Positions 1-64,000 of a stretch of DNA of 64,000 nucleotides are shown one piece after another. The DNA lies in NCBI GenBank assembly GCA_001803635.1, contig MHDU01000074.1:1-64000 (forward strand), written 5' to 3'. How positions within the stretch are numbered: position 1 is the stretch's first letter; each line of letters begins with the position of its first letter. The notes below the pieces were generated by a model, which did no database searches, was not told where the DNA came from, and worked only from the letters and a program-made list of their open reading frames with translations. The stretch comes from Nitrospirae bacterium GWB2_47_37 (GTDB lineage: Bacteria; Nitrospirota; Thermodesulfovibrionia; Thermodesulfovibrionales; Dissulfurispiraceae). A program made the position numbers and the translations under genes.

Positions 1-1
1 T

Positions 2-103
2 GAAGCCTATGCACGAGGCAATACAGCAGTTGGAGATACATTAAAAGCTCAGTGGCTTGCCGGCAAGGATGAGATTAGGGAGAGGTATCCTTATGTGGTA
101 TAG
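2..103 (+). CDS. C-terminal fragment of an unidentified protein
   Basis: An open frame enters from the left edge and stops at TAG 101-103, giving 33 residues that end in ERYPYVV. The start lies outside the window, so family and length cannot be judged. It lies outside the left attachment repeat and so belongs to the flank: either chromosome or a neighbouring integrated element. Coding is likely from the amino-acid composition alone. I do not recognise it. Confidence 0.4.
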   Translation, partial: EAYARGNTAVGDTLKAQWLAGKDEIRERYPYVV

Positions 104-227
104 CGTTTAAGGATGTTCGGAGTGGCGAGGAGAAGGAGGAAATGAGGCATTAACCTTCATTAAAAACAGATTGTTGGTATTTTTTAGGTTTAAATTTTTA
201 ACACAATGAAAAATAACCAATCTCCTC

Positions 228-273
228 AGCTTCCCAAGCTGAAGGTCGCGGGTTCGAATCCCGTCGCCCGCTC
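228..273 (+). repeat. attL-side direct repeat (tRNA-Gly(CCC) 3' half)
   Basis: This 46-bp sequence is identical to 57548-57593. It contains anticodon loop TTCCCAA (231-237), the T arm with GGTTCGAATCC, and the acceptor 3' strand CGCCCGC followed by discriminator T. The five bases upstream complete a perfect anticodon stem (TCAGC/GCTGA, 226-242). No D arm or acceptor 5' strand GCGGGCG is found further upstream, so this is not a complete tRNA gene. No CCA follows. Confidence 0.9.
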
Positions 274-300
274 TTTTAAAATCAATTAGTTAGCTTTTTA

Positions 301-1434
301 TTATTCTCCTCTAATGCTTTTTTGTCGCAATTTTGTCGCAATTTCCGGCGTGATGTGATGTGCCTTTACGGCCTTGATCAGATTTTCATCTACAACGTCG
401 AGATACCGCATGGTAGTGCGAATGTCCGCATGTCCCATTAATTTCTGAATAGACTTTATATCGGCTCCCGAGGCAAGCTGCAGCGTTGCAAAGGTATGCC
501 TGAGCATGTTGGGGCTGACGTTCTTTTTAATGCCTGCCCGGGTTGCGGCGCCGACGAGGGACTTGTCCATATCAAACACAGGTTCTCTCCCGGCTGAGAA
601 TACCCATCGCTCTTGCAGGCCTGTCTTCTTTACTCGGCGAAGCATATCTGTGTTGAGATTTTTTAAAGACCCGTATGCTTCGTCAGAGAGCGGTATTGTG
701 CGTTGTTCCGCATCTTTAGGTGTCCAGTATAGTGTGTCTGTTATTTTTTTGCCCTGAACCTTCACAGTGCGTAATTCAAGACTCACGTCGGGCCATTGGA
801 GATATGCGGCCTCTGCAGGTCGGAGCCCGGTGTAACGCATGACGATTGCGCGGAGCCGGGTGATTTTATTATTTAACTGCGAGATCAGGCTGTCAAACTC
901 ATTGAAGGTGAGAAAGGCGTGCTGTTTTTTATTTTCGCGTAGGGACTTGGGCCATTTAATATCAAGTTCATTCCAGAGACGTTTAATTCTTTTATCCGTA
1001 TCGCAGGCGTGGTTTATGATCTTACGTATAATCCCGACAAGGATATTTGTTGTACGATTTGAATAATTATCGCTTTTTTTCAGCTTTTGAAAGTCAGAAA
1101 GCAGCTTATTATTAAAGCTTCTCAGGAGCAGCTTTTCAAAAGCCTTTTTAATATGGTTATCATAATAATTTTTTTCATTGTAATACGTCTTGCTTCCTTT
1201 AACGGCTTTACAGTGCTCAAAATATTGCTGTGAAAGAACGGTAAAAAAAATATCAAAATTGCCTTCTTTATCTTTAATATCGGAGATATGCAGCATTTTC
1301 AGGCGGTGTTTGGTTTTAAGCTCCTCCTGCGCCGTAAGGGCTTCTTTTTTGGTATTGCCGGCCTTGCAATTGATGCGATGCCCGCCTAAGCGGATATTGA
1401 TATACCATGAATTGCCGCGTTTATAGACCGACAT
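301..1434 (-). CDS. int: Tyrosine recombinase (integrase)
   Basis: This 377-residue site-specific recombinase should excise and integrate the element at the tRNA-Gly repeat. The N-terminal ~60 residues form an arm-binding-type domain and residues 65-150 a SAM-like core-binding domain. The catalytic domain follows, with box I Arg205 in TGLRPAEA, box II around Arg312 in NMLRHTFAT, His335 in LMGHAD and nucleophile Tyr344 in MRYLDV. The box II position that is normally His (HxxR) is Asn309 here, which is unusual. The gene ends 28 bp from the attachment repeat, and its 3' end contains the two left TGTCGCAA sites. It is transcribed toward the attachment site, as usual for ICEs. Length is normal for the family. 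Confidence 0.93.
   Translation of the reverse strand: MSVYKRGNSWYINIRLGGHRINCKAGNTKKEALTAQEELKTKHRLKMLHISDIKDKEGNFDIFFTVLSQQYFEHCKAVKGSKTYYNEKNYYDNHIKKAFEKLLLRSFNNKLLSDFQKLKKSDNYSNRTTNILVGIIRKIINHACDTDKRIKRLWNELDIKWPKSLRENKKQHAFLTFNEFDSLISQLNNKITRLRAIVMRYTGLRPAEAAYLQWPDVSLELRTVKVQGKKITDTLYWTPKDAEQRTIPLSDEAYGSLKNLNTDMLRRVKKTGLQERWVFSAGREPVFDMDKSLVGAATRAGIKKNVSPNMLRHTFATLQLASGADIKSIQKLMGHADIRTTMRYLDVVDENLIKAVKAHHITPEIATKLRQKSIRGE
323..341 (+). promoter_or_regulatory. Paired integrase arm-type sites, left end
   Basis: TGTCGCAA occurs at 323-330 and 334-341, 11 bp apart. The same octamer at the same 11-bp spacing occurs just inside the right end (57425-57443). Direct repeats one helical turn apart near both ends are typical of arm sites bound by the N-terminal domain of tyrosine integrases. 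The assignment is an inference. The left pair lies inside the 3' end of int. Confidence 0.55.
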
Positions 1435-1465
1435 ATATTAACCTATGAGTTTACCCAATCCTTCA

Positions 1466-1675
1466 TTAGGTGGAATAAGTTGGGCTTAGCTTTTTATCTT
1501 TAACATCTACTGCTATAAGCCCAATTTGTTTAAGTGCTATTAAAAAATCAGGTCTCTTAAGCTTCTCCCCACGGAAAAAACTTGCGAACGTTTCTGGACT
1601 TTGTTCAAAAAAGATGTGAGGTAGCGCTTTTTCATCTAACCATTCTTTGAATTTCGTTTCACAAATGTCAGGCAT
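1466..1675 (-). pseudogene. Truncated PD-(D/E)XK nuclease-like gene
   Basis: The 69-residue product starts as a complete protein and carries RPDFLI at about 41-46 followed by IAVDVKDK at 53-60, the PD...D-x-K pattern of the restriction-endonuclease fold. The frame then stops after a few unrelated residues, 31 bp before int. Proteins with this pattern normally continue for another 70-100 residues, so I read it as a gene cut off when the integrase end was joined. Whether any nuclease activity remains is doubtful. Confidence 0.5.
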
Positions 1676-1687
1676 TTTTTACCTCTC

Positions 1688-1831
1688 TCACCCGCATCTT
1701 AAATTTTTATAGAGCCTTATAAGCTCTTCTTTTGTGTCTTGATTCCAGATGCAATCTGCCGGCATTCTGCTGGACAGATTGATTATCTGTGCCTTTAAAT
1801 TATTTATTTCAAGGCATACGCTGCAGTTCAT
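1688..1831 (-). CDS. Small Cys-containing protein of unknown function
   Basis: About 47 residues from ATG 1829-1831. The frame is open further upstream, to 1993, but that part overlaps the repressor gene in another frame, so the short start is preferred. The open frame has a Cys cluster at its beginning (C-x4-C-x2-C-x2-C, counting residues just before and after the ATG), which could bind a metal. A start at a non-ATG codon just after the repressor stop (1881) would keep the whole cluster. It follows the repressor in the same direction and could be co-transcribed. Function unknown. Confidence 0.4.
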   Translation of the reverse strand: MNCSVCLEINNLKAQIINLSSRMPADCIWNQDTKEELIRLYKNLRCG

Positions 1832-1880
1832 ACAGCCTGCCCAGTTGCATTTGTCAAAATTCAGCGCAAGCTGACTGTCG

Positions 1881-2318
1881 TTATGCTGTTTTCTTTTTCT
1901 CCGGAACCGGCTTAAATGAACTACTTTTAAGTTCCTCCTTAGAGTCTCCCATCTTATGCTCAAAATCCTGCAGGCACTTTTCTCCGGCGACATCCTTGAG
2001 AATTTTTTTCTTAAATGATTTATCCATGCCTTCTAAGAGAGCGGATATTTCTCTAACAATAGGATCACTGCTTTCATGCATTTCAGCATCTCCCTCGCCA
2101 ATTAGAAGCCAATTGAGATTTATATTAAATTTCTCTGATAGCAAAATAAATAGGTCTTGGCTTAACGCTTTTTTGCCGTTTTCAACCTCAGATAGATACC
2201 CTGGAGATACATCAAGAATTTCACCAAACGCAGATAGAGTAAGGTTTTTAGCCTTTCTGAAAGTCTTTAGGCGGCCGCCTAAAGAAATGTCTCTATTAGT
2301 TAATTTTTCTCTTGACAT
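1881..2318 (-). CDS. CI/Cro-type HTH transcriptional repressor
   Basis: 145 residues. Residues 12-70 form an HTH_3 (XRE) domain: LKTFRKAKNLTLSAFGEIL, then DVSPGYLSEVENGKKALS as turn and recognition helix, then FNINLNWLLIGEGD. The C-terminal half is helical and charged with no LexA-type peptidase dyad, so induction by self-cleavage is not expected. It is divergent from the early plus-strand genes. The plus promoter TTGACA (2312-2317) overlaps this gene's start codon, so the protein probably controls both directions. Its role as master repressor of the element is inferred from position. Confidence 0.85.
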   Translation of the reverse strand: MSREKLTNRDISLGGRLKTFRKAKNLTLSAFGEILDVSPGYLSEVENGKKALSQDLFILLSEKFNINLNWLLIGEGDAEMHESSDPIVREISALLEGMDKSFKKKILKDVAGEKCLQDFEHKMGDSKEELKSSSFKPVPEKKKTA

Positions 2319-2340
2319 TTTCTCTTATGGCGATTATACT
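2312..2340 (+). promoter_or_regulatory. Strong sigma-70 promoter of the early rightward operon
   Basis: TTGACA (2312-2317), 17-bp spacer, TATACT (2335-2340). The -35 overlaps the repressor start codon. On the minus strand the same region reads TATAAT (2333-2338), a likely -10 for the repressor, so the two promoters are nested and mutually exclusive. Downstream, AGATGATTAA (2348-2357) pairs with TTAATCATCT (2429-2438), and GGTCAGGGC (2389-2397) pairs with GCCCTGACC (2446-2454). These inverted repeats are possible operators. Confidence 0.7.
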
Positions 2341-2480
2341 TTTCCAGAGATGATTAATCCGGCAAACATAAAACATGAAATTAAGGCTGGTCAGGGCGGC
2401 TGGATTAACCCCTCCTACAGAGGCCTGTTTAATCATCTCGCAGTTGCCCTGACCTATTTTCAAATATGCATGAGATCGAA

Positions 2481-2510
2481 GCGGGGAGGGCATAACTAAT
2501 GCCTCCCCGC
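2481..2510 (+). promoter_or_regulatory. Leader hairpin directly upstream of a ribosome binding site
   Basis: GCGGGGAGG..CAT pairs with ATGCCTCCCCGC around a short AACTA loop with one bulged G. There is no T-tract, and a CGAGG ribosome binding site follows 6 nt later, so it looks like an mRNA leader structure rather than a terminator. Similar hairpins precede several other genes of the element. Confidence 0.55.
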
Positions 2511-2527
2511 ATAATCGAGGATTGATT

Positions 2528-2665
2528 ATGCGGACAATTGAAATAACTTACCCCCACGGGACGCCGGCGGATGCGAAGGAGCGGCAACTCCGAAACATCG
2601 TAAATGCCGGTGTCCTGTTTTTTTATAAAGTTTACTTAAAAGAGGGGTTTAATGCAAGAGGATAA
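2528..2665 (+). CDS. Small early protein, unknown function (45 aa)
   Basis: ATG 2528 with CGAGG upstream opens a 45-residue frame starting MRTIEITYPHG. The stop overlaps the next gene's start region by 14 bp, the usual layout of coupled genes in a tight operon. It is the first gene behind the early promoter. No family recognised. Confidence 0.5.
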   Translation: MRTIEITYPHGTPADAKERQLRNIVNAGVLFFYKVYLKEGFNARG

Positions 2666-3044
2666 CGGCAACGGGAAAACATCCGGCCTATTCATCCTTA
2701 CGGATGATGACCTGATAAGGGATTACAAATTGAATTTATCCTTTATCAACCTTTACGCCCGCAAGATGGGGAGTTTCGGGCGTAACCCGCGAAAATTTAT
2801 CCGCGAGATTGTTGAAAATTTTTTACAGCAGAAAGCATTGGATTCTCTAAAAAAGGGATATGGCAACGACCTTAAAGCTGCAGAGGCCGCCAGAAAGAAG
2901 GCGCAAATAGTTGAATTGGTAGATTATGTTCTTAATAAAAAGAAATATAACCATACTCCGATGAGTCCTGAAGAAATGGCTAAAGCCGAAGCAAAAACCG
3001 CGATGCTTGCTGCCCGGCAGCGGCAGAGAGCAGGGAGGGCTTAA
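2652..3044 (+). CDS. Hypothetical early-operon protein
   Basis: 130 residues, mostly alpha-helical and rich in Lys, Ala and Glu. The central part (residues 40-75) has an SFGRNPRKFIREIV motif that looks like a basic helical segment, and the C-terminus is strongly basic with AARQRQR. No signal peptide or membrane segment is present, so it is probably cytoplasmic and possibly nucleic-acid binding. It overlaps the preceding small gene and is followed after 2 bp by the next one. I do not recognise the family. Confidence 0.65.
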   Translation: MQEDNGNGKTSGLFILTDDDLIRDYKLNLSFINLYARKMGSFGRNPRKFIREIVENFLQQKALDSLKKGYGNDLKAAEAARKKAQIVELVDYVLNKKKYNHTPMSPEEMAKAEAKTAMLAARQRQRAGRA

Positions 3045-3046
3045 TA

Positions 3047-3553
3047 GTGATAAGAGATGAAATTCAGGCAATCGCAAAGGAGATAGTGATATGGCTATCG
3101 GAAGAGGGGCTGAGTATCGATCAGATAAGCGAAGTGTTAAAAACCGTAAAAAATCAATTATCTGATTTTTTTAATAATTGCAAATTGGATGTGAGCAGTC
3201 TTTTGATGGACACTAAAATACAACATTTATCCGTCGAATCAAACCATGCGCATCTTTCAGAACAGGAATCGCCTGTATCGTCTTCCAATTCCGGATATCT
3301 TAGTTCTTTGACGTTAGTAGATAGATTTCCGGCTCTTTGTAAAGGGCAAAATCCCATAAAACAAGATACTTCAAGCAAAGATGAGAAGTCAATGCTTATG
3401 ACAGCAGAAGAATATGCGCAACAAATAAAGGAAATTTTTATAGAGTTTCATCTTTCGATAAATGAAGTGCACAACATTCTTGAAAGAATCAGGTATTTAT
3501 TGCGCGACTTACCTCTTCGAAAAAACATATCGACCATGGAGAGGCAAGGATGA
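3047..3553 (+). CDS. Hypothetical protein with duplicated helical unit
   Basis: 168 residues from GTG 3047, two bases after the upstream stop. The N-terminal (about 8-38) and C-terminal (about 127-158) parts are similar. Both read KEI followed by helical text, then (D/N)-(Q/E)-(I/V)-x-x-(V/I)-L, and both end in a leucine-rich helix before D-F or D-L. An internal duplication is therefore likely, with a Ser-rich low-complexity linker between. The gene ends 26 bp before the iterons of the replication origin, so a role in copy control is possible but unproven. Confidence 0.55.
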   Translation: MIRDEIQAIAKEIVIWLSEEGLSIDQISEVLKTVKNQLSDFFNNCKLDVSSLLMDTKIQHLSVESNHAHLSEQESPVSSSNSGYLSSLTLVDRFPALCKGQNPIKQDTSSKDEKSMLMTAEEYAQQIKEIFIEFHLSINEVHNILERIRYLLRDLPLRKNISTMERQG

Positions 3554-3578
3554 AAATGGACACGGCTTTCCAGCGGAG

Positions 3579-3713
3579 TGCTATCGTGGTTCCAGGGAAG
3601 CTGCTATCGTGGTTCCAGGGAAGCTGCTATCGTGGTTCTAGGGAAGCTGCTATCGTGGTTCTAGGGAAGTGCTATCGTGGTTCTAGGGAAGTGCTATCGT
3701 GGTTCTAGGGAAG
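3579..3713 (+). repeat. Six origin iterons
   Basis: Six tandem copies of a 22-bp unit, GCTATCGTGGTTC(C/T)AGGGAAG with a leading T, start at 3579, 3602, 3625, 3648, 3670 and 3692. The first four are spaced 23 bp and the last two 22 bp, about two helical turns. Copies 1-2 carry C and copies 3-6 carry T at the variable position. They lie directly upstream of a plasmid-type initiator gene, as in iteron-controlled plasmid origins. Confidence 0.9.
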
Positions 3714-3749
3714 TTTTCGCCCGAATCGCCAATACTGGGTTGGCGAAAA
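3714..3749. repeat. Inverted repeat adjoining the iterons
   Basis: TTTTCGCC (3714-3721) is mirrored by GGCGAAAA (3742-3749) across 20 bp. It directly abuts the last iteron and lies 78 bp before the initiator start, where initiator dimers often bind to repress their own gene. That role is inferred. Confidence 0.5.
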
Positions 3750-3826
3750 TGGCCTCTAAGAAGTAAAAGAAAGAAGTAAAAGAAAGAAGGAGAGGAATAA
3801 TAGAAACTCCCCCTCACAAAATAAAT

Positions 3827-5308
3827 ATGAAAAAAAAGAAAAACGGCAACGGCAAAAACGACAACCTTCCGGTAGCAGCATATACCCCGGTAAGGGTAGA
3901 ACTTAATTTTTTTCGTCATTTTATTTTCACCTTAGATGACAAAAAAGAAAGCGATCCCGGTAATGTTATAACCATAACCAGAGAGCGTGCATATGCCGAC
4001 GGTAGAAAAGTAACAGCTAAATTAACAGTCTATGTGGATTACGAATACGGCCGCTGTGGACCCTTTGATTATAGAGCCTTCCGTGCGGTGGAAAAAATAC
4101 TTACCGACATACACTCTGTAAACGGTGAATTACGCGAAGGGCCAATACGCCTTGGCAGAGAATACTCAATATTTAAATTTATGGGATACAGCCGACACCC
4201 CAGTAAAGACGATTATGCCCGTCTCAAAATCTTTTTCACCCGGATGCAGAGAATGCATTTTCATTCAGATTTCGCTACCTTCAATCCTATCAAACGCCGT
4301 TGGTCTGAAGGCGGCGAAGCATTAGATCCGTTGTATAAGAGAGTAGTTTTTACATACGAGAAAATGCCTGATGATACGATAGCCGATTCGGTATATATCT
4401 GGCTTGGAGATTTCTATCGTGAAAGTCTTAACAGGCAGTATATAGCCATCCTCGACTGGAATTATTACAGCTCGATTAAAAATCTTGCAGCTCGCCGTAT
4501 ATATGAGATAATAAGTATTTTCTCTCATAAGCACACGACGGTTTATCTTTGGTATTCGGATATCTGCGCGAGAATGCAATTAACGAGAGAAAAATACCAA
4601 TCAAAGGCTATTTATCAACTTCAACGAATCTATCGTGAGCTTATAAACAAAGGGTTTTTAAAGGCAGTCATATGGCCGTCACAAGACGGCAAACTGCAGA
4701 CTAAGCAGACAGAATCCGGCAACGACTGGATTATCAAATTTGAGACCAATAAAAACTATCGGGCGCAATTATACGAGCAGTCCGACCTTATCCAACATCA
4801 AATTCAGCCGCAGCAATCTCACCCGGTAGAGGCTCCTGCACAGGCGGGCATATTAGAGAACATGCTTGAATCTCAGGGCGCCCCTAATGAGGAGATAGTT
4901 TCTGATACTGAAAGAATAGCTTTTCCGAACAAAGAGGATCAGCGCTGGTATCGCTTTATGAAATTCTATATCCAAGGCTGTAAAAAGATATCCAAAGAAT
5001 CATACATATTTCCCAAAAAAGACAGTAAAGAATATTGGAAGATCGTTGAACTATTCGGGCTATATCCGGAAACTTACATTAAAAAACTTATGGATAAGTT
5101 TTTTACTACTACAGACTCATATATAAGCAAACAGAGTTATTCCGTGTCTTTTTTCTTAGCGCCTACGACAATCAATAAATTGATTTCTGAGTTGGCTATT
5201 GATGATGAAAAAAGAAAGGCCGAAGAAGACTATCAGCGTCGCGTGGCAGCGGCGGAAAAACAGATTTTAAAAACACTTGGTTTGCCGGTCGAGCAGCTTC
5301 AAAAATAA
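3827..5308 (+). CDS. Replication initiator protein (RepA/RPA-like, winged helix)
   Basis: 493 residues. The N-terminal two thirds resemble plasmid 'replication initiator protein A' proteins: a first winged-helix part with LGREYSIFKFMGY (about 107-119), then LDWNYYSSIKNLAARRIYEIIS (about 213-234) leading into a second DNA-binding part with KAIYQLQRIYRELINKGFL. Such proteins bind iterons and open the origin. The C-terminus (from about 350) is less conserved and ends in a coiled, charged helix. The context is decisive: six iterons and an inverted repeat lie just upstream. No Shine-Dalgarno sequence is obvious before ATG 3827. The family call rests on pattern recognition plus the iterons. Confidence 0.75.
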   Translation: MKKKKNGNGKNDNLPVAAYTPVRVELNFFRHFIFTLDDKKESDPGNVITITRERAYADGRKVTAKLTVYVDYEYGRCGPFDYRAFRAVEKILTDIHSVNGELREGPIRLGREYSIFKFMGYSRHPSKDDYARLKIFFTRMQRMHFHSDFATFNPIKRRWSEGGEALDPLYKRVVFTYEKMPDDTIADSVYIWLGDFYRESLNRQYIAILDWNYYSSIKNLAARRIYEIISIFSHKHTTVYLWYSDICARMQLTREKYQSKAIYQLQRIYRELINKGFLKAVIWPSQDGKLQTKQTESGNDWIIKFETNKNYRAQLYEQSDLIQHQIQPQQSHPVEAPAQAGILENMLESQGAPNEEIVSDTERIAFPNKEDQRWYRFMKFYIQGCKKISKESYIFPKKDSKEYWKIVELFGLYPETYIKKLMDKFFTTTDSYISKQSYSVSFFLAPTTINKLISELAIDDEKRKAEEDYQRRVAAAEKQILKTLGLPVEQLQK

Positions 5309-5332
5309 CCGAGTTATTTTTAGGAGGAGGGT

Positions 5333-6829
5333 ATGATGCAAACGACATTGCCGAGAGATTTAGGCAGCAGGTTTATTCCGTTCCCCATGATTCCGGGCTC
5401 ACCGGCGCTGATGCCGGAACCCGGCATAGAGGCTGTAAAAGTTTCAGGGGTAGCCTTATTACCCCTGTCTCAAGACGATTTAATCGTTTCTGTGGCTTCT
5501 GGCGAAGCCACAGAGGTAAAAAAATCAGAGGACATAGCCTTCGATAACGAAACTCTCTGGACGCAGGCATACGAACTCGTAGAACGTCTTAAGCAAAAGA
5601 TCACCGGCTTTGCCGGACACTTCTTGCCTTACTCCTCATATCCCCTCGATGATTTTATTCAGCAGGCCTACGAGTCCGGCTTTAAAGCCCTTGAGAAATG
5701 TCTTGAAAAAGGGGAGACTAAAAAATACAAAGGATACTTCTGGAGGCAGTATCGACAGGACTGCTCTAAAATGGCCCATATTCCATCGAGGAAGAAATTC
5801 TACGAAGAATCTATAAAAAACAGCATCAAAGACCATTCCCTTGCTGAAGAAATTCTTAAAGAACTCAGCAAATCACCGCTGTCTTTTGAAGCCTACCGGG
5901 AATACAGCGAAGACGATGCTCCTGCTACTGCAGTCGCATCGTCCATACCGGACCCGTTTCAAACAGCGATCTGGAACGAAGAGGCGCTTGACAACGAACT
6001 CAAAGAGTTAATACAGCAGGAGACAGTCAAAAAAGCCATCTGTCTCATGACCAAAAGAGAAAGACAGGTATGGGAGTACCTGCTTGGATATCATGACGGC
6101 AGGATAGAGAATATAAAAGATTTGGAACAAATCCTCGGACTTAAGAAGCCACGAATTATAAAGCTTAGGGATAATGCTCTTGCATATGTAAAAGAAGTTT
6201 TCGCTGTTTATCAGAAACTATATACACGCGAGGAAGTAAGTAAACAAAGCGGATACAGCATCGGAACCATAAAACTCATGAAGCGATATGGTTTTCTCAA
6301 AGCTAAAGAAGACTATATTCAGCGCGTAAAAAACGGCAGCGCCCTTTTTACAGAAAAGGCGATAAATAAACTCAACGTCCGGCGCGAGGGGAAAATATGG
6401 GAAGAAACTTTGACCATAGAAGAAGCAAAGAAAAAATTCAAAAGACAAAAACTCTACACGCTGCAGGAACTCAGCGAAAAGACCGGATATAGTCTCAGCA
6501 CTCTTCGATCCATGAGATGTTATGGATTCTTTAAAATCGGCATAGAGGGCGTAAAAGTTTCAGGGGTAGCCTTATTACCCCTGTCTCAAGACGATTTAAT
6601 CGCTTCCTGCGCCTCTGGCGAAGCCACAGGGGTAAAAAAATACGCAGGCAGGTCTTTCTATCTGTTTACCGAAAAGGCCGTCAAAAAACTCCTTCACCGC
6701 CGTAAGCGGACGCCGGCAATACCGGCAAGAGAGACTAAACTGCCCGCAGCAATATGTGAGCGTACCCTGAATTTTTATTCCAGATCACATATTGCGACAC
6801 GTATTGCGACGCGGGCTGCCGCAGGTTAA
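5333..6829 (+). CDS. Sigma-70-like regulator with tandem MerR-type helix-turn-helix and two inserted repeat peptides
   Basis: 498 residues behind a strong GAGGAGGG ribosome binding site. Residues ~75-160 (LDDFIQQAYESGFKAL, then YFWRQYRQDC) resemble sigma region 2. LMTKRERQVWEYLLGY (~240-255) followed by LEQILGLKKPRIIKLRDNAL resembles region 4. Two copies of a MerR-like helix-turn-helix follow: LYTREEVSKQSGYSIGTIK (~299) and LYTLQELSEKTGYSLSTLR (~381). A 33-residue peptide, VKVSGVALLPLSQDDL plus its flanks, is present near residue 35 and again near residue 407. The second copy interrupts the wing of the second helix-turn-helix. A role as alternative sigma factor or phage-type activator is inferred. 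The C-terminal ~50 residues are basic. Confidence 0.55.
   Translation: MMQTTLPRDLGSRFIPFPMIPGSPALMPEPGIEAVKVSGVALLPLSQDDLIVSVASGEATEVKKSEDIAFDNETLWTQAYELVERLKQKITGFAGHFLPYSSYPLDDFIQQAYESGFKALEKCLEKGETKKYKGYFWRQYRQDCSKMAHIPSRKKFYEESIKNSIKDHSLAEEILKELSKSPLSFEAYREYSEDDAPATAVASSIPDPFQTAIWNEEALDNELKELIQQETVKKAICLMTKRERQVWEYLLGYHDGRIENIKDLEQILGLKKPRIIKLRDNALAYVKEVFAVYQKLYTREEVSKQSGYSIGTIKLMKRYGFLKAKEDYIQRVKNGSALFTEKAINKLNVRREGKIWEETLTIEEAKKKFKRQKLYTLQELSEKTGYSLSTLRSMRCYGFFKIGIEGVKVSGVALLPLSQDDLIASCASGEATGVKKYAGRSFYLFTEKAVKKLLHRRKRTPAIPARETKLPAAICERTLNFYSRSHIATRIATRAAAG
5423..5525 (+). repeat. Palindromic coding repeat, copy 1
   Basis: This 103-bp unit is about 90% identical to 6539-6641 and lies in the same reading frame of the same gene. 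It holds three short palindromes: CAGGGGTA/TACCCCTG, CGATT/AATCG and GTGGCTT/AAGCCAC. This layout resembles palindromic elements that insert in frame into genes, such as the Rickettsia palindromic elements. It encodes an extra ~33 residues. Confidence 0.75.
6539..6641 (+). repeat. Palindromic coding repeat, copy 2
   Basis: Same 103-bp length and frame as copy 1, with about ten substitutions, most of them clustered between the second and third palindromes. Comparison with the first helix-turn-helix of the protein shows the unit sits inside the wing of the second one, replacing a short loop. It is therefore an insertion rather than an ancestral domain. Confidence 0.75.
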
Positions 6830-6833
6830 AACT

Positions 6834-7655
6834 ATGAGCTTATTTCTTGCAGATAAAATTAATGAAGCGATAGATTTTTTACGAGAACATGAACCGCCCG
6901 AAGGATATGATGTTCGGTTTTCAGGCGGGAAAGACTCGATCGTCATGTATGACATTGTAAAAAAATCCGGGGTTAAATACATAGTTCACTACAACTTTAC
7001 GACCATAGATCCCCCGGAAGTAACAAGATTTATGCTTACTAACTATCCTGAGATAAAGTGGCTGAGGCCTAAAAAAACCTTTTTCCAATATATGCTTTCC
7101 GCAGGCCTTCCCACAAAAAAGAAACGCTGGTGCTGCGACAAATTAAAACATAGAGTGCATCCGCGTGGCGGACCGAAGCGGATAATAGTCGGCATCCGAT
7201 CAGAAGAGAGCCCTAAAAGGGCACAGAGGGGTAGAATCGTGTGGAACAAAGACAGCAGGAAAATGCAGTACTGTCCTATTTTCCATTTTGACGAGGATGA
7301 AGTATGGGAATACATCGAAAGCAACAACTTGTCTTACCCGGATCTTTACAATCAAACCGGCGGTAATTTTAAGCGTCTCGGCTGCGTAGTCTGTCCGTTT
7401 CTCTGTAGATCCGGAGGGATATTGCAGCGGCATAAAGAACGCTGGCCGAGGTTCTACGAAAAGTTTGAAAAAACAGTTGAGGTCTACTTTAGAAGTAAAG
7501 AAGAGTGGTATAAATCCAAAGGCGTTTATACGGCCGGACAACTTTTGGAAATGTGGTATAAGAGTGAATCGCTGTTCAAAGAAGAAGACAGCGATTCACA
7601 ATGCTGCCTATTTCCGCCCGGAGCGCTCCCTTCGGGAGACTGTCAAACGATATGA
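6834..7655 (+). CDS. PAPS reductase family PP-loop protein
   Basis: 273 residues from ATG 6834; an in-frame start 42 bp earlier overlaps the previous gene. FSGGKDSIVMYD (about 29-40) is the PP-loop that binds and adenylates substrates in the N-type ATP pyrophosphatase/PAPS reductase family. RWCCDKLKH (~95) and a later Cys set, GCVVCPFLC (~182-191), suggest an iron-sulphur or zinc site. Related proteins act in sulfur transfer, including DNA phosphorothioation (DndC). The gene overlaps a DNA methyltransferase pseudogene by ATGA, so a former DNA-modification role is plausible. A plain sulfate-assimilation role is unlikely on this element. Substrate unknown. Confidence 0.75.
   Translation: MSLFLADKINEAIDFLREHEPPEGYDVRFSGGKDSIVMYDIVKKSGVKYIVHYNFTTIDPPEVTRFMLTNYPEIKWLRPKKTFFQYMLSAGLPTKKKRWCCDKLKHRVHPRGGPKRIIVGIRSEESPKRAQRGRIVWNKDSRKMQYCPIFHFDEDEVWEYIESNNLSYPDLYNQTGGNFKRLGCVVCPFLCRSGGILQRHKERWPRFYEKFEKTVEVYFRSKEEWYKSKGVYTAGQLLEMWYKSESLFKEEDSDSQCCLFPPGALPSGDCQTI
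7625..7644. repeat. Short palindromic repeat GCTCCCTTCGGGAG
   Basis: The hairpin CTCCC-TTC-GGGAG followed by NCTGTC lies in the 3' end of the PAPS-reductase-like gene. It recurs with one mismatch in 20 bp at 9331-9350 in the parC-like region. The two copies may be remnants of a small dispersed repeat. Confidence 0.4.
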
Positions 7656-8788
7656 AAATCTTTCATCAATCAACATTCGACCCATGGCCCTTTGAAGACG
7701 GCAGCATTCAGGCCATTATCACATCACCGCCTTACTGGGGACTCAGAAAATACGACATTCCCGATGTAATCATCGGCGGCAGCCCGGAATGCATGCATAA
7801 GTGGAACGAAGTCCCCTTGCCGAAGGGTAATGGGGACGGCAAAAGCTTTAGGCGTGATGGTATGGGGGGGGGGTAAAACGCGGTGAAAAAACTAATTATT
7901 GTCTCCACTGTGGCGCATGGAAAGGACAGCACGGCCTTGAACCTGATTTCAGGCTTTATATTGAGCATATTCGCCTATGGGCTCGTGAAGCATGGCGCGT
8001 TCTAATAGATGATGGTTTATTCTTTATGAACCTTGGAGATTCTTATGGCGGCTCGCGGGGCGCTTATGGAGATAGGACATTGCAGGGAAATCAAACTCAT
8101 AAAAGGCGCAGGCAAGCAGAAAGATTTTACAGTGTTGCGCGAGAGACGGGGTTCTTGAGGCATGAGAGGCCGCCCACTGCTGACGCAAAGGCAAAATGCA
8201 AGCTTCTCATCCCGCACCGTGCGGCCATTGCTCTAATAGATGATGGTTGGATATGCAGAAATGATATTGTATGGCACAAAATAAACGCAATGCCTGAAAG
8301 CGTAAAAGATAGATTTTCATCGAGATATGAGAATGTTTTCATGTTTAGTAAGTCGTCGAGATATTACTTTAACCTCGAAGCAGTCAGGGAGCCGCACAGA
8401 GAGAAAACACTCACAGTAATCGGCACAAAAAGAAACGACTCTAAAGGAACCGATGCTTTAGGCAAGGTTAAAAGCCATGGTTTTATGTCCATGCCTGAAA
8501 GGGTATTGAATCCAGCCGGTGTGAATCCCGGGGATGTATGGGAGATTGCAACTCATCCATACATCCCCGGAAAAACACTACGCAATGTGGCCCGAGAAAC
8601 TCGTTGAACGCATGATTAAATGCTCGTCTCGCTCAGAGGATATTATTTTAGATCCGTTTGCTGGCTCGGGCCGTACCCTGCGAGTAGCGGACCGTCTCAA
8701 TAGGATTGCCTACGGCATTGATCTCGGCTATCAGGACATACAGGGTAGACAACTTAAAGAGATACAGAAGGAACTTATCTTAGCATGA
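7652..8788 (+). pseudogene. N4/N6 DNA methyltransferase, broken by two frameshifts
   Basis: Read through, the product is a class-beta amino-methyltransferase of about 380 residues. The catalytic motif TSPPYWGLRKYD is near the N-terminus, a Cys pair in YCLHCGAW follows, then MNLGDSYGG and finally the AdoMet motif DPFAGSGRT. SPPY is typical of N4-cytosine enzymes. The frame is lost at a run of ten G (7864-7873), where one extra G or two fewer would restore it. It is lost again near an A5 run at about 8571-8575, where one fewer A would restore it. Both sites are homopolymers, so sequencing error, phase variation and decay are all possible. It overlaps its neighbours on both sides (ATGA). Confidence 0.8.
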
Positions 8789-9198
8789 CCTTCTCAGAGT
8801 CCTCCAAGACCTTCAAAATCTCCATCAAAGCACTTAGAGACCTCCAGAGGGACGGATACCTCAAAAGCGAGCCTCTTACGAAGTCTGACATCCACCTCCT
8901 CGCGTGTATCAGAGCCATTTGGTGTAAGGAAAAATACCTTCAGCATCAGTTAGCGCGCATCAGCGCTAAGAAGCGCTATGCAATCGCAATCAAGGCGCCC
9001 ATGACCCGCCTTGAGAAATGGAGCTTTGAGCGGTACTTTTCCTTTTCTCAGGGCAAACGGCTTTCCATCGAAACAGTTGTCCATGAAGTCTGTTCAATCT
9101 TCAAAATTCCTGATACACCGGATCTCAGAAAGACCATCCTTCGCATCCGCAAACGGGCGTATAACTACCGGAGCCGGATGCCTTTCGCACAACCCTAA
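8785..9198 (+). CDS. Hypothetical basic protein following the methyltransferase
   Basis: 137 residues, overlapping the methyltransferase stop by ATGA, so probably translationally coupled. The N-terminus reads like a helix-turn-helix: FKISIKALRDLQRDGYLKS, similar to MerR-type 'dimension reduction' helices. The rest is rich in Arg and Lys. It may be a DNA-binding accessory protein. I do not recognise the family. Confidence 0.6.
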   Translation: MTFSESSKTFKISIKALRDLQRDGYLKSEPLTKSDIHLLACIRAIWCKEKYLQHQLARISAKKRYAIAIKAPMTRLEKWSFERYFSFSQGKRLSIETVVHEVCSIFKIPDTPDLRKTILRIRKRAYNYRSRMPFAQP

Positions 9199-9330
9199 TA
9201 TTAGCGTTTTAATTAGCACTTCCTATACGCTTATCGCCTACAAAGTGCAAATTAAAACGCCCTTTCTTGTCTTTGTATAATGAGGAAGTGCTAATTAATT
9301 AGCACTTCCTCATTATAGTCTTTACTGCCT

Positions 9331-9350
9331 GCTCCCTTCGGGAGCCTGTC
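9331..9350. repeat. Second copy of the GCTCCCTTCGGGAG palindrome
   Basis: It matches 7625-7644 at 19 of 20 positions and lies between the 42-bp palindrome and the 12-bp inverted repeat of the parC-like region. No function is evident. Confidence 0.4.
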
Positions 9351-9499
9351 GCGCTCTTATTACTCATTGCGGACTATAAATAAACATAGTATATGTTGTT
9401 ACTCAGAATCGAGTAACAACATCCAATAAATTTGCACTTCCTCTCCTTTAGCGGCATCGCAAGTGCAAATTTATATCCCCTTTTCATTTTCTTCAATCA

Positions 9500-9521
9500 G
9501 GGGTTACCCGCCGTAGCATCT
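9500..9521 (+). promoter_or_regulatory. GGGGTTACCC-N6-GCAT(TA) element, copy a (upstream of parM)
   Basis: GGGGTTACCC (9500-9509), six bases, then GCATCT (9516-9521), the least perfect second half. It points toward parM, whose TTG start is 92 bp further on. It is one of seven copies, all in the direction of the gene that follows. Confidence 0.7.
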
Positions 9522-9613
9522 CTATTTTAGAAGTGCAAATTAAAACGCACTTTCCTGCTTGTAAGCAGATTATAAAGTCAAAACAAAAAGCCCTTAAGGG
9601 CGAGGAGGAAACA

Positions 9614-10600
9614 TTGAAAGGCGAATTGAAAGGAGACGAAGCTTTTGCAGGACTTGACATTGGATTTGGAGATTTCAAAGGAATAATAGCAGGCGGGAGA
9701 AAAATTAAATTTCCTACAGCTGTGGCTTATGCCCGGAAGAGCATAACAGACATTGGCGAGGCCTCAGAGACTTACACCTTTATAGACCGCGAGTACCTTG
9801 TCGGTCAGGAAGCGATCTTCAACGCCTTTTCAACAAGGAGTCTCGAATTCCTCATAAAGTACGCCCCACTGATGTGCTATAAGGCCTTTAAGGACATTGT
9901 AGGGGTCTCTCATCTCGCCGTAGGCTTGCCGGTAGGCTTTTATATCGCAGAAAACAGAGAAGCCCTTTCAAAGGCGCTTAGGAGTTTTGAGGTCAATGGA
10001 GATAAGAAGCAGTTTCATGTAGAGGTATTCCCTCAAGGCGTCGGAATACTTATTGACTACAGATATGATCATAACGGGCAGGAAATAAAAGACACGGATA
10101 CTAATGGCATTATTGTTGACCTTGGACACTTCACGATTGATGTGGTCCCTTTTGAGAGAGGCGTCGCTGTCCGGGACGGTTCCGGAATGCTCGAAGGCGA
10201 GGGCATATCAAAAGCATGCGATGAACTTGCAGACCACATTCAGGCAGAGACGAAGGTTCGCCTGAATGAACAGGAGACAAAGGATGTCTTCCTGAAAGGG
10301 AAACTTCCCATATACGGCAAGGAACGGGACTTCTCGACAGTAATAAGAGATATCGTCGAAGGGTATATCGAGGAAGTGATCAATACGATATCCTCCCGTT
10401 GGGAGCGCCGAATTCAGCGGGCCGACAAGCTGATACTTGCCGGCGGGGGCGCCTATTATCTTAAGCAGTATATTCCCTCACGATATAAGGATCTGATACA
10501 TATCCCTGACGAACCCGAATTCGCAAACGCCAGAGGGTTTTTTAAGGGCCTCAAACTCAAATACGCAGATGCCAAAACAGAGGAAGGGCTGAGCGAATAA
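9614..10600 (+). CDS. parM: ParM-like actin-family plasmid segregation ATPase
   Basis: 328 residues from TTG 9614, chosen because GAGGAGG precedes it by 5 bp; an in-frame GTG at 9533 lies inside a parC-like repeat. Actin-fold motifs are in order: phosphate-1 GLDIGFGDFKG (~14-24), phosphate-2 GIIVDLGHFTIDVV (~172-185) and adenosine motif LILAGGGAYYL (~272-282). Such proteins polymerise with ATP and push plasmid copies apart, bound to ParR at parC. It is followed after 5 bp by a ParR-sized gene. Presence on an ICE suggests that the excised form is actively segregated. Confidence 0.88.
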   Translation: MKGELKGDEAFAGLDIGFGDFKGIIAGGRKIKFPTAVAYARKSITDIGEASETYTFIDREYLVGQEAIFNAFSTRSLEFLIKYAPLMCYKAFKDIVGVSHLAVGLPVGFYIAENREALSKALRSFEVNGDKKQFHVEVFPQGVGILIDYRYDHNGQEIKDTDTNGIIVDLGHFTIDVVPFERGVAVRDGSGMLEGEGISKACDELADHIQAETKVRLNEQETKDVFLKGKLPIYGKERDFSTVIRDIVEGYIEEVINTISSRWERRIQRADKLILAGGGAYYLKQYIPSRYKDLIHIPDEPEFANARGFFKGLKLKYADAKTEEGLSE

Positions 10601-10605
10601 CCCAA

Positions 10606-10863
10606 ATGAAGATCACGATCCCTGAAATAGAAGAATACGGCGATGTGTTAGAGACGCTTAATGATCTACCCAAATCAGTGAGGATCAAAGTTATCGCCCA
10701 GGCGATCCGTGAGTATAAAGACAGCGCTGAAGGAGGAGCTGTTATTAGCCTTCTGAAAAAACGTAAAAAAGAGGCCGTTAGACAGCATAAGAATGCTAAA
10801 GATAGCACTGCTTCGCCGCCTTTAGATGATTTTAAAAAAGTCATGGGAGGTTTTCTGGAGTGA
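10606..10863 (+). CDS. ParR-like centromere-binding protein
   Basis: 85 residues directly after parM. Residues 10-37 (LETLNDLPKSVRIKVIAQAI) form a short helix-turn-helix-like segment as in ribbon-helix-helix ParR adaptors. A basic stretch follows (LLKKRKKEAVRQHKNAK). The hydrophobic, acidic C-terminus DDFKKVMGGFLE fits the ParM-contacting tail. Sequence similarity in ParR proteins is low, so the call rests on size, tail and position between parM and the transfer operon. Its stop codon directly precedes the second copy of the GGGGTTACCC element. Confidence 0.7.
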   Translation: MKITIPEIEEYGDVLETLNDLPKSVRIKVIAQAIREYKDSAEGGAVISLLKKRKKEAVRQHKNAKDSTASPPLDDFKKVMGGFLE

Positions 10864-10885
10864 GGGGTTACCCATTGAAGCATTG
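10864..10885 (+). promoter_or_regulatory. GGGGTTACCC-N6-GCATT element, copy b (head of the tra operon)
   Basis: GGGGTTACCC (10864-10873), six bases, GCATTG (10880-10885). It begins right after the parR stop and ends 10 bp before the ATG of the OmpA-like gene, at the head of the 21-kb transfer operon. That spacing would leave almost no 5' leader if the element were a promoter. Confidence 0.75.
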
Positions 10886-10895
10886 TAAAGATACT

Positions 10896-11630
10896 ATGAT
10901 GATGAAACAGTCTACATTTCTTAAGATTATATTTTCGGCATCTTACCTCCTCCTTATGGTCATAGCGCATAAGCCTCTCCCCGCTTATGCGCTATCTTTT
11001 TTAGTGCCGCATGAATTGGAACAGAAAGGTAATGCATATAGACATTACCCTTCAAATCAACGGTATGTCTATACCGATAAGCCGGTATTTTTTTCAAAAC
11101 GGCAGCCGGCGCAAGACGGCAATGAAGAGGACGAATACTTTAGGAAAAAGGAGCAAAAAGCAAAAAAAGCACAGTCTTCAGTTGTATCATTGCCTTTAGA
11201 GCAAATAATTTCACGGTCTCCGGCAACTGGAATGAGCGCTAAGGCCTCTGTTTTAAAGCCGGAGATCACAAAAGAAAACAGGAACGTATCAATCATCGTT
11301 TTTGGCTTTGACAGCGCGGATATTAAAAAAACTGAACTCAAAAAATTAGAGGCCATCCTTACTGATTTGAAACAGGCTGAAGTAATCGAAATAAAAGGCT
11401 ATACGGACAAAATCGGCACCGAGGAATATAACGATAAATTAGCTCTACGAAGAGTTGATGCGGTGAAAAACTATCTCGCTTCACGCGGCATTAACGATTC
11501 AAAAATTAAAATCGAAGCAAAAGGGAAATGCTGTTACATATCAGATGAAAACAGCAAAAACAGGAGAGTTGAAATATGGATAGAAGTCGAAACAGGAAAA
11601 ATAATTTTGCGGTCTGGCTCACGGCTATAG
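10896..11630 (+). CDS. OmpA-domain envelope protein
   Basis: About 244 residues from ATG 10896 (two further in-frame ATGs follow at once). The N-terminus has a signal peptide with a hydrophobic core (SASYLLLMVIA) and likely cleavage after AYA. The C-terminal ~100 residues are an OmpA-like peptidoglycan-binding domain: VFGFDSADIK, then GYTDKIGTEEYNDKLALRRV, then KGKCCYISDENSKNRRVEIW. It is the first gene of the transfer operon and probably anchors or scaffolds the machine to peptidoglycan. The frame is open back to GTG 10860, but that part lies over the conserved 22-bp element. Confidence 0.82.
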   Translation: MMMKQSTFLKIIFSASYLLLMVIAHKPLPAYALSFLVPHELEQKGNAYRHYPSNQRYVYTDKPVFFSKRQPAQDGNEEDEYFRKKEQKAKKAQSSVVSLPLEQIISRSPATGMSAKASVLKPEITKENRNVSIIVFGFDSADIKKTELKKLEAILTDLKQAEVIEIKGYTDKIGTEEYNDKLALRRVDAVKNYLASRGINDSKIKIEAKGKCCYISDENSKNRRVEIWIEVETGKIILRSGSRL

Positions 11631-11872
11631 CGGTTTTTTTTATATTCAGCGCTATTGCTTATAGGGCATACAGCGCCGAAACGGAAACTCTTACAAGGGC
11701 TCTGTATCATGCAAGGGAACTTCATAGCGAACTTGAAAAGGTAAATATCAAGGACAGGGAGGTGATCTTGAAGAAGGTTAAATTTATTAAAGAGAGAATC
11801 AGAGAGGAACTGATAGGCAGTCCTACCAGTTTGCCGGTTAAAGAACCAGTAATCAATAAAAAGGAGAATTAA
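11576..11872 (+). CDS. Small membrane-anchored or secreted helical protein
   Basis: 98 residues overlapping the OmpA-domain gene by 55 bp in another frame. A basic start (MDRSRNRKNN) is followed by a hydrophobic helix (residues 11-30) with AYSAE, a possible signal peptidase site. The rest is one long amphipathic helix (ALYHARELHSELEKV). Size, place and layout recall the small RAQPRD-type proteins near pilin genes of conjugation modules, but the motif itself is not clear. Confidence 0.6.
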   Translation: MDRSRNRKNNFAVWLTAIAVFFIFSAIAYRAYSAETETLTRALYHARELHSELEKVNIKDREVILKKVKFIKERIREELIGSPTSLPVKEPVINKKEN

Positions 11873-11874
11873 AG

Positions 11875-12252
11875 ATGAATCACAAAGACCTAAAAGACAT
11901 CCTTATCGTAAACATAATAGCCACAAAGGCGGATATGTCAGCCAAAGGTACATGTATATTGCCTCTTATGGCGTTCATGACACTCTTTTACGGGGCAATA
12001 GGTTTGATCCTGCCTGCCATTGGCTTCGCCGATGCGGTCAAACCTATATATGACCTTGCGAAGAATGAATGGGAAGCGAGCGTATCTTTGTTAATCGCTG
12101 CGGGCGCTCTTATCGGTGGAATAATTGGGCTTATGACAACGAAGAGCTGGGTGGGTCTTGTAGTTGGAATTTTGGTCGGGGTTTTGGGCGGCGGTGCATT
12201 TAATATGTCCGGCTGTGCAGTCACGACAGGAAAAGCCTTGACATTTCAATAA
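11875..12252 (+). CDS. TraA-like conjugative pilin candidate
   Basis: 125 residues directly before traL, where F-type systems encode the pilin. There are three hydrophobic segments: residues ~26-50, 70-88 and 91-110, the last two rich in Gly/Ala and separated by TTKSW. F pilin has the same two-helix hairpin with a short basic loop. The N-terminal ~25 residues may be a leader with the first hydrophobic segment acting as a long signal sequence. Two Cys residues (near 27 and 114) are unusual for pilin. The call rests on topology and position. Confidence 0.6.
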   Translation: MNHKDLKDILIVNIIATKADMSAKGTCILPLMAFMTLFYGAIGLILPAIGFADAVKPIYDLAKNEWEASVSLLIAAGALIGGIIGLMTTKSWVGLVVGILVGVLGGGAFNMSGCAVTTGKALTFQ

Positions 12253-12266
12253 TAAAAACTGAGAAA

Positions 12267-12560
12267 ATGGAAAAAAAAATCAAACATATCCCCCGCGTAG
12301 AGTATATCGACGGGATGAGTGAGGTAGGGGGGCTTATCCCATATGATATTTTCATTGTATTTTTTGCAGTCACAATATTGACAATTATAGTCATTAAGCA
12401 GACTTTAATTGCCCCGTTGATCGGCATTCTTGCCGCATTCGGCTATTATAGGTTCAAAAAAAGATACAATAAAAATTTTTATCTAACCATACCATATTAC
12501 GCAGGGGTCATGACCCCTGACGGAGTACCGCCTGTAACTGAAAAAGAATTCATGGAATAG
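12267..12560 (+). CDS. traL: TraL, type IV secretion pilus assembly protein
   Basis: 97 residues, the usual length of TraL. One or two hydrophobic segments (about 26-60: IFIVFFAVTILTIIVIKQ, then IGILAAFGYYRFKKRY) are flanked by charged ends. Inner-membrane TraL corresponds to VirB3 and is needed for pilus assembly together with TraE. It lies between the pilin-like gene and traE, exactly as in F. Confidence 0.82.
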   Translation: MEKKIKHIPRVEYIDGMSEVGGLIPYDIFIVFFAVTILTIIVIKQTLIAPLIGILAAFGYYRFKKRYNKNFYLTIPYYAGVMTPDGVPPVTEKEFME

Positions 12561-12569
12561 GAGATAGAA

Positions 12570-13157
12570 GTGTTTAATAGACAGGTAGGCAGAATGACAG
12601 GGCTATGGGTTGCTCTGGATAAGATTAACAGGATACTTATCCTTATAATAGCAGCCATGGTATTGGTTTTATGGGGAGCTTTTTGGTTAATAGCTAAACT
12701 CGCTCTGGACAGGGAAGTTACGGTGAAAATTCCTCCGGGTGTATATGAAAATACTTCGATTACGGTCGGCAATAATGAGGGATATATTAAGCTCTGGGGA
12801 AAAGATTTTATTAAGACTATGGCGGAATATAGTCCTAATAACTATGAAGTTAAGGCCAATTACTTACTGCGGTATGCATCATCTAAGGGCGAGAAAAATA
12901 TGCGCCCAAAATTTTTACAAGAATACGAAGAGGTTAAAAAAAATAACACATATCAGGAGTTTCACTCAAACGAAAAATGGAAAACAACATGGCTGACACG
13001 GACTCTCTGGAGAGTGGAGACAGAAGGAGAGGTAGTAAGGGAGAGTTCTGTATTAAGTCAGCTTACACGTTATAAAAAGAAATGTCTTTACTATGTGGAT
13101 ATGACATACGACAAAGACGGTCTACGATTGGAGGATTTCGGTTATGTTGAAAAATAA
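12570..13157 (+). CDS. traE: TraE, VirB5-position pilus assembly protein
   Basis: 195 residues from GTG 12570 with GGAGATAG upstream. A single N-terminal membrane anchor (residues 20-45) is followed by a periplasmic beta-rich domain starting TVKIPPGVYENTSITVG. This layout and the ~190-residue length match TraE of F-type systems. It overlaps traK by 14 bp. Confidence 0.82.
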   Translation: MFNRQVGRMTGLWVALDKINRILILIIAAMVLVLWGAFWLIAKLALDREVTVKIPPGVYENTSITVGNNEGYIKLWGKDFIKTMAEYSPNNYEVKANYLLRYASSKGEKNMRPKFLQEYEEVKKNNTYQEFHSNEKWKTTWLTRTLWRVETEGEVVRESSVLSQLTRYKKKCLYYVDMTYDKDGLRLEDFGYVEK

Positions 13158-14109
13158 TATTTTTATTTCAGTATTTGTGATGATTTTCGGAATTGCGGGG
13201 ATTAGCACGGCAGTAGAACTTTCATCGAATCAAATTGCCGGACAGAGTAATATTCCGGCTCAAGCTGCCGGTACAGAATTATGTACATCATGTACATCAG
13301 GGCAGATATCTGCTGTTGATAATAAATGCGTAAATACAGATAGCGCAATACAGGCGAAACAACAGGAATATTTAAATATATCCGAGGTAAAGGAGATACC
13401 TTCCAGTAAAATTACAGTAAGGTATAACGATGTTAATGTAATCATTCCTGTGGCTAAGAATGCTGTGAATATTATTAAAGTGCCCTATAGTATTAAATTC
13501 TTAGATTCTTCAAAATTCTGCCCCGATAAGGCCCCTGTCACTGTAAAGTGCATTGCGGATGTAGGCAAGTCCGAATACCAGCTTTCGATCGTTCCGCTGC
13601 CTGATATTGATACCGATCTTGCGGTAATGACATCGGAAAAGACATTTGTTATCACCTTACGACCTGTCCAAAAAGCAGCATCATTTATCGAAATTATTGA
13701 CATCGGTAAAAAAGAAGCAAAAGCGATAGACGAAAAGGAAAAATCACTCCCGCATGTGGAACTTCTTATCGAACTCATTAAAAAGACTCTCAGAGGAGAT
13801 GAGATTGATGGCTACAGCAAGCGAAGTGTGTCGAAAATATTCGAGACGCTCGAATATACATTTATTATGAAAAAAGAAATTTCAGGATCACGGTTAAAGA
13901 TTGTCCAAATTGATGTTCTTAATAAGACAAATAGAGTTGTTGAACTACAGGACAACTCGGAATTTATAGGTAATATCATATCGAAAATAGCCGGAAAACC
14001 GTTAGCTCGAAATGTATCCCGCGAGTTTTTACAGCCGAGAAATGCGGAAACAGAAAGAAAAGGAGAATTCATTTCGACAATCACTGCTGTTGTAAGGGGT
14101 GATAGATGA
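13144..14109 (+). CDS. traK: TraK, outer-membrane core component (VirB9-like)
   Basis: 321 residues with a signal peptide (about 1-22). TraK/VirB9-like proteins form the outer-membrane ring with TraV and TraB. The secretin-like beta segments (SKITVRYNDVNVIIPVAKN, then the C-terminal VVELQDNSEF) fit. It is longer than the usual ~240 residues. The extra N-terminal part contains a Cys cluster in ELCTSCTSG plus one more Cys, perhaps a disulfide-bonded knob, which would suit the DsbC-like protein made two genes on. Confidence 0.78.
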   Translation: MLKNNIFISVFVMIFGIAGISTAVELSSNQIAGQSNIPAQAAGTELCTSCTSGQISAVDNKCVNTDSAIQAKQQEYLNISEVKEIPSSKITVRYNDVNVIIPVAKNAVNIIKVPYSIKFLDSSKFCPDKAPVTVKCIADVGKSEYQLSIVPLPDIDTDLAVMTSEKTFVITLRPVQKAASFIEIIDIGKKEAKAIDEKEKSLPHVELLIELIKKTLRGDEIDGYSKRSVSKIFETLEYTFIMKKEISGSRLKIVQIDVLNKTNRVVELQDNSEFIGNIISKIAGKPLARNVSREFLQPRNAETERKGEFISTITAVVRGDR

Positions 14110-15461
14110 AAAAAAAATTTGTAAAATTTTTCGATCTTTTCAAGAGAAAAAATTCAGGCGATAGCGCCGATGAATCTGTTTTGCAGACATCCGAAGACCG
14201 TTCGGCCGCAAGAAGAAATAAAGCCATATTAATGCTGGTTACGGCGGCCGGACTTTTTTTCATGGCAATATCGCTCGCGGATGTAATCAAGCCGATGTTT
14301 CAGAAAAAAAGTTCTCAGGATGAGCAGAAAATGCTAAGACTTCTGGAGCCGCCGAAAGGCGCAGTGCAAGGAGAATCTACAGGGAAAGAAAAGTTGAGGA
14401 ATGACTGGAGAACAGTAATTGAAACAAAACTTGGAGATAACGATAATAAATTTGATCAGGTTTTTAGGAAATTTGACGAAATATCTCAAAAGCTTGATGA
14501 AAACGGTAAAGCTTCAAAGAAACAGGCGACAAAAACAGGATTCCCGGAGAAACCTCTTTCCAATGTAGCGCCTATACCGGTAAAAAATAGCAACTCCACG
14601 CAGGATAACAAACCGCAGGACTCTCAAGGAACGCAAGCGCAAAAATCAATGCCTGCACAGCAGCAAAGCGTTCCTGTAAATCAACAGCCGACATTTAGGC
14701 GTATTGAATTTAAATTAGATAAGCCGGAGGCGAAAAAAACTTCAACCGGCGGGGCTGTTGGAAAAAATGACAAAGACACAATTGATCTTCCGATCGGCCT
14801 CGCGGTTGGGCTTACTTTAAACGGTATGGATGCGCCGACCTTCCAGTGGGGACAGCAAGATCCTCAGCCGTTACTCACATCCATTGAAGATAAAATGATT
14901 ACGGCAATGGGCGAAGAAATAGACCTAAAGGGCTGTATGGTTTTATCTTCTACGCACGGAGCGGTAAGCGCAGAAAAAGCCATGCCGCGGCTTGTTAAGA
15001 TGAACTGCAGAGACAAAAACGGCAATTTATATGCCGGAGCGGTTAAGGGATGGATTTTGGGTGATGATGGGAAGGTAGGAATGACAGGAAGGCTTGTTAC
15101 GCGAAATGGAGCCGTATTGTCAAAGATTTTTTGGGCCGATATTTTAAGTTTAGGGGGAAGTTATTTAAGAGCATCTGCTACTACTACATCCACATCTCTT
15201 CTTGGCGTAATGGAGACTACCAAAGACAGCGATTTATTAAAATCGGCAGCCGGACAGACAGCCGAAAAAACAACAGGCAGATTGGCGCAATTCTATATAA
15301 AAATTGCTGAGCAAATATATCCCGTCGTTGAAGTAAAACCAGGCAGGACAGTTACAGTCCTTTTTGAATATGGGAGGTTGATAAAAGTTACGAAAGACAA
15401 TTTCGAGGAAATAAATAAAATAGCACAAAAAACTAATACAGAAAAGAAGAAGGAGAATTAA
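14106..15461 (+). CDS. traB: TraB, VirB10-like inner-to-outer membrane channel protein
   Basis: 451 residues. One transmembrane helix (about 39-58) follows a basic cytoplasmic tail. Next come a coiled coil (about 100-145), a Gln/Pro-rich flexible linker (about 155-205), and the VirB10-type beta-barrel domain with LPIGLAVGLTLNGMDAPTF and KGCMVLSSTHGAVSAEKAMPRL. These are the standard parts of TraB, which spans the periplasm in the core complex. It overlaps traK by ATGA, and dsbC follows after 1 bp. Confidence 0.88.
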   Translation: MKKKFVKFFDLFKRKNSGDSADESVLQTSEDRSAARRNKAILMLVTAAGLFFMAISLADVIKPMFQKKSSQDEQKMLRLLEPPKGAVQGESTGKEKLRNDWRTVIETKLGDNDNKFDQVFRKFDEISQKLDENGKASKKQATKTGFPEKPLSNVAPIPVKNSNSTQDNKPQDSQGTQAQKSMPAQQQSVPVNQQPTFRRIEFKLDKPEAKKTSTGGAVGKNDKDTIDLPIGLAVGLTLNGMDAPTFQWGQQDPQPLLTSIEDKMITAMGEEIDLKGCMVLSSTHGAVSAEKAMPRLVKMNCRDKNGNLYAGAVKGWILGDDGKVGMTGRLVTRNGAVLSKIFWADILSLGGSYLRASATTTSTSLLGVMETTKDSDLLKSAAGQTAEKTTGRLAQFYIKIAEQIYPVVEVKPGRTVTVLFEYGRLIKVTKDNFEEINKIAQKTNTEKKKEN

Positions 15462-15462
15462 A

Positions 15463-16212
15463 ATGAAAAGGACAATTTTAATTTTAATCGCAATGGTAAG
15501 TCTTATAATATCCGTCAATTCAGCATACAGTGAATCGGCTGAAGGCGCCAAGAACCAGATTATAGGCAAATTTCTTGCGGTCACCGGCGGTAAAATAATT
15601 GAAAGCCGAAATATCGGCGATCTTGAAGAGACCGTGATAGAGAGAACATTGCCCAATGGGAAAAAGAAAAAGGAGATATTTTATTCAACAGAAAACTATC
15701 TTATATACGGAAGCATTCTCGATGCCGATATGCGTAACCTTACCCAAGAAAGGCTCGATGAAATTGACAGGATAGATTTTTCAACCCTTCCTCTTAATGA
15801 TGCAATTGCTATTAAAAAAGGCAACGGCTCTAAAAAGCTTGCAATGTTTACGGATGTTGATTGTTCGTTCTGTAGAAGGGCGCATGAAGCGCTTTCGTCC
15901 ATGAACGATTATATTCTTTATGTCTTTTTATACCCTCTTGATTTTCACCCAAAAGCAAAGGAAAAAAGCATACGGGTTCTTTGTTCGGAAGATAAAGCAA
16001 AAGCGCTGGACGATGCGAAGCATGACAGGCCTATCAGCTCCGACCGGTGCAAGCAAGGCGAGGAAATGCTTGCAAAACATATTCTTACCGGGACAGTGTT
16101 AGAACTTACCGGCACTCCCTTATTCATATTAGAAGACGGCAAAAAAATGGAAGGGTTTAACAAGCCTTTAATTGAAAGTTATCTTTTAGAGAAGAAACAC
16201 GGAGGTCAATAG
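15463..16212 (+). CDS. DsbC-like disulfide isomerase
   Basis: 249 residues with a signal peptide (about 1-22). A dimerisation-type N-terminal domain leads to a thioredoxin fold with active site CSFC (134-137) in FTDVDCSFCRRAHE and cis-Pro loop TGTPLFI near 213. SXT-like and other MPF_F gene sets carry such an isomerase beside traV. Likely clients are the Cys-rich TraK, TraU, TraN and the 401-residue Cys-rich protein of this operon. Confidence 0.88.
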   Translation: MKRTILILIAMVSLIISVNSAYSESAEGAKNQIIGKFLAVTGGKIIESRNIGDLEETVIERTLPNGKKKKEIFYSTENYLIYGSILDADMRNLTQERLDEIDRIDFSTLPLNDAIAIKKGNGSKKLAMFTDVDCSFCRRAHEALSSMNDYILYVFLYPLDFHPKAKEKSIRVLCSEDKAKALDDAKHDRPISSDRCKQGEEMLAKHILTGTVLELTGTPLFILEDGKKMEGFNKPLIESYLLEKKHGGQ

Positions 16213-16213
16213 T

Positions 16214-16642
16214 ATGTATAAAGCCGCAGTTTTATTATGTTTATCAGTTTTTCTTTTATCCGGCTGCGCTTCTTTTTTCGCGGTTGGAGAACAGGATTTC
16301 GCCTGTAAGGGTAACGAACTCGATGGTAAATGCGGCGATCCCATTACTATATACAAAAACAGGGAAAAGATACTAAAGGACAGCAATAAAGCCAAAGCTG
16401 AAAAGGATATCGCGGAAGACAAAATTGATAAAAAAGATAAAAAAACTTCCATCGATATAGTAAAAGCTTCGCCGGAAAGAACGAGACATGTCCCGGTGCC
16501 TGTAATGGAGACGCCGAAGGCAGCAAAAATATATATCGATAGCTTTCCTGATACGAAAGGCAATTATATAACAGGGCACCATATTTTTATTGTTGTAGAA
16601 GAGTGGCAATGGCTGCTTCCGGATGGAAGGGTATTGGAATAA
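16214..16642 (+). CDS. traV: TraV, outer-membrane lipoprotein
   Basis: 142 residues. The N-terminal lipoprotein signal ends in lipobox LSGC (17-20). A second Cys pair (CKG, KCG) lies close behind, as in TraV, which forms the VirB7-like part of the core complex with TraK. The middle is very charged (Lys/Asp/Glu) and flexible. It sits between dsbC and traC, like SXT-type elements. Confidence 0.82.
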   Translation: MYKAAVLLCLSVFLLSGCASFFAVGEQDFACKGNELDGKCGDPITIYKNREKILKDSNKAKAEKDIAEDKIDKKDKKTSIDIVKASPERTRHVPVPVMETPKAAKIYIDSFPDTKGNYITGHHIFIVVEEWQWLLPDGRVLE

Positions 16643-19384
16643 ATGTCTAATAACGGTAATTCAGCGGTAATCAGCGAAAAACGGGCGATAAAAGCCATTT
16701 GCGATAGGGTTTCGCTTTCGACATTTTGCTCATGGCTTTCGTCCTTAGACCATGGAGAATACGTTTTATTTGAAACTACAAACGGCATCGGTTTTATTTA
16801 TGAAGTTTTTTTGCCTCCGTATATGGGAGATACTCATGAATTGAATTTTGTGCAGATTTTCAGCATTACATATCCCAAAGACACTATTATTCAGTTCTTT
16901 CCTTATGCCTCCGAAAATATAAAACCCTATATCGATGCTTATAGGAGATTTCATTCTTATACGGCAAATGTCGATCACCCCGAAATACTTCATGAAATTA
17001 TCAATAAACGCGGCGATTTTTTCGAAAAAGCCGCAAAAGACGGGTTTTGGACAGGCATTAAATATAGACCGAGAGTATTTAAAAATCTTCTCTGTTTTTT
17101 CATACCGTATTCGTCTTTCGATAACAATATTTCTGAGGCATATGAAGCAACGAAGGAGATTGCTATTAATGTCAAAGGCCTACTTGAAGGAACAAGGCTC
17201 TCTCCTCGTAAATTTACGGGTACAGATTTTAAAACTCTTTTAAAAGAAATATTGAATGTCGGGTTCGAGGGTATTGCAGATGAAGATATTAATAGAGAAT
17301 TCAGAAACCAGATAATTTCATATAACACGAGGCAGTCGATAGAGGATTCTCCAGATGATAATACGGACCTGTTAATCCAGAAGGATGGCATAAATAAATA
17401 TGTCAGGGTGTATACGGTTACTAATTATCCCAGAAAAATGACTCTATGGGAATTTAACAATTTGATTTTTAAATGGGACAGCAGAGAAGTCTCTCCTCCC
17501 TTGAATACACCGTTTGCTTTTTCCATGTCGGTGAAATACGCCGATTGGAAAAAAACTCAGTTGAAAATCGGAATTAAGGCGGCAGAAAATATAAGACAGG
17601 GTAAGAAAAACCCTCTGGCGTCTTATGTCCCTAAAATAGAGAAGAAAGCTCAGGAATCTCAGTATGTCAACGATTTGATAGACGAAGGACACATCCCCTT
17701 GCCGTCTTATTTCAGTTTATTTTTGACCGAATCATCTCAAAGTAGGTTAGATTATTTAAGTCAGGTTGTTTTAAACAAATTGGCTGTCAAAGGCTTTGAG
17801 TTTGAGAGAGAAAAAAACAAAGGTATGTTATCCGTTTTCCTTGAGATGTTGCCTCTTAATCATATTAAAGAAAGGGACAAGTTTCTGAATAAAAGAGGCA
17901 CTTTATTTGACGCTAACATAGCGTCAATGATCCCGTTTATCAGCGATGTAAACGGATCTTCCATACCCGACGAGATAACTGTAGGAAGAAAAGGCGGTAT
18001 AGCATTTTTCCATAGATATGATTCTCCGACAAATTTCAATATGTCAATTGTCGCGGAAAGCGGGGGAGGGAAGTCGGTCAATAGGGTTAATTCTCATGTC
18101 CATGCTTTAACATCAGGTAGGCAAGTAAGGGTCATCGAAATAGGGCGTTCGTACGAATTCGGCTGTTTGGAGTTTGGTGGAGAGTATATCAGACTGACAG
18201 AAGACAGGAAACCATGCTTTAATTTTTTTACGAATATTGTCTTGACAGACGAAGGCAATATTCACCCCGATGAACTCGACAGTATTATTCCGCTTGTAGG
18301 TTTTGCCGCCGGCGTTGACATTTCAAAAGAGATTGCCGAAAAAGGCGAAGACAATATTGCCGCAAGGCATGCCTCAATAATTATGCGTGCGGTAAATATG
18401 GCTTATAAAGGAAAAGGCCGGAAGGCAGGTCTTAAAGAAGTGGCTGATGCCTTTCTTGAAATAGGGAAAAAATACAGAGTAAAGGATGAGGCCCCGGAAA
18501 AATTATATGAAGCGATATGGCCGTATAGTCATGGACCGTATGAGCAATATTTTAACGGTGAAAATAATATTCAGTATAAGAAAGATTATGTAGTTTTAGA
18601 ACTTGAAGAAGTCGCCTCAAAGCCCGTCCGCCTTCAGGTAATGATTATCTTTTCCTTGCTTGTTCATATAATGAGAGAAGTATTTATTGATTACTTGAAA
18701 CACGGAAGGCGAACGGACGTGGATATTGACGAAGCGTGGATGCTTTTTATGCATGTTGTCGCATCAATGTTCATGAACTCCGCAGCGCGAAGGTTCAGAA
18801 AATATGAAAGTTCTCTCGGTGTAATTACTCAAGGAATAGAGGATGCTTATCAGAATTCCACTACACGGGCTATATGGGATAACAGCACACATAAAATCTA
18901 CCTCCAGATGAAGCATTCGGCAATAGAACAGGCGATCAAGGAGAATAAGCTCGTAATGCCTGATTTTGAAAAGGAATGGTTTAAAACCCTTGTTACGCAT
19001 CCCGGTAAATTCTCGGAGATATTTTTCGATTCACCGTCTATTTTCGGCGTGTCGAGATTGCCGTTGGATAGATTTAGTTATGGATTTTTTACGACGACAG
19101 GAAGAGAGAAGACGAAACTTAAAAAAATCGCCGCCAGATACAACATGAATATCTACGACACGATGAAAATGCTTACAGAAAGAGAACCCATAGGTCAAAT
19201 TCTCAAGAAGTTGCGCATATCGCCTTTATCTATCGATCTCGCTCTTAGGTATCAGAACGAAGAAGCGAGGGACAAAAAACTCGGCGAAATTTTAATGGAG
19301 ATGGATTTGAACCCTGAGACTTTACAAAAAGCATTAAAAATACAGGAGGAACAATTGTCATGGGAAAAAGTATTTTCAAGCTAA
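16643..19384 (+). CDS. traC: TraC, VirB4-like assembly ATPase with C-terminal MshEN-like tail
   Basis: 913 residues, longer than F TraC (~875). Walker A is AESGGGKS (about 471-478) and Walker B DVDIDEAWMLF (about 691-701). TraC drives pilus assembly at the inner membrane. The last ~70 residues hold two tandem units, IGQILKKL..SIDLALRYQ and LGEILMEMDLNPETLQKALKIQ. These follow the L-G-x-x-L...L...AL..Q pattern of MshEN modules, which bind cyclic di-GMP in type II and type IV pilus ATPases; the Arg of the RLG motif is absent. The gene starts directly after traV. Confidence 0.9.
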   Translation: MSNNGNSAVISEKRAIKAICDRVSLSTFCSWLSSLDHGEYVLFETTNGIGFIYEVFLPPYMGDTHELNFVQIFSITYPKDTIIQFFPYASENIKPYIDAYRRFHSYTANVDHPEILHEIINKRGDFFEKAAKDGFWTGIKYRPRVFKNLLCFFIPYSSFDNNISEAYEATKEIAINVKGLLEGTRLSPRKFTGTDFKTLLKEILNVGFEGIADEDINREFRNQIISYNTRQSIEDSPDDNTDLLIQKDGINKYVRVYTVTNYPRKMTLWEFNNLIFKWDSREVSPPLNTPFAFSMSVKYADWKKTQLKIGIKAAENIRQGKKNPLASYVPKIEKKAQESQYVNDLIDEGHIPLPSYFSLFLTESSQSRLDYLSQVVLNKLAVKGFEFEREKNKGMLSVFLEMLPLNHIKERDKFLNKRGTLFDANIASMIPFISDVNGSSIPDEITVGRKGGIAFFHRYDSPTNFNMSIVAESGGGKSVNRVNSHVHALTSGRQVRVIEIGRSYEFGCLEFGGEYIRLTEDRKPCFNFFTNIVLTDEGNIHPDELDSIIPLVGFAAGVDISKEIAEKGEDNIAARHASIIMRAVNMAYKGKGRKAGLKEVADAFLEIGKKYRVKDEAPEKLYEAIWPYSHGPYEQYFNGENNIQYKKDYVVLELEEVASKPVRLQVMIIFSLLVHIMREVFIDYLKHGRRTDVDIDEAWMLFMHVVASMFMNSAARRFRKYESSLGVITQGIEDAYQNSTTRAIWDNSTHKIYLQMKHSAIEQAIKENKLVMPDFEKEWFKTLVTHPGKFSEIFFDSPSIFGVSRLPLDRFSYGFFTTTGREKTKLKKIAARYNMNIYDTMKMLTEREPIGQILKKLRISPLSIDLALRYQNEEARDKKLGEILMEMDLNPETLQKALKIQEEQLSWEKVFSS

Positions 19385-19722
19385 ATTGGCTTGCAGTAGC
19401 CGTGATATTCGCTTTTGTTCTTAGCGGCATAAATACGTTTATGCTCAAACAAAAAAAAGATGTAAATATTTGTACTGTCGATATTTGGAAGATAAGCAAT
19501 GATCTTGCCACGAAATTGTCGGTTCAGGACAATGTTAAAACATTGGATGGTCTTGCCAAGAATGAAGATATAAAAAAAGAGGTTGATTCCTACTTGCAGA
19601 TTATCAAACAAAAAGTATCCTTCCCGGAACAATATGGGTGTGATTATATAGCTGTAAAGGGAAGCGTCTATGGGAACAATATGAAAGACGTAACCGAACA
19701 GGTAATAAAAGATGTTAAGTAG
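19360..19722 (+). CDS. trbI: TrbI-like inner-membrane protein
   Basis: 120 residues, overlapping the traC end by 25 bp. A single N-terminal membrane helix (10-27) is followed by a helical periplasmic part with two Cys. Size (F TrbI is 128 residues) and position between traC and traW support the call. Sequence similarity in this family is weak. TrbI affects pilus retraction in F. Confidence 0.7.
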   Translation: MGKSIFKLNWLAVAVIFAFVLSGINTFMLKQKKDVNICTVDIWKISNDLATKLSVQDNVKTLDGLAKNEDIKKEVDSYLQIIKQKVSFPEQYGCDYIAVKGSVYGNNMKDVTEQVIKDVK

Positions 19723-20272
19723 TTTTCTTTCATTGCTTTTTATTCTTAATCTCGGCGTTCACGGCCAGACTTATAATATTGAGGAGCCTGATCTGCAGGC
19801 CGAGATTGAACGGCAGGCAAAAGACCCTCAAATAGGGCAGGAACTTAGCGAAAACGTCAGGAAGTCATACATGGTTGATATTTACCTTCCCGATGTAAAA
19901 GAGAAGTCGAAAAGAGATATGTCTTTTACATACATGGTTCCAGAAGATCTAATAATAGATGGCAGGGCGGTTGCAAAAAAAGGACAGGTTATAAATGTCC
20001 TTGAGAAGGTGAAACTCACAACAAAATATCTTTTTCTTAAAGATTATCAGATGCCTTTATTCGATAGACTGACTAAAAAAGACAGGAACATTGCGGCCAT
20101 AGTGATTCAGGGGGATTTACTACCTATAATCGAAAAGTATCCCAATCATAGGATTTATATCGGCAGCCGGCAGTTAATCGAGAAATTCGGCATTACAGGC
20201 GTTCCTGCAATGGTTTATCAGGACGGCATGAGTATTATCGTCGAGGAGATTCCATATGTTACGAAACACTAA
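19712..20272 (+). CDS. traW: TraW, pilus assembly protein
   Basis: 186 residues with a signal peptide (about 1-17, cleaved near GVHG). TraW features: long amphipathic start, then VAKKGQVINVLEKVKL (about 90-105), IAAIVIQGD and C-terminal FGITGVPAMVYQDG, which resembles the thioredoxin-like end shared by TraW and TrbC. TraW works with TrbC and TraU in the periplasm. It overlaps trbI by 11 bp. Confidence 0.85.
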   Translation: MLSSFLSLLFILNLGVHGQTYNIEEPDLQAEIERQAKDPQIGQELSENVRKSYMVDIYLPDVKEKSKRDMSFTYMVPEDLIIDGRAVAKKGQVINVLEKVKLTTKYLFLKDYQMPLFDRLTKKDRNIAAIVIQGDLLPIIEKYPNHRIYIGSRQLIEKFGITGVPAMVYQDGMSIIVEEIPYVTKH

Positions 20273-20612
20273 AGGGTTTGCTCATATCGGGGCCGTAATA
20301 TTCATTTTTGCCCTTGTAGGCTCGTGGTTTGTCTACAAGAGCTATCATGAGGAAAAGCTTACAGACAATCTTGCTGTAGTGCTTTTTGACTATAAAACGG
20401 CTCTTAGGTCTATTGTTAGCGACCCTGCTGATAAGGTCAAAGCCGATAATATCGTTAGTTCCTTAATGACAAATACAAAGCAGTTCACGGATCAGGAAGT
20501 CATAGCCAAGCTTCATCAGTTGCAGATGATATTGTCTTCATACCCTGCTGCTGCGGAACTGAATAAAAATCTCAACGAAAAGATAAACGCTGTCAAACAG
20601 CAGGAAAAGTAG
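20256..20612 (+). CDS. Membrane-anchored protein of unknown function between traW and traU
   Basis: 118 residues overlapping traW by 17 bp. The N-terminus NTKGFAHIGAVIFIFALVG looks like a type IV pilin leader followed by a hydrophobic helix, but the Glu expected at position 5 of the mature protein is Gly. The remaining ~85 residues are helical and soluble. It could be a minor pseudopilin-like part or a simple anchored periplasmic factor. F has no counterpart at this place. Confidence 0.65.
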   Translation: MLRNTKGFAHIGAVIFIFALVGSWFVYKSYHEEKLTDNLAVVLFDYKTALRSIVSDPADKVKADNIVSSLMTNTKQFTDQEVIAKLHQLQMILSSYPAAAELNKNLNEKINAVKQQEK

Positions 20613-20615
20613 CGG

Positions 20616-21578
20616 ATGCGAAGAATTCTATTAATTTTAGTAGTCTTTATTTTATTTCTACCTGCATTTGCGGGGGCCGACAACCGCCCCTGCCTTAATC
20701 CTTTTTCAACCGTTGACTGGACATTTTTTTACGATCAATTAGAGTTCAAAGGCGTTTGTGCCTGCAGTACCGATAACGGTATCAAAGTCGGCATGAAATG
20801 GAAAGTAGCGGAGCCTATCGGTTTTATAGAGGTAGTAAGGAAATCTTACTATTATCCCTGTCTCGATATGAAACTCGGGGACACGCTTAAAATGTCCGGG
20901 ACTAATTACGGCAAACATGGAGTGAAAAAGAACGTCCATTACATCAAATATCCTGTTTTCGGGATAATGAATATCATCTTGGACTATCTTTGTGTTGAAA
21001 AAAACACAAATTTCGATATAGCGCCTCCGAGCGAACTTGATCCGCGACAGAATGACGACCAACTTTCAATACTTTTTCAGCCTGAAAAACTCCTTTATGC
21101 AAATCCAGTAGCTCAGGCAATATGCTTTGCAGATTGCGCTTCTTCCTCTACAGGGAATCCAATGAATACGCTTAACTGGTGTGCCGGCTGCTGGGGGACA
21201 ATAGGCACTCTTGCAACCAACTCCGCCGGCGCTGATCCTGTGATTGAATCCGCCCTGCTTGCAACGAAGCAGATTGATTTACTGCATGCAGATTTCCAGT
21301 TGTGGAAATACTCAGATGCTCCTGACCTTGACTATGTTGCTCAGGCGGCACAGGCCGGTATAGTCGCCGATACGACATGCTCGCCTAAAACCTTTCCTCG
21401 GATTATCAAAACACAGTATTACATGAATATGTCGTATCCGGTGGTTTCTAAGGCAATACCTATCGGTGATTTCGGCATCAAATGGAGTTTTTTTAAGCAG
21501 TATCCCGGAAGCGGAGAAGATTTTATATGGACGGTTTGGAGGATAAGGAATTGCTGTACTGGATTTCAGTTCCCATAA
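20616..21578 (+). CDS. traU: TraU, conjugative DNA transfer protein
   Basis: 320 residues, close to the family length of 330. A signal peptide (1-21) precedes a Cys-rich body. CLNPFSTVDWTFF, CACSTDNGIKVGMKW and IRNCCTG at the C-terminus are typical of TraU, which needs disulfide formation and acts in DNA transfer more than in pilus growth. Its 3' end is overlapped by trbC for 52 bp. Confidence 0.88.
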   Translation: MRRILLILVVFILFLPAFAGADNRPCLNPFSTVDWTFFYDQLEFKGVCACSTDNGIKVGMKWKVAEPIGFIEVVRKSYYYPCLDMKLGDTLKMSGTNYGKHGVKKNVHYIKYPVFGIMNIILDYLCVEKNTNFDIAPPSELDPRQNDDQLSILFQPEKLLYANPVAQAICFADCASSSTGNPMNTLNWCAGCWGTIGTLATNSAGADPVIESALLATKQIDLLHADFQLWKYSDAPDLDYVAQAAQAGIVADTTCSPKTFPRIIKTQYYMNMSYPVVSKAIPIGDFGIKWSFFKQYPGSGEDFIWTVWRIRNCCTGFQFP

Positions 21579-22222
21579 TAGTCATTTTTTTATTGAAAAG
21601 CTCTGTATATGCTTTCGATCCGGAACAGCTAAAACCCAAGCCGGAAGATATAGAGCGGGCACAGCAGCTTGAGCAGCGCTTAGAAAAGCCTGAATATATT
21701 GAAAAGGCAAAACAATATGAGCATTTGAAAGAAAGAGCGGATACGGATAAAGTTCAGGCTATTGTCCAGCCTCAAGCCGATAAGCCTGCGGATAAGCAAA
21801 TTGTAAAAACAAATTCTCAGACCGGCAAGCAACGGTATATTTTTTACCTATTTTCTAAAAGCATTCCTAATATTACTGTGGAATCTGTCTTTATACAGTC
21901 TAAAAAGCTCAGTATTAACTTTTACGGCGTTTTAAGAGGGGTAGATAAGCAAAGAGCTGTCCTTGAGAAAATAAAAGGCGTAAAGGGCTTTGAGGACATC
22001 ACCGTTAAAATCAATCCTCTTATTTTTAAGGCTGTAGGAGCTGAAATGGTTCCGGCTATTGTTTATGCTTATTGCCCCCATCCGGCGATGTTTAGATCTG
22101 CGGACTGTGATTACAAATATGTCGTATATGGCGACATCAGCCTTATAGGAGCCCTTGAGGTAATAGGAAGGCATGACAGCGAAGCACAGAGGCTTTATGA
22201 GGAATTGAACAATGCTTTTTAG
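21527..22222 (+). CDS. trbC: TrbC, pilus assembly protein
   Basis: 231 residues. An N-terminal hydrophobic segment (about 13-28) may be a signal or anchor, then a coiled, Gln/Glu-rich part (35-85). The C-terminal TrbC/thioredoxin-like domain begins YIFYLFSKSIPN and continues to VPAIVYAYC, typical for TrbC, which partners TraW. The long overlap with traU makes a later start possible, but the membrane segment argues for the upstream one. Confidence 0.8.
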   Translation: MDGLEDKELLYWISVPIIVIFLLKSSVYAFDPEQLKPKPEDIERAQQLEQRLEKPEYIEKAKQYEHLKERADTDKVQAIVQPQADKPADKQIVKTNSQTGKQRYIFYLFSKSIPNITVESVFIQSKKLSINFYGVLRGVDKQRAVLEKIKGVKGFEDITVKINPLIFKAVGAEMVPAIVYAYCPHPAMFRSADCDYKYVVYGDISLIGALEVIGRHDSEAQRLYEELNNAF

Positions 22223-23417
22223 AGTAATTTCTTTAATATTGTTTTTATCATCTATTAATGCTTACGCCTATGCCTTTGACATCAACTCCTTTGCCTCAGG
22301 CGTGCAACAGAAAAATAGTCCAGAGCAATGGATACAGAAAAACCAGATACCGAATTATGATGAAAGCAGATTAAGCAATCCTCAGAGCCTTGAAGATTCT
22401 GCTGCGGCTCAAAAGTTTATGGACTTGGCTGCACAGATGACGAGTTCTCAATATTCATATACCTGCTCGATGATCAGAAAGGTCGAAGATAAATCTTTTT
22501 TCAAATGTGAGGCTGACGGAAGTATTTATAACTCAATGCAATTATGCACTGCTAATTGTAATTCTATTTATGCCTGCCAACAGGAACAATGTATCTATGC
22601 CAATATGTGCGCTCAATCTCAAACATGTCCTCTCGGTGATTATCAATGCATAAACAACTCCTGCGCTCAGAACGGCACATGCTCGTCGTCACAGGTGCAG
22701 ACCACCCAATACCAATGCCCCACAACCGGCACGATTTATTCCGACCAGACGACCTGCAATAATAACTGTATTCAGACGGCGAATTGCACATCGTCAACCA
22801 ATGACTATGTAGTAACATCTGGCTACCAATGTTCTTGTGAGTATTCCATTTCGCCTCCGGGTAGTACGGAGTGTAGTTGGTATCCGCACCCCGACTGTAA
22901 CAGCGGTGATCAGCTAATTGGTTGCGGGATGGAAAATTGCGTTAACGGCGATGGGGTGACGTGCTGGCCCGGGCAAACATTCACAGCTGCTTATTGCCGA
23001 CATACCACCTACACCTGCCCTCTCACCGGTGGCTCTGCGTGCTCTGGTAGCCCAGCGAGTTGTACAAAAGGGGCTACGTGTACGACCCAGAGCGTTACTA
23101 CCACCAAATACCAATGCAGCCTGACAGGGACACAGTATGATACCGATAGTCAATGCGCATCAAATTGTGTAAATACAGCTTCCTGTAACACAAATTATGA
23201 ATGTACTTATGAAAACAGTATCTATTCCGACGTTTCTACCTGTCAGGCAAATTGTTCGTTTTATCGGTGCCCTTCCGATGGCGCTAATTACCTTACTGCA
23301 TCTGACTGTCAGAATGCATGCGGATCGTTTGTCTGTCAAAAAGATAATAGCAAATTTAACAATATATATGACTGCCAAAATAATTGTAAGGAGCCGGCAT
23401 CATGCACCGCACAATAA
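22212..23417 (+). CDS. Cys-rich secreted repeat protein
   Basis: 401 residues with a signal peptide (1-21). From residue 80 on it is a string of Cys-rich units of the form YxC-x-x-x-G-x-x-Y-x-x-x-x-x-C-x-x-x-C-x-x-x-x-x-C, e.g. YQCPTTGTIYSDQTTC and YQCSLTGTQYDTDSQC. More than 50 Cys are present in all. One segment, YTCPLTGGSACSGSPA, is shared with TraN next door. Low-complexity Thr/Ser/Gln spacers and surface-like composition suggest an exported adhesin or mating-pair factor. It overlaps trbC and traN. I know no named family; it may be a split-off of TraN. Confidence 0.75.
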   Translation: MLFRVISLILFLSSINAYAYAFDINSFASGVQQKNSPEQWIQKNQIPNYDESRLSNPQSLEDSAAAQKFMDLAAQMTSSQYSYTCSMIRKVEDKSFFKCEADGSIYNSMQLCTANCNSIYACQQEQCIYANMCAQSQTCPLGDYQCINNSCAQNGTCSSSQVQTTQYQCPTTGTIYSDQTTCNNNCIQTANCTSSTNDYVVTSGYQCSCEYSISPPGSTECSWYPHPDCNSGDQLIGCGMENCVNGDGVTCWPGQTFTAAYCRHTTYTCPLTGGSACSGSPASCTKGATCTTQSVTTTKYQCSLTGTQYDTDSQCASNCVNTASCNTNYECTYENSIYSDVSTCQANCSFYRCPSDGANYLTASDCQNACGSFVCQKDNSKFNNIYDCQNNCKEPASCTAQ

Positions 23418-25984
23418 GCGTAGCACGTTATATCGTTTTAGCATTATGCATTCTAACTGCATTATATGTGCCTTCCATTGCTTACGCGGAAGTTGTCGAA
23501 AACATAGAAAATACCTGCCCGTCGGACCCTACAATGAACGGCAAGTGCGGCCTCGGGGAAATGAAGGTTGATAATCCTTCTTGCAAAACTGTAGGCGGTC
23601 AAGAAGTGTGCCGCGATTGGTGGCGTAAAGACTTCAAATACAAATGCTCGGGAGCCTTCGATCCCGACACAATTCTTGCAAAGGTAGGGAATCAATATTG
23701 CGATTACAAAAACGAATGCTCTGAATGGATAGATGTTGAAAAACACGGCGGAGAGACCTCTTGCAGGATATATGTTGACCTCAACCGCCCGGGTTGCAAT
23801 GAGAACTCATATGGCTATAACTGCATAGTCAATGACTGTGGAGATCTTTTTGAGAGATGTTTTATGAAGCAATATGTGAAGTATTCGGATATCCCTGATA
23901 AGTCGTATCAACCAATAGATGCGACTTGCGACCCTACAATATGGCAATGCACAACTCAAACAAACCCTTCTGTCTCAGGCATTAAACTTGGCCTTTACAC
24001 TTTTTCATGCCCTTCCGATGTCCGTAAAGTATGCAAGACTTACTCCGGCAAAGTGAAATGTCCTGACGGCAGAGAACAGGCCTGCAATAAGGTCAAGACT
24101 TGCAAACAACAAAAGACTGTTAATACAAAAGCCTTCGAGTTGAAGTCCTGTATTGCTCAGAGAAATATGCAGTCGTATACATATCTTAAAAACACTACAG
24201 ATGCCGATAATTTAAAGGCTGATAATTCGTGCATAAAAACATTAGAGACTATCGATAGTGTCATATTAAGCGCTCTGCATTTTTATGAGAATAGGTTCGG
24301 ATCGGGGGGAGATATAGTTATTGGCTCCTCTTCTTACACTTGTCCTCTCTCCGGCGGCTCTGCCTGTTCCGGCAGTCCGGCTTTTTGCGTAAAAGGACAG
24401 GAGACTGCTCTTTGCAGCAATAAAATAATATTTACCGGCAGCGGAAGTTGGCCGCAAGACGGACAGACTATAACATTTACCGGGAATGGTAATAAAATAG
24501 ACATTTCCACAGGCAGTCAGATAACCTTCCCTGAATGGATAACCATATCAGGACAAATATCAAGCGGAACGAATAATGCCTTAATAACCTTTTCAGGATC
24601 CGGCAATGTATTGTCGGCCTCAGGCAATATGGGGGGCGGAACTTTGACTTTCGGCGGAGGCATTGAAGTATCGGGCTCTTTTACAATGTCTTTAAATAAC
24701 GGCGTGGGTTCTGTTTCGGTAGGAGATGTTCCTGTAGCTAAAACTTATGAAAACTTCAACTGCTATCAGGATTCTTATCAGGACTGCTCCTTCGGTGAGG
24801 GGTTACAATGTAACAGACTCTCATCTTTGGATATAAACGACCTTGAATGTGTGGAATACGATCTCGATATCGATAATCCTCAAAAAGCTCAGTGCAAGAA
24901 ATATATCGTTAATTACGAGTGCCCTAAAGACAAGCAGACGACCGAATGCGCCGAATACGAAGAGATATTGAAATGCAATGATGGAATTTATCCTATCAAG
25001 GATGTGAGAACCGACAGCCATGATTTTTCAGCAGACTTTGCAAAAGCAATGGCTTTGGCTCAGGCAACAAACGAGCTCAAGCATGTCTGGTCCGGAGAGC
25101 CATATAAATGCGAATCCGGGACATGGTGGCTGTTTGACAGCATGAGTTTAGGGGATTATTTAATGAGTAAGATGATGAGCATGGCGTTTCAATACTTAGG
25201 CAGTGAGATAATGTCTATAACAGGAATTCAAACTACAATTTCAGATGGTATGGGATGTATGAATAATGTCAGTTCTGTAATTTTAAGCGGTTCAACTTGG
25301 TTTGGAGACGGTCTTTCAAATGTTCAAAGCGTTAATTGGAAAAATCCGAATAATCCTGCAGGTGGAATGGATATAACTTTTAAAAATCCTGATGGCACAA
25401 TAGGAACCCAGTTTCAGGATACTTCAACGTCTCAAGGGTGTGTGGCAGCGTTAGGCCAAAACATTGGACAGGCAGTAGGGTTAACAGCAACTCAGGCAGC
25501 CAGCGTAACTAATTTCCTTAGTAATTCATATGTATTAGCCGCAGGCGGTATTTTGATTGATCTTGCCACTTCAATTAAAAATTGTTCTACTTGCACAGAC
25601 GAGTCTTGCGCTACTCGCTACAACCAATACAAAGACTATTCTCTTATTTCAAATCGTCTTTGTCATCAAGTAGGCAATAAATGCACCTCAAAACTCGATT
25701 TCGGTCTTTTCAAGAAATGCCTCAGGACCGGCTATAAGCATTGCTGCTATAACTCAAAATTTGCCCGGATACTCGTCGAGCAGGCATATGCACAACTCGG
25801 GTATAGCTGGGGAAATTTTGATAATCCTTTATGTACGAATCTCACCTTCGACGATCTGAAAAGGCTTGATTTTTCCTCAATGGACTTTTCGGAGTTCATT
25901 GAGGAAGTAACGGCCAAAATGAAAGGAAATTTGAACGAAGATGCTCTTAAACAGAGAGTTCAGGATAGGATGGCACTGCCTTAG
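23402..25984 (+). CDS. traN: TraN, mating-pair stabilisation outer-membrane protein
   Basis: 860 residues with a signal peptide (about 1-28). Numerous Cys (CRDWWRKDFKYKC, CSEWIDVEKHGGETSC, CNKVKTCKQQ) and the C-terminal FGLFKKCLRTGYKHCCYNSKF region are hallmarks of TraN, which contacts the recipient cell. Between about 310 and 445 lies a Gly/Ser/Thr-rich beta segment (ITFTGNGNKIDISTGSQI) that looks like an inserted tip domain, where TraN proteins vary to suit recipient receptors. YTCPLSGGSACSGSPA, which precedes it, is shared with the previous gene. The stop lies inside the left arm of the invertible segment's repeat. Confidence 0.87.
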   Translation: MHRTISVARYIVLALCILTALYVPSIAYAEVVENIENTCPSDPTMNGKCGLGEMKVDNPSCKTVGGQEVCRDWWRKDFKYKCSGAFDPDTILAKVGNQYCDYKNECSEWIDVEKHGGETSCRIYVDLNRPGCNENSYGYNCIVNDCGDLFERCFMKQYVKYSDIPDKSYQPIDATCDPTIWQCTTQTNPSVSGIKLGLYTFSCPSDVRKVCKTYSGKVKCPDGREQACNKVKTCKQQKTVNTKAFELKSCIAQRNMQSYTYLKNTTDADNLKADNSCIKTLETIDSVILSALHFYENRFGSGGDIVIGSSSYTCPLSGGSACSGSPAFCVKGQETALCSNKIIFTGSGSWPQDGQTITFTGNGNKIDISTGSQITFPEWITISGQISSGTNNALITFSGSGNVLSASGNMGGGTLTFGGGIEVSGSFTMSLNNGVGSVSVGDVPVAKTYENFNCYQDSYQDCSFGEGLQCNRLSSLDINDLECVEYDLDIDNPQKAQCKKYIVNYECPKDKQTTECAEYEEILKCNDGIYPIKDVRTDSHDFSADFAKAMALAQATNELKHVWSGEPYKCESGTWWLFDSMSLGDYLMSKMMSMAFQYLGSEIMSITGIQTTISDGMGCMNNVSSVILSGSTWFGDGLSNVQSVNWKNPNNPAGGMDITFKNPDGTIGTQFQDTSTSQGCVAALGQNIGQAVGLTATQAASVTNFLSNSYVLAAGGILIDLATSIKNCSTCTDESCATRYNQYKDYSLISNRLCHQVGNKCTSKLDFGLFKKCLRTGYKHCCYNSKFARILVEQAYAQLGYSWGNFDNPLCTNLTFDDLKRLDFSSMDFSEFIEEVTAKMKGNLNEDALKQRVQDRMALP

Positions 25985-26866
25985 AAAAAAGGAGATGCTT
26001 ATGAAAACAATATTATTTAGTATGTTGCAGTAACAAAAATAATTTTATTTACGATTAAACACCGGATTCGTCTTCTTTTATGGGTTTTGAGTTTCTTTTT
26101 TTACGGTAGTTTCTGTAATGCATTCCGGTAGGTTTTGGCCTTGAATATCGGGATTATCCGTTATGATTTTATTGCCTATTCCTGCTGTTACTTCTGAGGC
26201 TATATTTGTGCCCGCTCCCATTACTACGTTTGTTACCGCGGTTGATATGCCGTTTGTAGCCGGGCCTAAAACCATTCCTGCTACCGGAAGCGCAACAGCC
26301 GTTACGAATAGCGGGATAGCAGCCAATATTTGTAGAAATGATTTGCCTTTTGTCTCAAGGGCGATATTAAGCTGTTCTGCTTTTTCTTTAGTAATAATGG
26401 ATTTGCAGGTTAAGAAATATTGCTGTGGAATATTGAGAAAATCTTTTGATGGATAATATTTTTTAAGGTCTTCTCCGGAGAAATTACTTCTTCCTATAAA
26501 ACAATCGTCTTTGCCGTAATGGTCTTTAGTACAATCGGCCGAAACCGTTTTTATTTCGCAGGTGTTTTCGTCATTCAAATTTTCACATCTAAGTGTCGCA
26601 TCTATATATGTATTGAATGGCATTTTTTTTCGTGGAATAGTGGTAGTTAAAGTTCTTACTACGGAATCGGTTCCGTCAATATGAGAGATGCGTATTAAAA
26701 AATCTCCATTTCCACTCGCATACCTTTCTATAAATACTTTGTTTTTCATTTCAGACGATTTGAATATATCAATCACCGCATTGCCGAGTACCGGCAAAAA
26801 GACAAGGATAATAGAAATAATAATTGCTATGGCCTTTCTTGTTTTCATAAGCATCTCCTTTTTTCT
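25983..26866. repeat. Candidate invertible segment bounded by perfect 28-bp inverted repeats
   Basis: Positions 25983-26010 and the reverse complement of 26839-26866 are identical over 28 bp. Each arm contains AAGGAGATGCTTATGAAAAC, a ribosome binding site plus a start codon. On the plus side the ATG (26001) opens only a 10-residue peptide; on the minus side it opens a 256-residue secreted protein. Inverting the segment would place that gene on the plus strand, in phase with the transfer operon, with the same ribosome binding site. Confidence 0.75.
26078..26848 (-). CDS. Secreted or membrane protein inside the invertible segment
   Basis: 256 residues from ATG 26846-26848, chosen because AAGGAGATG lies just upstream; a longer in-frame start exists at 26881. 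A signal peptide (about 1-23, VLGNAV) leads to a periplasmic part with several Cys (CENLNDENTC, CTKDHYGKDDC). Next is a long Gly/Ala/Val-rich segment (about 165-225, PLFVTAVALPVAGMVLGP onward) able to enter a membrane. It runs against the transfer operon. No family recognised. An entry-exclusion, surface-variation or toxin-like role would fit, but none is shown. Confidence 0.75.
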   Translation of the reverse strand: MKTRKAIAIIISIILVFLPVLGNAVIDIFKSSEMKNKVFIERYASGNGDFLIRISHIDGTDSVVRTLTTTIPRKKMPFNTYIDATLRCENLNDENTCEIKTVSADCTKDHYGKDDCFIGRSNFSGEDLKKYYPSKDFLNIPQQYFLTCKSIITKEKAEQLNIALETKGKSFLQILAAIPLFVTAVALPVAGMVLGPATNGISTAVTNVVMGAGTNIASEVTAGIGNKIITDNPDIQGQNLPECITETTVKKETQNP

Positions 26867-26872
26867 TATAGT

Positions 26873-26901
26873 TTTATACAAAATTATGAATTATTTTACA
26901 A
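26873..26901 (-). promoter_or_regulatory. Sigma-70-like promoter reading into the invertible segment
   Basis: On the minus strand: TTGTAA (26896-26901), 17-bp spacer, TATAAA (26873-26878), just outside the right arm of the inverted repeat. In the present orientation it would transcribe the enclosed gene. After inversion it would read into the gene's 3' end instead. Confidence 0.5.
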
Positions 26902-26913
26902 GTATTATTTTCA

Positions 26914-26935
26914 GGGGTTACCCTTCCGGGCATTA
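26914..26935 (+). promoter_or_regulatory. GGGGTTACCC-N6-GCATTA element, copy c (upstream of traF)
   Basis: GGGGTTACCC (26914-26923) and GCATTA (26930-26935). It points toward traF, whose ATG is 30 bp further on. It is placed where the operon restarts after the invertible segment. Confidence 0.75.
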
Positions 26936-26965
26936 TCAGTAAGTAATATTAAAGTAGGGATTTCT

Positions 26966-27955
26966 ATGTTTGGACAGGATAGCGAAAAATATAAAAAACA
27001 GGGTAAACAGGCTTTATATGAGTGGACTTTACAGCAAAGGCCGCCTTTAAAGACCCGCCTTTGGAAAGTTTTTAAGCAAATGTTGTTGATATTGCTTGCA
27101 ACTGTTTTTATTGTTCTAATACTATTTTTGGCTAATGTCAGGAGAGCAAAGGCAGGGGAGGCCGTTCATGGGGATAAGCCAGCCCGGGGCTGGTTCTGGT
27201 ATGAAGACCCGGTTATCGAAGAGAAAAAGAAGCCGGAACAGGCAAAAGAGTCTGAAAAACCGAAAGAACCGGAGAAAACTGTCAAAAAAGAAGAACCGAA
27301 AAAGGATTTTGAGTTTCCTGTTTTAGATACAGCTCCTCCTGTCATGAAGCAATTTCTCAAAGAGCCTTCAGAGGAGAATGCGAAGGAATATCTCGTTTGG
27401 CAATATAAATATTTCGAGCATTTGAAAAAAATAGGTTATAACCTGAGAAATGCATATTTAAGGCATGGGGGAGAGATATATCCCGTCTACGGGTATCCGG
27501 AATCGCCCATGGCGTCTGTTTATTTCCATAACATGAAGGATGATATAACCAAAGCAGCAATCGCAAAGGCAAGGAATAAACTCGGGCTTATATATTTCTA
27601 TTCCAAATCTTGTTCATGGTGCAGGCAGCAGAAGGATATAGTTGTTAGGCTGATAGACATACACGGTCTATCAGCAAGAGGAGTTTCTATTGATGGTGAT
27701 ATAGATACAGGCCTGCCGTTTCTCTCTGTATCTAATCCCGACTTAGGGAAGCAGTATGACTTAGTTCAGGAGTATGGCATTACCCAAATACCGACACTTA
27801 TAGCTGTTCTGGATAAAAACGGCAAGCCGAGGATTGCAGCCCTGAGCGCCGGATTTGCAGAAAGGGAAACTATAGAGCAACAGCTCGTGAGATTTCTTAT
27901 TCAGGAAAACATTATCAAGGAAAAAGATCTAAACCCGGTATTTTTTAATAGGTAA
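26966..27955 (+). CDS. traF: TraF, thioredoxin-like mating-pair formation protein
   Basis: 329 residues. One membrane helix (about 38-57) is followed by a Lys/Glu/Pro-rich stretch (85-115) and the TraF domain. The thioredoxin fold has CSWC (about 214-217, SKSCSWCRQQ) and a cis-Pro loop YGITQIPTLI. F TraF lacks the CxxC but homologues of this class keep it, so the protein may have redox activity. The weak GTAGGGA ribosome binding site and the 22-bp element lie upstream; traH follows after 13 bp. Confidence 0.85.
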   Translation: MFGQDSEKYKKQGKQALYEWTLQQRPPLKTRLWKVFKQMLLILLATVFIVLILFLANVRRAKAGEAVHGDKPARGWFWYEDPVIEEKKKPEQAKESEKPKEPEKTVKKEEPKKDFEFPVLDTAPPVMKQFLKEPSEENAKEYLVWQYKYFEHLKKIGYNLRNAYLRHGGEIYPVYGYPESPMASVYFHNMKDDITKAAIAKARNKLGLIYFYSKSCSWCRQQKDIVVRLIDIHGLSARGVSIDGDIDTGLPFLSVSNPDLGKQYDLVQEYGITQIPTLIAVLDKNGKPRIAALSAGFAERETIEQQLVRFLIQENIIKEKDLNPVFFNR

Positions 27956-27968
27956 GGAGGAATTTTTT

Positions 27969-29462
27969 ATGAAATATATCCAAATAGCTATATTGCTGAT
28001 AGTAATTATTATAGCCGCTCCTGTTATGGCCGATATAGACAATATGCTGGACAATGTTGTAAGCGGCGTATATGTTCAGGAGCCGGGAGTGTATAAATCT
28101 CCATCTTCTGCAACAATGAGCTTAGGTTCTGTGTCGTTCAGGCTGAAAAATGACGTTTTAGGCAAACCTGCTTTCAGCGTAACGCCTCCGAGGGCGGCTA
28201 TATCATGCTCCGGGATGGATTTTGATGCCGGCATGATCTCGATGCTTAACCTCGATGTGTTCGAACAGCTTCTCAGTCAGGGCGGAGCATCCCTTTCATG
28301 GGGAATTATGATAGGCATGGTATATTCGCTGCCTGGTGTAAGCGAATCATGGCAAAAATTACAGGAATATGCACGCCTTGGCCAGAAAATATTTCAGTCT
28401 CCTTGCGAAATGGGTAAACTTATCGGCGCAGATATAGGTGCAAAAATATGGGACAAAGAAGCTGCCCAAAAATCCTCGCAAAAAGTGACGGACGGTACAA
28501 CATCTGTTTTTGCTGAGGCAATGAAAAAAATCGCAAAACATCTTGAGGTTGGAGATTTTGTACAGACATTTCCCTACGGCTCGCTCCAGAAGGCCGGAAT
28601 AACCGACAAAGACATTCAGGATTTATTAGCAAGTTGGTTCGGGATTTTGGATATATGGCTTCTTGACAATAACGGCAATAGAATTTCTTCAAGCGATTTA
28701 ACTAAAAAGCTCGATACAGTATGCGGTGAACAGTGCGGTCCGGATAATGTAGGACATAATTTTAAAGTAAGGCTTTTGACTAATATAAATGCCTTGATGC
28801 ACGGCGGCAAAATGGAATTATATTCATGCAGCGGAGGAATAACCGGCAACTCCTGTGACGGCGGAATATCCAGACAAGAAAAGTCTGTCATCGGGCTTAA
28901 GAAAAAAATTAGCGATAAGCTTAAAAACCTCAGATATAATCTTAAAGATAGTACGGGTTCTGAACTTAAAGCAAAAGCGCAAGATGCTTCAAACTTTACG
29001 TCTGCTGTTACAGGAGAAGGAACAGGCGGCCTCGCGGGTAGTGAAATATTCGCGTTCGCGCAAATAGCGCCTAATTTTTTCGATGTAATGAATTATTCTT
29101 CAATATTATCTAAATCTACCGATCCCAGTGTGCAACAAACGGCGGATAAAATTATTGAAAATACCGCTGAATTTCTGTCTTTGCAATTGATTATGCATAT
29201 TGCGAAACAAGCATATGAGGCAGTTGGTAACTCCATAGGCAGCGACAATAAAGTGATCAAAGGAGTGCCTGCAGAGATGTTTAATGTATACAGGAATAGC
29301 ATTGAAGAGGGAGTAAAGGCAACGAGCGCATATGTAAAAGATATAAACGATATCTATCAGACTCATATTAATGCATATGATCGATATAAAGGCTTAAAGA
29401 TATATGCCAATGATTCTGTTGTCAAGAATTTCGGTGAAGGGGTAAGACTATTTAAAAAATGA
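27969..29462 (+). CDS. traH: TraH, relaxosome/mating-pair stabilisation protein
   Basis: 497 residues, near the usual ~460. A signal peptide (1-21) is followed by ISCSGMDFDAGMISMLNLD, the conserved start of TraH, and later by a Gly-rich, helical body. TraH acts in pilus extension with TraF and TraW in the outer-membrane group. It overlaps traG by 4 bp. Confidence 0.87.
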   Translation: MKYIQIAILLIVIIIAAPVMADIDNMLDNVVSGVYVQEPGVYKSPSSATMSLGSVSFRLKNDVLGKPAFSVTPPRAAISCSGMDFDAGMISMLNLDVFEQLLSQGGASLSWGIMIGMVYSLPGVSESWQKLQEYARLGQKIFQSPCEMGKLIGADIGAKIWDKEAAQKSSQKVTDGTTSVFAEAMKKIAKHLEVGDFVQTFPYGSLQKAGITDKDIQDLLASWFGILDIWLLDNNGNRISSSDLTKKLDTVCGEQCGPDNVGHNFKVRLLTNINALMHGGKMELYSCSGGITGNSCDGGISRQEKSVIGLKKKISDKLKNLRYNLKDSTGSELKAKAQDASNFTSAVTGEGTGGLAGSEIFAFAQIAPNFFDVMNYSSILSKSTDPSVQQTADKIIENTAEFLSLQLIMHIAKQAYEAVGNSIGSDNKVIKGVPAEMFNVYRNSIEEGVKATSAYVKDINDIYQTHINAYDRYKGLKIYANDSVVKNFGEGVRLFKK

Positions 29463-32383
29463 ATCTTGACATCTATACAACAGGCGGCATCGAGATTCTT
29501 TCTCAGATTTTTAAAGGCATTGTAATGATCTTAGGAGACGCCGATTTTGATGGGTTACTAAAACTTTTTGCCGCTCTCGGGACATCAAGCGCCGTTATTG
29601 CGCTTGCTTATAGTTCAAGGTTTCAAGATTTCGTTAAATACTTCACCTTTTCATTTTTTATATTTACCCTTTGTTTTGGCGCAAGGGCCAATGTAACAAT
29701 TATCGATACCAAATTTCAACAGACATATGTTGTAAATAGCGTGCCTTTTTTGCCTGCCTATGCTACCTCTGTTTTTTCGACAGGCTCGTATTATATAACT
29801 AAACTTTTCCAGAATGTTTTTCATACCGGAACCGTAACCGTATGGAACGCTGGAGGCCCGGCCGATAACGCCGTTGCTTCCGTTGAACTGGATTACGAAC
29901 GGACCGGCTATGGAGGCTTTTTTGATCTTCTGACTCTCCTTCAGCAGATGGAGTTTTATAAGATTGCCAATCCTGATGTCCAGGACTTCAATTCAAGGCT
30001 CGATGCCTTTTTATATCAGTGCACTATGCCGGAGATATCCGTTCTAACGCAGGCTCAGACAGAACAGAGGATTAAGCAAGCTCCGGACCTCTGGACGGCG
30101 ATAAAACCGCAGGTAAATCAGTTTATGGATTATGGGGGGCTGACCACCTGCGTTGATTTTTTTGAAAACGGGAGCACCGGAGTCTATGACCTATGGAATA
30201 ATAAAATCAAGCCGATGTTTGAAGAGACAGGCGATACGAAAATCCTTGCGTTTTTCGGCATACAGCCGTCCGCTATTCTGCCTTTTAAAAACGCAATTAC
30301 CGAAGCTGTTCAGGGAGGCGCTGTAAGCCTTGGGGACAGCATAGGACAGGCCGGGCTTATTGCCGCTTTAGATAAAGCGTATCTAAGATTTGTATCCGAC
30401 TCTCCGAGCGCGATGCAGTATTTGACATTGATGTATCAGACCGGCAGAAATGTGGAAGAAGCAAAACAGATGGGCAGATCTTTAGGGCTATATGCGAAGG
30501 AAGTCATTCCGTATCTCAAAATCGCCTTTGAGGCCATATGTATCGTAATACTGCCGATAATTGCATTACTTATTTTTCTGCCCGGCTACACTTTCAGTTC
30601 TATGAAGAACTATATCTTCATGTCCGGGACTGTGTATTTATGGGATCCCATTCTTGCGGCCATAAACGGTCTGGTCAACATCAGCTATATAGCTAAGCTG
30701 CATACGGCTCTTCAGGCAGCTAATGCACAGGGTGTATTGAATATAGTGTCCTATAACACCATAGCTGCAACAATGGACTTCTTACCCTCAGTAGCCGGTT
30801 ATCTGGGGATGATGGCTCCCGGTCTTGCATACGGTATAGTCAGAGGCGGAATGGAAGTAATGTTCTCTACAATGGCAAGCATGATGGCCGGCCCTGTTAC
30901 ATCTATGCCTCCGCATCAGGAAGCAGCTTCCTCGATAGAGACACAAAAGATAGCGAATCAGACTGGCAGATCCTTTGGTGAGGTTGAGATGGCACACAAT
31001 GCCGCCGGACAGTCAAAGCTCACATCATCGGTATTTCAGGCAGGGGTTAGCAAATATGGCTATGATAAGCTTTCAAGCGCTGAATCAGGGGCTTTTGATT
31101 ATGGCGTAGGGCAGAAGATGGGACAGGGGGATGTTGCCGAAAAACTTGGTTTACAGGGAATCGCAGGAATGACTTACAAACAGACAATGATGGGATCTGC
31201 TGAAACAGAAGGTAAGTGGAAGGGTGGTGGCAGCGACCTTGAAAACCTGCAACACGCAGCAGCATTAGAAGCAGGGAAAAGACTGGATTTTGCCGGCCAA
31301 GTAAAAAGAGATTATGCCGGTCCCGGGGGGTCTTATGTTGAAACGAAGGATGGAGGCATTAGAGATGCAAAAATCTCCAATTTGAATACATCACTTGAAT
31401 TTTCGCAAAGGGATGCTTTAACACGTTCTGCGGCTAAAGATCTTGCTGTAAATCAGGAGCTTATGAAAACGCTTGGGGAGAATAAAGATTTCGGTGAATC
31501 ACTCGGTGTTGATAAAAAGCGCAGCGATGCCCTACAGGAGGAGTTTAATCATACTCTTAGAGATAGGCTGATAAATAATCAGAATGAGTTTAAATTCACG
31601 GGGTCGAATGAAGAAAAAGAAACATTTTTTAGTACATTGAGAGGTGGAGTTGGTTTGAAATTTTCTGAAATAGTAGGTCTTAATGGCGAGAAAGGTTATA
31701 GATCTGATGTAATTAAATCGGATGGTCAGTCAGTAGGACTTACTTTCTCAGGAACGGATGCTACAAAATTTACGGAAATGTCCCGTAAAGCAGCAGAAGA
31801 CTCTATTGTCAAGACAGCAAGCACCAGGGAAGGGTTGGGCTATGTTGCCCAACTATCAGAAAGAGTCGGAGCATCCAATGCATATAGAGATACAACTGCT
31901 GCACAGAGCGATGAAGCGGTAAGTAGAAAAATGGCCATTGATGTGGCGCCCGAACTTTTAGAACATGTAAGAAAGACCGAATATGGTCATATGGATGATA
32001 TTTCCTATGCGCGTGAACTATCGCTTAACAAAATACAAAATTGGCGAGAAAACAACCCTGAAAAACTTAATGATGCTTTTAAAGCTGTAACTGATGCTAC
32101 CTATAATAACCTCAGACCTTCCGACTTTGGTTCTTTAACCTCTGAGGTTAAAGAACATATCGAGGCTTCCAAAGGATTAAAGACAGAAGCAATGACTGCT
32201 GCTAATAGAGCAGAAGCAAAGACAGATGGTATCACGGAGGGAAGCTTATCTGTTGACCCGAGGGTTGGGATTCAGGGGCCTGATAAGGATAAGTTTGATA
32301 AGCAGGATAAAGCACAGCAAGATGCTCAGAAACGGGCTACAGATAGAAGGAAAGGTAAAGAGGGACCTCCAATTAGAGGATAA
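29459..32383 (+). CDS. traG: TraG, inner-membrane mating-pair stabilisation protein
   Basis: 974 residues. Several membrane helices cluster in the N-terminal half (about 40-75, 355-385, 395-415, 440-470). The C-terminal half from about 480 is soluble, helical and polar, ending in a charged, Lys/Asp-rich tail. F TraG (938 residues) has the same design, with the N-terminal part in pilus assembly and the C-terminal part in mating-pair stabilisation and entry exclusion. It is the last gene of the transfer operon. Confidence 0.87.
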   Translation: MNLDIYTTGGIEILSQIFKGIVMILGDADFDGLLKLFAALGTSSAVIALAYSSRFQDFVKYFTFSFFIFTLCFGARANVTIIDTKFQQTYVVNSVPFLPAYATSVFSTGSYYITKLFQNVFHTGTVTVWNAGGPADNAVASVELDYERTGYGGFFDLLTLLQQMEFYKIANPDVQDFNSRLDAFLYQCTMPEISVLTQAQTEQRIKQAPDLWTAIKPQVNQFMDYGGLTTCVDFFENGSTGVYDLWNNKIKPMFEETGDTKILAFFGIQPSAILPFKNAITEAVQGGAVSLGDSIGQAGLIAALDKAYLRFVSDSPSAMQYLTLMYQTGRNVEEAKQMGRSLGLYAKEVIPYLKIAFEAICIVILPIIALLIFLPGYTFSSMKNYIFMSGTVYLWDPILAAINGLVNISYIAKLHTALQAANAQGVLNIVSYNTIAATMDFLPSVAGYLGMMAPGLAYGIVRGGMEVMFSTMASMMAGPVTSMPPHQEAASSIETQKIANQTGRSFGEVEMAHNAAGQSKLTSSVFQAGVSKYGYDKLSSAESGAFDYGVGQKMGQGDVAEKLGLQGIAGMTYKQTMMGSAETEGKWKGGGSDLENLQHAAALEAGKRLDFAGQVKRDYAGPGGSYVETKDGGIRDAKISNLNTSLEFSQRDALTRSAAKDLAVNQELMKTLGENKDFGESLGVDKKRSDALQEEFNHTLRDRLINNQNEFKFTGSNEEKETFFSTLRGGVGLKFSEIVGLNGEKGYRSDVIKSDGQSVGLTFSGTDATKFTEMSRKAAEDSIVKTASTREGLGYVAQLSERVGASNAYRDTTAAQSDEAVSRKMAIDVAPELLEHVRKTEYGHMDDISYARELSLNKIQNWRENNPEKLNDAFKAVTDATYNNLRPSDFGSLTSEVKEHIEASKGLKTEAMTAANRAEAKTDGITEGSLSVDPRVGIQGPDKDKFDKQDKAQQDAQKRATDRRKGKEGPPIRG

Positions 32384-32392
32384 TTCCCTTGA

Positions 32393-32563
32393 TTAATTAT
32401 ATTTATTAATGCTTGATTCGCCCACTTCGTAAAGGGCATCAGATGGATCCATAGTTCTATCGGCGAATTCCGTTCTACCAAAAGAAATATATTTTGGGAA
32501 TATCGCCTTTAAGACAATACCGACAATGATCATTCCGATCATTATAAAGGTTATGGTATCCAT
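32393..32563 (-). CDS. Small single-span membrane protein (56 aa)
   Basis: ATG 32563 with GTGAGGTGAG upstream encodes 56 residues with a hydrophobic helix at 5-22 (TFIMIGMIIVGIVLKAIF) and a polar tail. It lies 13 bp after the DUF1640-type gene in the same direction and faces traG. Function unknown. Confidence 0.6.
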   Translation of the reverse strand: MDTITFIMIGMIIVGIVLKAIFPKYISFGRTEFADRTMDPSDALYEVGESSINKYN

Positions 32564-32576
32564 TTTCTCACCTCAC

Positions 32577-32816
32577 TTACAATAATTTAACCAGAGCCGC
32601 TACGATTGCGATAGAAGCGGCAATTAAAGAACCGAGCCTGATTGTCAGCCTATATTCAAGCTCCTTTAATGACCTCTCAAGGTCTTCTTTTGTAACCAAC
32701 CTGTCGTTGACAATTTCAGCTATTGCTTCAGCTTGCACTTCGGCTTGATTGTCGGGGACACCGACAGCCTTTAATTTCTTTGCGTATGCCAATGTATCAA
32801 ATACTGCAGTACTCAT
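32577..32816 (-). CDS. DUF1640-type coiled-coil membrane protein
   Basis: 79 residues. The pattern FDTLAYAKKLKAVGVPDNQAE, then VTKEDLERSLKELEYRLTIRLG, then a C-terminal hydrophobic helix matches small bacterial DUF1640 (CCDC90-like) proteins: a coiled coil with a tail anchor. The role of the family is not established. Such genes are common near toxin-antitoxin and mobile regions. Confidence 0.75.
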   Translation of the reverse strand: MSTAVFDTLAYAKKLKAVGVPDNQAEVQAEAIAEIVNDRLVTKEDLERSLKELEYRLTIRLGSLIAASIAIVAALVKLL

Positions 32817-32885
32817 CTTCTCACCTCACACATAGGTTCCCATAAAAGAGGGGATTTGTCAAGCAAAAAATACGACTAATTTTAT

Positions 32886-32923
32886 TTGACATTTTCTTTA
32901 TTTAATACTACTATTAAATAAAG
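32886..32923 (+). promoter_or_regulatory. Promoter and operator of the toxin-antitoxin pair
   Basis: TTGACA (32886-32891), 17-bp spacer, TACTAT (32909-32914). A perfect inverted repeat, CTTTATTTAATA-CTAC-TATTAAATAAAG (32896-32923), covers the spacer and -10 region. It is the probable operator through which the AbrB-type antitoxin represses the operon. GGAGGAA precedes the ATG. Confidence 0.8.
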
Positions 32924-32950
32924 TAGGATAAAAATCATTCGGAGGAACTT

Positions 32951-33184
32951 ATGCATGCAGTAAAAGTATTACCAAAAGGGCAGATAACCCTTCCTAAGAA
33001 TGTTCGCAAAAAGCTCGGCATCGATGTCGGAGATGCCTTGGTGCTTGAAGATGTGAAAGGAGGAATTATGTTAAAAAAAGGGAAAACGCTTTTTGATTAT
33101 ATAGGCTTTCTTCCTAAGCCGGATATGCCGATTGAGGATATGATTGAAAAGGCTACAGAGGAGGCGATAAGGGACCGTGTCTAA
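32951..33184 (+). CDS. AbrB/MazE-type antitoxin
   Basis: 77 residues. The swapped-hairpin DNA-binding fold is evident in VLPKGQITLPKNVRKKLGID (5-24) and VGDALVLEDVKGGIML. The acidic C-terminus would wrap the toxin. It overlaps the PIN-domain gene by 8 bp and sits behind a promoter with a perfect inverted-repeat operator, as expected for an autoregulated VapB-type antitoxin. Confidence 0.88.
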   Translation: MHAVKVLPKGQITLPKNVRKKLGIDVGDALVLEDVKGGIMLKKGKTLFDYIGFLPKPDMPIEDMIEKATEEAIRDRV

Positions 33185-33587
33185 GGCAATCGTTGATACA
33201 AATATTCTTATCAGGCTTATTGTTCAGGACGACGATCTTAAAAAGCGGGCATGTGAAAAGCTTTTAGAGAAGGCAAAACGCCATGAAGTTATTCTCTATG
33301 TTTTGCCTGTCACGATATTGGAAATCGTCTGGATCATGGAGAAATATTACCGCCTTGACAAAAAAAGCATCAAAGGTTTTGTAGTTGCTCTTTTAAACAC
33401 TCCTGATCTCAAGGTGGAAATGGAAGATGTTTTCAGAAGCGCTATAGAAGTCTATGCAGAGAAAAATATCAAATTTGCAGATGCCGTAATAGCATATTGG
33501 GGGATGGATAAAGGATTAACAGCAATTTACACTTATGATGAAAGGGACTTTAAACGAATCGAAGGACTTGAAGTCAGAAAGCCTTAG
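33177..33587 (+). CDS. vapC: VapC-type PIN-domain ribonuclease toxin
   Basis: 136 residues from GTG 33177. The PIN acidic residues are visible: Asp in AIVDTNILIR (~6), Glu in TILEIVWIM (~48), Asp in IKFADAVIAYW (~102) and a final Asp in TYDERDFKR (~121). PIN toxins cut tRNA or rRNA. With its antitoxin it probably stabilises the element in its host. Confidence 0.88.
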   Translation: MSKAIVDTNILIRLIVQDDDLKKRACEKLLEKAKRHEVILYVLPVTILEIVWIMEKYYRLDKKSIKGFVVALLNTPDLKVEMEDVFRSAIEVYAEKNIKFADAVIAYWGMDKGLTAIYTYDERDFKRIEGLEVRKP

Positions 33588-33599
33588 AAACCGAATAGA

Positions 33600-33905
33600 T
33601 TAATCCTGTCCCCTCTCTATCTCCCCATACTCCGGCAGTTCGATTAAATACCCTTTGAAAATGTCTCTCAGCCGGTTATATTCGTCTTCCGGATGAGGTC
33701 CTGACATCCATGTGCCCTCAATAAGACCGGTTAAAGGATCTATCTGCAGCGTGAATTTATTACGCCTTAAAAATCTACTTAAGTATTTAGAGAGAACTGG
33801 CGACTTAAACGTCACCCATATGATACCGTGTTTCCACTGGGTATTAAATTTCAGATCCTTGAGTTTTTGAGCTTCCTGCATCGAAAAGTTTATCATGCCG
33901 TCCAC
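33600..33905 (-). CDS. Hypothetical protein convergent with vapC
   Basis: 101 residues with ATG 33905. Mixed alpha/beta text with aromatic beta strands (HGIIWVTFKSP, KFTLQIDPLTGLIEGTW) and a helical C-terminus. No signal or membrane segment. It lies between the toxin-antitoxin pair and the insertion sequence. Not recognised. Confidence 0.55.
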   Translation of the reverse strand: MDGMINFSMQEAQKLKDLKFNTQWKHGIIWVTFKSPVLSKYLSRFLRRNKFTLQIDPLTGLIEGTWMSGPHPEDEYNRLRDIFKGYLIELPEYGEIERGQD

Positions 33906-34165
33906 CTTTATTAACAGTTTTTGTTGAGAACCTCGTGAAAGGATTGCTATGAGTCTTTATGGGCAACAACTTTTACGGTTCTGTCTATTTTTTAGGCAAC
34001 TTTTCAACTCTCTAAACAAAGAGTGTGAACACCCCGTCTTTTTTTACGATTTTTTTACCCTTTCCCTTTGTTGTATCAGGGAAGAAAGAGCTGGTCTGGA
34101 AAAACTGAACAGAGACATAAGTGATAGAGCTGCTCTAAAATAATGAAAGAGAAAGGAGCAGCGAA

Positions 34166-34468
34166 ATGGCAAAGAGACCGAGAAGGAATCATGGAGCAGG
34201 ATTTAAGGCAAAAGTGGCATTGGAGGCGATTAAGGGGGAGCAGGCGGTGATAGAGCTATCCCAGCGATATCAGGTTCACCAGAATCAGATCACAGAATGG
34301 AAGAAGCAACTGTTGGAGCGAGCAGAGGAAGTATTTATGAGGGATAAGAAGGCAGTAGCGGGGCTCGATGTAAAAGAGCTTCACGCCAAGATAGGGCAAT
34401 TGACGATGGAGAACGATTTTTTAGCAGTCGCGCTCGGGCGCATAGCCGAGCCGAGCGCAAAGAGATGA
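34166..34468 (+). CDS. IS3-family transposase OrfA
   Basis: 100 residues. HTH_Tnp_1 domain: RRNHGAGFKAKVALEAIKGE, then ELSQRYQVHQNQITEWKKQL as helix-turn-helix. A leucine-zipper-like segment (ELHAKIGQLTMENDFL) follows. A ribosome binding site, AAAGGAGC, precedes ATG 34166. It overlaps orfB by ATGA with no A-rich slippery run, so orfB may be expressed by coupling rather than by the usual -1 frameshift. Confidence 0.92.
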   Translation: MAKRPRRNHGAGFKAKVALEAIKGEQAVIELSQRYQVHQNQITEWKKQLLERAEEVFMRDKKAVAGLDVKELHAKIGQLTMENDFLAVALGRIAEPSAKR

Positions 34469-35295
34469 TAGACCGGACACATAAGTTGCCTCTGACCCGG
34501 CAGTGTGCGATCCTTGAACTTTCACGGGCAAGTCTATACTATGAGGCTGAACCGATTAGCAGCCGTGATTTGGAGTTAATGCGCCTGATAGACGAAATAC
34601 ACATGAAGTATCCTTTTTACGGCAGCCGGAGAATACGCAATGAATTGAGGGACAGAGGGCATGAGGTAGGGCGTGGTCATGTACGCACGCTCATGCTGAA
34701 GATGGGCATAGCGGCTCTATATCAAAAGCCGAGGCTTTCTGAGCCTCATCCTATGCATAAGGTTTATCCTTATCTTCTGCGCGGAATGGAAATCAGCCGT
34801 GCGAATCAGGTTTATGCGGCTGATATAACCTACATACCGATGGCCAAGGGATTTTGTTACCTTGTAGCAGTTATGGATTGGGCCAGCCGAAGGGTGTTGG
34901 TGTGGCGGGTATCCAACACACTTGATACATCCTTCTGCACAGAAGCGCTTGAAGAGGCAATTGCAAAGTTCGGGAGACCTGAAATCTTCAATACCGACCA
35001 AGGCAGCCAGTTTACATCGGAAGCATTTACGAAGATACTTCAAGAGCATGACATCAAAATCAGCATGGACGGTAAAGGCCGTTGGCGGGACAATGTTTTT
35101 GTTGAGCGACTTTGGAGAAGCGTCAAATATGAAGATATTTACCTGAAGGCTTACGGTTCGATTGCGGAAGTCAGGAAGGGGCTTAAAGAGTATTTTGAGT
35201 TTTACAATAGTCGCCGTCGGCATCAAGGACTTGACGACAAAACTCCAGATGAGGTTTACTACGGCACATTGCCATCTATAAAGGTGGCAGCATGA
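34465..35295 (+). CDS. IS3-family transposase OrfB (DDE recombinase)
   Basis: 276 residues. An HTH_21 region (LMRLIDEIHMKYPFYGSRRI) precedes the rve integrase core. The DDE residues are in YAADITYIP, FNTDQGSQFTS and NVFVERLWRSVKYED, with the usual C-terminal YNSRRRHQGLDDKTPDEVY. All catalytic residues are intact, so the element may be active. Confidence 0.93.
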   Translation: MIDRTHKLPLTRQCAILELSRASLYYEAEPISSRDLELMRLIDEIHMKYPFYGSRRIRNELRDRGHEVGRGHVRTLMLKMGIAALYQKPRLSEPHPMHKVYPYLLRGMEISRANQVYAADITYIPMAKGFCYLVAVMDWASRRVLVWRVSNTLDTSFCTEALEEAIAKFGRPEIFNTDQGSQFTSEAFTKILQEHDIKISMDGKGRWRDNVFVERLWRSVKYEDIYLKAYGSIAEVRKGLKEYFEFYNSRRRHQGLDDKTPDEVYYGTLPSIKVAA

Positions 35296-35349
35296 TAAGG
35301 CAGCTTATCACTTATAAACTGCTTCAGCCTGTACTAACAAACCCGACCA

Positions 35350-35594
35350 CTTCTGAACATCTGATAAAAAAGAATACTCTCCACCACACTATCGAGATCC
35401 CATGTGAAAAGAGAAGTAATGTATATCTCTTCAGGATCGTAAAGTCCTTGCGGAATATCTTTGCCTATTGCCGTGAATATCCGGCAGTCCGGGTATTTCT
35501 GCTTAAGCATAGTAGAAATTTTCGTCAACCCGAGCGGCGGATATTGCGTCTTTGCAATTGGTTCTACGAGCAGGAACTGCGGATAACCGTTCAT
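35350..35594 (-). pseudogene. 5' fragment of a B12-binding/radical SAM-type gene cut by the IS
   Basis: The first ~80 residues of a protein starting MNGYPQFLLVEPIAKTQYPPLGL remain. This is the Rossmann-like start (LVEP, YPPLGLTKIS) seen in B12-binding-domain radical SAM proteins. The frame runs into the IS right end and stops there. Left of the IS, a minus-strand frame ending near 34016 could be the remnant 3' end, but the middle with the CxxxCxxC motif is gone. Confidence 0.55.
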
Positions 35595-35713
35595 TTTTAG
35601 ATAAATATATCAATTTTATATAATGAATGTCAATTATATTCTAAATACTTCTTAAGCCCCTTCCTTTATATATAAAAAACTTTGTTATCAAAATTTGTGG
35701 TTGTGAGAGGAAG

Positions 35714-35735
35714 GGGGTTACCCCTCTGGGCATTA
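35714..35735 (+). promoter_or_regulatory. GGGGTTACCC-N6-GCATTA element, copy d
   Basis: GGGGTTACCC (35714-35723) and GCATTA (35730-35735), preceded by one more G. A 14-codon frame (35743-35787) starts 7 bp later, and the next clear gene starts at 35819. The stretch 35600-35713 before it shows no coding signal and is AT-rich. Confidence 0.75.
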
Positions 35736-35818
35736 AGTAAATATGCTTCAAGTTGAGGTATCAAAACCAGAGGAGGCTACGACTTAAATAAGCCGCCTGT
35801 GTGCGGCAAGGAGGAAAA

Positions 35819-36028
35819 ATGAAAAAGCGTTTATTACAGGTCGGCTTGATTTTTTTGTTGTGCGGTCTTTCATTGTTTTTGTTTGTGGGTCGCGATTATA
35901 TCCCCAGACAAACTTTTATAATCCAAACCGTAGACGGGCAGACGATAAAATTATCTTGCCCTGTCGTAGATACCCGCCGGAGCACTTGGACGTATCTAAT
36001 AGACGGGGAATGTGTGATAGAGCCGTGA
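35819..36028 (+). CDS. Small exported or anchored protein
   Basis: 69 residues from ATG 35819 with AAGGAGG 5 bp upstream; an in-frame GTG further up is inside the hairpin GCCGC-CTGTGT-GCGGC. N-terminal hydrophobic helix (about 5-25), then a beta-rich extracytoplasmic part (TFIIQTVDGQTIKLSC). Two Cys may form a disulfide. Function unknown. Confidence 0.65.
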   Translation: MKKRLLQVGLIFLLCGLSLFLFVGRDYIPRQTFIIQTVDGQTIKLSCPVVDTRRSTWTYLIDGECVIEP

Positions 36029-36112
36029 TTACGCACAACGCCTATTTCAGCGGGCCGGGAACCCGCTGAAGATGAAAACAAAAGACGGTTATTCCGGCTC
36101 CGCTGGAAATAA

Positions 36113-36289
36113 TTGTTACACTTTTCTCCGGATTGGTACTTCACAGGGAGAGGTAAGGCAAAAAAAATTGCTGAATTTCCGAAAACCATTGAGATAGAGA
36201 TTTCAGACGAAGCCATCATGCACAGTGAAAAAACGCTGAAAGAATACAAGCTTGCGAAGGCAGTTTTTTGCAATATAGAGGAACTATGA
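36113..36289 (+). CDS. Possible small protein (58 aa), TTG start
   Basis: The frame from TTG 36113 to TGA 36289 reads like real protein (IEIEISDEAIMHSEKTL, then LKEYKLAKAVFC) and its stop overlaps the next ATG (ATGA at 36286). A ribosome binding site is poor (GGAAATAA), so the start is uncertain. The hairpin CAGCGGG/CCCGCTG lies upstream at about 36047-36067. Function unknown. Confidence 0.4.
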   Translation: MLHFSPDWYFTGRGKAKKIAEFPKTIEIEISDEAIMHSEKTLKEYKLAKAVFCNIEEL

Positions 36290-36978
36290 AAATTAAAACA
36301 GTCACAATCAGCGGCGTGGACAATGACGTAGATTCTGCAGCTCTTGTGGAGCTTTCACGAGTATTCCCTTTCGTGGAATGGGGAATTCTCCTCAGTAAAT
36401 CACGGGAAGGAACGAAGAGATATCCTGATAAGGTATGGTTTAACCAATTAAGGAAAGCCGGGAAATGCCTTAGACTCTCAGGCCATCTTTGCGGCACCTA
36501 TGTTAAAGAGATACTTAAAGGGAAAGATGATTTTCCCTGCCAAGAGGTCATTAACCGTATTGACAGGGTGCAGTTAAATTTTAAAGGTCTTACAGGTCTT
36601 AACGCCCAGCCAAGGCAGGGCTTCTTTGATCTTCTACAACACTTGGATAAGGATGTCATATTCCAGATGACTGGGGAGAACCGGCATCTTTACCATATGG
36701 CCGATGTCAGGGGCATTAAAGTATCTCTCCTGTTCGATGCCTCTGGAGGAGAGGGAGGGGTGCCGGAATTATGGCCGGTTCCCCAAAAGGGAGCATTCTG
36801 CGGCTATGCCGGGGGACTTTGCTCGGATAACCTCCGGCTGCAGCTTCAGAAAATAGCCGAAGTTGCCGGCAATGCCGAGATATGGATAGATGCCGAGTCC
36901 GGCCTTCGGTCCGGTGATGATGCTTTTGATCTTGAAAAGGTAAGGATGTTTTTGGAGATTGCAAAGGAGTGGGTATGA
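36286..36978 (+). CDS. Putative TIM-barrel protein, TrpF-like
   Basis: 230 residues from ATG 36286. Strand-like segments at regular intervals (KTVTISGVDNDV, FVEWGILLS, VQLNFKGLT, DVIFQMTGEN, IKVSLLFDASGG, FCGYAGGL, EIWIDAESGLR) suggest a beta/alpha barrel. The last, WIDAESGLRSGDDAFDLEKV, resembles the phosphate-binding end of phosphoribosylanthranilate-isomerase-type barrels. It is unlikely to make tryptophan here. The gene is overlapped at both ends by small frames. Function unknown. Confidence 0.6.
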   Translation: MKIKTVTISGVDNDVDSAALVELSRVFPFVEWGILLSKSREGTKRYPDKVWFNQLRKAGKCLRLSGHLCGTYVKEILKGKDDFPCQEVINRIDRVQLNFKGLTGLNAQPRQGFFDLLQHLDKDVIFQMTGENRHLYHMADVRGIKVSLLFDASGGEGGVPELWPVPQKGAFCGYAGGLCSDNLRLQLQKIAEVAGNAEIWIDAESGLRSGDDAFDLEKVRMFLEIAKEWV

Positions 36979-37034
36979 AAGGATATAAAGGGTTTCTCTT
37001 TCCATGTAAAGGAAGGACAAAGGAGGTTGCATGA
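36975..37034 (+). CDS. Micro-ORF (19 aa) bridging two genes
   Basis: ATG 36975 overlaps the upstream stop (ATGA), and its own stop TGA 37032-37034 overlaps the next ATG at 37031. It encodes MKGYKGFLFPCKGRTKEVA and contains GGAGG for the next gene. Overlap at both ends suggests translational coupling rather than a functional protein. Confidence 0.4.
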   Translation: MKGYKGFLFPCKGRTKEVA

Positions 37035-37591
37035 AAGTACTCAGTTTATGGCAGCCATATGCCACGCTAATGGCATATGGCATAAAAAAGATAGAGACGC
37101 GATCATGGGCGACTGATTACCGAGGACCGCTTGCCATCCATGCAGCACAGAAGGTGAGTGCTGATCAGAATGCGGCATGGAGAGCATTTAAGCGAAGCGG
37201 AGTTATAAAAGCATTGGAAACGGACGGTCTTAATGATTTTATTAATTTGCCGCGTGGTGGAATTATTGCCACGCTTGATCTTGTGGATTGTGTTGCGATC
37301 GGGGAAGACAATTGCCCAGGTGAGCCGGAATTGTCTTTCGGTAATTACAATATTGATCGCTTTATGTGGATTACCGAAAACCATAGACCCTATAAGAAAA
37401 TAGTTCCGATACGCGGTTATCAACGACTTTTTGAAGTCCCTGACGAGATTCTGAGGGTCTGCCGTGTGTGCGGATGTTCTGAATATAACGCTTGCGAGGG
37501 CGGCTGTTTTTGGGTAGAAAAGGATCTTTGTAGCGAATGCGCGGGCATTAAATGGCCTTCGATACTTCCTTTTCCCGATGAATTTAAATGA
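37031..37591 (+). CDS. ASCH-domain protein with C-terminal zinc ribbon
   Basis: 186 residues. The ASCH start MKVLSLWQPYATLMAYGIKKIETRSW and RGPLAIHAAQK are characteristic of this PUA-like RNA-binding fold, with GGIIATLDLVDC following. After residue 140 there is an extra Cys module, CRVCGCSEYNACEGGCFW plus CSECAG, probably zinc-binding. ASCH proteins bind or cleave RNA and are common on phages and mobile elements. It has a strong AAAGGAGG ribosome binding site. Confidence 0.85.
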   Translation: MKVLSLWQPYATLMAYGIKKIETRSWATDYRGPLAIHAAQKVSADQNAAWRAFKRSGVIKALETDGLNDFINLPRGGIIATLDLVDCVAIGEDNCPGEPELSFGNYNIDRFMWITENHRPYKKIVPIRGYQRLFEVPDEILRVCRVCGCSEYNACEGGCFWVEKDLCSECAGIKWPSILPFPDEFK

Positions 37592-38199
37592 ATCTCACGC
37601 TCGACCACTTTAAAAACATCCTCCTCCTTAATATTTACCGGACCGACTTTTTATCTCCGAAACTTCGGAGTAAGACTAAGAATGCTATTGTTGATCACCT
37701 ATTCTCACGGACCATAGTGGTCGGCAAAGAGACATGCAGAATCAGCCACAGCGAGTTTGCAAAGCTCACCGGCATTTCCGTCCCGACAGTAAGCCGGGCC
37801 ATGAGGGCACTTATAAAAGACGGCATCGTGCTGATAAGGGGAGCCTATAAACCAAGAGTCCCCTGTGAATACGGCCTCAACATCACCGTTCCGAGGAACA
37901 TTGATATCTGGTTCACTCCGCAGCGGAATCCGTGGTTGCTGCTCGGTGAAATAATAGGAGATGCTGTTAGAGAAGAATATATAGAACTGACTGCAGAGGG
38001 GCAGGCAGTCATTAATAGTATAAAAGACAATCTTTCACCACGCGAAAAAGAAGAACTTCGTAAAAAAGCTCAAGATGAATTAATCTTCCTTGAAAAGGAT
38101 CTAATAGAAGCAAATATTGAGAGGAAGATCGCCGAGATACTTATCAGAAATTTCAGCGATGAAAAAAGAAGGAAGTATTTAAATAATGGACCACAATAA
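37588..38199 (+). CDS. Winged-helix protein, replication-type
   Basis: 203 residues overlapping the ASCH gene by 4 bp. Residues ~30-75 (TCRISHSEFAKLTGISVPTVSRAMRAL) are a clear winged helix-turn-helix, like those of phage replication O-type or plasmid proteins. The C-terminal half is charged and helical. It overlaps the scpB-like gene by 14 bp. A regulatory or replication role cannot be separated from sequence alone. Confidence 0.7.
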   Translation: MNLTLDHFKNILLLNIYRTDFLSPKLRSKTKNAIVDHLFSRTIVVGKETCRISHSEFAKLTGISVPTVSRAMRALIKDGIVLIRGAYKPRVPCEYGLNITVPRNIDIWFTPQRNPWLLLGEIIGDAVREEYIELTAEGQAVINSIKDNLSPREKEELRKKAQDELIFLEKDLIEANIERKIAEILIRNFSDEKRRKYLNNGPQ

Positions 38200-38713
38200 G
38201 CTTCCTGATATAATCTTTGTTATCCTGTTTGCCGCAGGCAATACGGTTTCCTACGCCGATTTAAGCGACAAATTAGGAGTCTCTATTTCTGAACTCATAT
38301 CAGCAGTCAAAGGACTACAGGAGGAGCTTAAAAACACCCCTTTAATGCTCTCAGAAACGGATAATTCAATTAGGCTCGTTACAAGGCCGGAATATGGGGA
38401 ATATATCCACAAATTCCAATCCGAGCGACTGCAGCGGCTTTCTGATGCGGCTCTTGAAGTCTTGGCTATTGTCGTTATGAAACAGCCGGTAACAAAGGCG
38501 GAGATTGATAATATAAGGGATGCTGATTCTGAAAAAGTAATGAGAACTCTTATAAAGGGCGAACTCATAAGAGAAGTTTGCAGGCTAAGGGAACCGGGCT
38601 CACCGGCGATGTATGGGATAACAGATAATTGTCTCCATCGCTTCGGTGTAAAAAAATATGAAGAGCTACAAGGTATAATTAAACATAATTTTGATGAACC
38701 AATAGAGGTTTAA
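38186..38713 (+). CDS. ScpB-like segregation/condensation protein
   Basis: 175 residues, close to ScpB. Two winged-helix parts are seen: IIFVILFAAGNTVSYADLSDKLG at the start and LSDAALEVLAIVVMKQPVTKAEIDNIR in the middle (chromosomal ScpB reads L-S-x-A-A-L-E-T-L-A-I-I-A-Y-x-Q-P-I-T-R). The end, PGSPAMYGITDNCLHRFGV, matches the ScpB pattern of P-G-R-P-x-L-Y-x-T-T-x-x-F-L-x-x-F-G. No scpA or smc lies nearby, so it may act alone or recruit host SMC. Confidence 0.82.
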   Translation: MDHNKLPDIIFVILFAAGNTVSYADLSDKLGVSISELISAVKGLQEELKNTPLMLSETDNSIRLVTRPEYGEYIHKFQSERLQRLSDAALEVLAIVVMKQPVTKAEIDNIRDADSEKVMRTLIKGELIREVCRLREPGSPAMYGITDNCLHRFGVKKYEELQGIIKHNFDEPIEV

Positions 38714-38719
38714 ATAGAT

Positions 38720-38845
38720 ATGAATTATGGCCTCGTATTATGGAGCCGCAAGCGCGGGATAGACTTTAAAAAATATAAATTGCCGATAGCCTTATGTGTA
38801 GCGCTCTTAATCGCATTATTCATGTTTTTCAAAAGGGTGTATTAG
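38720..38845 (+). CDS. Small membrane protein (41 aa)
   Basis: ATG 38720 follows the scpB-like gene by 6 bp. The frame has a basic start (WSRKRGIDFKKYK), one hydrophobic helix (LPIALCVALLIALFMFF) and a basic end. A terminator follows 23 bp later. Plausible but unassigned. Confidence 0.5.
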   Translation: MNYGLVLWSRKRGIDFKKYKLPIALCVALLIALFMFFKRVY

Positions 38846-38868
38846 TTGTATTAATTGTCTCGAAAATA

Positions 38869-38907
38869 CAAAAAGGGAGAATCGTATGAGCTGATTCTCC
38901 CTTTTTG
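38869..38907. terminator. Bidirectional rho-independent terminator
   Basis: CAAAAAGGGAGAATC (38869-38883) pairs perfectly with GATTCTCCCTTTTTG (38893-38907). It has A-rich and T-rich flanks, so it can end transcription from both sides. It lies between the plus-strand cargo operon and the convergent minus-strand 38-residue gene. Confidence 0.85.
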
Positions 38908-39024
38908 TTACGCCATATCCAGAACCTCGATGGGTCCTTCCGATGGCGCCATTCTCAGGAAGATATAAAAGAATTCTTCCCAAGAGATTGTAGATTCTTC
39001 GTTGTTGATTTTAATCTTTACCAT
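38908..39024 (-). CDS. Small protein (38 aa), unknown function
   Basis: ATG 39022-39024 has an excellent ribosome binding site (AAGGAGGAG). The peptide MVKIKINNEESTISWEEFFY continues to EVLDMA. It is acidic, with no membrane segment, and the stop abuts the terminator. It has a leader with hairpins CCCTACG/CGTAGGG and GCATCC/GGATG (39040-39090). The good ribosome binding site and the gene-terminator arrangement support a real gene. Confidence 0.6.
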   Translation of the reverse strand: MVKIKINNEESTISWEEFFYIFLRMAPSEGPIEVLDMA

Positions 39025-39124
39025 AGTCTTACTCCTCCTTGTAGAGTTTTATCCCTACGATCCGTAGGGCCGTATAAAACATCCTGTGGAGGATGCTCAA
39101 TACGACACTACAGAAAAGAGGAGC

Positions 39125-39147
39125 GGGGGAGTAAAATTCACTCCCCC
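39125..39147. terminator. Hairpin between small gene and GNAT gene
   Basis: GGGGGAGT (39125-39132) pairs with ACTCCCCC (39140-39147). On the minus strand it is followed by GCTCCTCTTTTC, so weak termination is possible. The rest of 39025-39232 holds leader hairpins and, on the minus strand, a 17-codon frame from GTG with GGGAGGTGG upstream, but no convincing gene. Confidence 0.45.
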
Positions 39148-39232
39148 TGAAAGTTTATTTTGCTTCTTTTGCTGACATCCTCTCAAACGGTTTGACCTTC
39201 GAAATTACCTTCTTTCATGCCGATGCTCTCTT

Positions 39233-39676
39233 TCACGATTCCACCTCCCTTCGCTGATCTTCTCGCACCACGTCCATGTTCACAGTAAGGAAGGATACGG
39301 TATGTCCGGTATCAGGATTCACAAAGGTTTCCCTCTTCGAGAATCCGACACCCTCGAAGATCCAGCAGCTCCAATCATTAGAGTCATTAGAGCCTGCGAT
39401 TGTGCAACACACAACCGGGGCCTTAATGCGCTTCAGTACCTCCTTGACCAGAAAATTACCGATTCCCTGATTCCTGTACTCTTCCTTGACATAGAGATGC
39501 TTTATTTCGGTCATGTACCACGTCTGCCTTTTCAGTCCGACGCAGCCCTTAATCTTGCCGTCTTCTACTGCGATATAATAGCGATAGGCAGGTTTGATCT
39601 GTGGGATATGACCCGAAAGCATCTCTCTTACTCTCATCAATCCTTCTTCCGATACAATTTTTTTAAATTCACGCAT
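39233..39676 (-). CDS. GNAT-family acetyltransferase
   Basis: 147 residues. The GNAT core is visible: YYIAVEDGKIKGCVGLK, then EIKHLYVKEEYRNQGIGNFLV with the acetyl-CoA loop R-N-Q-G-I-G (about 68-73), and WIFEGVGFSKRETF near the end. Substrate unknown. It lies downstream of the amidotransferase and amidoligase genes in the same direction. Acetyltransferases are known partners in such peptide- or metabolite-modifying operons. Confidence 0.88.
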   Translation of the reverse strand: MREFKKIVSEEGLMRVREMLSGHIPQIKPAYRYYIAVEDGKIKGCVGLKRQTWYMTEIKHLYVKEEYRNQGIGNFLVKEVLKRIKAPVVCCTIAGSNDSNDWSCWIFEGVGFSKRETFVNPDTGHTVSFLTVNMDVVREDQRREVES

Positions 39677-39699
39677 GACTTCCTCCTCTTAGCTTGGGT

Positions 39700-40806
39700 T
39701 TAAAAGCGCCCGTGCCTTTTGATATAGTTGTTTCTTCCTGCATACAATTTTCCTTTCTTCTCAGCTTTTACTCTTTTCCGCCTTTTCTGCTCTTTTTCAA
39801 GCTTTTTGAGATAAAATTGCCACTCAACGACTGTTTGCGCATCAGCCTCTTTGAGCGCCTGAATTTCTGTCTCTATTTTGCTTATTTCAAGAGCAAGATC
39901 GGCATTATCCATTTCCCTGATCCGGATATCCTCATCATCCTCATCAGGCGAACTACTAAACGGTTCGCCAAAAAGTGATCCTGTATAGCTATCGTGCGCT
40001 ATCATGGGATAATGGTCGGACAGCGATGATGACATTCGAGGTCTCTCTCTTACAAAATGTCTCAGCGTCTTTAATGCTTCTACTTCATAAATGCCGTCAG
40101 CCTTTACATAGTAAAGACTGTATGGCTTTGCATCAAAATAGGTGCATTTTGTAATGTCCTTTTCGATACCTGCCGTCTTCCACGCCTTTACGAACATCTC
40201 TTTAGTGCTGGCAAACCAGCGTCCCAGTCCGACAGTGCGCGCGTCAAAGATACAGAGCGGACGATCAGGGCTTCTCCAAAGCCACAGACAGTCATCGGTA
40301 AGGTACGCAAACGCAAAGTCAGCTTTTTGAGAAATGAACGAACTCAATTCCTCAATAGCGACATGCGTCTGTTTACCCTGTCTTTGTAGTTTTGCGAGAG
40401 CCTTAAAGAAAGTGGCTGAATCAACGGCCGCTTCCTTGATTCCATAGCGTTCCGCAATCTCCTCCGGCACCCCGATGATACCGTTGTGTATTCCCCAGAA
40501 CCACTTTTCGTTGACCTGATATCCGAAGGGGTGAGAGTTTTCATCGCACTGAGGACCTTTAGTCTTAAAGCGTACATGCCCCAGCGCGTAGGAATATTTT
40601 CTCGTCCAAAGAAAATCACTATACCCGCGAACAAGAAAATCTCTACCCCTTATCCCTTTTTTATTCAGGCTAACCTTTCCATTTTTATTTTTTACGAGTA
40701 ACCCTGTGCCATGCGGATTGCCGTTCTCTTCGGTGAGAATGAGCGCCCGCAGGAGGGCTGTCGTCTGCGGATTTGAATCCCCGCAGAAACCGAATATTCT
40801 GCACAT
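39700..40806 (-). CDS. Class II glutamine amidotransferase
   Basis: 368 residues. The N-terminal Cys nucleophile is Cys2 (MCRIFGFCG). The Ntn-hydrolase pattern includes LGHVRFKTKGP (about 78-88), NSHPFGY and WGIHNGIIGV, as in GATase II of glutamine-dependent synthases. Such domains release ammonia from glutamine and pass it to a partner. After ~270 the C-terminus is a charged coiled coil, perhaps for docking. It directly follows an amidoligase gene, which probably supplies the partner reaction. Confidence 0.85.
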   Translation of the reverse strand: MCRIFGFCGDSNPQTTALLRALILTEENGNPHGTGLLVKNKNGKVSLNKKGIRGRDFLVRGYSDFLWTRKYSYALGHVRFKTKGPQCDENSHPFGYQVNEKWFWGIHNGIIGVPEEIAERYGIKEAAVDSATFFKALAKLQRQGKQTHVAIEELSSFISQKADFAFAYLTDDCLWLWRSPDRPLCIFDARTVGLGRWFASTKEMFVKAWKTAGIEKDITKCTYFDAKPYSLYYVKADGIYEVEALKTLRHFVRERPRMSSSLSDHYPMIAHDSYTGSLFGEPFSSSPDEDDEDIRIREMDNADLALEISKIETEIQALKEADAQTVVEWQFYLKKLEKEQKRRKRVKAEKKGKLYAGRNNYIKRHGRF

Positions 40807-40824
40807 AATTTTCCCCTCCTTTTT

Positions 40825-42564
40825 TCAGTTTGCATTCCTGTGGGCCATCAGCCAACGTGCCACCCCAATGCTGTGATAGCAATGATTGTGGCTTCTAAAT
40901 TCCCGACATGAGCAGGTCAGTGTGTCGTTTTCCGGATTGAGAATCACAGCATAAACGCCGTTGCCGCTTTGTGCCCTCAGTTCCCATGTATTATCATCGG
41001 TCCGTGCCTGCCTCAATACGTCAAAGCCCGGAAGGCTTCTGCTTATAGAGGCCGAAGCAAGGTTTCTCACTGAAGTCGGAGGTAAATTATTGTCGGCAGC
41101 CGGCGGAATATGTCTGGGCCTCCGCCCGGACTCATATCTGTTTCTTAATTCCCGTTCGCGCTGCTGCTGAACTCTTCTGTCCAATTCATCCTGTATTTCG
41201 TCAATATTTACAGGATTAACATTCGGCATATTGGCGGGATTCCGTTCAGAGTCTTCCTTCCAGTACTGAAATCTGCCGTAGAGGTAATCCTTCGCATCCT
41301 TGATGACGGATGTTGATGAACTGTCCATTCCTACGGCATTCATTACACCGTCAAATGTAACATCCTGTATGTCCGTGTACTTCATGCCCTTCTTTACAGA
41401 ATCCGTCAGTTTAAGGCAAAAAATTATCCACGGGATTATTTTCTTAGCATCCAGAGTCCCGTTGTGTAGACGGAACTCAATTGTTTTATGCCTTCCGAAC
41501 GCCGACAGATTGAGGCTGTAGTATCTGTCCAAACGGGCATGGCCGTGCTGGATAAGGTTGATGAGATAGTTCGTGTCAACCGGTTTGCAGAAATTATTAT
41601 TTCTGCGTGATGGACTGATCAGATACCATAATACCGGTATCTCAATCTTTGCCCATATTTTTGCCAGTTCCATCATTCCATTCTCATCCCAGTTCCATGC
41701 GTCAATATGGACGTGTGTTCCGCAGGATTTGTTGACTGAGGAGCCGAGTTCATTCCAGACGCTGAGCGCTGTCTTTAACTCCTCGAAACCTTCTTTTCCG
41801 TAAAGCTTGCGTGATACGAGTTCAATAGGAGTATAGTTTCTGTCAACATGCACGGAACCGTCGGAAACGATTTTCCAATGAGCCCTTACTGCGTGATTGT
41901 ACGGCTCGTTTCTGCATATCACGTTGGCTTCCGCAAGTTTATTGGACAGTCCGGCTGAACCGTGATCGCTATGGATCCCTCCTTCAAACTCAACGCCGAA
42001 CTGATAGATTGGAAGGAGATTGACGGTCCGGTGTTCCCTTAAAAGTGATTCATACTCTCTGTATTCAACTCCCTGCTTTATGAGCAGATCGTTGAAAATA
42101 AAGTATGCCTGGGCATCGGTCAGATGCTCATTAACCGATACACCCAGTCTTTTAAGGGCGGCTATCTGCCATTCCGAGGGCTTTCTCGCGCCGTGAAGCC
42201 TCTCGGTTATCTCATTACCTATAAGATTGAGATACATCCGTATGTGCTTGCAGGTGGCATAACCTACGCCATTTTCTACGCCTCTCTGAAAAAGGAAGGA
42301 AAGACAGTCGCAAGACAGAGAACCGTCACTGTTACGGCTGATAAGGTATTTGCCGTTAAGGTTTTCGGATTCCATTATAGTCAGCCGCTGTCTTGTCGGT
42401 CTGTTGCTGTCCTGTCTGCGTCTCGGAGTATCAAGATTGATCACGCCGCAGGCGGGACATTCAATGGCGTTAGGGGTTAAATTTTCCCTACAGGCATTAC
42501 ACTGCCGCGTCGTAACATTTACTTGTGTTGTTGGTATTTGTTCGTTAACAGCCAAAACTGTCAT
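40825..42564 (-). CDS. Amidoligase with zinc ribbon and two SWIM-type zinc fingers
   Basis: 579 residues from ATG 42564, chosen for the AGAGGAGA ribosome binding site; the frame is open to 42642 but crosses a leader hairpin. Order: zinc ribbon CNACREN...CPACG (~23-40), SWIM finger CDC...CKH (~80-110), then the amidoligase core (glutamine-synthetase-like fold) with FGVEFEGG, CGTHVHIDAWNW and SLNLSAFGRHKTIEFRLHNG. A second SWIM finger, CSC...CYH, is at the C-terminus. Amidoligases form amide or isopeptide bonds with ATP and often pair with class II amidotransferases, as here. Zinc fingers suggest a nucleic acid or protein target. Confidence 0.82.
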   Translation of the reverse strand: MTVLAVNEQIPTTQVNVTTRQCNACRENLTPNAIECPACGVINLDTPRRRQDSNRPTRQRLTIMESENLNGKYLISRNSDGSLSCDCLSFLFQRGVENGVGYATCKHIRMYLNLIGNEITERLHGARKPSEWQIAALKRLGVSVNEHLTDAQAYFIFNDLLIKQGVEYREYESLLREHRTVNLLPIYQFGVEFEGGIHSDHGSAGLSNKLAEANVICRNEPYNHAVRAHWKIVSDGSVHVDRNYTPIELVSRKLYGKEGFEELKTALSVWNELGSSVNKSCGTHVHIDAWNWDENGMMELAKIWAKIEIPVLWYLISPSRRNNNFCKPVDTNYLINLIQHGHARLDRYYSLNLSAFGRHKTIEFRLHNGTLDAKKIIPWIIFCLKLTDSVKKGMKYTDIQDVTFDGVMNAVGMDSSSTSVIKDAKDYLYGRFQYWKEDSERNPANMPNVNPVNIDEIQDELDRRVQQQRERELRNRYESGRRPRHIPPAADNNLPPTSVRNLASASISRSLPGFDVLRQARTDDNTWELRAQSGNGVYAVILNPENDTLTCSCREFRSHNHCYHSIGVARWLMAHRNAN

Positions 42565-42578
42565 AATGTCTCCTCTCA

Positions 42579-42627
42579 GGCGCACATACTCCAAAGAGGA
42601 GTTTCCTCCTTGCAGGAGATGTGCGCC
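42579..42627 (-). promoter_or_regulatory. GGCGCACAT leader hairpin before the amidoligase gene
   Basis: GGCGCACAT (42579-42587) pairs with ATGTGCGCC (42619-42627), with smaller stems between (GAGGAG/CTCCTC type). The ribosome binding site follows directly on the minus strand. A near-copy precedes the gene at 44005-44502. Confidence 0.55.
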
Positions 42628-42685
42628 CTTTGAATATTTCAAAAGGTTTTATCTCCGCAAGGCGGAGGATTGGCTTGCTTAATGC

Positions 42686-42796
42686 TTAATTCATACAGGC
42701 CGGGATAACAGTCAACACTCCGCTTATTTTGCGGTAGATGATTATTACCCTGAAGTGCAGCCTCTTATTCACTCTTATTTCCATTTGTTTTACCAT
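42686..42796 (-). CDS. Small basic protein (36 aa)
   Basis: The start ATG 42794-42796 overlaps the stop of the upstream nuclease gene (TAATG), a strong sign of coupling. The peptide is basic with a beta/hydrophobic middle (HFRVIIIYRKISGVLTVI). It lies between the RecB-like nuclease and the amidoligase. A similar small frame exists at 44620-44724. Function unknown. Confidence 0.5.
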   Translation of the reverse strand: MVKQMEIRVNKRLHFRVIIIYRKISGVLTVIPACMN

Positions 42797-43614
42797 TATT
42801 CCCTATCCTCCTCTTCAGGGTTAAACCGCCTGCTTACAGGAACCACTTTATAGTAGCTCTCTGGGATATCATGCCCGAGACAAAGCGGCAGATAATCGCA
42901 GTATCCGCAGTAATCTCCGGGTTCTTTTTGAAGCTTTCCATCATGAATATCCCGCCATGTCTGGATTACAAGCTTTTCCCAATCTCTGAGATGTGCCTTT
43001 GTTCGCCTTGAATATAGGAACCGGATATCCGGTTCCCGCTTCTTTTTGACCAGTACTCCGAATCCTACCCTGTCGGGCATTCGTTGATTAACGGCTTTCA
43101 GATAGGCATAACTGGTAAGCTGCTGATCAAGATGCACTTTCCAGTCCGGGTACCGGCATGGGGATGTTTTCCAGTCAATGACTTCCGAAAAGTCATCGCC
43201 GTGTCCATAAAGTCCGTCGTAGTCGATGATGCCGAAAAACGGAACTTCGTCCGCTACAACGCACTGCCACGGTTTTTCTAAGTAAACAGGGTGCATAGGG
43301 CGTTCATGATCTTGTAGAAACAGGCTCATGAGCGCCGACCCCGTTCTCAGTAGCCCTTCATGCGTGTCCTTGCCGCTGTAGATGTCCGGGATGTTTCTTT
43401 CATCCTGCCATAACAAACTGAAAGTATCTGCAGGATGATCGCCGCTCCCATAGAATTTTTCTACCGCAGCATGACAGGCTTTCCCAAATTCGGTTGACGA
43501 TTTTTTTCTGTTCAGTCTTATTCTTTCAATATGGGACAGCCGGCCTTTTTCTCCACAGGTACGAAAGTCCTTGAGTGATGAAGCCGTTAAATACTTTATT
43601 TCCGGCATTGGCAC
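42796..43614 (-). CDS. RecB/Cas4-like PD-(D/E)XK nuclease
   Basis: 272 residues. Order: LTASSLKDFRTCGEKGRLSH with a first Cys, GKACHAAVEKF (motif I His), GIIDYDG (~127) and VIDWKTS (~143) as the catalytic Asp/Asp-x-Lys, then QQLTSYAYL (QxxxY motif). A closing Cys cluster, GDYCGYCDYLPLC, with the early Cys could hold an iron-sulphur cluster as in Cas4 and AddB. There are no CRISPR repeats or cas genes nearby, so a replication or recombination role is likelier. Confidence 0.87.
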   Translation of the reverse strand: MPMPEIKYLTASSLKDFRTCGEKGRLSHIERIRLNRKKSSTEFGKACHAAVEKFYGSGDHPADTFSLLWQDERNIPDIYSGKDTHEGLLRTGSALMSLFLQDHERPMHPVYLEKPWQCVVADEVPFFGIIDYDGLYGHGDDFSEVIDWKTSPCRYPDWKVHLDQQLTSYAYLKAVNQRMPDRVGFGVLVKKKREPDIRFLYSRRTKAHLRDWEKLVIQTWRDIHDGKLQKEPGDYCGYCDYLPLCLGHDIPESYYKVVPVSRRFNPEEEDRE

Positions 43615-43617
43615 CCC

Positions 43618-43839
43618 CTATCTCATCAAAAGAAAGGCAATCCAGTGCCCGCCGAAATAAAGAGCGGCCGCTATTACTACGATTGCAGAAATCGTATTGA
43701 GATGCCTTTCAAGAAAGGGTTCGCAGACTTCAATTCGGTTCCTTTCGGCAATCTCCATTATGTCCTGTGCTATTTCACGGGGATCATATAGAGGAGATTC
43801 TTTAAGGATTTTTTCAAACTCGCACTTGCTTATTGTCAT
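43618..43839 (-). CDS. Small C-tail-anchored protein
   Basis: 73 residues from ATG 43839, preceded by GAAGGAGG; a GTG further upstream would include that ribosome binding site in the gene. A soluble helical part (ISKCEFEKILKESPLYDPRE) is followed by one hydrophobic helix (about 51-70). It ends 3 bp before the nuclease start. Unassigned. Confidence 0.6.
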   Translation of the reverse strand: MTISKCEFEKILKESPLYDPREIAQDIMEIAERNRIEVCEPFLERHLNTISAIVVIAAALYFGGHWIAFLLMR

Positions 43840-43854
43840 AACAGCCTCCTTCAC

Positions 43855-43900
43855 AAAAGTTCTCCAGAAGAAGGCTGTTTGCCTTTACCGGAGAACTTTT
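43855..43900 (-). promoter_or_regulatory. Leader hairpin upstream of the small anchored protein
   Basis: AAAAGTTCTCC (43855-43865) pairs perfectly with GGAGAACTTTT (43890-43900) around a 24-nt loop. In minus-strand sense it precedes GAAGGAGG by a few bases. It belongs to the same class as the other hairpins placed directly before ribosome binding sites. Confidence 0.5.
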
Positions 43901-43936
43901 TAAAGTCTCCGGCATGGCCGGATGGGTTAATAACAA

Positions 43937-43987
43937 AAAAGACGGTGGATTAACAGCCTATGCAGGCTATTTTTCGCACCGTCTTTT
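43937..43987 (-). terminator. Rho-independent terminator after the 165-residue gene
   Basis: AAAAGACGGTG (43937-43947) pairs with CACCGTCTTTT (43977-43987), with an inner AGCC/GGCT stem. On the minus strand the stem ends in TCTTTTTTG. It lies 18 bp after the stop at 44005. Confidence 0.75.
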
Positions 43988-44004
43988 CGATAAAATTATT
44001 TTGA

Positions 44005-44502
44005 CTACGCCTCTACAATCCTCCGTGCTACGGGATTTGCGTTATCGCCGTTACCGGGAGTGTAGTGCACTGTCACTTCCTTACCTCTTGCATCGTCCAT
44101 GCTCAGGCCGGACAACTCGGTGCCATCATCAACCCTAAACCATGTCTCACCGATGCAGAAGCCCTTTCTGTCTTTCCTTACGCTCTTGATTGTTCCGGTT
44201 ATGAAATCGGAATCGCCGAGAAACGCATCTTTTTCTACAGGAACCGGCGCTTCGTCGGTTTTTTCATCTGCCGGAGCATTGGACTCTGTCTTATCGATGA
44301 GAGGGTATACCAGATACTTTGGCTGCTTATCTTCGTTCCTTACAATCTCCCAAAAACTCCATTTGGGATTCAAAACGAGAACAACCTTCTGTTCCATAAT
44401 ATCGCCGGTAAGATGGGTCTTGCCTTCTCTCGATGTCTCCCATATTGCTCCCAATGCGTTTCCTTTTTTTTCTCCTTTTGCCTCTGTTGTTGCTGTTGTC
44501 AT
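44005..44502 (-). CDS. Hypothetical protein, SSB/OB-like C-terminus
   Basis: 165 residues from ATG 44502 behind GAGGAGGAAG. The N-terminus is polar. KVVLVLNPKWSFWEIVRN and, after an acidic linker (about 85-105), ITGTIKSVRKDRKGFCIGETWFRVDDGTEL, then GKEVTVHYTPGN look like beta strands of a small OB-type barrel. A leader hairpin with GGCGCAC/GTGCGCC precedes it. No firm family. Confidence 0.55.
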   Translation of the reverse strand: MTTATTEAKGEKKGNALGAIWETSREGKTHLTGDIMEQKVVLVLNPKWSFWEIVRNEDKQPKYLVYPLIDKTESNAPADEKTDEAPVPVEKDAFLGDSDFITGTIKSVRKDRKGFCIGETWFRVDDGTELSGLSMDDARGKEVTVHYTPGNGDNANPVARRIVEA

Positions 44503-44516
44503 GACTTCCTCCTCTT

Positions 44517-44550
44517 GGCGCACTATGCCCGCTTGTCGGGAATGTGCGCC
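44517..44550 (-). promoter_or_regulatory. Second GGCGCAC leader hairpin
   Basis: GGCGCACTA (44517-44525) and ATGTGCGCC (44542-44550) form a stem with an inner CCCG/CGGG. The outer sequence and its place before the ribosome binding site match 42579-42627, so the two leaders are related. Confidence 0.55.
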
Positions 44551-44619
44551 TACTTTGAAAATAGGTTTTGATTCCCAACAAGGTTGGGATAAAGATACGC
44601 CATCAAGGATGGCTTTGCA

Positions 44620-44724
44620 TTAAACTACTGCCACTACATAACCTGTCTGAATATAGTGCTGTAAAAGGCTTCTCAACACTATGTCAAACTTCCCGTCTTT
44701 CCTCATCACTTTTACGCTTCCCAT
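44620..44724 (-). CDS. Small protein (34 aa)
   Basis: ATG 44722-44724 opens MGSVKVMRKDGKFDIVLRSL, followed by QHYIQTGYVVAVV. GGGGGTAAG upstream is a weak ribosome binding site. It is similar in size and place to the 36-residue frame at 42686-42796. Function unknown. Confidence 0.4.
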   Translation of the reverse strand: MGSVKVMRKDGKFDIVLRSLLQHYIQTGYVVAVV

Positions 44725-44796
44725 TGTCTTACCCCCAAATGGATTTTCTTTCGCCCAAAGGGCTACTTTTTCTTACTCTTTTGTTTGCCTCTGTGG

Positions 44797-44802
44797 TATA
44801 AT
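44797..44802 (+). promoter_or_regulatory. TATAAT -10 box of a probably leaderless transcript
   Basis: A perfect TATAAT lies 6 bp before ATG 44809. A poor -35 (TTACTC) lies 18 bp upstream of it. A start 6-7 nt after the -10 would fall on the A of the ATG, so the mRNA may have no leader. No Shine-Dalgarno sequence is present. Confidence 0.55.
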
Positions 44803-44808
44803 CCACTT

Positions 44809-45057
44809 ATGGCAACTCCTGAAAACATCTTAGACCGCGTCAAATCACTCAACCCTTATGCCGAATCCATGATCAAAGACTTTATAGGCATGGCCGGCAG
44901 TGACGGTATGGTGATTTTTACTGAAGATATGACAGCCGATGAAAAAGAAATGGCAGTGTTTGAATCTCTCCTGAAGGAAGGATATACAGCCGAAGAAGCT
45001 GACAGTGAAGCCAAAAAGAAACTCCTGAAAATTGAAACAATTTTCAGGCAGATTTAA
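44809..45057 (+). CDS. Small acidic helical protein
   Basis: 82 residues from ATG 44809 (MATPENILDRVKSLNPYAE); a longer in-frame start overlaps the promoter. The sequence is acidic and helical (TADEKEMAVFESLLKEGYTAEEADSEAKKKLL). It is the only plus-strand gene in this part of the element and converges with the next gene by 4 bp. It could be an anti-restriction or regulatory decoy by its charge, but nothing proves this. Confidence 0.6.
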   Translation: MATPENILDRVKSLNPYAESMIKDFIGMAGSDGMVIFTEDMTADEKEMAVFESLLKEGYTAEEADSEAKKKLLKIETIFRQI

Positions 45058-45311
45058 CGGTCTAATTGTAGAAGCGCAGTTCTGAAAGTCTCTATCAGTT
45101 CCCCTATCATTACTTTTTGCTCCTGCTGTCCTATTCTTTCAGGATTGTAGTAAAAACTTACTGCCATAACTATATCGCTGTCTATAAACTTCATTTCCCA
45201 GTCTGTTCCATATTTTCTCACCAGTTCAACTATGGCATGTTTGCCGGCTTCGTCAAAGGCGTAGAATTTTATATAGCCTTTGCCTACTTGAAACCCTCTC
45301 TCTTTACCCAT
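45054..45311 (-). CDS. Hypothetical protein (85 aa)
   Basis: Starts at ATG 45311, behind AGGAGGATAGCC; the frame is open to 45386 but that part lies in an RNA terminator. Beta strands GKGYIKFYAFDE and DIVMAVSFYYNPE plus a C-terminal helix are suggested. It shares its direction with the RNA candidate upstream. Not recognised. Confidence 0.6.
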   Translation of the reverse strand: MGKERGFQVGKGYIKFYAFDEAGKHAIVELVRKYGTDWEMKFIDSDIVMAVSFYYNPERIGQQEQKVMIGELIETFRTALLQLDR

Positions 45312-45355
45312 GGCTATCCTCCTTTTTTTCTGAATATGCTTTGATTTTTGAACAA

Positions 45356-45587
45356 TAAAAAAGCGACAGATATAGCAAAAAGACAAAAATCTCGCTATAC
45401 TCCTGTCGCTTCTAATCTTGTTAGATTCCTATTTTACCGGGTATGCCTACCCTGACTCACCGAGACGCGGCTAAACGGTCTCTGAAATAACCTGTCATGC
45501 CTGACAGTCTCGACCAAGCCGGCTAAAACAGCTTTGCTGGCTCCTATGGAAGGAGTTTCCTTAGAAACAAATAAGGAATGGAAAATA
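45356..45587 (-). ncRNA. Candidate structured non-coding RNA with terminator
   Basis: No gene fits these ~230 bp, but the minus strand folds into successive short stems: CCTTA/TAAGG, CTCCT/AGGAG, AGCC/GGCT, CTGTCA/TGACAG, GAGAC/GTCTC, GGGTA/TACCC and AATCT/AGATT. The last is AAGCGACAG/CTGTCGCTT with inner TATAGC/GCTATA and a T-run, a strong terminator (45361-45411). A perfect TTGACA (45618-45623) lies upstream, but the -10 (ATATTG or TATTGA) is weak. I recognise no known RNA class. Confidence 0.6.
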
Positions 45588-45619
45588 TACTTATCAATAT
45601 CATAAAATCGAAATCGATG

Positions 45620-46072
45620 TCAAGCTTTTTTTGCAGCCTTTTTTTCCACTTTTCCATCGACGTCAGTTTCTCCTGTGCCTGCTGCATAGGCCATATCCAT
45701 TTTACTGTCAACAGCCTTTTCTGTCTTTGAGCCGGCGATGTCGCCGCTGGCTGCAGCCTTTTGCTGCAGGGCTCTCGGTTCTTTATATTCAAAATCTATC
45801 GCAGCAAAAATATCCTTTGCAAGCTTGTTGGCTTCTATTTCGATATTTTTAGTCCGCGTGAGAAGGACTTCAGCATCCGCAAAAGAAACTCTGTGTCCCA
45901 TGACGTTTCTCAGCACTTTAATGCCTTTACTCAATGCGCCGGAAATATCATAAAGGACCCTGCCGTCTACATGCTCAGGGCGCATTATGACCTGAGCAAA
46001 GGGCTCCTGAGCACGCTGTTGATTGATTTTGATCCTTTCCTCTTTTGTGAGTTTCTTTTTCCCGTTTGCCAT
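45620..46072 (-). CDS. Hypothetical basic/helical protein of the transfer operon
   Basis: 150 residues. The N-terminus is basic (MANGKKKLTKEERIKINQQR), the middle has VLYDISGALSKGIKVLRNVMG, and the C-terminus is low complexity, rich in Ala, Lys and Glu, ending KKAAKKA. It follows two membrane-protein genes (gap 1 bp). Such tails bind DNA or acidic partners. The stop codon overlaps the TTGACA of the RNA candidate. Function unknown. Confidence 0.6.
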   Translation of the reverse strand: MANGKKKLTKEERIKINQQRAQEPFAQVIMRPEHVDGRVLYDISGALSKGIKVLRNVMGHRVSFADAEVLLTRTKNIEIEANKLAKDIFAAIDFEYKEPRALQQKAAASGDIAGSKTEKAVDSKMDMAYAAGTGETDVDGKVEKKAAKKA

Positions 46073-46073
46073 T

Positions 46074-46778
46074 TTACAAATCCTCCTCTGTTAATTGTTT
46101 ATTTTTACGCACCGTAATAACGATGCTGATAAGCGGTATACCGATGAAAACAACCGTGGTCAGGACTATAAACCATGCTGATGTGAGCAGCACAGGCTTA
46201 AATGTCATTACCCAGAGATAAACTTCATTCAATTTGTCGGAGTTGATAAAAAGTTTAAATAGACGCAGCACAGATATTACATTGTCTTCTGACAGGACTT
46301 TAATATAAAGCCAGTGATAGAAGAAAAATGCAATAATTGCGATCAATATTTTCCCTATCATAACCCCCTGAAGAAAGTTTTTTATTATTTTTTTTGTGAA
46401 TGGGAATATATAGCGCTGGGTAATACTGACAAGCACGAAGGCGTAGGCAATTGTCAGGCTCATAGCAAGAAAAAACGCGAACATTTTATCGAATGTAGAT
46501 GGGTCGGTCTCTCCGAATATCGGGACTATTCTGCTTATCACTCCGAATGCTATGGGGGTAAACAATACAGTGATAAGGCCGCTTTTAAAAGATTCGAGAA
46601 TTCCACATGTGGAATATTTAAGCATATCGTCAGGGGTGAAGAAGTCTTCGGGAAATTCTACGCCTCTCTGTTCCATTGAGTGGTAAGTCCATACGATCTT
46701 CATAATATCGAACAGACCATGCGGAATAAGCTTTGGAGAGCCGTCTTTCTCTATAATCGTGGTTCCGTCTTTGCTCAT
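46074..46778 (-). CDS. Polytopic membrane protein of the DNA-processing operon
   Basis: 234 residues with about four membrane helices (approx. 70-90, 100-125, 140-160, 200-225) and a soluble N-terminus. It overlaps the 82-residue membrane protein gene by ATGA and lies downstream of the relaxase and coupling-protein genes. In SXT-like elements a membrane protein (TraJ-type) lies after traI and traD. This could be its counterpart, or could supply the membrane part that the short TraD lacks. Confidence 0.6.
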   Translation of the reverse strand: MSKDGTTIIEKDGSPKLIPHGLFDIMKIVWTYHSMEQRGVEFPEDFFTPDDMLKYSTCGILESFKSGLITVLFTPIAFGVISRIVPIFGETDPSTFDKMFAFFLAMSLTIAYAFVLVSITQRYIFPFTKKIIKNFLQGVMIGKILIAIIAFFFYHWLYIKVLSEDNVISVLRLFKLFINSDKLNEVYLWVMTFKPVLLTSAWFIVLTTVVFIGIPLISIVITVRKNKQLTEEDL

Positions 46779-47023
46779 TTTATTAATCCTGTGAATTTAA
46801 GTATCGGTGACCCATATGCTATTGCAAATATAAACAGCAGACAGATTCCGGCAATTCTCGCCTGTTTTTTAGATGTCAGCCATATCGCAAGAGCTAACAG
46901 AAATAATGAGATAATCCTCGCCCAAAACCCTTTAAATATTGTGGCAAAGGCGACCTGCCACCACGAGACATATTGATCGTGCGGTATATGCTCTAAAGGG
47001 TTTATGAGATCAAAGGGGTTCAT
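46775..47023 (-). CDS. Small membrane protein
   Basis: 82 residues with two or three hydrophobic segments (WWQVAFATIFKGFWARII, LFLLALAIWLTS, GICLLFIFAIAYG). Its ATG lies 7 bp after copy e of the GGGGTTACCC element, so a promoter there would give a leaderless mRNA. It overlaps the next membrane protein gene. Unassigned. Confidence 0.65.
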   Translation of the reverse strand: MNPFDLINPLEHIPHDQYVSWWQVAFATIFKGFWARIISLFLLALAIWLTSKKQARIAGICLLFIFAIAYGSPILKFTGLIK

Positions 47024-47030
47024 GCTAATA

Positions 47031-47052
47031 TAATGCCTTGTAGGGTAACCCC
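47031..47052 (-). promoter_or_regulatory. GGGGTTACCC-N6-GCATTA element, copy e
   Basis: Minus-strand GGGGTTACCC (47043-47052) and GCATTA (47031-47036). It starts immediately at the stop of the HD-domain gene and ends 7 bp before the next ATG, in the direction of transcription. Confidence 0.75.
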
Positions 47053-48495
47053 CTATTCATATTTCGGGTTTACTTCAACGATATCTTTCAACTTTCCGAC
47101 TTTACGGGCCTCGAGTTCCGAGACCGTCCCGGCAAAAACCTCGGCTACAAAGGGCGTATAGTAGCCTTTATCGAATTCTTTTCCATCCCTCATGCGGACG
47201 ACAAATGGAGCTCCAAAGAATTCATCCTTTATCAATCCTCTGGCGATTGCATCTTTGTCGGTCCGAAGTCTGCTTACGATGCTGAAAAGTATATTTCTCC
47301 TGAGACCTTCGTCCGCATCGCCCAATAAGACTTCTTTATGATCTTTCTTCCTGGCTATTTTTTTTGCGACTTCCCACAGTATTTTTACCTGAAAATATAC
47401 ATAGCCGCTCGACATACTGAAAGCATCCCAACGGCCGCCATTAAGCCGGTTGATATACGGATTCAGTTCACCGATGAACTCATCGAGATCGAGCCACGGC
47501 AAATCCTGCTCGGTAATATTTACTTTTTCTTTTTCGGGTTTTACCTGGCTGCCGAATATATCTGTGTCGCCGGGTTTCTTTTTAGTGTTTTCGTCCTTAG
47601 TGGAAACATAATGGGGGATAATATAGGTTTCTTTGACGTTGACATCGGGAGTTGGGGTTTCGAGAGATACGGGTTCGTTAAGAGGTTCTTTATTAGATTC
47701 GGCATCGGCATTTCGAATAATATTTTTTGAGTTTTCTGCAAGTTCTTTACGCCTTGATGCCTGATCCGCCTCTTTAAGTTTTACACATAAAAACTCGTCG
47801 GAGTTGCGGTGATGGTCTTTAATCGCCTTGAATATCTCGTCCTTGTCTTTGTCGGGAAGCGCGGTGAATGCCGCTATCTGGTTCAGGATGCCGATACTTA
47901 TGAGAGGATGATCTCCGGTAGAATAGGTTTTACTGTAAGACGGTATTTTGCCGAGATCGTGGGCGAGGGCAGTTATAACAGCCTTTGGAATAACAGGTCC
48001 GGAGCTGCCGAGGGATTCTACCATCTTCTCTGCGACATTCATGGTATGCTGCAGCAGACTTGTCCGGGCAAGAATGTCATATACGTCTTTCGGTAATTTG
48101 CCTTCATCTTCGTTAAATGTATTGACGACCGATGGGCAGTCCCCTCCCTGATCGAGGATATTCAACAACTCTCTGACAATCTTCCCATTGACGCCGAGGA
48201 AATAATGTTTATCAGCTATGTATATGAGGTAAAAATCTCTGATTTCCTGATGCTGATAGCTGATTTGAATTTCTTCGGTCTTTTTCTCTTCCAAATTGGC
48301 AGTTTCTTTTTTTTCGGTCTGTTCATTTCCGCTATCCTCACCTGTCGGCTCCAGCCAAAGCTTTGAGAGTTCTTTGAGAGTAATCTTTTCTCTTTTCAAT
48401 AATGTAATTGCTGTTTTGTGGGATTTATTACTGAACAGACCGTATAAAGCATACAGTATACAGGAGATTCCGGCTATCAGGAGAAAAAGCCTCAT
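47053..48495 (-). CDS. traI: HD-domain protein, MOBH (TraI_2-type) relaxase candidate
   Basis: 480 residues. An N-terminal membrane helix (1-20) and a Glu-rich linker are followed by the HD-type core: LLQHTMNVAEKMV, ALAHDLGKIP, GDHPLISIGIL and IKDHHR, then LKEADQASRRKE. This order of His/Asp motifs is that of the N-terminal domain of MOBH relaxases such as TraI of SXT and R27. A membrane anchor on a relaxase is unusual, so a regulatory HD phosphohydrolase is the alternative. No other relaxase is seen in the window, and traD lies directly upstream with a 4-bp overlap. Confidence 0.65.
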   Translation of the reverse strand: MRLFLLIAGISCILYALYGLFSNKSHKTAITLLKREKITLKELSKLWLEPTGEDSGNEQTEKKETANLEEKKTEEIQISYQHQEIRDFYLIYIADKHYFLGVNGKIVRELLNILDQGGDCPSVVNTFNEDEGKLPKDVYDILARTSLLQHTMNVAEKMVESLGSSGPVIPKAVITALAHDLGKIPSYSKTYSTGDHPLISIGILNQIAAFTALPDKDKDEIFKAIKDHHRNSDEFLCVKLKEADQASRRKELAENSKNIIRNADAESNKEPLNEPVSLETPTPDVNVKETYIIPHYVSTKDENTKKKPGDTDIFGSQVKPEKEKVNITEQDLPWLDLDEFIGELNPYINRLNGGRWDAFSMSSGYVYFQVKILWEVAKKIARKKDHKEVLLGDADEGLRRNILFSIVSRLRTDKDAIARGLIKDEFFGAPFVVRMRDGKEFDKGYYTPFVAEVFAGTVSELEARKVGKLKDIVEVNPKYE

Positions 48496-49898
48496 AATAC
48501 ATTGATTTTCGGATACTGTATTTCTAAATTTGCAGGAGAAACCATAGAAGTTTTCCCGCGATAATTGCCTGAGTAGGTTTTGAGATAAAATTGTTGCGGC
48601 TGTAGATCCGTAAACACATCGGGCTTTACCCTCGGTTTTTCCGTCTCGCGCACTGTCGGGCTGCCGCCGATGCTAAGAATCGGGGAGAAAACATCTACCG
48701 TTCCAAAATGATCGGAAGCGTATTCTGCCGTTTCCGTATTAGGGCAGCGCTGGAATCCTCTTGTATTTGTATTGCCGAATATAACATTGCCGTAATCCTT
48801 CCCCAGCGCTCCCCATACCTGTGAGGGATCCTGACAGAATAGACTTATCCACCAGTTGGCGCCGCCGACTTTTGCCAATGAATCGTCTATGCCTCTGTAA
48901 AGCACGGACTGGCACTCATCGATGATTGTCGATAATGGCGGATTGATGACCTCCCCCGATAGAAATTTTCTCCCGGCAAACTTGGAAAAGCTTGAAAATA
49001 TAATTTTTGCCAGATTAAAGGAAGCCTGACCACCAGTTAAAGACCCAAGTTGAAGAACTAAAATTACTCGTTCTCCCTGCTCAAGGCGTTTTATACACGG
49101 ATTTTCTATCGCCTTTCCTACAATCCTGCCGATGCTGCCGACGCACATCTCCGTCAAGGCAACTCTAAGCGATGTCGTTACTTTAGCGAAGTAATCCTGC
49201 GGAGAGGACGCTATTCTCTGAAGGTCCCCTGATAATTGCCCTGCTTCCAGAAGGTTATAAATATCATCTATTCGCTCCGCCATTTCATAAGCTCTATTTC
49301 TATCTATTGAAGCCACATTCTGCTGGAGCTGTTTAAGCGATTCCTGCGGTATGATGTTTTTCACATCATTAAGGTTTATCACTGCCTTCTTGCCTTCATA
49401 TTCAGCAAGAGTTACTAAAGCAATACACGCCACGATGCTGATCTCGTATGCGATTTTCTGAAAGAAGGGATCTTTCCCTGCTTCAACGCCTGAAGTAACT
49501 ATACCGGCAAGCTCCTCTGGGATAAAAAAGTAGCGCAAAACATTGAACGGCGCGCTTAGCTGCGGATAGAAAGGATTGATGAAAATAAGTTCTTTCTCCC
49601 TGCCTGTCTTTTTTGCTGTTTCAACTATTTTATTTAACGCATCACTGTCGCATTTCGGATCGATAAATGCTACAGAATATCCTTTTTTAATGTCCTGTTC
49701 GCAGATATTTTCAATAACTCTTGTTTTGCCTTGGCGAGTAGTCGCTACCCATAGGAGATGGCCGGAACGATCTTTATCCGGAATAGATATCGGAATTTTC
49801 TTGCGGCGATCATCGAGCCTATATCCGCTCCCCAAAACAGTCACAGGTTCCTTTGTTTTTGCGTCTATGTAATAACCTTTGTCTGTAAGCTTTATCAA
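48492..49898 (-). CDS. traD: TraD-like type IV coupling ATPase
   Basis: 468 residues, shorter than most TraD (600-700), and without the N-terminal membrane helices. The nucleotide-binding motif reads ATTRQGKT (52-59) where G-T-T-G-x-G-K-T is usual, so two glycines are replaced. Walker B is STIIDEC near 328, and the TraD/VirD4 landmarks QDPSQVWGALG and GNVIFGNTNTRGF are present. It should feed relaxase-DNA to the channel. It overlaps the HD-domain gene. A separate membrane protein downstream may replace the missing anchor. Confidence 0.85.
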   Translation of the reverse strand: MIKLTDKGYYIDAKTKEPVTVLGSGYRLDDRRKKIPISIPDKDRSGHLLWVATTRQGKTRVIENICEQDIKKGYSVAFIDPKCDSDALNKIVETAKKTGREKELIFINPFYPQLSAPFNVLRYFFIPEELAGIVTSGVEAGKDPFFQKIAYEISIVACIALVTLAEYEGKKAVINLNDVKNIIPQESLKQLQQNVASIDRNRAYEMAERIDDIYNLLEAGQLSGDLQRIASSPQDYFAKVTTSLRVALTEMCVGSIGRIVGKAIENPCIKRLEQGERVILVLQLGSLTGGQASFNLAKIIFSSFSKFAGRKFLSGEVINPPLSTIIDECQSVLYRGIDDSLAKVGGANWWISLFCQDPSQVWGALGKDYGNVIFGNTNTRGFQRCPNTETAEYASDHFGTVDVFSPILSIGGSPTVRETEKPRVKPDVFTDLQPQQFYLKTYSGNYRGKTSMVSPANLEIQYPKINVL

Positions 49899-49902
49899 CC
49901 CT

Positions 49903-50658
49903 CTACCACCTTACTATAACCCTTTCTTTGAGTTCATCAGATACTTTTTTAATGCAGTCCCGCGGGATCTTTGCAGATGCTTTTATCTCACTGAAGGCGC
50001 CGGCAATCCTGCCGGTGCAACGGATATTAATGTCCATGTTCTGAGTTATTAGTTCCCGCCTAATAAGGCATTCCGGCAGCCCTGTGGAATTTCTACTAAG
50101 CCTTATTACAAGCCTCGGCGTTCCTTTCAGAAGCGCGGGCTTGACGCTCAGGGCATAGAAAGGCATCGTCTGTCCCACCATATACCACCCTCTCTCTTTT
50201 GGCGTCTGATGCGCCTGTTCACATACTGCCACCGTATACTGATCGGATGCCGGATAATCTATGCCCTTGAGCGCTACATATAATTCATCGGATTTCTTTT
50301 TAATGATCTCTCCAGTTACTGCTGTATGAATTATGGTCTTATAAAGGCTGTATTCGTTAAAGAGTTTTCGTATTTCGAGCGCATTTGCAAGTTTATAAAG
50401 TATTTCTCTTATAAGCGGTCTCTTTATATTTTCAGGGCTGATTGTCGATATAAAGGGTTTCATATCTTCCCTACGCATTTTAAATCCGCATATTGATAAG
50501 TCCTCCGGACCACCGTTTAGTCGGGTTTCAACCTCAAACCCAAAACGTTTTGACAATACGGAGGAGATAACATGCTCTATCTCCTCAACCACAATTGTAT
50601 CGTTAAGGTTATATTTATCGGAGAGGTCTTTGATCCAATCATTTGTTTTGAGCGGCAT
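49903..50658 (-). CDS. NusA-like protein (N-terminal and S1 regions)
   Basis: 251 residues. By eye it lines up with NusA over most of its length. DLSDKYNLNDTIVVEEIEHV and SKRFGFEVETRLNGG match the RNA-polymerase-binding N-terminal domain. The IHTAVTGEIIKKKSDELYVAL region matches the start of the S1 domain (E-x-x-I-x-T-G-x-V). RLVIRLSRNSTGLPECLIRREL with SEIKASAKIPRD matches the S1-KH junction (V-x-R-S-x-P-x-x-L; E-I-K-A-x-A-R-D-P-G). The KH domains are absent. It may modify termination or antitermination on the element's long operons. Overlaps its neighbour by 20 bp. Confidence 0.55.
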   Translation of the reverse strand: MPLKTNDWIKDLSDKYNLNDTIVVEEIEHVISSVLSKRFGFEVETRLNGGPEDLSICGFKMRREDMKPFISTISPENIKRPLIREILYKLANALEIRKLFNEYSLYKTIIHTAVTGEIIKKKSDELYVALKGIDYPASDQYTVAVCEQAHQTPKERGWYMVGQTMPFYALSVKPALLKGTPRLVIRLSRNSTGLPECLIRRELITQNMDINIRCTGRIAGAFSEIKASAKIPRDCIKKVSDELKERVIVRW

Positions 50659-51079
50659 AAGTTCGTTTTAATTCATTAAATACCTTCCATGCATACTTAA
50701 TCCGCTTACCCTTCGATACAGCGTTATAGCATCCTACAGCTTCCCACACATAGCCGTGTTTTTCGATACATTTTTTGAGAATCTCCGCGCCGACTTTTGT
50801 ACATTTACATGGATCTGCTATAGACATCCATTTTTCATGGCCGAGAGAGCGATAATTGCCTGAATTGATCTGCATGTGACAAAAATCAAATGTGCCGTTG
50901 GAATTGTAGTTGAGTGCTTCATTGTTATGGTTGCTTTCAACTTTTGAAATTACCTGTAAGAGCATGGGGTCGATATCATACTTGGCGCCTCCCTCTGAAA
51001 AACAAAATGGGTCTTCGTTTGCAAAGAGAGGCGATGAAAAGAGTGTAACCCCAATAATTATTGATAGAACCTTATTCAT
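50639..51079 (-). CDS. Lytic transglycosylase (VirB1/P19-like)
   Basis: 146 residues with a signal peptide (1-20, SSPLFANE). The SLT core shows DPMLLQVISKVESNHNNEAL with catalytic Glu near 48, then FDFCHMQINSGNYR and a late YVWEAVGCYNAVSKG (NAV/Y motif). Such enzymes cut peptidoglycan to let the transfer channel through. Two pairs of extra Cys suggest disulfides. It belongs to the minus-strand transfer operon. Confidence 0.9.
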   Translation of the reverse strand: MNKVLSIIIGVTLFSSPLFANEDPFCFSEGGAKYDIDPMLLQVISKVESNHNNEALNYNSNGTFDFCHMQINSGNYRSLGHEKWMSIADPCKCTKVGAEILKKCIEKHGYVWEAVGCYNAVSKGKRIKYAWKVFNELKRTYAAQNK

Positions 51080-51291
51080 TTATTTAATCCTTTCTGCGCT
51101 GCCGGCATATCAGCCCGGCCGTCCTGTGCAATTTTCATATAATCTTCGAAGGCCGCGCCTTTTAGTCGGCCGGTATTGCCTAAGTGTGTAAGAAATTTGT
51201 CGTTAAAGCCTTTAAGTATCTTTATGTCCGGCCTTCTGCCGTCTGAGGATAGGACTGTTTTGTCTTTATTAAGATAATCAAATCGTATCAT
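51076..51291 (-). CDS. Hypothetical protein (71 aa)
   Basis: Overlaps the transglycosylase gene by 4 bp and the PilZ gene by 14 bp, so it is clearly part of the operon. Basic and polar, without membrane segments; DGRRPDIKILKGFNDKF in the middle. No family recognised. Confidence 0.6.
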   Translation of the reverse strand: MIRFDYLNKDKTVLSSDGRRPDIKILKGFNDKFLTHLGNTGRLKGAAFEDYMKIAQDGRADMPAAQKGLNK

Positions 51292-51889
51292 GGTTTTGCC
51301 GAGCCGTTTTTAAAAAAAAGTCGGACATAAACGAATAAAAATCGTTTTCCTTGGCTTTTTCGATATTTACGAATTTAACGCCTATTCCCTGAGTAATCGA
51401 ATACTTGACCATAGCGGCTATTGAAATTCCGCCCTCTATCGGCAACTTCATGGTAATATTGGTGCTTAACGGATAGGGAACGCCGGTTTTTATAAAACAT
51501 CCATTCAGGCTAAGATTTGAGACAGGATATTCCCAGCCGTTAATTTCCGCAGTTATCCCGTCGGTCTTAAAACGAGGGCATAATCTGCGATCCTCCTCAA
51601 GCAGGTATACATGATCGTTTTGGGCGTCATTGCCGTTTCCCTGTATTTTTTTTACCCAATCTGATGTTATTTGTAATTCATTGACTGCCGAGAGAAACAG
51701 CTGTTCGTGCTCTTTATATTTATTGTCCTGCAATAACAGGCTCAGGATACTGAGTACATAACACATTCTATTAACCACAATATTCGTTATGCATTTCACA
51801 TGTTTTGGTATATGAGAAATGCATTCGTCCGGAGACGAACAAATAGAAGCGCAAAAGTCATATGGAAAACCTTGAATATTAAGCGGCAT
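51278..51889 (-). CDS. PilZ-domain protein
   Basis: 203 residues. The C-terminal ~95 residues hold the PilZ motifs: R-x3-R in RRLCPRF (about 106-112) and N-x-S-x-x-G in NLSLNGCF (about 128-135), then beta strands ITMKLPIEGG and QGIGVKFVNI. These residues bind cyclic di-GMP. The N-terminal ~100 residues are helical with several Cys. First gene of the minus-strand DNA-processing operon, so transfer could respond to the second messenger. A structured leader and copy f of the 22-bp element lie upstream. Confidence 0.78.
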   Translation of the reverse strand: MPLNIQGFPYDFCASICSSPDECISHIPKHVKCITNIVVNRMCYVLSILSLLLQDNKYKEHEQLFLSAVNELQITSDWVKKIQGNGNDAQNDHVYLLEEDRRLCPRFKTDGITAEINGWEYPVSNLSLNGCFIKTGVPYPLSTNITMKLPIEGGISIAAMVKYSITQGIGVKFVNIEKAKENDFYSFMSDFFLKTARQNHDTI

Positions 51890-51986
51890 AAGTTCTCCTT
51901 GGGCTTAGACTGCTGTGCCGCATGCCGCAGGAGGCTCTGTATGGATAGGTGAATACAGAGCCTATCGCAATCCTCAAATACGGCAT
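51879..51986 (-). CDS. Possible leader peptide (35 aa) before the PilZ gene
   Basis: ATG 51984-51986 has a strong AAAGGAGGG ribosome binding site, and the frame ends 11 bp inside the PilZ gene. It lies within a folded leader: CTGTGCCGCA/TGCGGCACAG (51913-51922, 52010-52019) and GGCTCTGTAT/ATACAGAGCC (51933-51942, 51953-51962). Translation could open these stems, as in attenuation. Coding by chance is possible. Confidence 0.35.
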   Translation of the reverse strand: MPYLRIAIGSVFTYPYRASCGMRHSSLSPRRTYAA

Positions 51987-52019
51987 CTTAGCCCTCCTTT
52001 CATCACACTTGCGGCACAG
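51913..52019 (-). promoter_or_regulatory. Structured leader of the DNA-processing operon
   Basis: Two perfect 10-bp stems are nested here: an outer one (51913-51922 with 52010-52019) and an inner one (51933-51942 with 51953-51962). The ribosome binding site of a 35-codon frame lies between them. No T-tract follows either stem on the minus strand. Together with the 22-bp element just upstream this is probably the regulated 5' leader of the PilZ-SLT-NusA-TraD operon. Confidence 0.55.
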
Positions 52020-52024
52020 TATGA

Positions 52025-52046
52025 TAATGCCTTAAGGGGTAACCCC
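52025..52046 (-). promoter_or_regulatory. GGGGTTACCC-N6-GCATTA element, copy f (symmetric)
   Basis: Minus-strand GGGGTTACCC (52037-52046) and GCATTA (52025-52030). The copy is part of a near-perfect palindrome (16-bp arms ATAATGCCTTAAGGGG/CCCCTTAAGGCATTAT around TAA), so a second, nearly perfect copy reads on the plus strand. It points toward the PilZ operon. Confidence 0.7.
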
Positions 52047-52060
52047 TTAAGGCATTATTT

Positions 52061-52215
52061 GAGGGCTGCACGAAGTGCAGCCCTCTGGTTTATTGGTTTG
52101 TTGGAGCAGCGGTGTTTATTGGAGGCTCCCTTTTTTGTTTGTTTGTTTTTTTGAGTTTATTGTTGATGCAGGCAGCCGAAGGCAGAGACCTCCCCATGCC
52201 TTCGGCTGCCTGCAT
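52061..52215. repeat. Two perfect hairpins in a gene-free stretch
   Basis: GAGGGCTGCA (52061-52070) pairs with TGCAGCCCTC (52076-52085), and a 19-bp stem, ATGCAGGCAGCCGAAGGCA, pairs 52166-52184 with 52197-52215. The stretch 51990-52229 contains no convincing gene. It may be a terminator pair, an RNA gene or the transfer origin. A moderately T-rich tail follows the second stem on the plus strand. Confidence 0.6.
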
Positions 52216-52229
52216 GGGAAAGGTCTTGT

Positions 52230-52469
52230 TTATTTTTTGACTAAAAAACTCATATAAATCCTTCTTCGTGAGCACTCAGCAAGTGACACGATTTCAACTT
52301 CGCACATTTCAGGCCATCTGTCCGAGGGCGTATTTTCAATAAATTCTATTGCTTGCCTAATTATGTAATCATTTTGTTGGTCAATAAAACCATCGCTGTT
52401 GCGCCTGTCCGCGTTTTCGCATTCACGGACCGCATGATAGACTGCTTTTTTGAATTCTTTAATGTCCAT
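52230..52469 (-). CDS. Hypothetical protein (79 aa)
   Basis: Acidic helical protein (ADRRNSDGFIDQQNDYIIRQ) with a C-terminal segment RRRIYMSFLVKK. It overlaps the next upstream gene by 11 bp. No domain recognised; possibly a phage-type accessory protein. Confidence 0.55.
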   Translation of the reverse strand: MDIKEFKKAVYHAVRECENADRRNSDGFIDQQNDYIIRQAIEFIENTPSDRWPEMCEVEIVSLAECSRRRIYMSFLVKK

Positions 52470-52677
52470 GGCTTATATCCTCACATTTCGGTGTGTGTCC
52501 GCACCATATTTTTTTGTCCTTTTCAAAAATATCGAATTTCGTATGATGATTCCCGTCTTCCATGCAGAGCCAACAACCCATATCGCCTTTTTCTATCTCT
52601 ATAAGAAGGGATTGAAGGCTTTTATGCCGGGTGTGTGTAATAGCAGCACAATATTTACAGTTGTCTATTGTGAGCAT
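52459..52677 (-). CDS. Small Cys/His protein, possible zinc binding
   Basis: 72 residues with CKYC near the start and CWLC in the middle, followed by HH, CGH and a last Cys before HGH, enough ligands for one or two zinc ions. It lies 3 bp after the next upstream gene and overlaps the downstream one. Function unknown. Confidence 0.55.
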   Translation of the reverse strand: MLTIDNCKYCAAITHTRHKSLQSLLIEIEKGDMGCWLCMEDGNHHTKFDIFEKDKKIWCGHTPKCEDISHGH

Positions 52678-52680
52678 TGT

Positions 52681-52947
52681 CTATTTCCCATGCTCGTGAG
52701 CTCGTTCTTTAAGATAAAACACGCGAGCCGCCTGCCCCCATCGAGAACGGTAATATTTAAGTACTAAATTACCGGGAGTGCGGCTAAGGGCATTCAGCAC
52801 ACGCTCTTCGGTTTTCCACGCCTCATGAGGCAGTCCGGCTCTTTCGGCAACCCGATGCAGTAATCCAGAGTCACCAAAACCTACAGCAGGGTTATCAGTC
52901 TCTCTGAGTACTTCCTCAGCACAATCACATATTCTGCGACGCTTCAT
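52681..52947 (-). CDS. Hypothetical basic protein (88 aa)
   Basis: ATG 52947 overlaps the radical SAM gene's stop (ATGA). It starts MKRRRICDCAEEVLRE; the middle (LLHRVAERAGLPHEAW, then VLNALSRTPGNLVLKYY) looks like a helical, helix-turn-helix-like fold. Possibly DNA binding. Not recognised. Confidence 0.55.
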   Translation of the reverse strand: MKRRRICDCAEEVLRETDNPAVGFGDSGLLHRVAERAGLPHEAWKTEERVLNALSRTPGNLVLKYYRSRWGQAARVFYLKERAHEHGK

Positions 52948-53660
52948 AAGTATTTCCTTAAATCCTCTTTAATGTAATATTTCTTGTTATAGTTTTCTAA
53001 AAGCGCTATGGCCTTCTGTGTAAAATCCTTCCAGTCTATTTCCTTCGCCTGTTCATCATAATTCCACTTGCCGACCTTGTATTCATCAACATATTCATGC
53101 GTCATGCGGATAATCTCAAGAGATTGTTCAGGGTCAATAACGGGTTCGATGGATACCCATGTATTGATTCCTTGATTGTGTGCAAGATAGAGGGCATTCA
53201 TCCTTACTCCGGGGTGAGCGGCATAAGGTTCATATTTTCTGGATAGCGAATCATCGATGAAAGTGAGTGTCGCTCCGTAAAAATCTTCATAACCTTGCAA
53301 AAACAGATCAAAGTCGCCCATGCTTGCATAACCGGCTTTTGTGAGGATACGAATAGAAATATTATTCTGATGTAATATTTTAATTGCCTCTCTTGTATGG
53401 AGATATTGATAATTGATATCTTGATAGGGGTCGCAAGTGAAGCTCAAAAATACTTCCCTACCTGCATATTTCGGGGCGGCCTTCTTTAATTCCTCAATAA
53501 CGTTCGGTCTCGGCTGTGGATTACAGAACTCCTCCATGTTCATGCGGAGTATTTTGGGAGCATAACAGTAGACGCATCCGTGCGAACAGCCGCGATACAT
53601 ATTGAGGGCTAATTCACCGTATTCTTTGGCGCGGCCATTGGGTTCGTAGATCGTTTGCAT
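52944..53660 (-). CDS. Radical SAM protein, SPL-like
   Basis: 238 residues. YRGCSHGCVYCYAP (about 22-35) is the C-x3-C-x2-C iron-sulphur site of the radical SAM superfamily, in the form seen in spore-photoproduct-lyase-like proteins. The barrel strands EVFLSFTCDPYQ, ISIRILTKAG, YGATLTFIDD and INTWVSIEPVIDPE follow. Phages and ICEs often carry this protein, with DNA repair suggested but not proven. It directly follows a decayed cytosine methyltransferase gene. Confidence 0.85.
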   Translation of the reverse strand: MQTIYEPNGRAKEYGELALNMYRGCSHGCVYCYAPKILRMNMEEFCNPQPRPNVIEELKKAAPKYAGREVFLSFTCDPYQDINYQYLHTREAIKILHQNNISIRILTKAGYASMGDFDLFLQGYEDFYGATLTFIDDSLSRKYEPYAAHPGVRMNALYLAHNQGINTWVSIEPVIDPEQSLEIIRMTHEYVDEYKVGKWNYDEQAKEIDWKDFTQKAIALLENYNKKYYIKEDLRKYL

Positions 53661-53855
53661 TATAATAGAATCCTTTCTTTATTATTTAAGGGAATCGGAA
53701 TAGTGACAATCTCTATGACATTTGATTTGACCAAAGCCGCTGCGAGATCGGGACATACTGAATTTCCACATTTTGCTACGGTCAAGCGCAACCTTGATGC
53801 CGGTACTCGCGCCGCCGCCTCCGGCGAAGTTATCGATTATAAGTTCGTTAACCAT
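53660..53855 (-). pseudogene. C5-cytosine DNA methyltransferase, internally deleted
   Basis: The frame from ATG 53855 begins MVNELIIDNFAGGGGASTGI, the AdoMet-binding motif I of phage-type Dcm enzymes. It then shifts. In the next frame the text AKCGNSVCPDLAAALVKSN is the family's C-terminal motif (C-G-N-S-V). The ~350-500 residues between, including the PC catalytic motif, are missing. The second frame ends at TAATG overlapping the radical SAM gene. Confidence 0.75.
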
Positions 53856-53871
53856 TAACTCTTTCACTATG

Positions 53872-56037
53872 TCATTTCCCTCCAAACAGCAGTTCTATTT
53901 TCCACCCCCACTTCTCATCTTTCACGAGTTTTCCGGGGACTTCATATTCCTTACCTGCTTTTGATTTCAGCCCGGTGATCTTCACTTCTTTACCGGAGAG
54001 TAGATTTTTGACCGTGCCGGCAGGAATGGACTTTCTCCCGAATCTCTCAAGACTGTTTTTCCAGATGGTAAACTTACAGCCTTCTTTATATCCAGAACAT
54101 CCGAAGGCCTTCTGTGTCTCCACTACAGGCTTGCCGCATTCAGGACATTTGCCGAGGCTGTTATTGTCTCCTCCAGACCTTCCTGCGCCCGCGGCGCCGC
54201 TTATGCCCGTATTTGAACCCTTCACCTTTTCGACTATCTGTGCGGTGTATTTTTTAATTCCGCTCATGAAGTCGTCTGCCGATTTAACCTTACCTGAAGC
54301 TATATCATCAAGCGCTTGCTCCCATATCGCCGTATAAGCGACATCGGAAAGCGGTTCATTGCGGACCGCTTCTATCAGGGTAATGCCTTTTTCTGTAGGG
54401 ATGATGTTTTTACCCTTTCGGGTTATGTATTCTCTTTTTTTCAGGGTCTCAAGGATAGCCGCTCTTGTCGCCGGTGTACCGATGCCGGAGGTCTCTTTAA
54501 GTATCTTTTTGAGTTGAGGATCTGTCACATATTTGGCCGCTTTCGACATAGCTTCAAGGATTGAAGCATCTGTAAATCGCGGCGGTGGAGTTGTTTGTTT
54601 CCTCTCAATGTCGGCTTTGAGGTTTTTCACGGCGTCGTTTTCTTTCATCTCAGGGACAAGTTGATCTTTATCCTTGGAGCCGTATATCTCTTTCCATCCG
54701 GACGATATGACTACCTTGCCGGAGGATTTGAAACGATCCTGTCCTACTGCAGTAATAACCGTCGTGATTTTGAATTTAAAGTTAGGATAGAAAGCGGCTA
54801 TAAATCGCCGTACTGCAAGTTCATAGACATTCAGTTCGTCTTGGCCGATCCCATTCGGAAGATTGCCGGTTGGGATTAGGGCATGATGGTCCGTAAGTTT
54901 TGACGAGTCGAATACCCGCTTATTATTTCCGGAGATCGTGCATTTAGATATATCAAACTGCACATTTCTGTATCCTGTGAGTTTTTGTAGTATTTCAGGG
55001 CATTCTTTTACCATCTCGTCATTTAAGTGTTGACTGTCGGATCGCGGGTATGTGAGAAGCTTTTTCTCATAGAGCGATTGAGCAATATTAAGGGTCTGCT
55101 CTGCCGAATAGTCAAAAAGTTTATTTGCTTCCTGCTGCAGCACAGTTAGAGAAAACAACAGCGGCGGAGCATCTTCTTTCGGTTTACATTCGTATGAGGT
55201 TACAACTCCATGCTGCCCATTAACTCTTGCCTGTATTTGTTTAGCAAGGGTCTCCGTTGGAATTCTGGATGATGTGTCTTTATCGGCATTTTCTCTATCG
55301 TCTTTGGATGCAGATTTATTATCAACAAACCATAATGCCTCATAATCTCCTCTCTCGTGTTTAAATAAAGCCCTTAAAAGCCAGTAATCCTGTGGTTTGA
55401 AGTTTCTAATTTCAAGTTCCCGATCAACTATTAATCGGAGGGTAGGTGTCTGGACCCTGCCGAGAGAAAGCGGAGGCCGTGCGTTATGTTTTACGCTGAA
55501 TGCCCGCGTCGCATTCATTCCGATGAGCCAGTCGGATTGCTGTCTGGCAGTGGCGGCATGATAGAGCCTATCAAACTCCGCCCCGGGCTTCAGGCCGCTG
55601 AATGCCTCGCGCACTGCCTCCGGAGTGAGCGCCTTCGATGTCCAGAACCGATAGATGGGTTTTCTATTGCCGGACATCATGAGAATTAACCTTGCGATCA
55701 ATTCTCCTTCCCTTCCGGGGTCCGTGGCGATCACAATGCTTTCAATATCGGACCTGCTTATAACGGACTTTATGATTTTGAACTGTTTGGAGCCGTCTTT
55801 AGAGATGCGGTATTTGAAACGCTCCGGAATAATTGGAAGATCCTCTGTACTCCACTTCGCATACCTCTCATCGTATGCGTCGGGCTCCTCCAACTCAATC
55901 AGATGCCCGTATCCCCATGAGATGACATAACGGCTTCCCTCGAGATAGCCGTTATTACGGCTGAAGTTGTCATTAAGTCCTTTTGCAATATCCTGAGCCT
56001 GTGACGGCTTTTCAGCAAGGATTAATTGTTTTGGCAT
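53872..56037 (-). CDS. topB: DNA topoisomerase III (TopB-type)
   Basis: 721 residues. Toprim motifs: LILAEKPSQAQDIAKGL at the start and IVIATDPGREGE (about 105-116). The catalytic Tyr is in LLTYPRSDSQHL (about 335), after the type IA landmark SLGRVQTPTLRLIVDRE. The C-terminus carries a zinc-ribbon-like CPECGKP plus CSGYKEGC and then a short OB-like region. Plasmid-borne TopB decatenates replicated or transferred DNA. It matches the other replication genes here. Confidence 0.92.
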   Translation of the reverse strand: MPKQLILAEKPSQAQDIAKGLNDNFSRNNGYLEGSRYVISWGYGHLIELEEPDAYDERYAKWSTEDLPIIPERFKYRISKDGSKQFKIIKSVISRSDIESIVIATDPGREGELIARLILMMSGNRKPIYRFWTSKALTPEAVREAFSGLKPGAEFDRLYHAATARQQSDWLIGMNATRAFSVKHNARPPLSLGRVQTPTLRLIVDRELEIRNFKPQDYWLLRALFKHERGDYEALWFVDNKSASKDDRENADKDTSSRIPTETLAKQIQARVNGQHGVVTSYECKPKEDAPPLLFSLTVLQQEANKLFDYSAEQTLNIAQSLYEKKLLTYPRSDSQHLNDEMVKECPEILQKLTGYRNVQFDISKCTISGNNKRVFDSSKLTDHHALIPTGNLPNGIGQDELNVYELAVRRFIAAFYPNFKFKITTVITAVGQDRFKSSGKVVISSGWKEIYGSKDKDQLVPEMKENDAVKNLKADIERKQTTPPPRFTDASILEAMSKAAKYVTDPQLKKILKETSGIGTPATRAAILETLKKREYITRKGKNIIPTEKGITLIEAVRNEPLSDVAYTAIWEQALDDIASGKVKSADDFMSGIKKYTAQIVEKVKGSNTGISGAAGAGRSGGDNNSLGKCPECGKPVVETQKAFGCSGYKEGCKFTIWKNSLERFGRKSIPAGTVKNLLSGKEVKITGLKSKAGKEYEVPGKLVKDEKWGWKIELLFGGK

Positions 56038-56070
56038 TTATTATTCTCCTCTTTCCCATGGAGCGCGGCA

Positions 56071-56259
56071 TTATTTTTTAGTATCGATATATATTTGCTC
56101 AATTTTATCTTTTAACGCCCATTTTCTGAGCTTTTTTTCAATCCAGCATGTAAGCGGGAAGGCTAAAAAGAATAGTATAACAAGATATTTTTCAAAAAAA
56201 TGCACCATAAAAAATGCACTTAATTCGAGTCCCACCGCGATTACTCTTGTTATAATCAT
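56071..56259 (-). CDS. Small two-span membrane protein
   Basis: 62 residues with hydrophobic segments at about 1-20 and 24-41, then a charged tail (EKKLRKWALKDKIEQ). GGAGGAAC precedes the start by 10 bp, and upstream lies the hairpin CGGGAGGGG/CCCCTCCCG (56287-56310), another hairpin placed before a ribosome binding site. Unassigned. Confidence 0.55.
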   Translation of the reverse strand: MIITRVIAVGLELSAFFMVHFFEKYLVILFFLAFPLTCWIEKKLRKWALKDKIEQIYIDTKK

Positions 56260-56286
56260 ATAGACCTGTTCCTCCTATCAGATTTT

Positions 56287-56310
56287 CGGGAGGGGCTTTA
56301 TCCCCTCCCG
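56287..56310 (-). promoter_or_regulatory. Leader or intergenic hairpin
   Basis: CGGGAGGGG (56287-56295) pairs perfectly with CCCCTCCCG (56302-56310). It directly follows the stop of the 60-residue gene on the minus strand, and AAAATC rather than T follows, so it is a weak terminator at best. It precedes the ribosome binding site of the next gene. Confidence 0.5.
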
Positions 56311-56493
56311 TTATGCAGCCTTTAATTCTTTCTTTTGCCTGAGCCTTTTCTTTTTTCTTGTGGCATTCCATCTGCCTCTGGACGCTTTAATTTTCATGGC
56401 TGATATGCCGGTGCCTTTTAACTGAGTCGCGGGGTTGCATCTTTTATCACACCCTTTAAAACAAGACTTCATATGGTATGGACAGTTATGCAT
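56311..56493 (-). CDS. Small basic Cys-rich protein
   Basis: 60 residues overlapping the HU gene by 8 bp. The start MHNCPYHMKSCFKGCDKRC has four Cys and could bind zinc; the rest is strongly basic (ASRGRWNATRKKKRLRQKKEL). It is likely to bind nucleic acid. Not recognised. Confidence 0.6.
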   Translation of the reverse strand: MHNCPYHMKSCFKGCDKRCNPATQLKGTGISAMKIKASRGRWNATRKKKRLRQKKELKAA

Positions 56494-56761
56494 TCAGCTG
56501 CTCTCTCCATACCTTTGAGGGGATGAATTTAGGCGCTTTTTTTGCCGGAACTTCTATTGTTTCGCCTGTTCTCGGGTTGCGGCTGTTCCTTGCCTTCCTG
56601 TCAACCGCTGTGAAAGTTCCGAGACCATAAAAACTGATGGTTCCTCCGGTAAGGATCGTATCTTTTATAGTTCCGATAACAGTATCCAGTGCCCTTTCGG
56701 CGACTGTTTTTGTAGTTCCTGCATTCTTTGCGACTTTCTCAATCAGTTCAGCTTTTGTCAT
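56486..56761 (-). CDS. HU-family histone-like DNA-binding protein
   Basis: 91 residues, the standard HU length. MTKAELIEKVAKNAG, the helical dimer body, GLGTFTAVDRKARNSRNPRTGE with the DNA-clasping arm, and VPAKKAPKFIPSKVWRE all match. HU bends DNA at attachment sites and origins, so it may assist Int or Rep. It lies 14 bp after ssb. Confidence 0.93.
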   Translation of the reverse strand: MTKAELIEKVAKNAGTTKTVAERALDTVIGTIKDTILTGGTISFYGLGTFTAVDRKARNSRNPRTGETIEVPAKKAPKFIPSKVWREQLNA

Positions 56762-56775
56762 ATAGTCTCCTTCCG

Positions 56776-57165
56776 TTAAAATGATTCTTTAGGTTCGTCA
56801 GGCACTTCAAGATCGCTCAGTTCAGGCTCGCCTGTTGATTCCTTCTTTGTGAGAAATCTTACATTGCTTGCTAATATCTCGATTTTCCTATGCTTCTGCC
56901 CTTCATGCTCCCATGACTTTTCTTTCAGTTTGCCTTCCACGAGTACCGGGCGGCCTTTAGACAGATATTGTCCGCAGTTTTCAGCCTGTTTGCCAAAAAC
57001 AACAGTATCCATAAAAAGCACATCTTCTTTCATCTCTCCGTTCTGTTTGTATTTAGAGTTGACCGCGACAGTAAATCTTGCTACGGGTGCGCTGGATGTT
57101 GGGATATACCTAAGATCAGGGTCTTTCGTAAGATTTCCCATGATTATGACTTTATTAAATGACAT
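56776..57165 (-). CDS. ssb: Single-stranded DNA-binding protein
   Basis: 129 residues from ATG 57165, behind AGAAAGGAG; the frame is open to 57225, but SSB starts at MSFNKVIIMGNLTKDPDLRY. OB-fold motifs: VARFTVAVN, FMDTVVFGKQAENCGQYLSKGRPVLVEG. The acidic tail is short and ends KESF, without the usual DDDIPF. SSB protects the entering single strand and aids replication. First gene of a minus-strand operon with HU, behind copy g of the 22-bp element. Confidence 0.93.
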   Translation of the reverse strand: MSFNKVIIMGNLTKDPDLRYIPTSSAPVARFTVAVNSKYKQNGEMKEDVLFMDTVVFGKQAENCGQYLSKGRPVLVEGKLKEKSWEHEGQKHRKIEILASNVRFLTKKESTGEPELSDLEVPDEPKESF

Positions 57166-57290
57166 TATTTTTCTCCTTTCTCTTGAAAGTATTAGTGGGC
57201 GGCGAGGCCGCCCTGCACTGCGCATAAGTTCCCTTCAGATTTAATGTGCCCTCATATATCACCCCCTTCCAAATATCAGTCTTAAGATGT

Positions 57291-57312
57291 TAATGCTTTT
57301 ATGGGTAACCCC
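57291..57312 (-). promoter_or_regulatory. GGGGTTACCC-N6-GCATTA element, copy g (upstream of ssb)
   Basis: Minus-strand GGGGTTACCC (57303-57312) and GCATTA (57291-57296), directed at ssb, 125 bp before its ATG. It is the outermost copy on the right, between ssb and the integrase sites of the right end. Nothing else of note is seen in 57166-57420. Confidence 0.75.
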
Positions 57313-57424
57313 TGATTGATGATTTGGAGGAAATACTTTAGAATACCCCTCTTTCTCAAAAGTAAGAAGACAAAGAATGTAGATAGGGATATTGAAATAT
57401 TAATATTTAGAATGCCTTATAGAG

Positions 57425-57443
57425 ATGTCGCAAAAATGTCGCA
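57425..57443 (+). promoter_or_regulatory. Paired integrase arm-type sites, right end
   Basis: TGTCGCAA at 57425-57432 and 57436-57443, 11 bp apart, in the same orientation and spacing as at the left end (323-341). They lie 105 bp inside the right attachment repeat, versus 50 bp on the left. Confidence 0.55.
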
Positions 57444-57547
57444 AAAAATTTTAATTTTATCAAAAATAAATAAGAATTAAAAATGAATAAATCGAAGAAA
57501 AACAATAATATATAGAGCGGTATGTTGCTGTATTGACGAGCTTAAAA

Positions 57548-57593
57548 AGCTTCCCAAGCTGAAGGTCGCGGGTTCGAATCCCGTCGCCCGCTC
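57548..57593 (+). repeat. attR-side direct repeat (tRNA-Gly(CCC) 3' half with CCA)
   Basis: 46 bp identical to 228-273. Here the sequence runs on into CA, giving the encoded CCA end, and then into the host dinB region, so this copy keeps the original downstream border of the tRNA gene. The anticodon stem is not complete (AAAGC instead of TCAGC), which marks element DNA to its left. Confidence 0.9.
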
Positions 57594-57661
57594 CATGAAA
57601 GCCGTTTTCATCGATAGAATCATCCTGAATAAGAACCTCGATTTGTATGTATACTACAATC

Positions 57662-58702
57662 ATGAGGAGAATCCTTCACATAGACATGGACGCGTTTTTC
57701 GCGGCGGTCGAACAAAAGAGGCATCCATGGCTGATCGGCAAGCCCGTTGTAATAGGCGGCTTAGGAGATCCGACACAAAGGGGAGTAGTATCCACGGCAT
57801 CTTATGAAGCACGGAAGTTCGGAATACATTCCGCGATGCCTTTAAAAACGGCGTATAAACTCTGTCCCGATGCGATATTTTTGCCGGTCGATTACAGGGA
57901 ATATTCGCGGGTATCCGGGGTCATTAAAAATGCCCTCAAGGAATTCACGCCTATAATCGAAGACGTTGGAATCGACGAGGCGTTTTTAGATATATCTGCC
58001 ATAGAAAAGCCGCCGGAAGAGATCGCAAGCGAAATTAAAAAAAGGATAGACGAAGAGACGGGACTTACATGCTCCATCGGCATCGCGCCCAATAAGCTGC
58101 TCGCAAAAATAGCTTCGGACATGCGAAAACCCGACGGCCTGACAATAATTACGGAGAGCGACGTAGAGAGCAAAATATGGCCGCTGGAGGCAAGAAAACT
58201 GCAGGGAGTAGGGCCCAAGACCGAGGCGTATCTCAGGAGCATAGGCGTTGAAACCGTCGGCGAACTTGCCGCCTTGCCCCTCGATACGCTTATCGGGCAT
58301 TTCGGCGGGTCTTTCGGGAATTATCTTTATAACGCATCGAGAGGCATAGACGACAGCCCGCTAATTACCGTATGGGAACCCAAATCAATGAGCAGGGAAA
58401 CTACTTTTCAGAAGGACACGAACGATCGGCAGTTCCTTTCAAAAAACCTCGCGGAACTTGCACGGGAAACTGTAGATGATATGAAGCAATCAGGATATTG
58501 CGGAAAGACCGTTACCGTTAAAGTAAAATTCCATGATTTCAAAATGGTCACAAGAGCGAAAACTCTCGATACATTTACGGATTCCCTCGAAGTTATAAGG
58601 AGGGCTGCCTTCCATTGTTTCGGAAGGGTTGAGCTTAAGAAAAAGGTGCGGCTTATAGGGGTAAGGGTCGGGAATTTAGAAAAGACAGGAGTGGTGAAGT
58701 GA
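57662..58702 (+). CDS. dinB: DNA polymerase IV (Y family)
   Basis: 346 residues from ATG 57662; the in-frame start 15 bp earlier lacks context. LHIDMDAFFAAVEQ holds the first catalytic Asp, IEDVGIDEAFLDIS the second acidic pair. TCSIGIAPNKLLAKIASD and the thumb helix-hairpin-helix LQGVGPKTEAYLRSIGVETV follow, then the little-finger domain. It performs error-prone translesion synthesis. It is a host gene just beyond the attachment site, with a base composition richer in GC than the element. Confidence 0.95.
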   Translation: MRRILHIDMDAFFAAVEQKRHPWLIGKPVVIGGLGDPTQRGVVSTASYEARKFGIHSAMPLKTAYKLCPDAIFLPVDYREYSRVSGVIKNALKEFTPIIEDVGIDEAFLDISAIEKPPEEIASEIKKRIDEETGLTCSIGIAPNKLLAKIASDMRKPDGLTIITESDVESKIWPLEARKLQGVGPKTEAYLRSIGVETVGELAALPLDTLIGHFGGSFGNYLYNASRGIDDSPLITVWEPKSMSRETTFQKDTNDRQFLSKNLAELARETVDDMKQSGYCGKTVTVKVKFHDFKMVTRAKTLDTFTDSLEVIRRAAFHCFGRVELKKKVRLIGVRVGNLEKTGVVK

Positions 58703-58743
58703 TGGTTGACCTTTCCATCTCTCTTGTGTCATATTTATGACAT

Positions 58744-59739
58744 ATGGCTGGCGACATTCAAAATAACGGTAATCCCTTTCAAATTATAGGCGCTTCCAAG
58801 GTCATCAACCGTATCTACGAACTTATTGAAAAAGTTTCGAATTCTAACAGCACAGTCCTTATCTTAGGTGAGAGCGGAACCGGAAAAGAGCTTGTCGCCA
58901 AGAACATTCATTTCAGCAGCATAAGGGCCGAAAAGCCTTTTATTCCGGTCAACTGCGGAGCAATACCCACGGAGCTTCTCGAATCCGAACTCTTCGGGCA
59001 TGAAAAGGGCGCTTTTACAGGGGCGGTTGCCGCGAGGGTCGGAAGATTCGAGCTTGCGGATGGGGGAACGATATTCCTCGATGAGATAGGAGAAATGCAG
59101 GCGATACTTCAGGTCAAACTCTTGAGGGTGCTTCAGGAAAAATCGTTTGAGAGGATAGGCGGAACAAGGATTGTGAACGTGGATGTCAGGATAGTAGCGG
59201 CAACCAATCAAGACCTCGAAGAAGCCGTTTCCGCAGGCAGGTTCAGGGAGGATCTTTTCTACAGGCTGAACGTTATACCTATCTGTATTCCGCCGCTCAG
59301 GGAGAGGATGGAAGATATACCGCTCTTATGCGATTACCTTATAAACAAACATGCAGGCAGGGTTGGAAGAAATCCGATACGCATTACGGAGGAATCAATG
59401 AGGATGTTTACCGGCTACCGGTGGCCGGGCAACGTCAGGGAACTTGAAAATACCATAGAGAGGCTGATAGTTCTTAAGGACGACGATGTTGTAACGCCTT
59501 ACGATCTGCCTGAAAAAATGACCGGCAGGAGCATCCCTAATTTACCCGACATCGAGGATGACGATACTAATCCTTTTGTGAGCGGTATAGATCTGAATGC
59601 AGCCCTTGAAGAATACGAAAAAAGGCTTATACTCCACGCGCTCGAACTCCATAACAGAGTGAAGAGTCAGGCAGCGAAATATCTCAATATTAACAGAACC
59701 ACCCTGATAGAGAAGATGAAGAGGTTAGGGTTGTCATAA
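58744..59739 (+). CDS. Sigma-54-dependent AAA+ transcriptional activator without receiver domain
   Basis: 331 residues. AAA+ domain: Walker [11 protein letters not shown] (about 44-53), sigma-54 contact loop GAFTGA, Walker [13 protein letters not shown], and arginine finger region [11 protein letters not shown]. The C-terminal Fis-type helix-turn-helix is [22 protein letters not shown]. No receiver or PAS domain precedes the core, as in FleQ/FlrA-like or PspF-type activators. Together with the kinase and response regulator downstream it recalls flagellar regulatory sets (FlrA-FlrB-FlrC); that role is inferred. Confidence 0.92.
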
Positions 59740-59936
59740 TAATAACGGTAAAGTTAACTGCTTTAGTGTATGTCCAGTCAGATAATTGACCATTATGGCG
59801 TTTATAGCGTGGAACGTTATTGCGTTATAGCGTTTAAAACCCTACTATGTCATACGGTTTACGCTTTACGCTTGAACACCATAACGCATTACGCTATCGC
59901 CGGCACATTTCTTTCAATAAAGTAATATGGAAATTT
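59740..59936. other. Intergenic region with short GCGTT/TAGCG repeats
   Basis: This host intergenic stretch is rich in repeated words: GCGTTTATAGCGT, GCGTTATAGCGTTT, and their near-inverse AACGCATTACGCTAT. TATAGCGTTTAA also occurs in the left flank at 99-110. It may be a host dispersed repeat and could hold the promoter of the next operon. No gene is seen. Confidence 0.4.
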
Positions 59937-61625
59937 ATGAGTTTTAATAATACGGCATATACGATGAGAAAAAAAGGACATATATCGAAGGGACTTCTGA
60001 TTGTCTTGTCGGCGTGTTGCGCGCTGTTTGTTGCCTATTATTTTGCGGGTCCGGTAATCGCCTCCGAAGACAAGCTTAAAAAGGCGGATGAATATTTCGG
60101 CAAAAAGAGTTATATAAAGGCAAGAGAGTTTTACAGGGAGGTTTTTCTTGAGGGAAAGAAAGGGCCTTTATCCGAAAGGGCATTATTCGGAATGGGCAAG
60201 GCGGATTATTATCTTCAAAACTATTATGAGGCATGGCAGAACATTAAGCGGTTCGTTTCATCGGCCCCGGATTCGGAGCATATCAACGAAGCGAATTTAT
60301 TCCTCGGCTATACCGCCCTTCATCTCCAGAAATTCAAAGAAGCGGAGCAGTACTTCGACATGGTCGTTGAGCCTTTAAAAGATAGAGCTTCTGTAGGAAA
60401 AGCGGAATTGGCATTAAAGTTCTGGGATCTCAAAAAGGCCGAAAATTTGCTGGCAGGGGTCGGCAAAAAGACGATGGAAACGGACCCGCGCGCCCTCTAT
60501 GTTCGCGCAATGATAAACAGCGGCAAGGGATTTCATAAAGAGGCCGTGGAGATAATAAACAAGATACCTTCTTCCGTTTTAAAAGAGCAGGATATAAGGG
60601 CGGAAAAGGCGTGGATATTGTTTTACGCGCGGAAGACAAGGGACGCGGAAATGCTCACAAAGTCCATAATAGACGGGCCTGCATCGAGGGTTGAAAAGCT
60701 CAAGTCGAAAAGGATATTGCTTATGATCTATGAAAGCGCCGATAAGATCGACGACGCCTTGAAATTGAGAATTGAATTACTGCCTTACGAGCCGGGAGAT
60801 GATTCCAAAATGAAGATAGTCGCATTGTACGATAAAAAAGAAAACGTCGAAGGCGCCCTTCGCTATCTCACTTACGTGAAAGATAAAAAAATAAAGTCCG
60901 CTGAAATGGAAAAAAGACTTAAGACCATTATGAATTCGGGAGATCCCAAGGCTATAGAATACCTATCGAGGTTCTCTTGGCATATCGCCGAAGACAGTCC
61001 TTTTTTTATGGATGTCTCACGGTATTTAATCGCAAACGGCAAGAAGGCGGAAGGCATGGGGTTGCTTAGAAAGGCCGCGCGGAGCAACCCGAAAGGAGAA
61101 GCCGCCCTTTATTTGTCCGAACTCCTTATGGCTGAGGGGAGATACCCGGAAGCCAAAAAGTTCCTTGAACCGATTATGGCGGATGCACGTTATGCGCCGA
61201 GGGCCGCTCCGATGATAGCGGAGATCATGGAGAGGGAAGGAAAATATAATGCCGCCATAGATTACCTCCTGAACATAGTGAAGACCGCAAAGGACTACAG
61301 GCCGGCCGCTAAACTCGGCGATTTGTATTATAAAAAAGGCGATAAATCCGGCGCATTGAAATATTATGTTATAGCGGCGGACAGGGGCGACGGGCTTTCA
61401 TCTCTTAAAGCCGGCGATATCTTTTATATTTCCAATGATTACGCGAAGGCAAAACTGTATTATAAGAAGGCGTTGGATCGCGATATAAAAGACCCGAAGA
61501 GTCTCCAGTGGGTTTATTATCAGTACGGGAAGTTGACGAAAAATGACGAGTATCTTAAAAAGGCGGTCAGCGGCGGCGGAGACGTCGCGACGGCAGCTTC
61601 AGCCCTTATTTTGGAGCGTAATTGA
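59937..61625 (+). CDS. TPR-repeat protein, membrane-anchored
   Basis: 562 residues from ATG 59937 (another ATG at 59964 is possible; both lack clear ribosome binding sites). Hydrophobic anchor or signal (about 20-41), then at least eight TPR-like helical pairs, e.g. KKADEYFGKKSYIKAREFY, ALFGMGKADYYLQNYYEAW and a last set KAGDIFYISNDYAKAKLYY. Such scaffolds assemble envelope complexes. It lies one base before a histidine kinase gene, so it may belong to the same pathway. Confidence 0.85.
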   Translation: MSFNNTAYTMRKKGHISKGLLIVLSACCALFVAYYFAGPVIASEDKLKKADEYFGKKSYIKAREFYREVFLEGKKGPLSERALFGMGKADYYLQNYYEAWQNIKRFVSSAPDSEHINEANLFLGYTALHLQKFKEAEQYFDMVVEPLKDRASVGKAELALKFWDLKKAENLLAGVGKKTMETDPRALYVRAMINSGKGFHKEAVEIINKIPSSVLKEQDIRAEKAWILFYARKTRDAEMLTKSIIDGPASRVEKLKSKRILLMIYESADKIDDALKLRIELLPYEPGDDSKMKIVALYDKKENVEGALRYLTYVKDKKIKSAEMEKRLKTIMNSGDPKAIEYLSRFSWHIAEDSPFFMDVSRYLIANGKKAEGMGLLRKAARSNPKGEAALYLSELLMAEGRYPEAKKFLEPIMADARYAPRAAPMIAEIMEREGKYNAAIDYLLNIVKTAKDYRPAAKLGDLYYKKGDKSGALKYYVIAADRGDGLSSLKAGDIFYISNDYAKAKLYYKKALDRDIKDPKSLQWVYYQYGKLTKNDEYLKKAVSGGGDVATAASALILERN

Positions 61626-61626
61626 T

Positions 61627-62781
61627 ATGACGCATACAGAGAATAATGCAGACCTTTTGAGCAGGGCGATAGAGACATTCAATTCCGCTTCGGCTACACT
61701 TACGCAGTATTACAGCGCCCTTGAGGATAAGGTCAGGCTTCTTACGGAAGAGGTGGATCATAAGAAGCAGTTGCTTGACAGCATTTTAGACAGCATAGAT
61801 GTCGGAGTCGTTTTTTTCGACAGGGACGGGGCCGTCAGGATTGTAAATAAAGCGGCGGAGAATATGCTTAACATTGACGCGGTCGGCGTCATAGGCGGGA
61901 CATCGATACACGCTTCCATAAAGGAGGAGGTCATAGTCCCGGAAAACGGCAGGCCTTTTTATGCCCTCGTATCCCGTTCCGACGTAAACGGAAGGGATGG
62001 GGACATTATAGGGCATGTATTGATATTTAAAGATATAACGAGGCTGAAACATCTCGAATCGGAGAGCGAGAGGAACAGGAGGCTGACCGCCATGGGAGAG
62101 CTTGTGATGAAAATAGCCCATGAAATAAGGAATCCGCTCGGCAGCATAGAGCTTTTTGCCGGCCTTCTTTCCAACGATTTGAAAGGAACGGATCACGGCG
62201 ATTACGCAAACAGGATATCCGGTTCGGTAAGGTCCCTCGTAAATACACTCGACAATATGCTCAGGTTTACCAAAGAAATAAAACCGAGGCTTGAATATCA
62301 TTGTTTAAACGATGTGATTAGAGAAACCTGCGATGACTTTAAAGAACTATTCGCAAACAGTAAAATAGAAATTATTTTTTCCGAAGACGGCATACACTGG
62401 TTGTCTCTCGACAGGGGTCTCATCAGGCAGGCGCTGATAAATATCCTCCTGAATTCCGTCCATGCGATGCCGGACGGAGGCGGGATAGACATAAGGGTCG
62501 GCGGGCAGGGATTGACGGGCAAGGATGTATTTGAAAATGTCGGGATTGCGATCAAAGACAACGGCATCGGCATGGACGAAGAAACACGGTCGAGGATGTT
62601 CGAGCCTTTTTTTTCCACAAAAGACAGGGGAACCGGGCTCGGCATGTCCATAACCGCTTCGATAATAAAGGCGCATGGGGGGCACATAGACGTAAGGAGC
62701 GAAGCGGGGAATGGAACGGAGTTTATGATCACGTTGCCGGTAGCGGAGTTAAAAAATGAGGGGGCGAGGGAACTGCTATGA
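61627..62781 (+). CDS. PAS-domain sensor histidine kinase
   Basis: 384 residues from ATG 61627. A coiled coil (about 10-55) precedes a PAS domain (LDSIDVGVVFFDRDGAVRIV). The phosphoacceptor is in MKIAHEIRNPLGSIE. The ATPase domain has N box LINILLNSVHAM, G1 DNGIGM, F box FEPFFSTKDRG and G2 GTGLGMS. There is no membrane helix, so it is cytoplasmic, like FlrB/NtrB. It overlaps the response regulator gene by ATGA. Confidence 0.94.
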   Translation: MTHTENNADLLSRAIETFNSASATLTQYYSALEDKVRLLTEEVDHKKQLLDSILDSIDVGVVFFDRDGAVRIVNKAAENMLNIDAVGVIGGTSIHASIKEEVIVPENGRPFYALVSRSDVNGRDGDIIGHVLIFKDITRLKHLESESERNRRLTAMGELVMKIAHEIRNPLGSIELFAGLLSNDLKGTDHGDYANRISGSVRSLVNTLDNMLRFTKEIKPRLEYHCLNDVIRETCDDFKELFANSKIEIIFSEDGIHWLSLDRGLIRQALINILLNSVHAMPDGGGIDIRVGGQGLTGKDVFENVGIAIKDNGIGMDEETRSRMFEPFFSTKDRGTGLGMSITASIIKAHGGHIDVRSEAGNGTEFMITLPVAELKNEGARELL

Positions 62782-64000
62782 GATCCGTATTGATAGTCGA
62801 CGATGAAGCGGACATGGCGCTGGCGATACAAGAATCCTTAAAACGTTTCGGCTTCAAGCCGACGGTATATAACAATCCTGTAGACGTTCTTAACGAACTT
62901 AATATTTCCGATTTTTCTCTTATTATCACCGACATGAAGATGCCCAAGATGAACGGTATAGAGTTCCTTCATGAGATAAGAAAAAGGGGAATATTCGTTC
63001 CCGTTATAGTGATAACCGGTTACGGTACGGTTGAAAACGCGGTGGACGCTATGAAACTTGGGGCTACCGATTACATTATGAAGCCCTTTTCATTAGATTC
63101 CCTTCGAGGGGTTATAGACAGGATACTGCCGGCGGAGTTCGGGCAAGGCGCCGGCGATATAGTGGCGGAATCACAGGTTATGAAGAACCTTATGGCCGTA
63201 GTAAGGGAGGTCGCTAAGAGCGATATAACGGTGCTCTTATCCGGGGAAAGCGGGACGGGAAAGGAAGTAATAGCCCGCGTCATCCACAAAAGCAGCCTGA
63301 GGGCGGATAAGCCCTTTGTCGCGATAAACTGCGCCGCGATATCGGAAAGCCTGTTGGAGGCGGAGCTTTTCGGACACGAAAAGGGCGCGTTTACAGGCGC
63401 TATCGATAGAAGGATCGGCAAGTTCGAACTCGCGGATAAGGGGACATTGCTCCTCGATGAGGTGAGCGAGATGGCCTTCCCGCTGCAGGCGAAGTTCTTG
63501 AGGGCGATACAGGAGCGGGAGGTAGACAGGATAGGAGGCCGATCGCCCATTCCCGTGGATGTCAGGATTATAGCGACTACAAATAAAGACCTCTTGTCGG
63601 AGGTTAAAAAAGGGCGTTTCAGGGAAGACCTCTATTACCGGTTGAATGTATTCCCGATAAAGCTGCCTCCTCTCAGGGAGCGGCGTGAAGACATAATACC
63701 CCTTGCGGAGTTTTTTATCCGGAAGCTTTCACAAAAGATGGGGAAGGTATTCAATATATCCGGCGACTTCGAATCCTACCTGTTGAAAAACGAATGGGAA
63801 GGCAATGTAAGGGAACTCGAAAATCTTATTTACAGGACAACCGTTATATCCAAAGCAGAGACGCTGTTGCCTCCTATTGAGGGGGGAGGCGCTCAAGGGC
63901 AGGAGGCGGGAAGGCCGAATGCGGCTGCAGGCAGGATGAAAGACATGGAAAGGGATCTGATCGTGAATACCCTCAAGGAGACCGGCGGCAATAGAACAAG
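62778..64000 (+). CDS. Sigma-54-dependent response regulator (3' end beyond the window)
   Basis: About 407 residues are visible from ATG 62778. Receiver domain: LIVDDEAD at the start, phospho-Asp in IITDMKMPKMNG, Thr in VITGYG, Lys in IMKPF. AAA+ domain: [43 protein letters not shown]. The beginning of the Fis-type helix (RDLIVNTLKETGGN) is cut by the window edge. With the adjacent kinase it forms an NtrBC/FlrBC-like two-component pair. Confidence 0.95.
   Translation, partial: MRSVLIVDDEADMALAIQESLKRFGFKPTVYNNPVDVLNELNISDFSLIITDMKMPKMNGIEFLHEIRKRGIFVPVIVITGYGTVENAVDAMKLGATDYIMKPFSLDSLRGVIDRILPAEFGQGAGDIVAESQVMKNLMAVVREVAKSDITVLLSGESGTGKEVIARVIHKSSLRADKPFVAINCAAISESLLEAELFGHEKGAFTGAIDRRIGKFELADKGTLLLDEVSEMAFPLQAKFLRAIQEREVDRIGGRSPIPVDVRIIATTNKDLLSEVKKGRFREDLYYRLNVFPIKLPPLRERREDIIPLAEFFIRKLSQKMGKVFNISGDFESYLLKNEWEGNVRELENLIYRTTVISKAETLLPPIEGGGAQGQEAGRPNAAAGRMKDMERDLIVNTLKETGGNRT

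Follow-up and report, generated by a model that had tools for sequence, protein, structure and literature searches.

NusA usually exists as one housekeeping protein travelling with RNA polymerase, and among elongation factors it is NusG that is known to have specialised paralogues. An open reading frame at positions 49903-50658 (minus strand, ATG start, 251 aa) of the 64,000-nucleotide stretch analysed here, which we call the window, raises the question of whether a mobile element can carry a NusA of its own and what such a protein would do amid conjugation genes. We find that the gene specifies a minimal paralogue of NusA and belongs to an integrative and conjugative element (ICE) of a Nitrospirota bacterium, and we weigh what its domains, its neighbors, and its distribution suggest about its role.

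The element and the operon

The ICE is about 57.3 kb long and is bounded by 53-nt repeats, the left of which (228-280) resembles a tRNA 3' end and lies beside a tyrosine integrase gene (301-1434), with the right repeat at 57548-57600. Its F-type transfer genes encode TraE, a TraK-like protein, TrbI/TraB, TraC, TraU, TrbC, TraN, TraF, TraH, and TraG. A tandem array with a 22-23 nt unit (TGCTATCGTGGTTCCAGGGAAG) at 3556-3713 (+) precedes a putative replication gene at 3827 and is iteron-like, and three AAGTGCAAATT-type repeats at 9243-9553 (+), ahead of an actin-like (ParM/Alp) gene, have the look of a centromere belonging to an ICE-borne partition system of the plasmid type. The gene for an Amidoligase_2/SWIM protein (40825-42642, minus strand) adjoins those for a glutamine-amidotransferase-like protein (39700-40806, minus strand) and a GNAT acetyltransferase (39233-39676); together they possibly form a cargo pathway.

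The NusA-like gene sits in a run of minus-strand genes with gaps or overlaps of a few bases. The run begins with a PilZ-domain protein (51278-51889; PF07238, E 1.9e-6) and continues through a 71-aa ORF (51076-51291), a lytic transglycosylase of the SLT type (50639-51079; PF01464, E 1.9e-13), the NusA-like protein, a TraD-type coupling protein (48492-49898; PF12696, E 3.3e-9), and an HD-domain protein directly 3' of it (47053-48495; PF01966, E 7.6e-7). The transglycosylase gene and the start of the NusA-like gene share 20 nt, and traD opens with a TTG codon 4 nt past the NusA-like stop. A placement between TraD and the transglycosylase in a DNA-processing operon was what the sequence-only reading had described, and the gene coordinates and the two Pfam matches agree with it. 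TraD also scores against the SXT_TraD model TIGR03743 (E 2e-34, under the cut-off). The HD protein gives weak scores with Cas3-HD and Csm1 models and may represent a relaxase-associated enzyme of HD type that has gone unrecognised. An intact nusA of the host lies on a different contig from the ICE.

Homology to NusA

The 251-aa product is a true, highly diverged homologue of NusA, with an identity of about 16-23%. In Pfam and PDB searches, only family profiles reveal the relationship: single-sequence searches with the protein retrieved nothing from Pfam, PHROGs, or PADLOC, and phmmer against the PDB gave only chance aldo-keto reductase matches. The NCBIfam NusA model TIGR01953 matches the protein at E 1.1e-6 and 27.9 bits, which does not reach the equivalog-domain cut-off of 253.4 bits, and it matches 13 of 14 relatives (best E 1.1e-10). 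Aligned with NusA by hhalign, a 20-sequence family profile gave a probability of 98.5, E 1.7e-15, and a score of 110 over 226 columns; none of 100 column-shuffled profiles scored above 22, and the reversed profile scored 16. With eight family sequences against NusA of the same phylum, the result was E 2.3e-9 and a score of 70, compared to a maximum of 20 in 40 shuffles. A 14-sequence family profile run by hmmsearch over all PDB chains had NusA as its best match (8.5e-11), and all 14 matches under E 1e-3 were NusA. Reciprocally, the family profile retrieves the chromosomal NusA of another genome of the phylum (G055, E 1.7e-4).

Structure tells the same story as the profiles. An AlphaFold model of the protein (pLDDT 84, pTM 0.73), compared to the PDB with Foldseek, has NusA at ranks 1-19, with a best E of 8e-15 and a TM-score of at most 0.67 on the query. 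The likeness to NusA had been proposed by eye, with profile and AlphaFold comparisons as the check, and it is borne out by NCBIfam, profile-profile alignment, the PDB profile search, and fold comparison. A generic S1 protein is ruled out, because the match spans the N-terminal domain (NTD), linker, and KH1 and because the leading fold matches are all NusA.

Domains retained and lost

Housekeeping NusA (TIGR01953; Escherichia coli, Thermotoga maritima, Mycobacterium tuberculosis) and the ICE protein share common descent and the same order of NTD, linker helix, S1, and start of KH1. In the model, helices at residues 6-16 and 20-39 and subsequent strands precede a long linker helix (80-109), the NTD body covering residues ~6-62; the S1 barrel follows at 113-188, and the chain ends in a KH1-derived beta-beta-alpha-beta module at about 212-250. 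The protein had been described as lacking the KH domains. That holds for KH2 and for the GXXG segment of KH1, but the KH1-derived module remains. The GXXG segment (E. coli 249-256, GACVGMRG), whose G253 is invariant among 33 NusAs compared, has no counterpart in the ICE protein, and the acidic repeats are absent as well. The loss goes beyond KH, as comparison with the published anatomy of the NusA NTD (PMC4642336) shows that the NTD head is also missing, a feature shared with NusA of M. tuberculosis and P. limnophilus (PMC4642336). Unlike housekeeping NusA, the ICE protein is only 251 aa long, is borne on an element beside traD, and is additional to the host nusA.

What is retained bears on function. 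In NusA, the NTD and S1 domain make the contacts with the flap-tip helix and with nascent RNA (PMC8940904; PMC4642336), and the NTD alone is reported to be sufficient for pause enhancement (PMC4642336). The NTD body is present in every long family member, and where E. coli NusA has L27 and L31, residues that reportedly lie at the RNA polymerase interface (PMC4642336), the family is mostly hydrophobic. All 11 sequences of the initial alignment keep the S1 residues E171, F/Y173, and R199, as do most sequences of the larger set. P214 is not kept, nor is R104, which is invariant in the 33 NusAs, the local alignment at R104 being uncertain. Mean pairwise identity within the family is 0.32 for the KH1-derived module, 0.24 for S1, 0.20 for the NTD, and 0.18 for the linker helix, and the drop from KH1 to NTD is about the same proportion as in NusA.

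The family is under purifying selection, with dN/dS of 0.14-0.23 between close members. This bears directly on whether the gene is a functionless NusA fragment in decay, as its very low identity to NusA and the existence of truncated copies in two genomes (a fragment in G017, and in G226 a C-terminal piece joined to topA) might suggest. The dN/dS values, and a size and synteny conserved in three phyla, leave that explanation barely credible for this gene; for the family as a whole, decay is refuted by selection and synteny. In the G226 case, at loci L020/L071 (G226:C108), the family's C-terminal 33 residues are fused in frame to the end of topoisomerase I directly before traD, and the junction is either a deletion fusion or an assembly artefact.

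A family that accompanies traD

The NusA-like proteins make up a real, unnamed family. Its members are carried by F-type conjugative elements and come from Nitrospirota, Desulfobacterota, and the phylum that includes Seleniivibrio, three phyla so far. A profile search of 396 genomes of the host phylum matched 10, among which one ORF is the chromosomal NusA of G055, rejected as a member, and some others are fragments, so that about 9 of the 396 carry a NusA-like gene. A match in G058 was likewise rejected, the 573-aa ORF, beside a sigma-factor-like ORF, reading by eye as a primase. Members, some partial, occur in 10 of 51 genomes of the phylum to which a Seleniivibrio record belongs, and further members lie on plasmids of Desulfosarcina sp. 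BuS5 and on two plasmids typed MPF_F, pSD of Geobacter anodireducens and pPRO1 of Pelobacter propionicus. One NusA-like/TraD locus (L060) is in a contig titled Nitrososphaeria archaeon, which is probably mis-binned. No relatives were found in viral contigs or BFVD, or in phages with the Desulfosarcina relative as the query.

The most constant genomic partner of the NusA-like gene is traD, and the gene usually lies directly upstream of it. At 16 loci a co-oriented TraD-like P-loop follows 106-214 nt past the NusA-like stop. On pSD and pPRO1 the order is transglycosylase, NusA-like, TraD/TraG, with an HD protein next on pPRO1. The transglycosylase neighbor is common to the Nitrospirota, Geobacter, and Pelobacter elements; in other elements ssb takes its place upstream. 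With a NusA-like profile search that covered all traD loci compared, only traD genes at least 41% identical to that of the window have a NusA-like gene, and relatives at 33-37% do not.

This linkage invites an explanation away from transcription, in which the NusA fold has been re-used in the transfer machine as a nucleic-acid-binding protein or adaptor for TraD or the relaxosome, handling single-stranded DNA or RNA. We regard it as possible, though on balance doubtful. The co-oriented traD directly downstream at the 16 loci and on the two annotated plasmids speaks for it, as do the restriction to one traD clade, the replacement of the transglycosylase gene by ssb, and the fact that no part of the protein is better conserved than the KH1 module without GXXG. 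A conserved operon position, however, does not show physical partnership, and the association has exceptions: traD is 6.7 kb away on the DeMMO5_1 ICE and 9.4 kb away on the Desulfosarcina plasmid (at a third locus, L080, the distance is 755 nt). The NTD, the part that docks on RNA polymerase, would moreover be useless in such a role, yet all long members retain it.

Repeated sites and a sigma-like factor

The sequence-only reading had set the NusA-like protein beside seven co-oriented leader elements. Seven exact GGGGTTACCC sites are indeed present, but four are on the plus strand and three on the minus strand, tracking gene orientation; each ICE transcription unit has a single site, which lies on its coding strand. 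On the plus strand the GGGGTTACCC-N6-GCAT sites lie before the actin-like gene (9500-9519), an OmpA-like gene and the tra operon (10864-10883), traF/traH/traG (26914-26933), and the genes of the 36268 region (35714-35733). Those on the minus strand lie between the HD gene and the gene at 47023 (47033-47052, the 47043 site), before the operon running from PilZ to HD that contains the NusA-like gene (52027-52046, the 52037 site, inside a 29-nt inverted repeat), and before ssb, with topA following on the same strand (57293-57312, the 57303 site). The full bipartite motif, GGGGTTACC-N6-GCATT, has fixed spacing and spans about 26 nt. The rest of the genome holds one further site, mismatched; a second mismatched match is the reverse reading of the palindromic 52037 site and was not counted. 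Downstream of the 52037 site is a long structured leader (51890-52046, minus strand; predicted -56 kcal/mol over 160 nt) that has partial similarity in the sister ICE and no Rfam match, and an Rfam scan of the whole window gave no matches.

The element also encodes a sigma-70-like factor with two MerR-like HTH segments (5333-6829, plus strand; TIGR02937, E 2.7e-5), for which PDB searches are led by region 4 of SigA/RpoD at E 0.05 and weaker. The gene contains an internal 104-nt duplication (5422-5525 and 6538-6641, 91%). Within the phylum sample it has a single close relative (66%), carried by the DeMMO5_1 genome, which belongs to the host's family. Distant relatives (30-41%) in G338, G395, and G074 match sigma-70 models at E 1e-17 to 1e-18 (best 1.4e-18), over the curated cut-off, and G338 and G395 carry both such a relative and a NusA-like gene. 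Unmistakable sigma-70 relatives in other genomes with related elements include those at L118 and L119. At L081, a suspected sigma-like ORF 5' of the NusA-like gene gave no family match and is not counted here.

More than two motif sites per genome occur in 2 of the 396 genomes, this host and DeMMO5_1, and these are the two with the close sigma-like gene, while the NusA-like gene ranges much more widely. For this reason the GGGGTTACCC sites are better read as promoters (or operators) of the ICE sigma factor than as antitermination leaders, and the sigma-70-like protein is their likely reader. By inspection the motif does not fit sigma-54 or standard sigma-70 spacing; its span of roughly 26 nt is, we presume, closer to FliA-type promoters.

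These distributions also weigh on the model that had been proposed from the sequence, a dedicated processive antitermination system loaded at the seven GGGGTTACCC leader elements with the NusA-like protein as partner. In its favor are the exactness of the sites, their occurrence once per transcription unit, and their near confinement to the ICE, and dedicated antitermination of conjugation genes does exist, in conAn of pLS20 (PMC8955417) and canT of Tn916 (PMC11658703). There is also a 13-bp perfect hairpin followed by CTTTTTT at 10962-10995 (+), near the OmpA-like coding start and 98 nt past the 10864 site. This hairpin, however, is the sole strong terminator-like one after a GGGGTTACCC site and is missing from the sister ICE. 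Terminator-like sites in the transfer operons, counted on both strands, number 25 against 18.2+-4.8 expected and 28 against 17.4+-4.2, and sense-strand terminators show no clear enrichment. An operon-start site shared with the factor across elements, as a loading site should be, was not found: the motif cluster is absent from G083, G338, G395, and G095, whose elements carry full-length NusA-like genes, and its range is far narrower than that of the gene. The bipartite motif itself reads as promoter-like and has the same range as the close sigma-70-like gene. The proposed pairing is unsupported, and the antitermination system is very improbable.

Possible functions of the NusA-like protein

Our working interpretation, held tentatively and at a little less than an even chance, is that the NusA-like protein, bound to the host polymerase at its RNA exit channel, alters pausing or termination on the element. 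The retained NTD, which would dock on the beta-flap tip, and the S1 domain, which would meet the emerging RNA, lead us to see in the protein an elongation factor specific to the element. Expressed along with traD, it would shift pausing and termination during transcription of the transfer region; it would lack the sequence-specific RNA recognition that the two KH domains provide, and may displace host NusA. Homology, the NTD with its mostly hydrophobic L27/L31 positions, the S1 residues, selection, and a sigma-70-like gene on the ICE are all consistent with this reading, for which NusG-type ActX on conjugative plasmids offers a precedent (PMC7819879). Set against it are the NTD and linker helix as the least conserved parts, the apparent loss of R104, no clear excess of sense-strand terminators in the transfer operons, and a strongest genomic link that is to traD and not to an operon start.

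A rival reading is that the protein competes with host NusA: lacking the KH and acidic-repeat parts but occupying the flap-tip site, it would lower NusA-dependent intrinsic termination or pausing and so spare element transcripts. The truncation, which keeps the docking part and drops RNA-reading parts, would suit such a competitor, as would the intact host nusA elsewhere in the genome, and for LoaP, antagonism of NusA suffices to bring about antitermination (PMC12691694). Yet S1 and the KH1-derived module, for which a mere decoy would have no use, show conservation no lower than that of the NTD; we consider a competitor unlikely.

In the elongation-factor reading, the sigma-70-like factor would most likely start transcription at the seven GGGGTTACCC-N6-GCATT sites with the NusA-like protein working beside it. 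That the two make up a private transcription apparatus, the sigma-type factor firing promoters found only on the element and the minimal NusA modifying host polymerase, is an idea that we think will more probably prove wrong than right.

Comparison with known systems places the protein apart. ActX, RfaH, and LoaP are, like it, specialised paralogues of a general elongation factor, and ActX, found in conjugation (pilus) operons, is a candidate dedicated antiterminator of conjugation genes (PMC7819879). They have the NusG fold, with NGN and KOW domains, whereas the ICE encodes no NusG domain: the genome's two NGN-domain genes (PF02357) are both on other contigs, in agreement with the earlier remark that the window has no NusG paralogue. 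pLS20 conAn (ConAn1/conAn2) and Tn916 canT likewise provide dedicated elongation control of conjugation genes, but are Gram-positive systems with an RNA component. Phage lambda N and Q with host NusA also represent element-controlled antitermination via NusA at the RNA exit channel; lambda brings an adaptor and uses the host's NusA, whereas the ICE brings a NusA-derived protein. A literature search found no description of a NusA paralogue, or of a protein resembling NusA, from plasmids or conjugative elements, an absence that is not proof of novelty.

The family gives an identity to proteins annotated as 'hypothetical' on pSD (ANA41745.1) and pPRO1 (WP_011733904.1). A NusA-derived family tied to traD would represent either a new form of transcription control by mobile elements or a transcription-factor fold recruited into DNA transfer.
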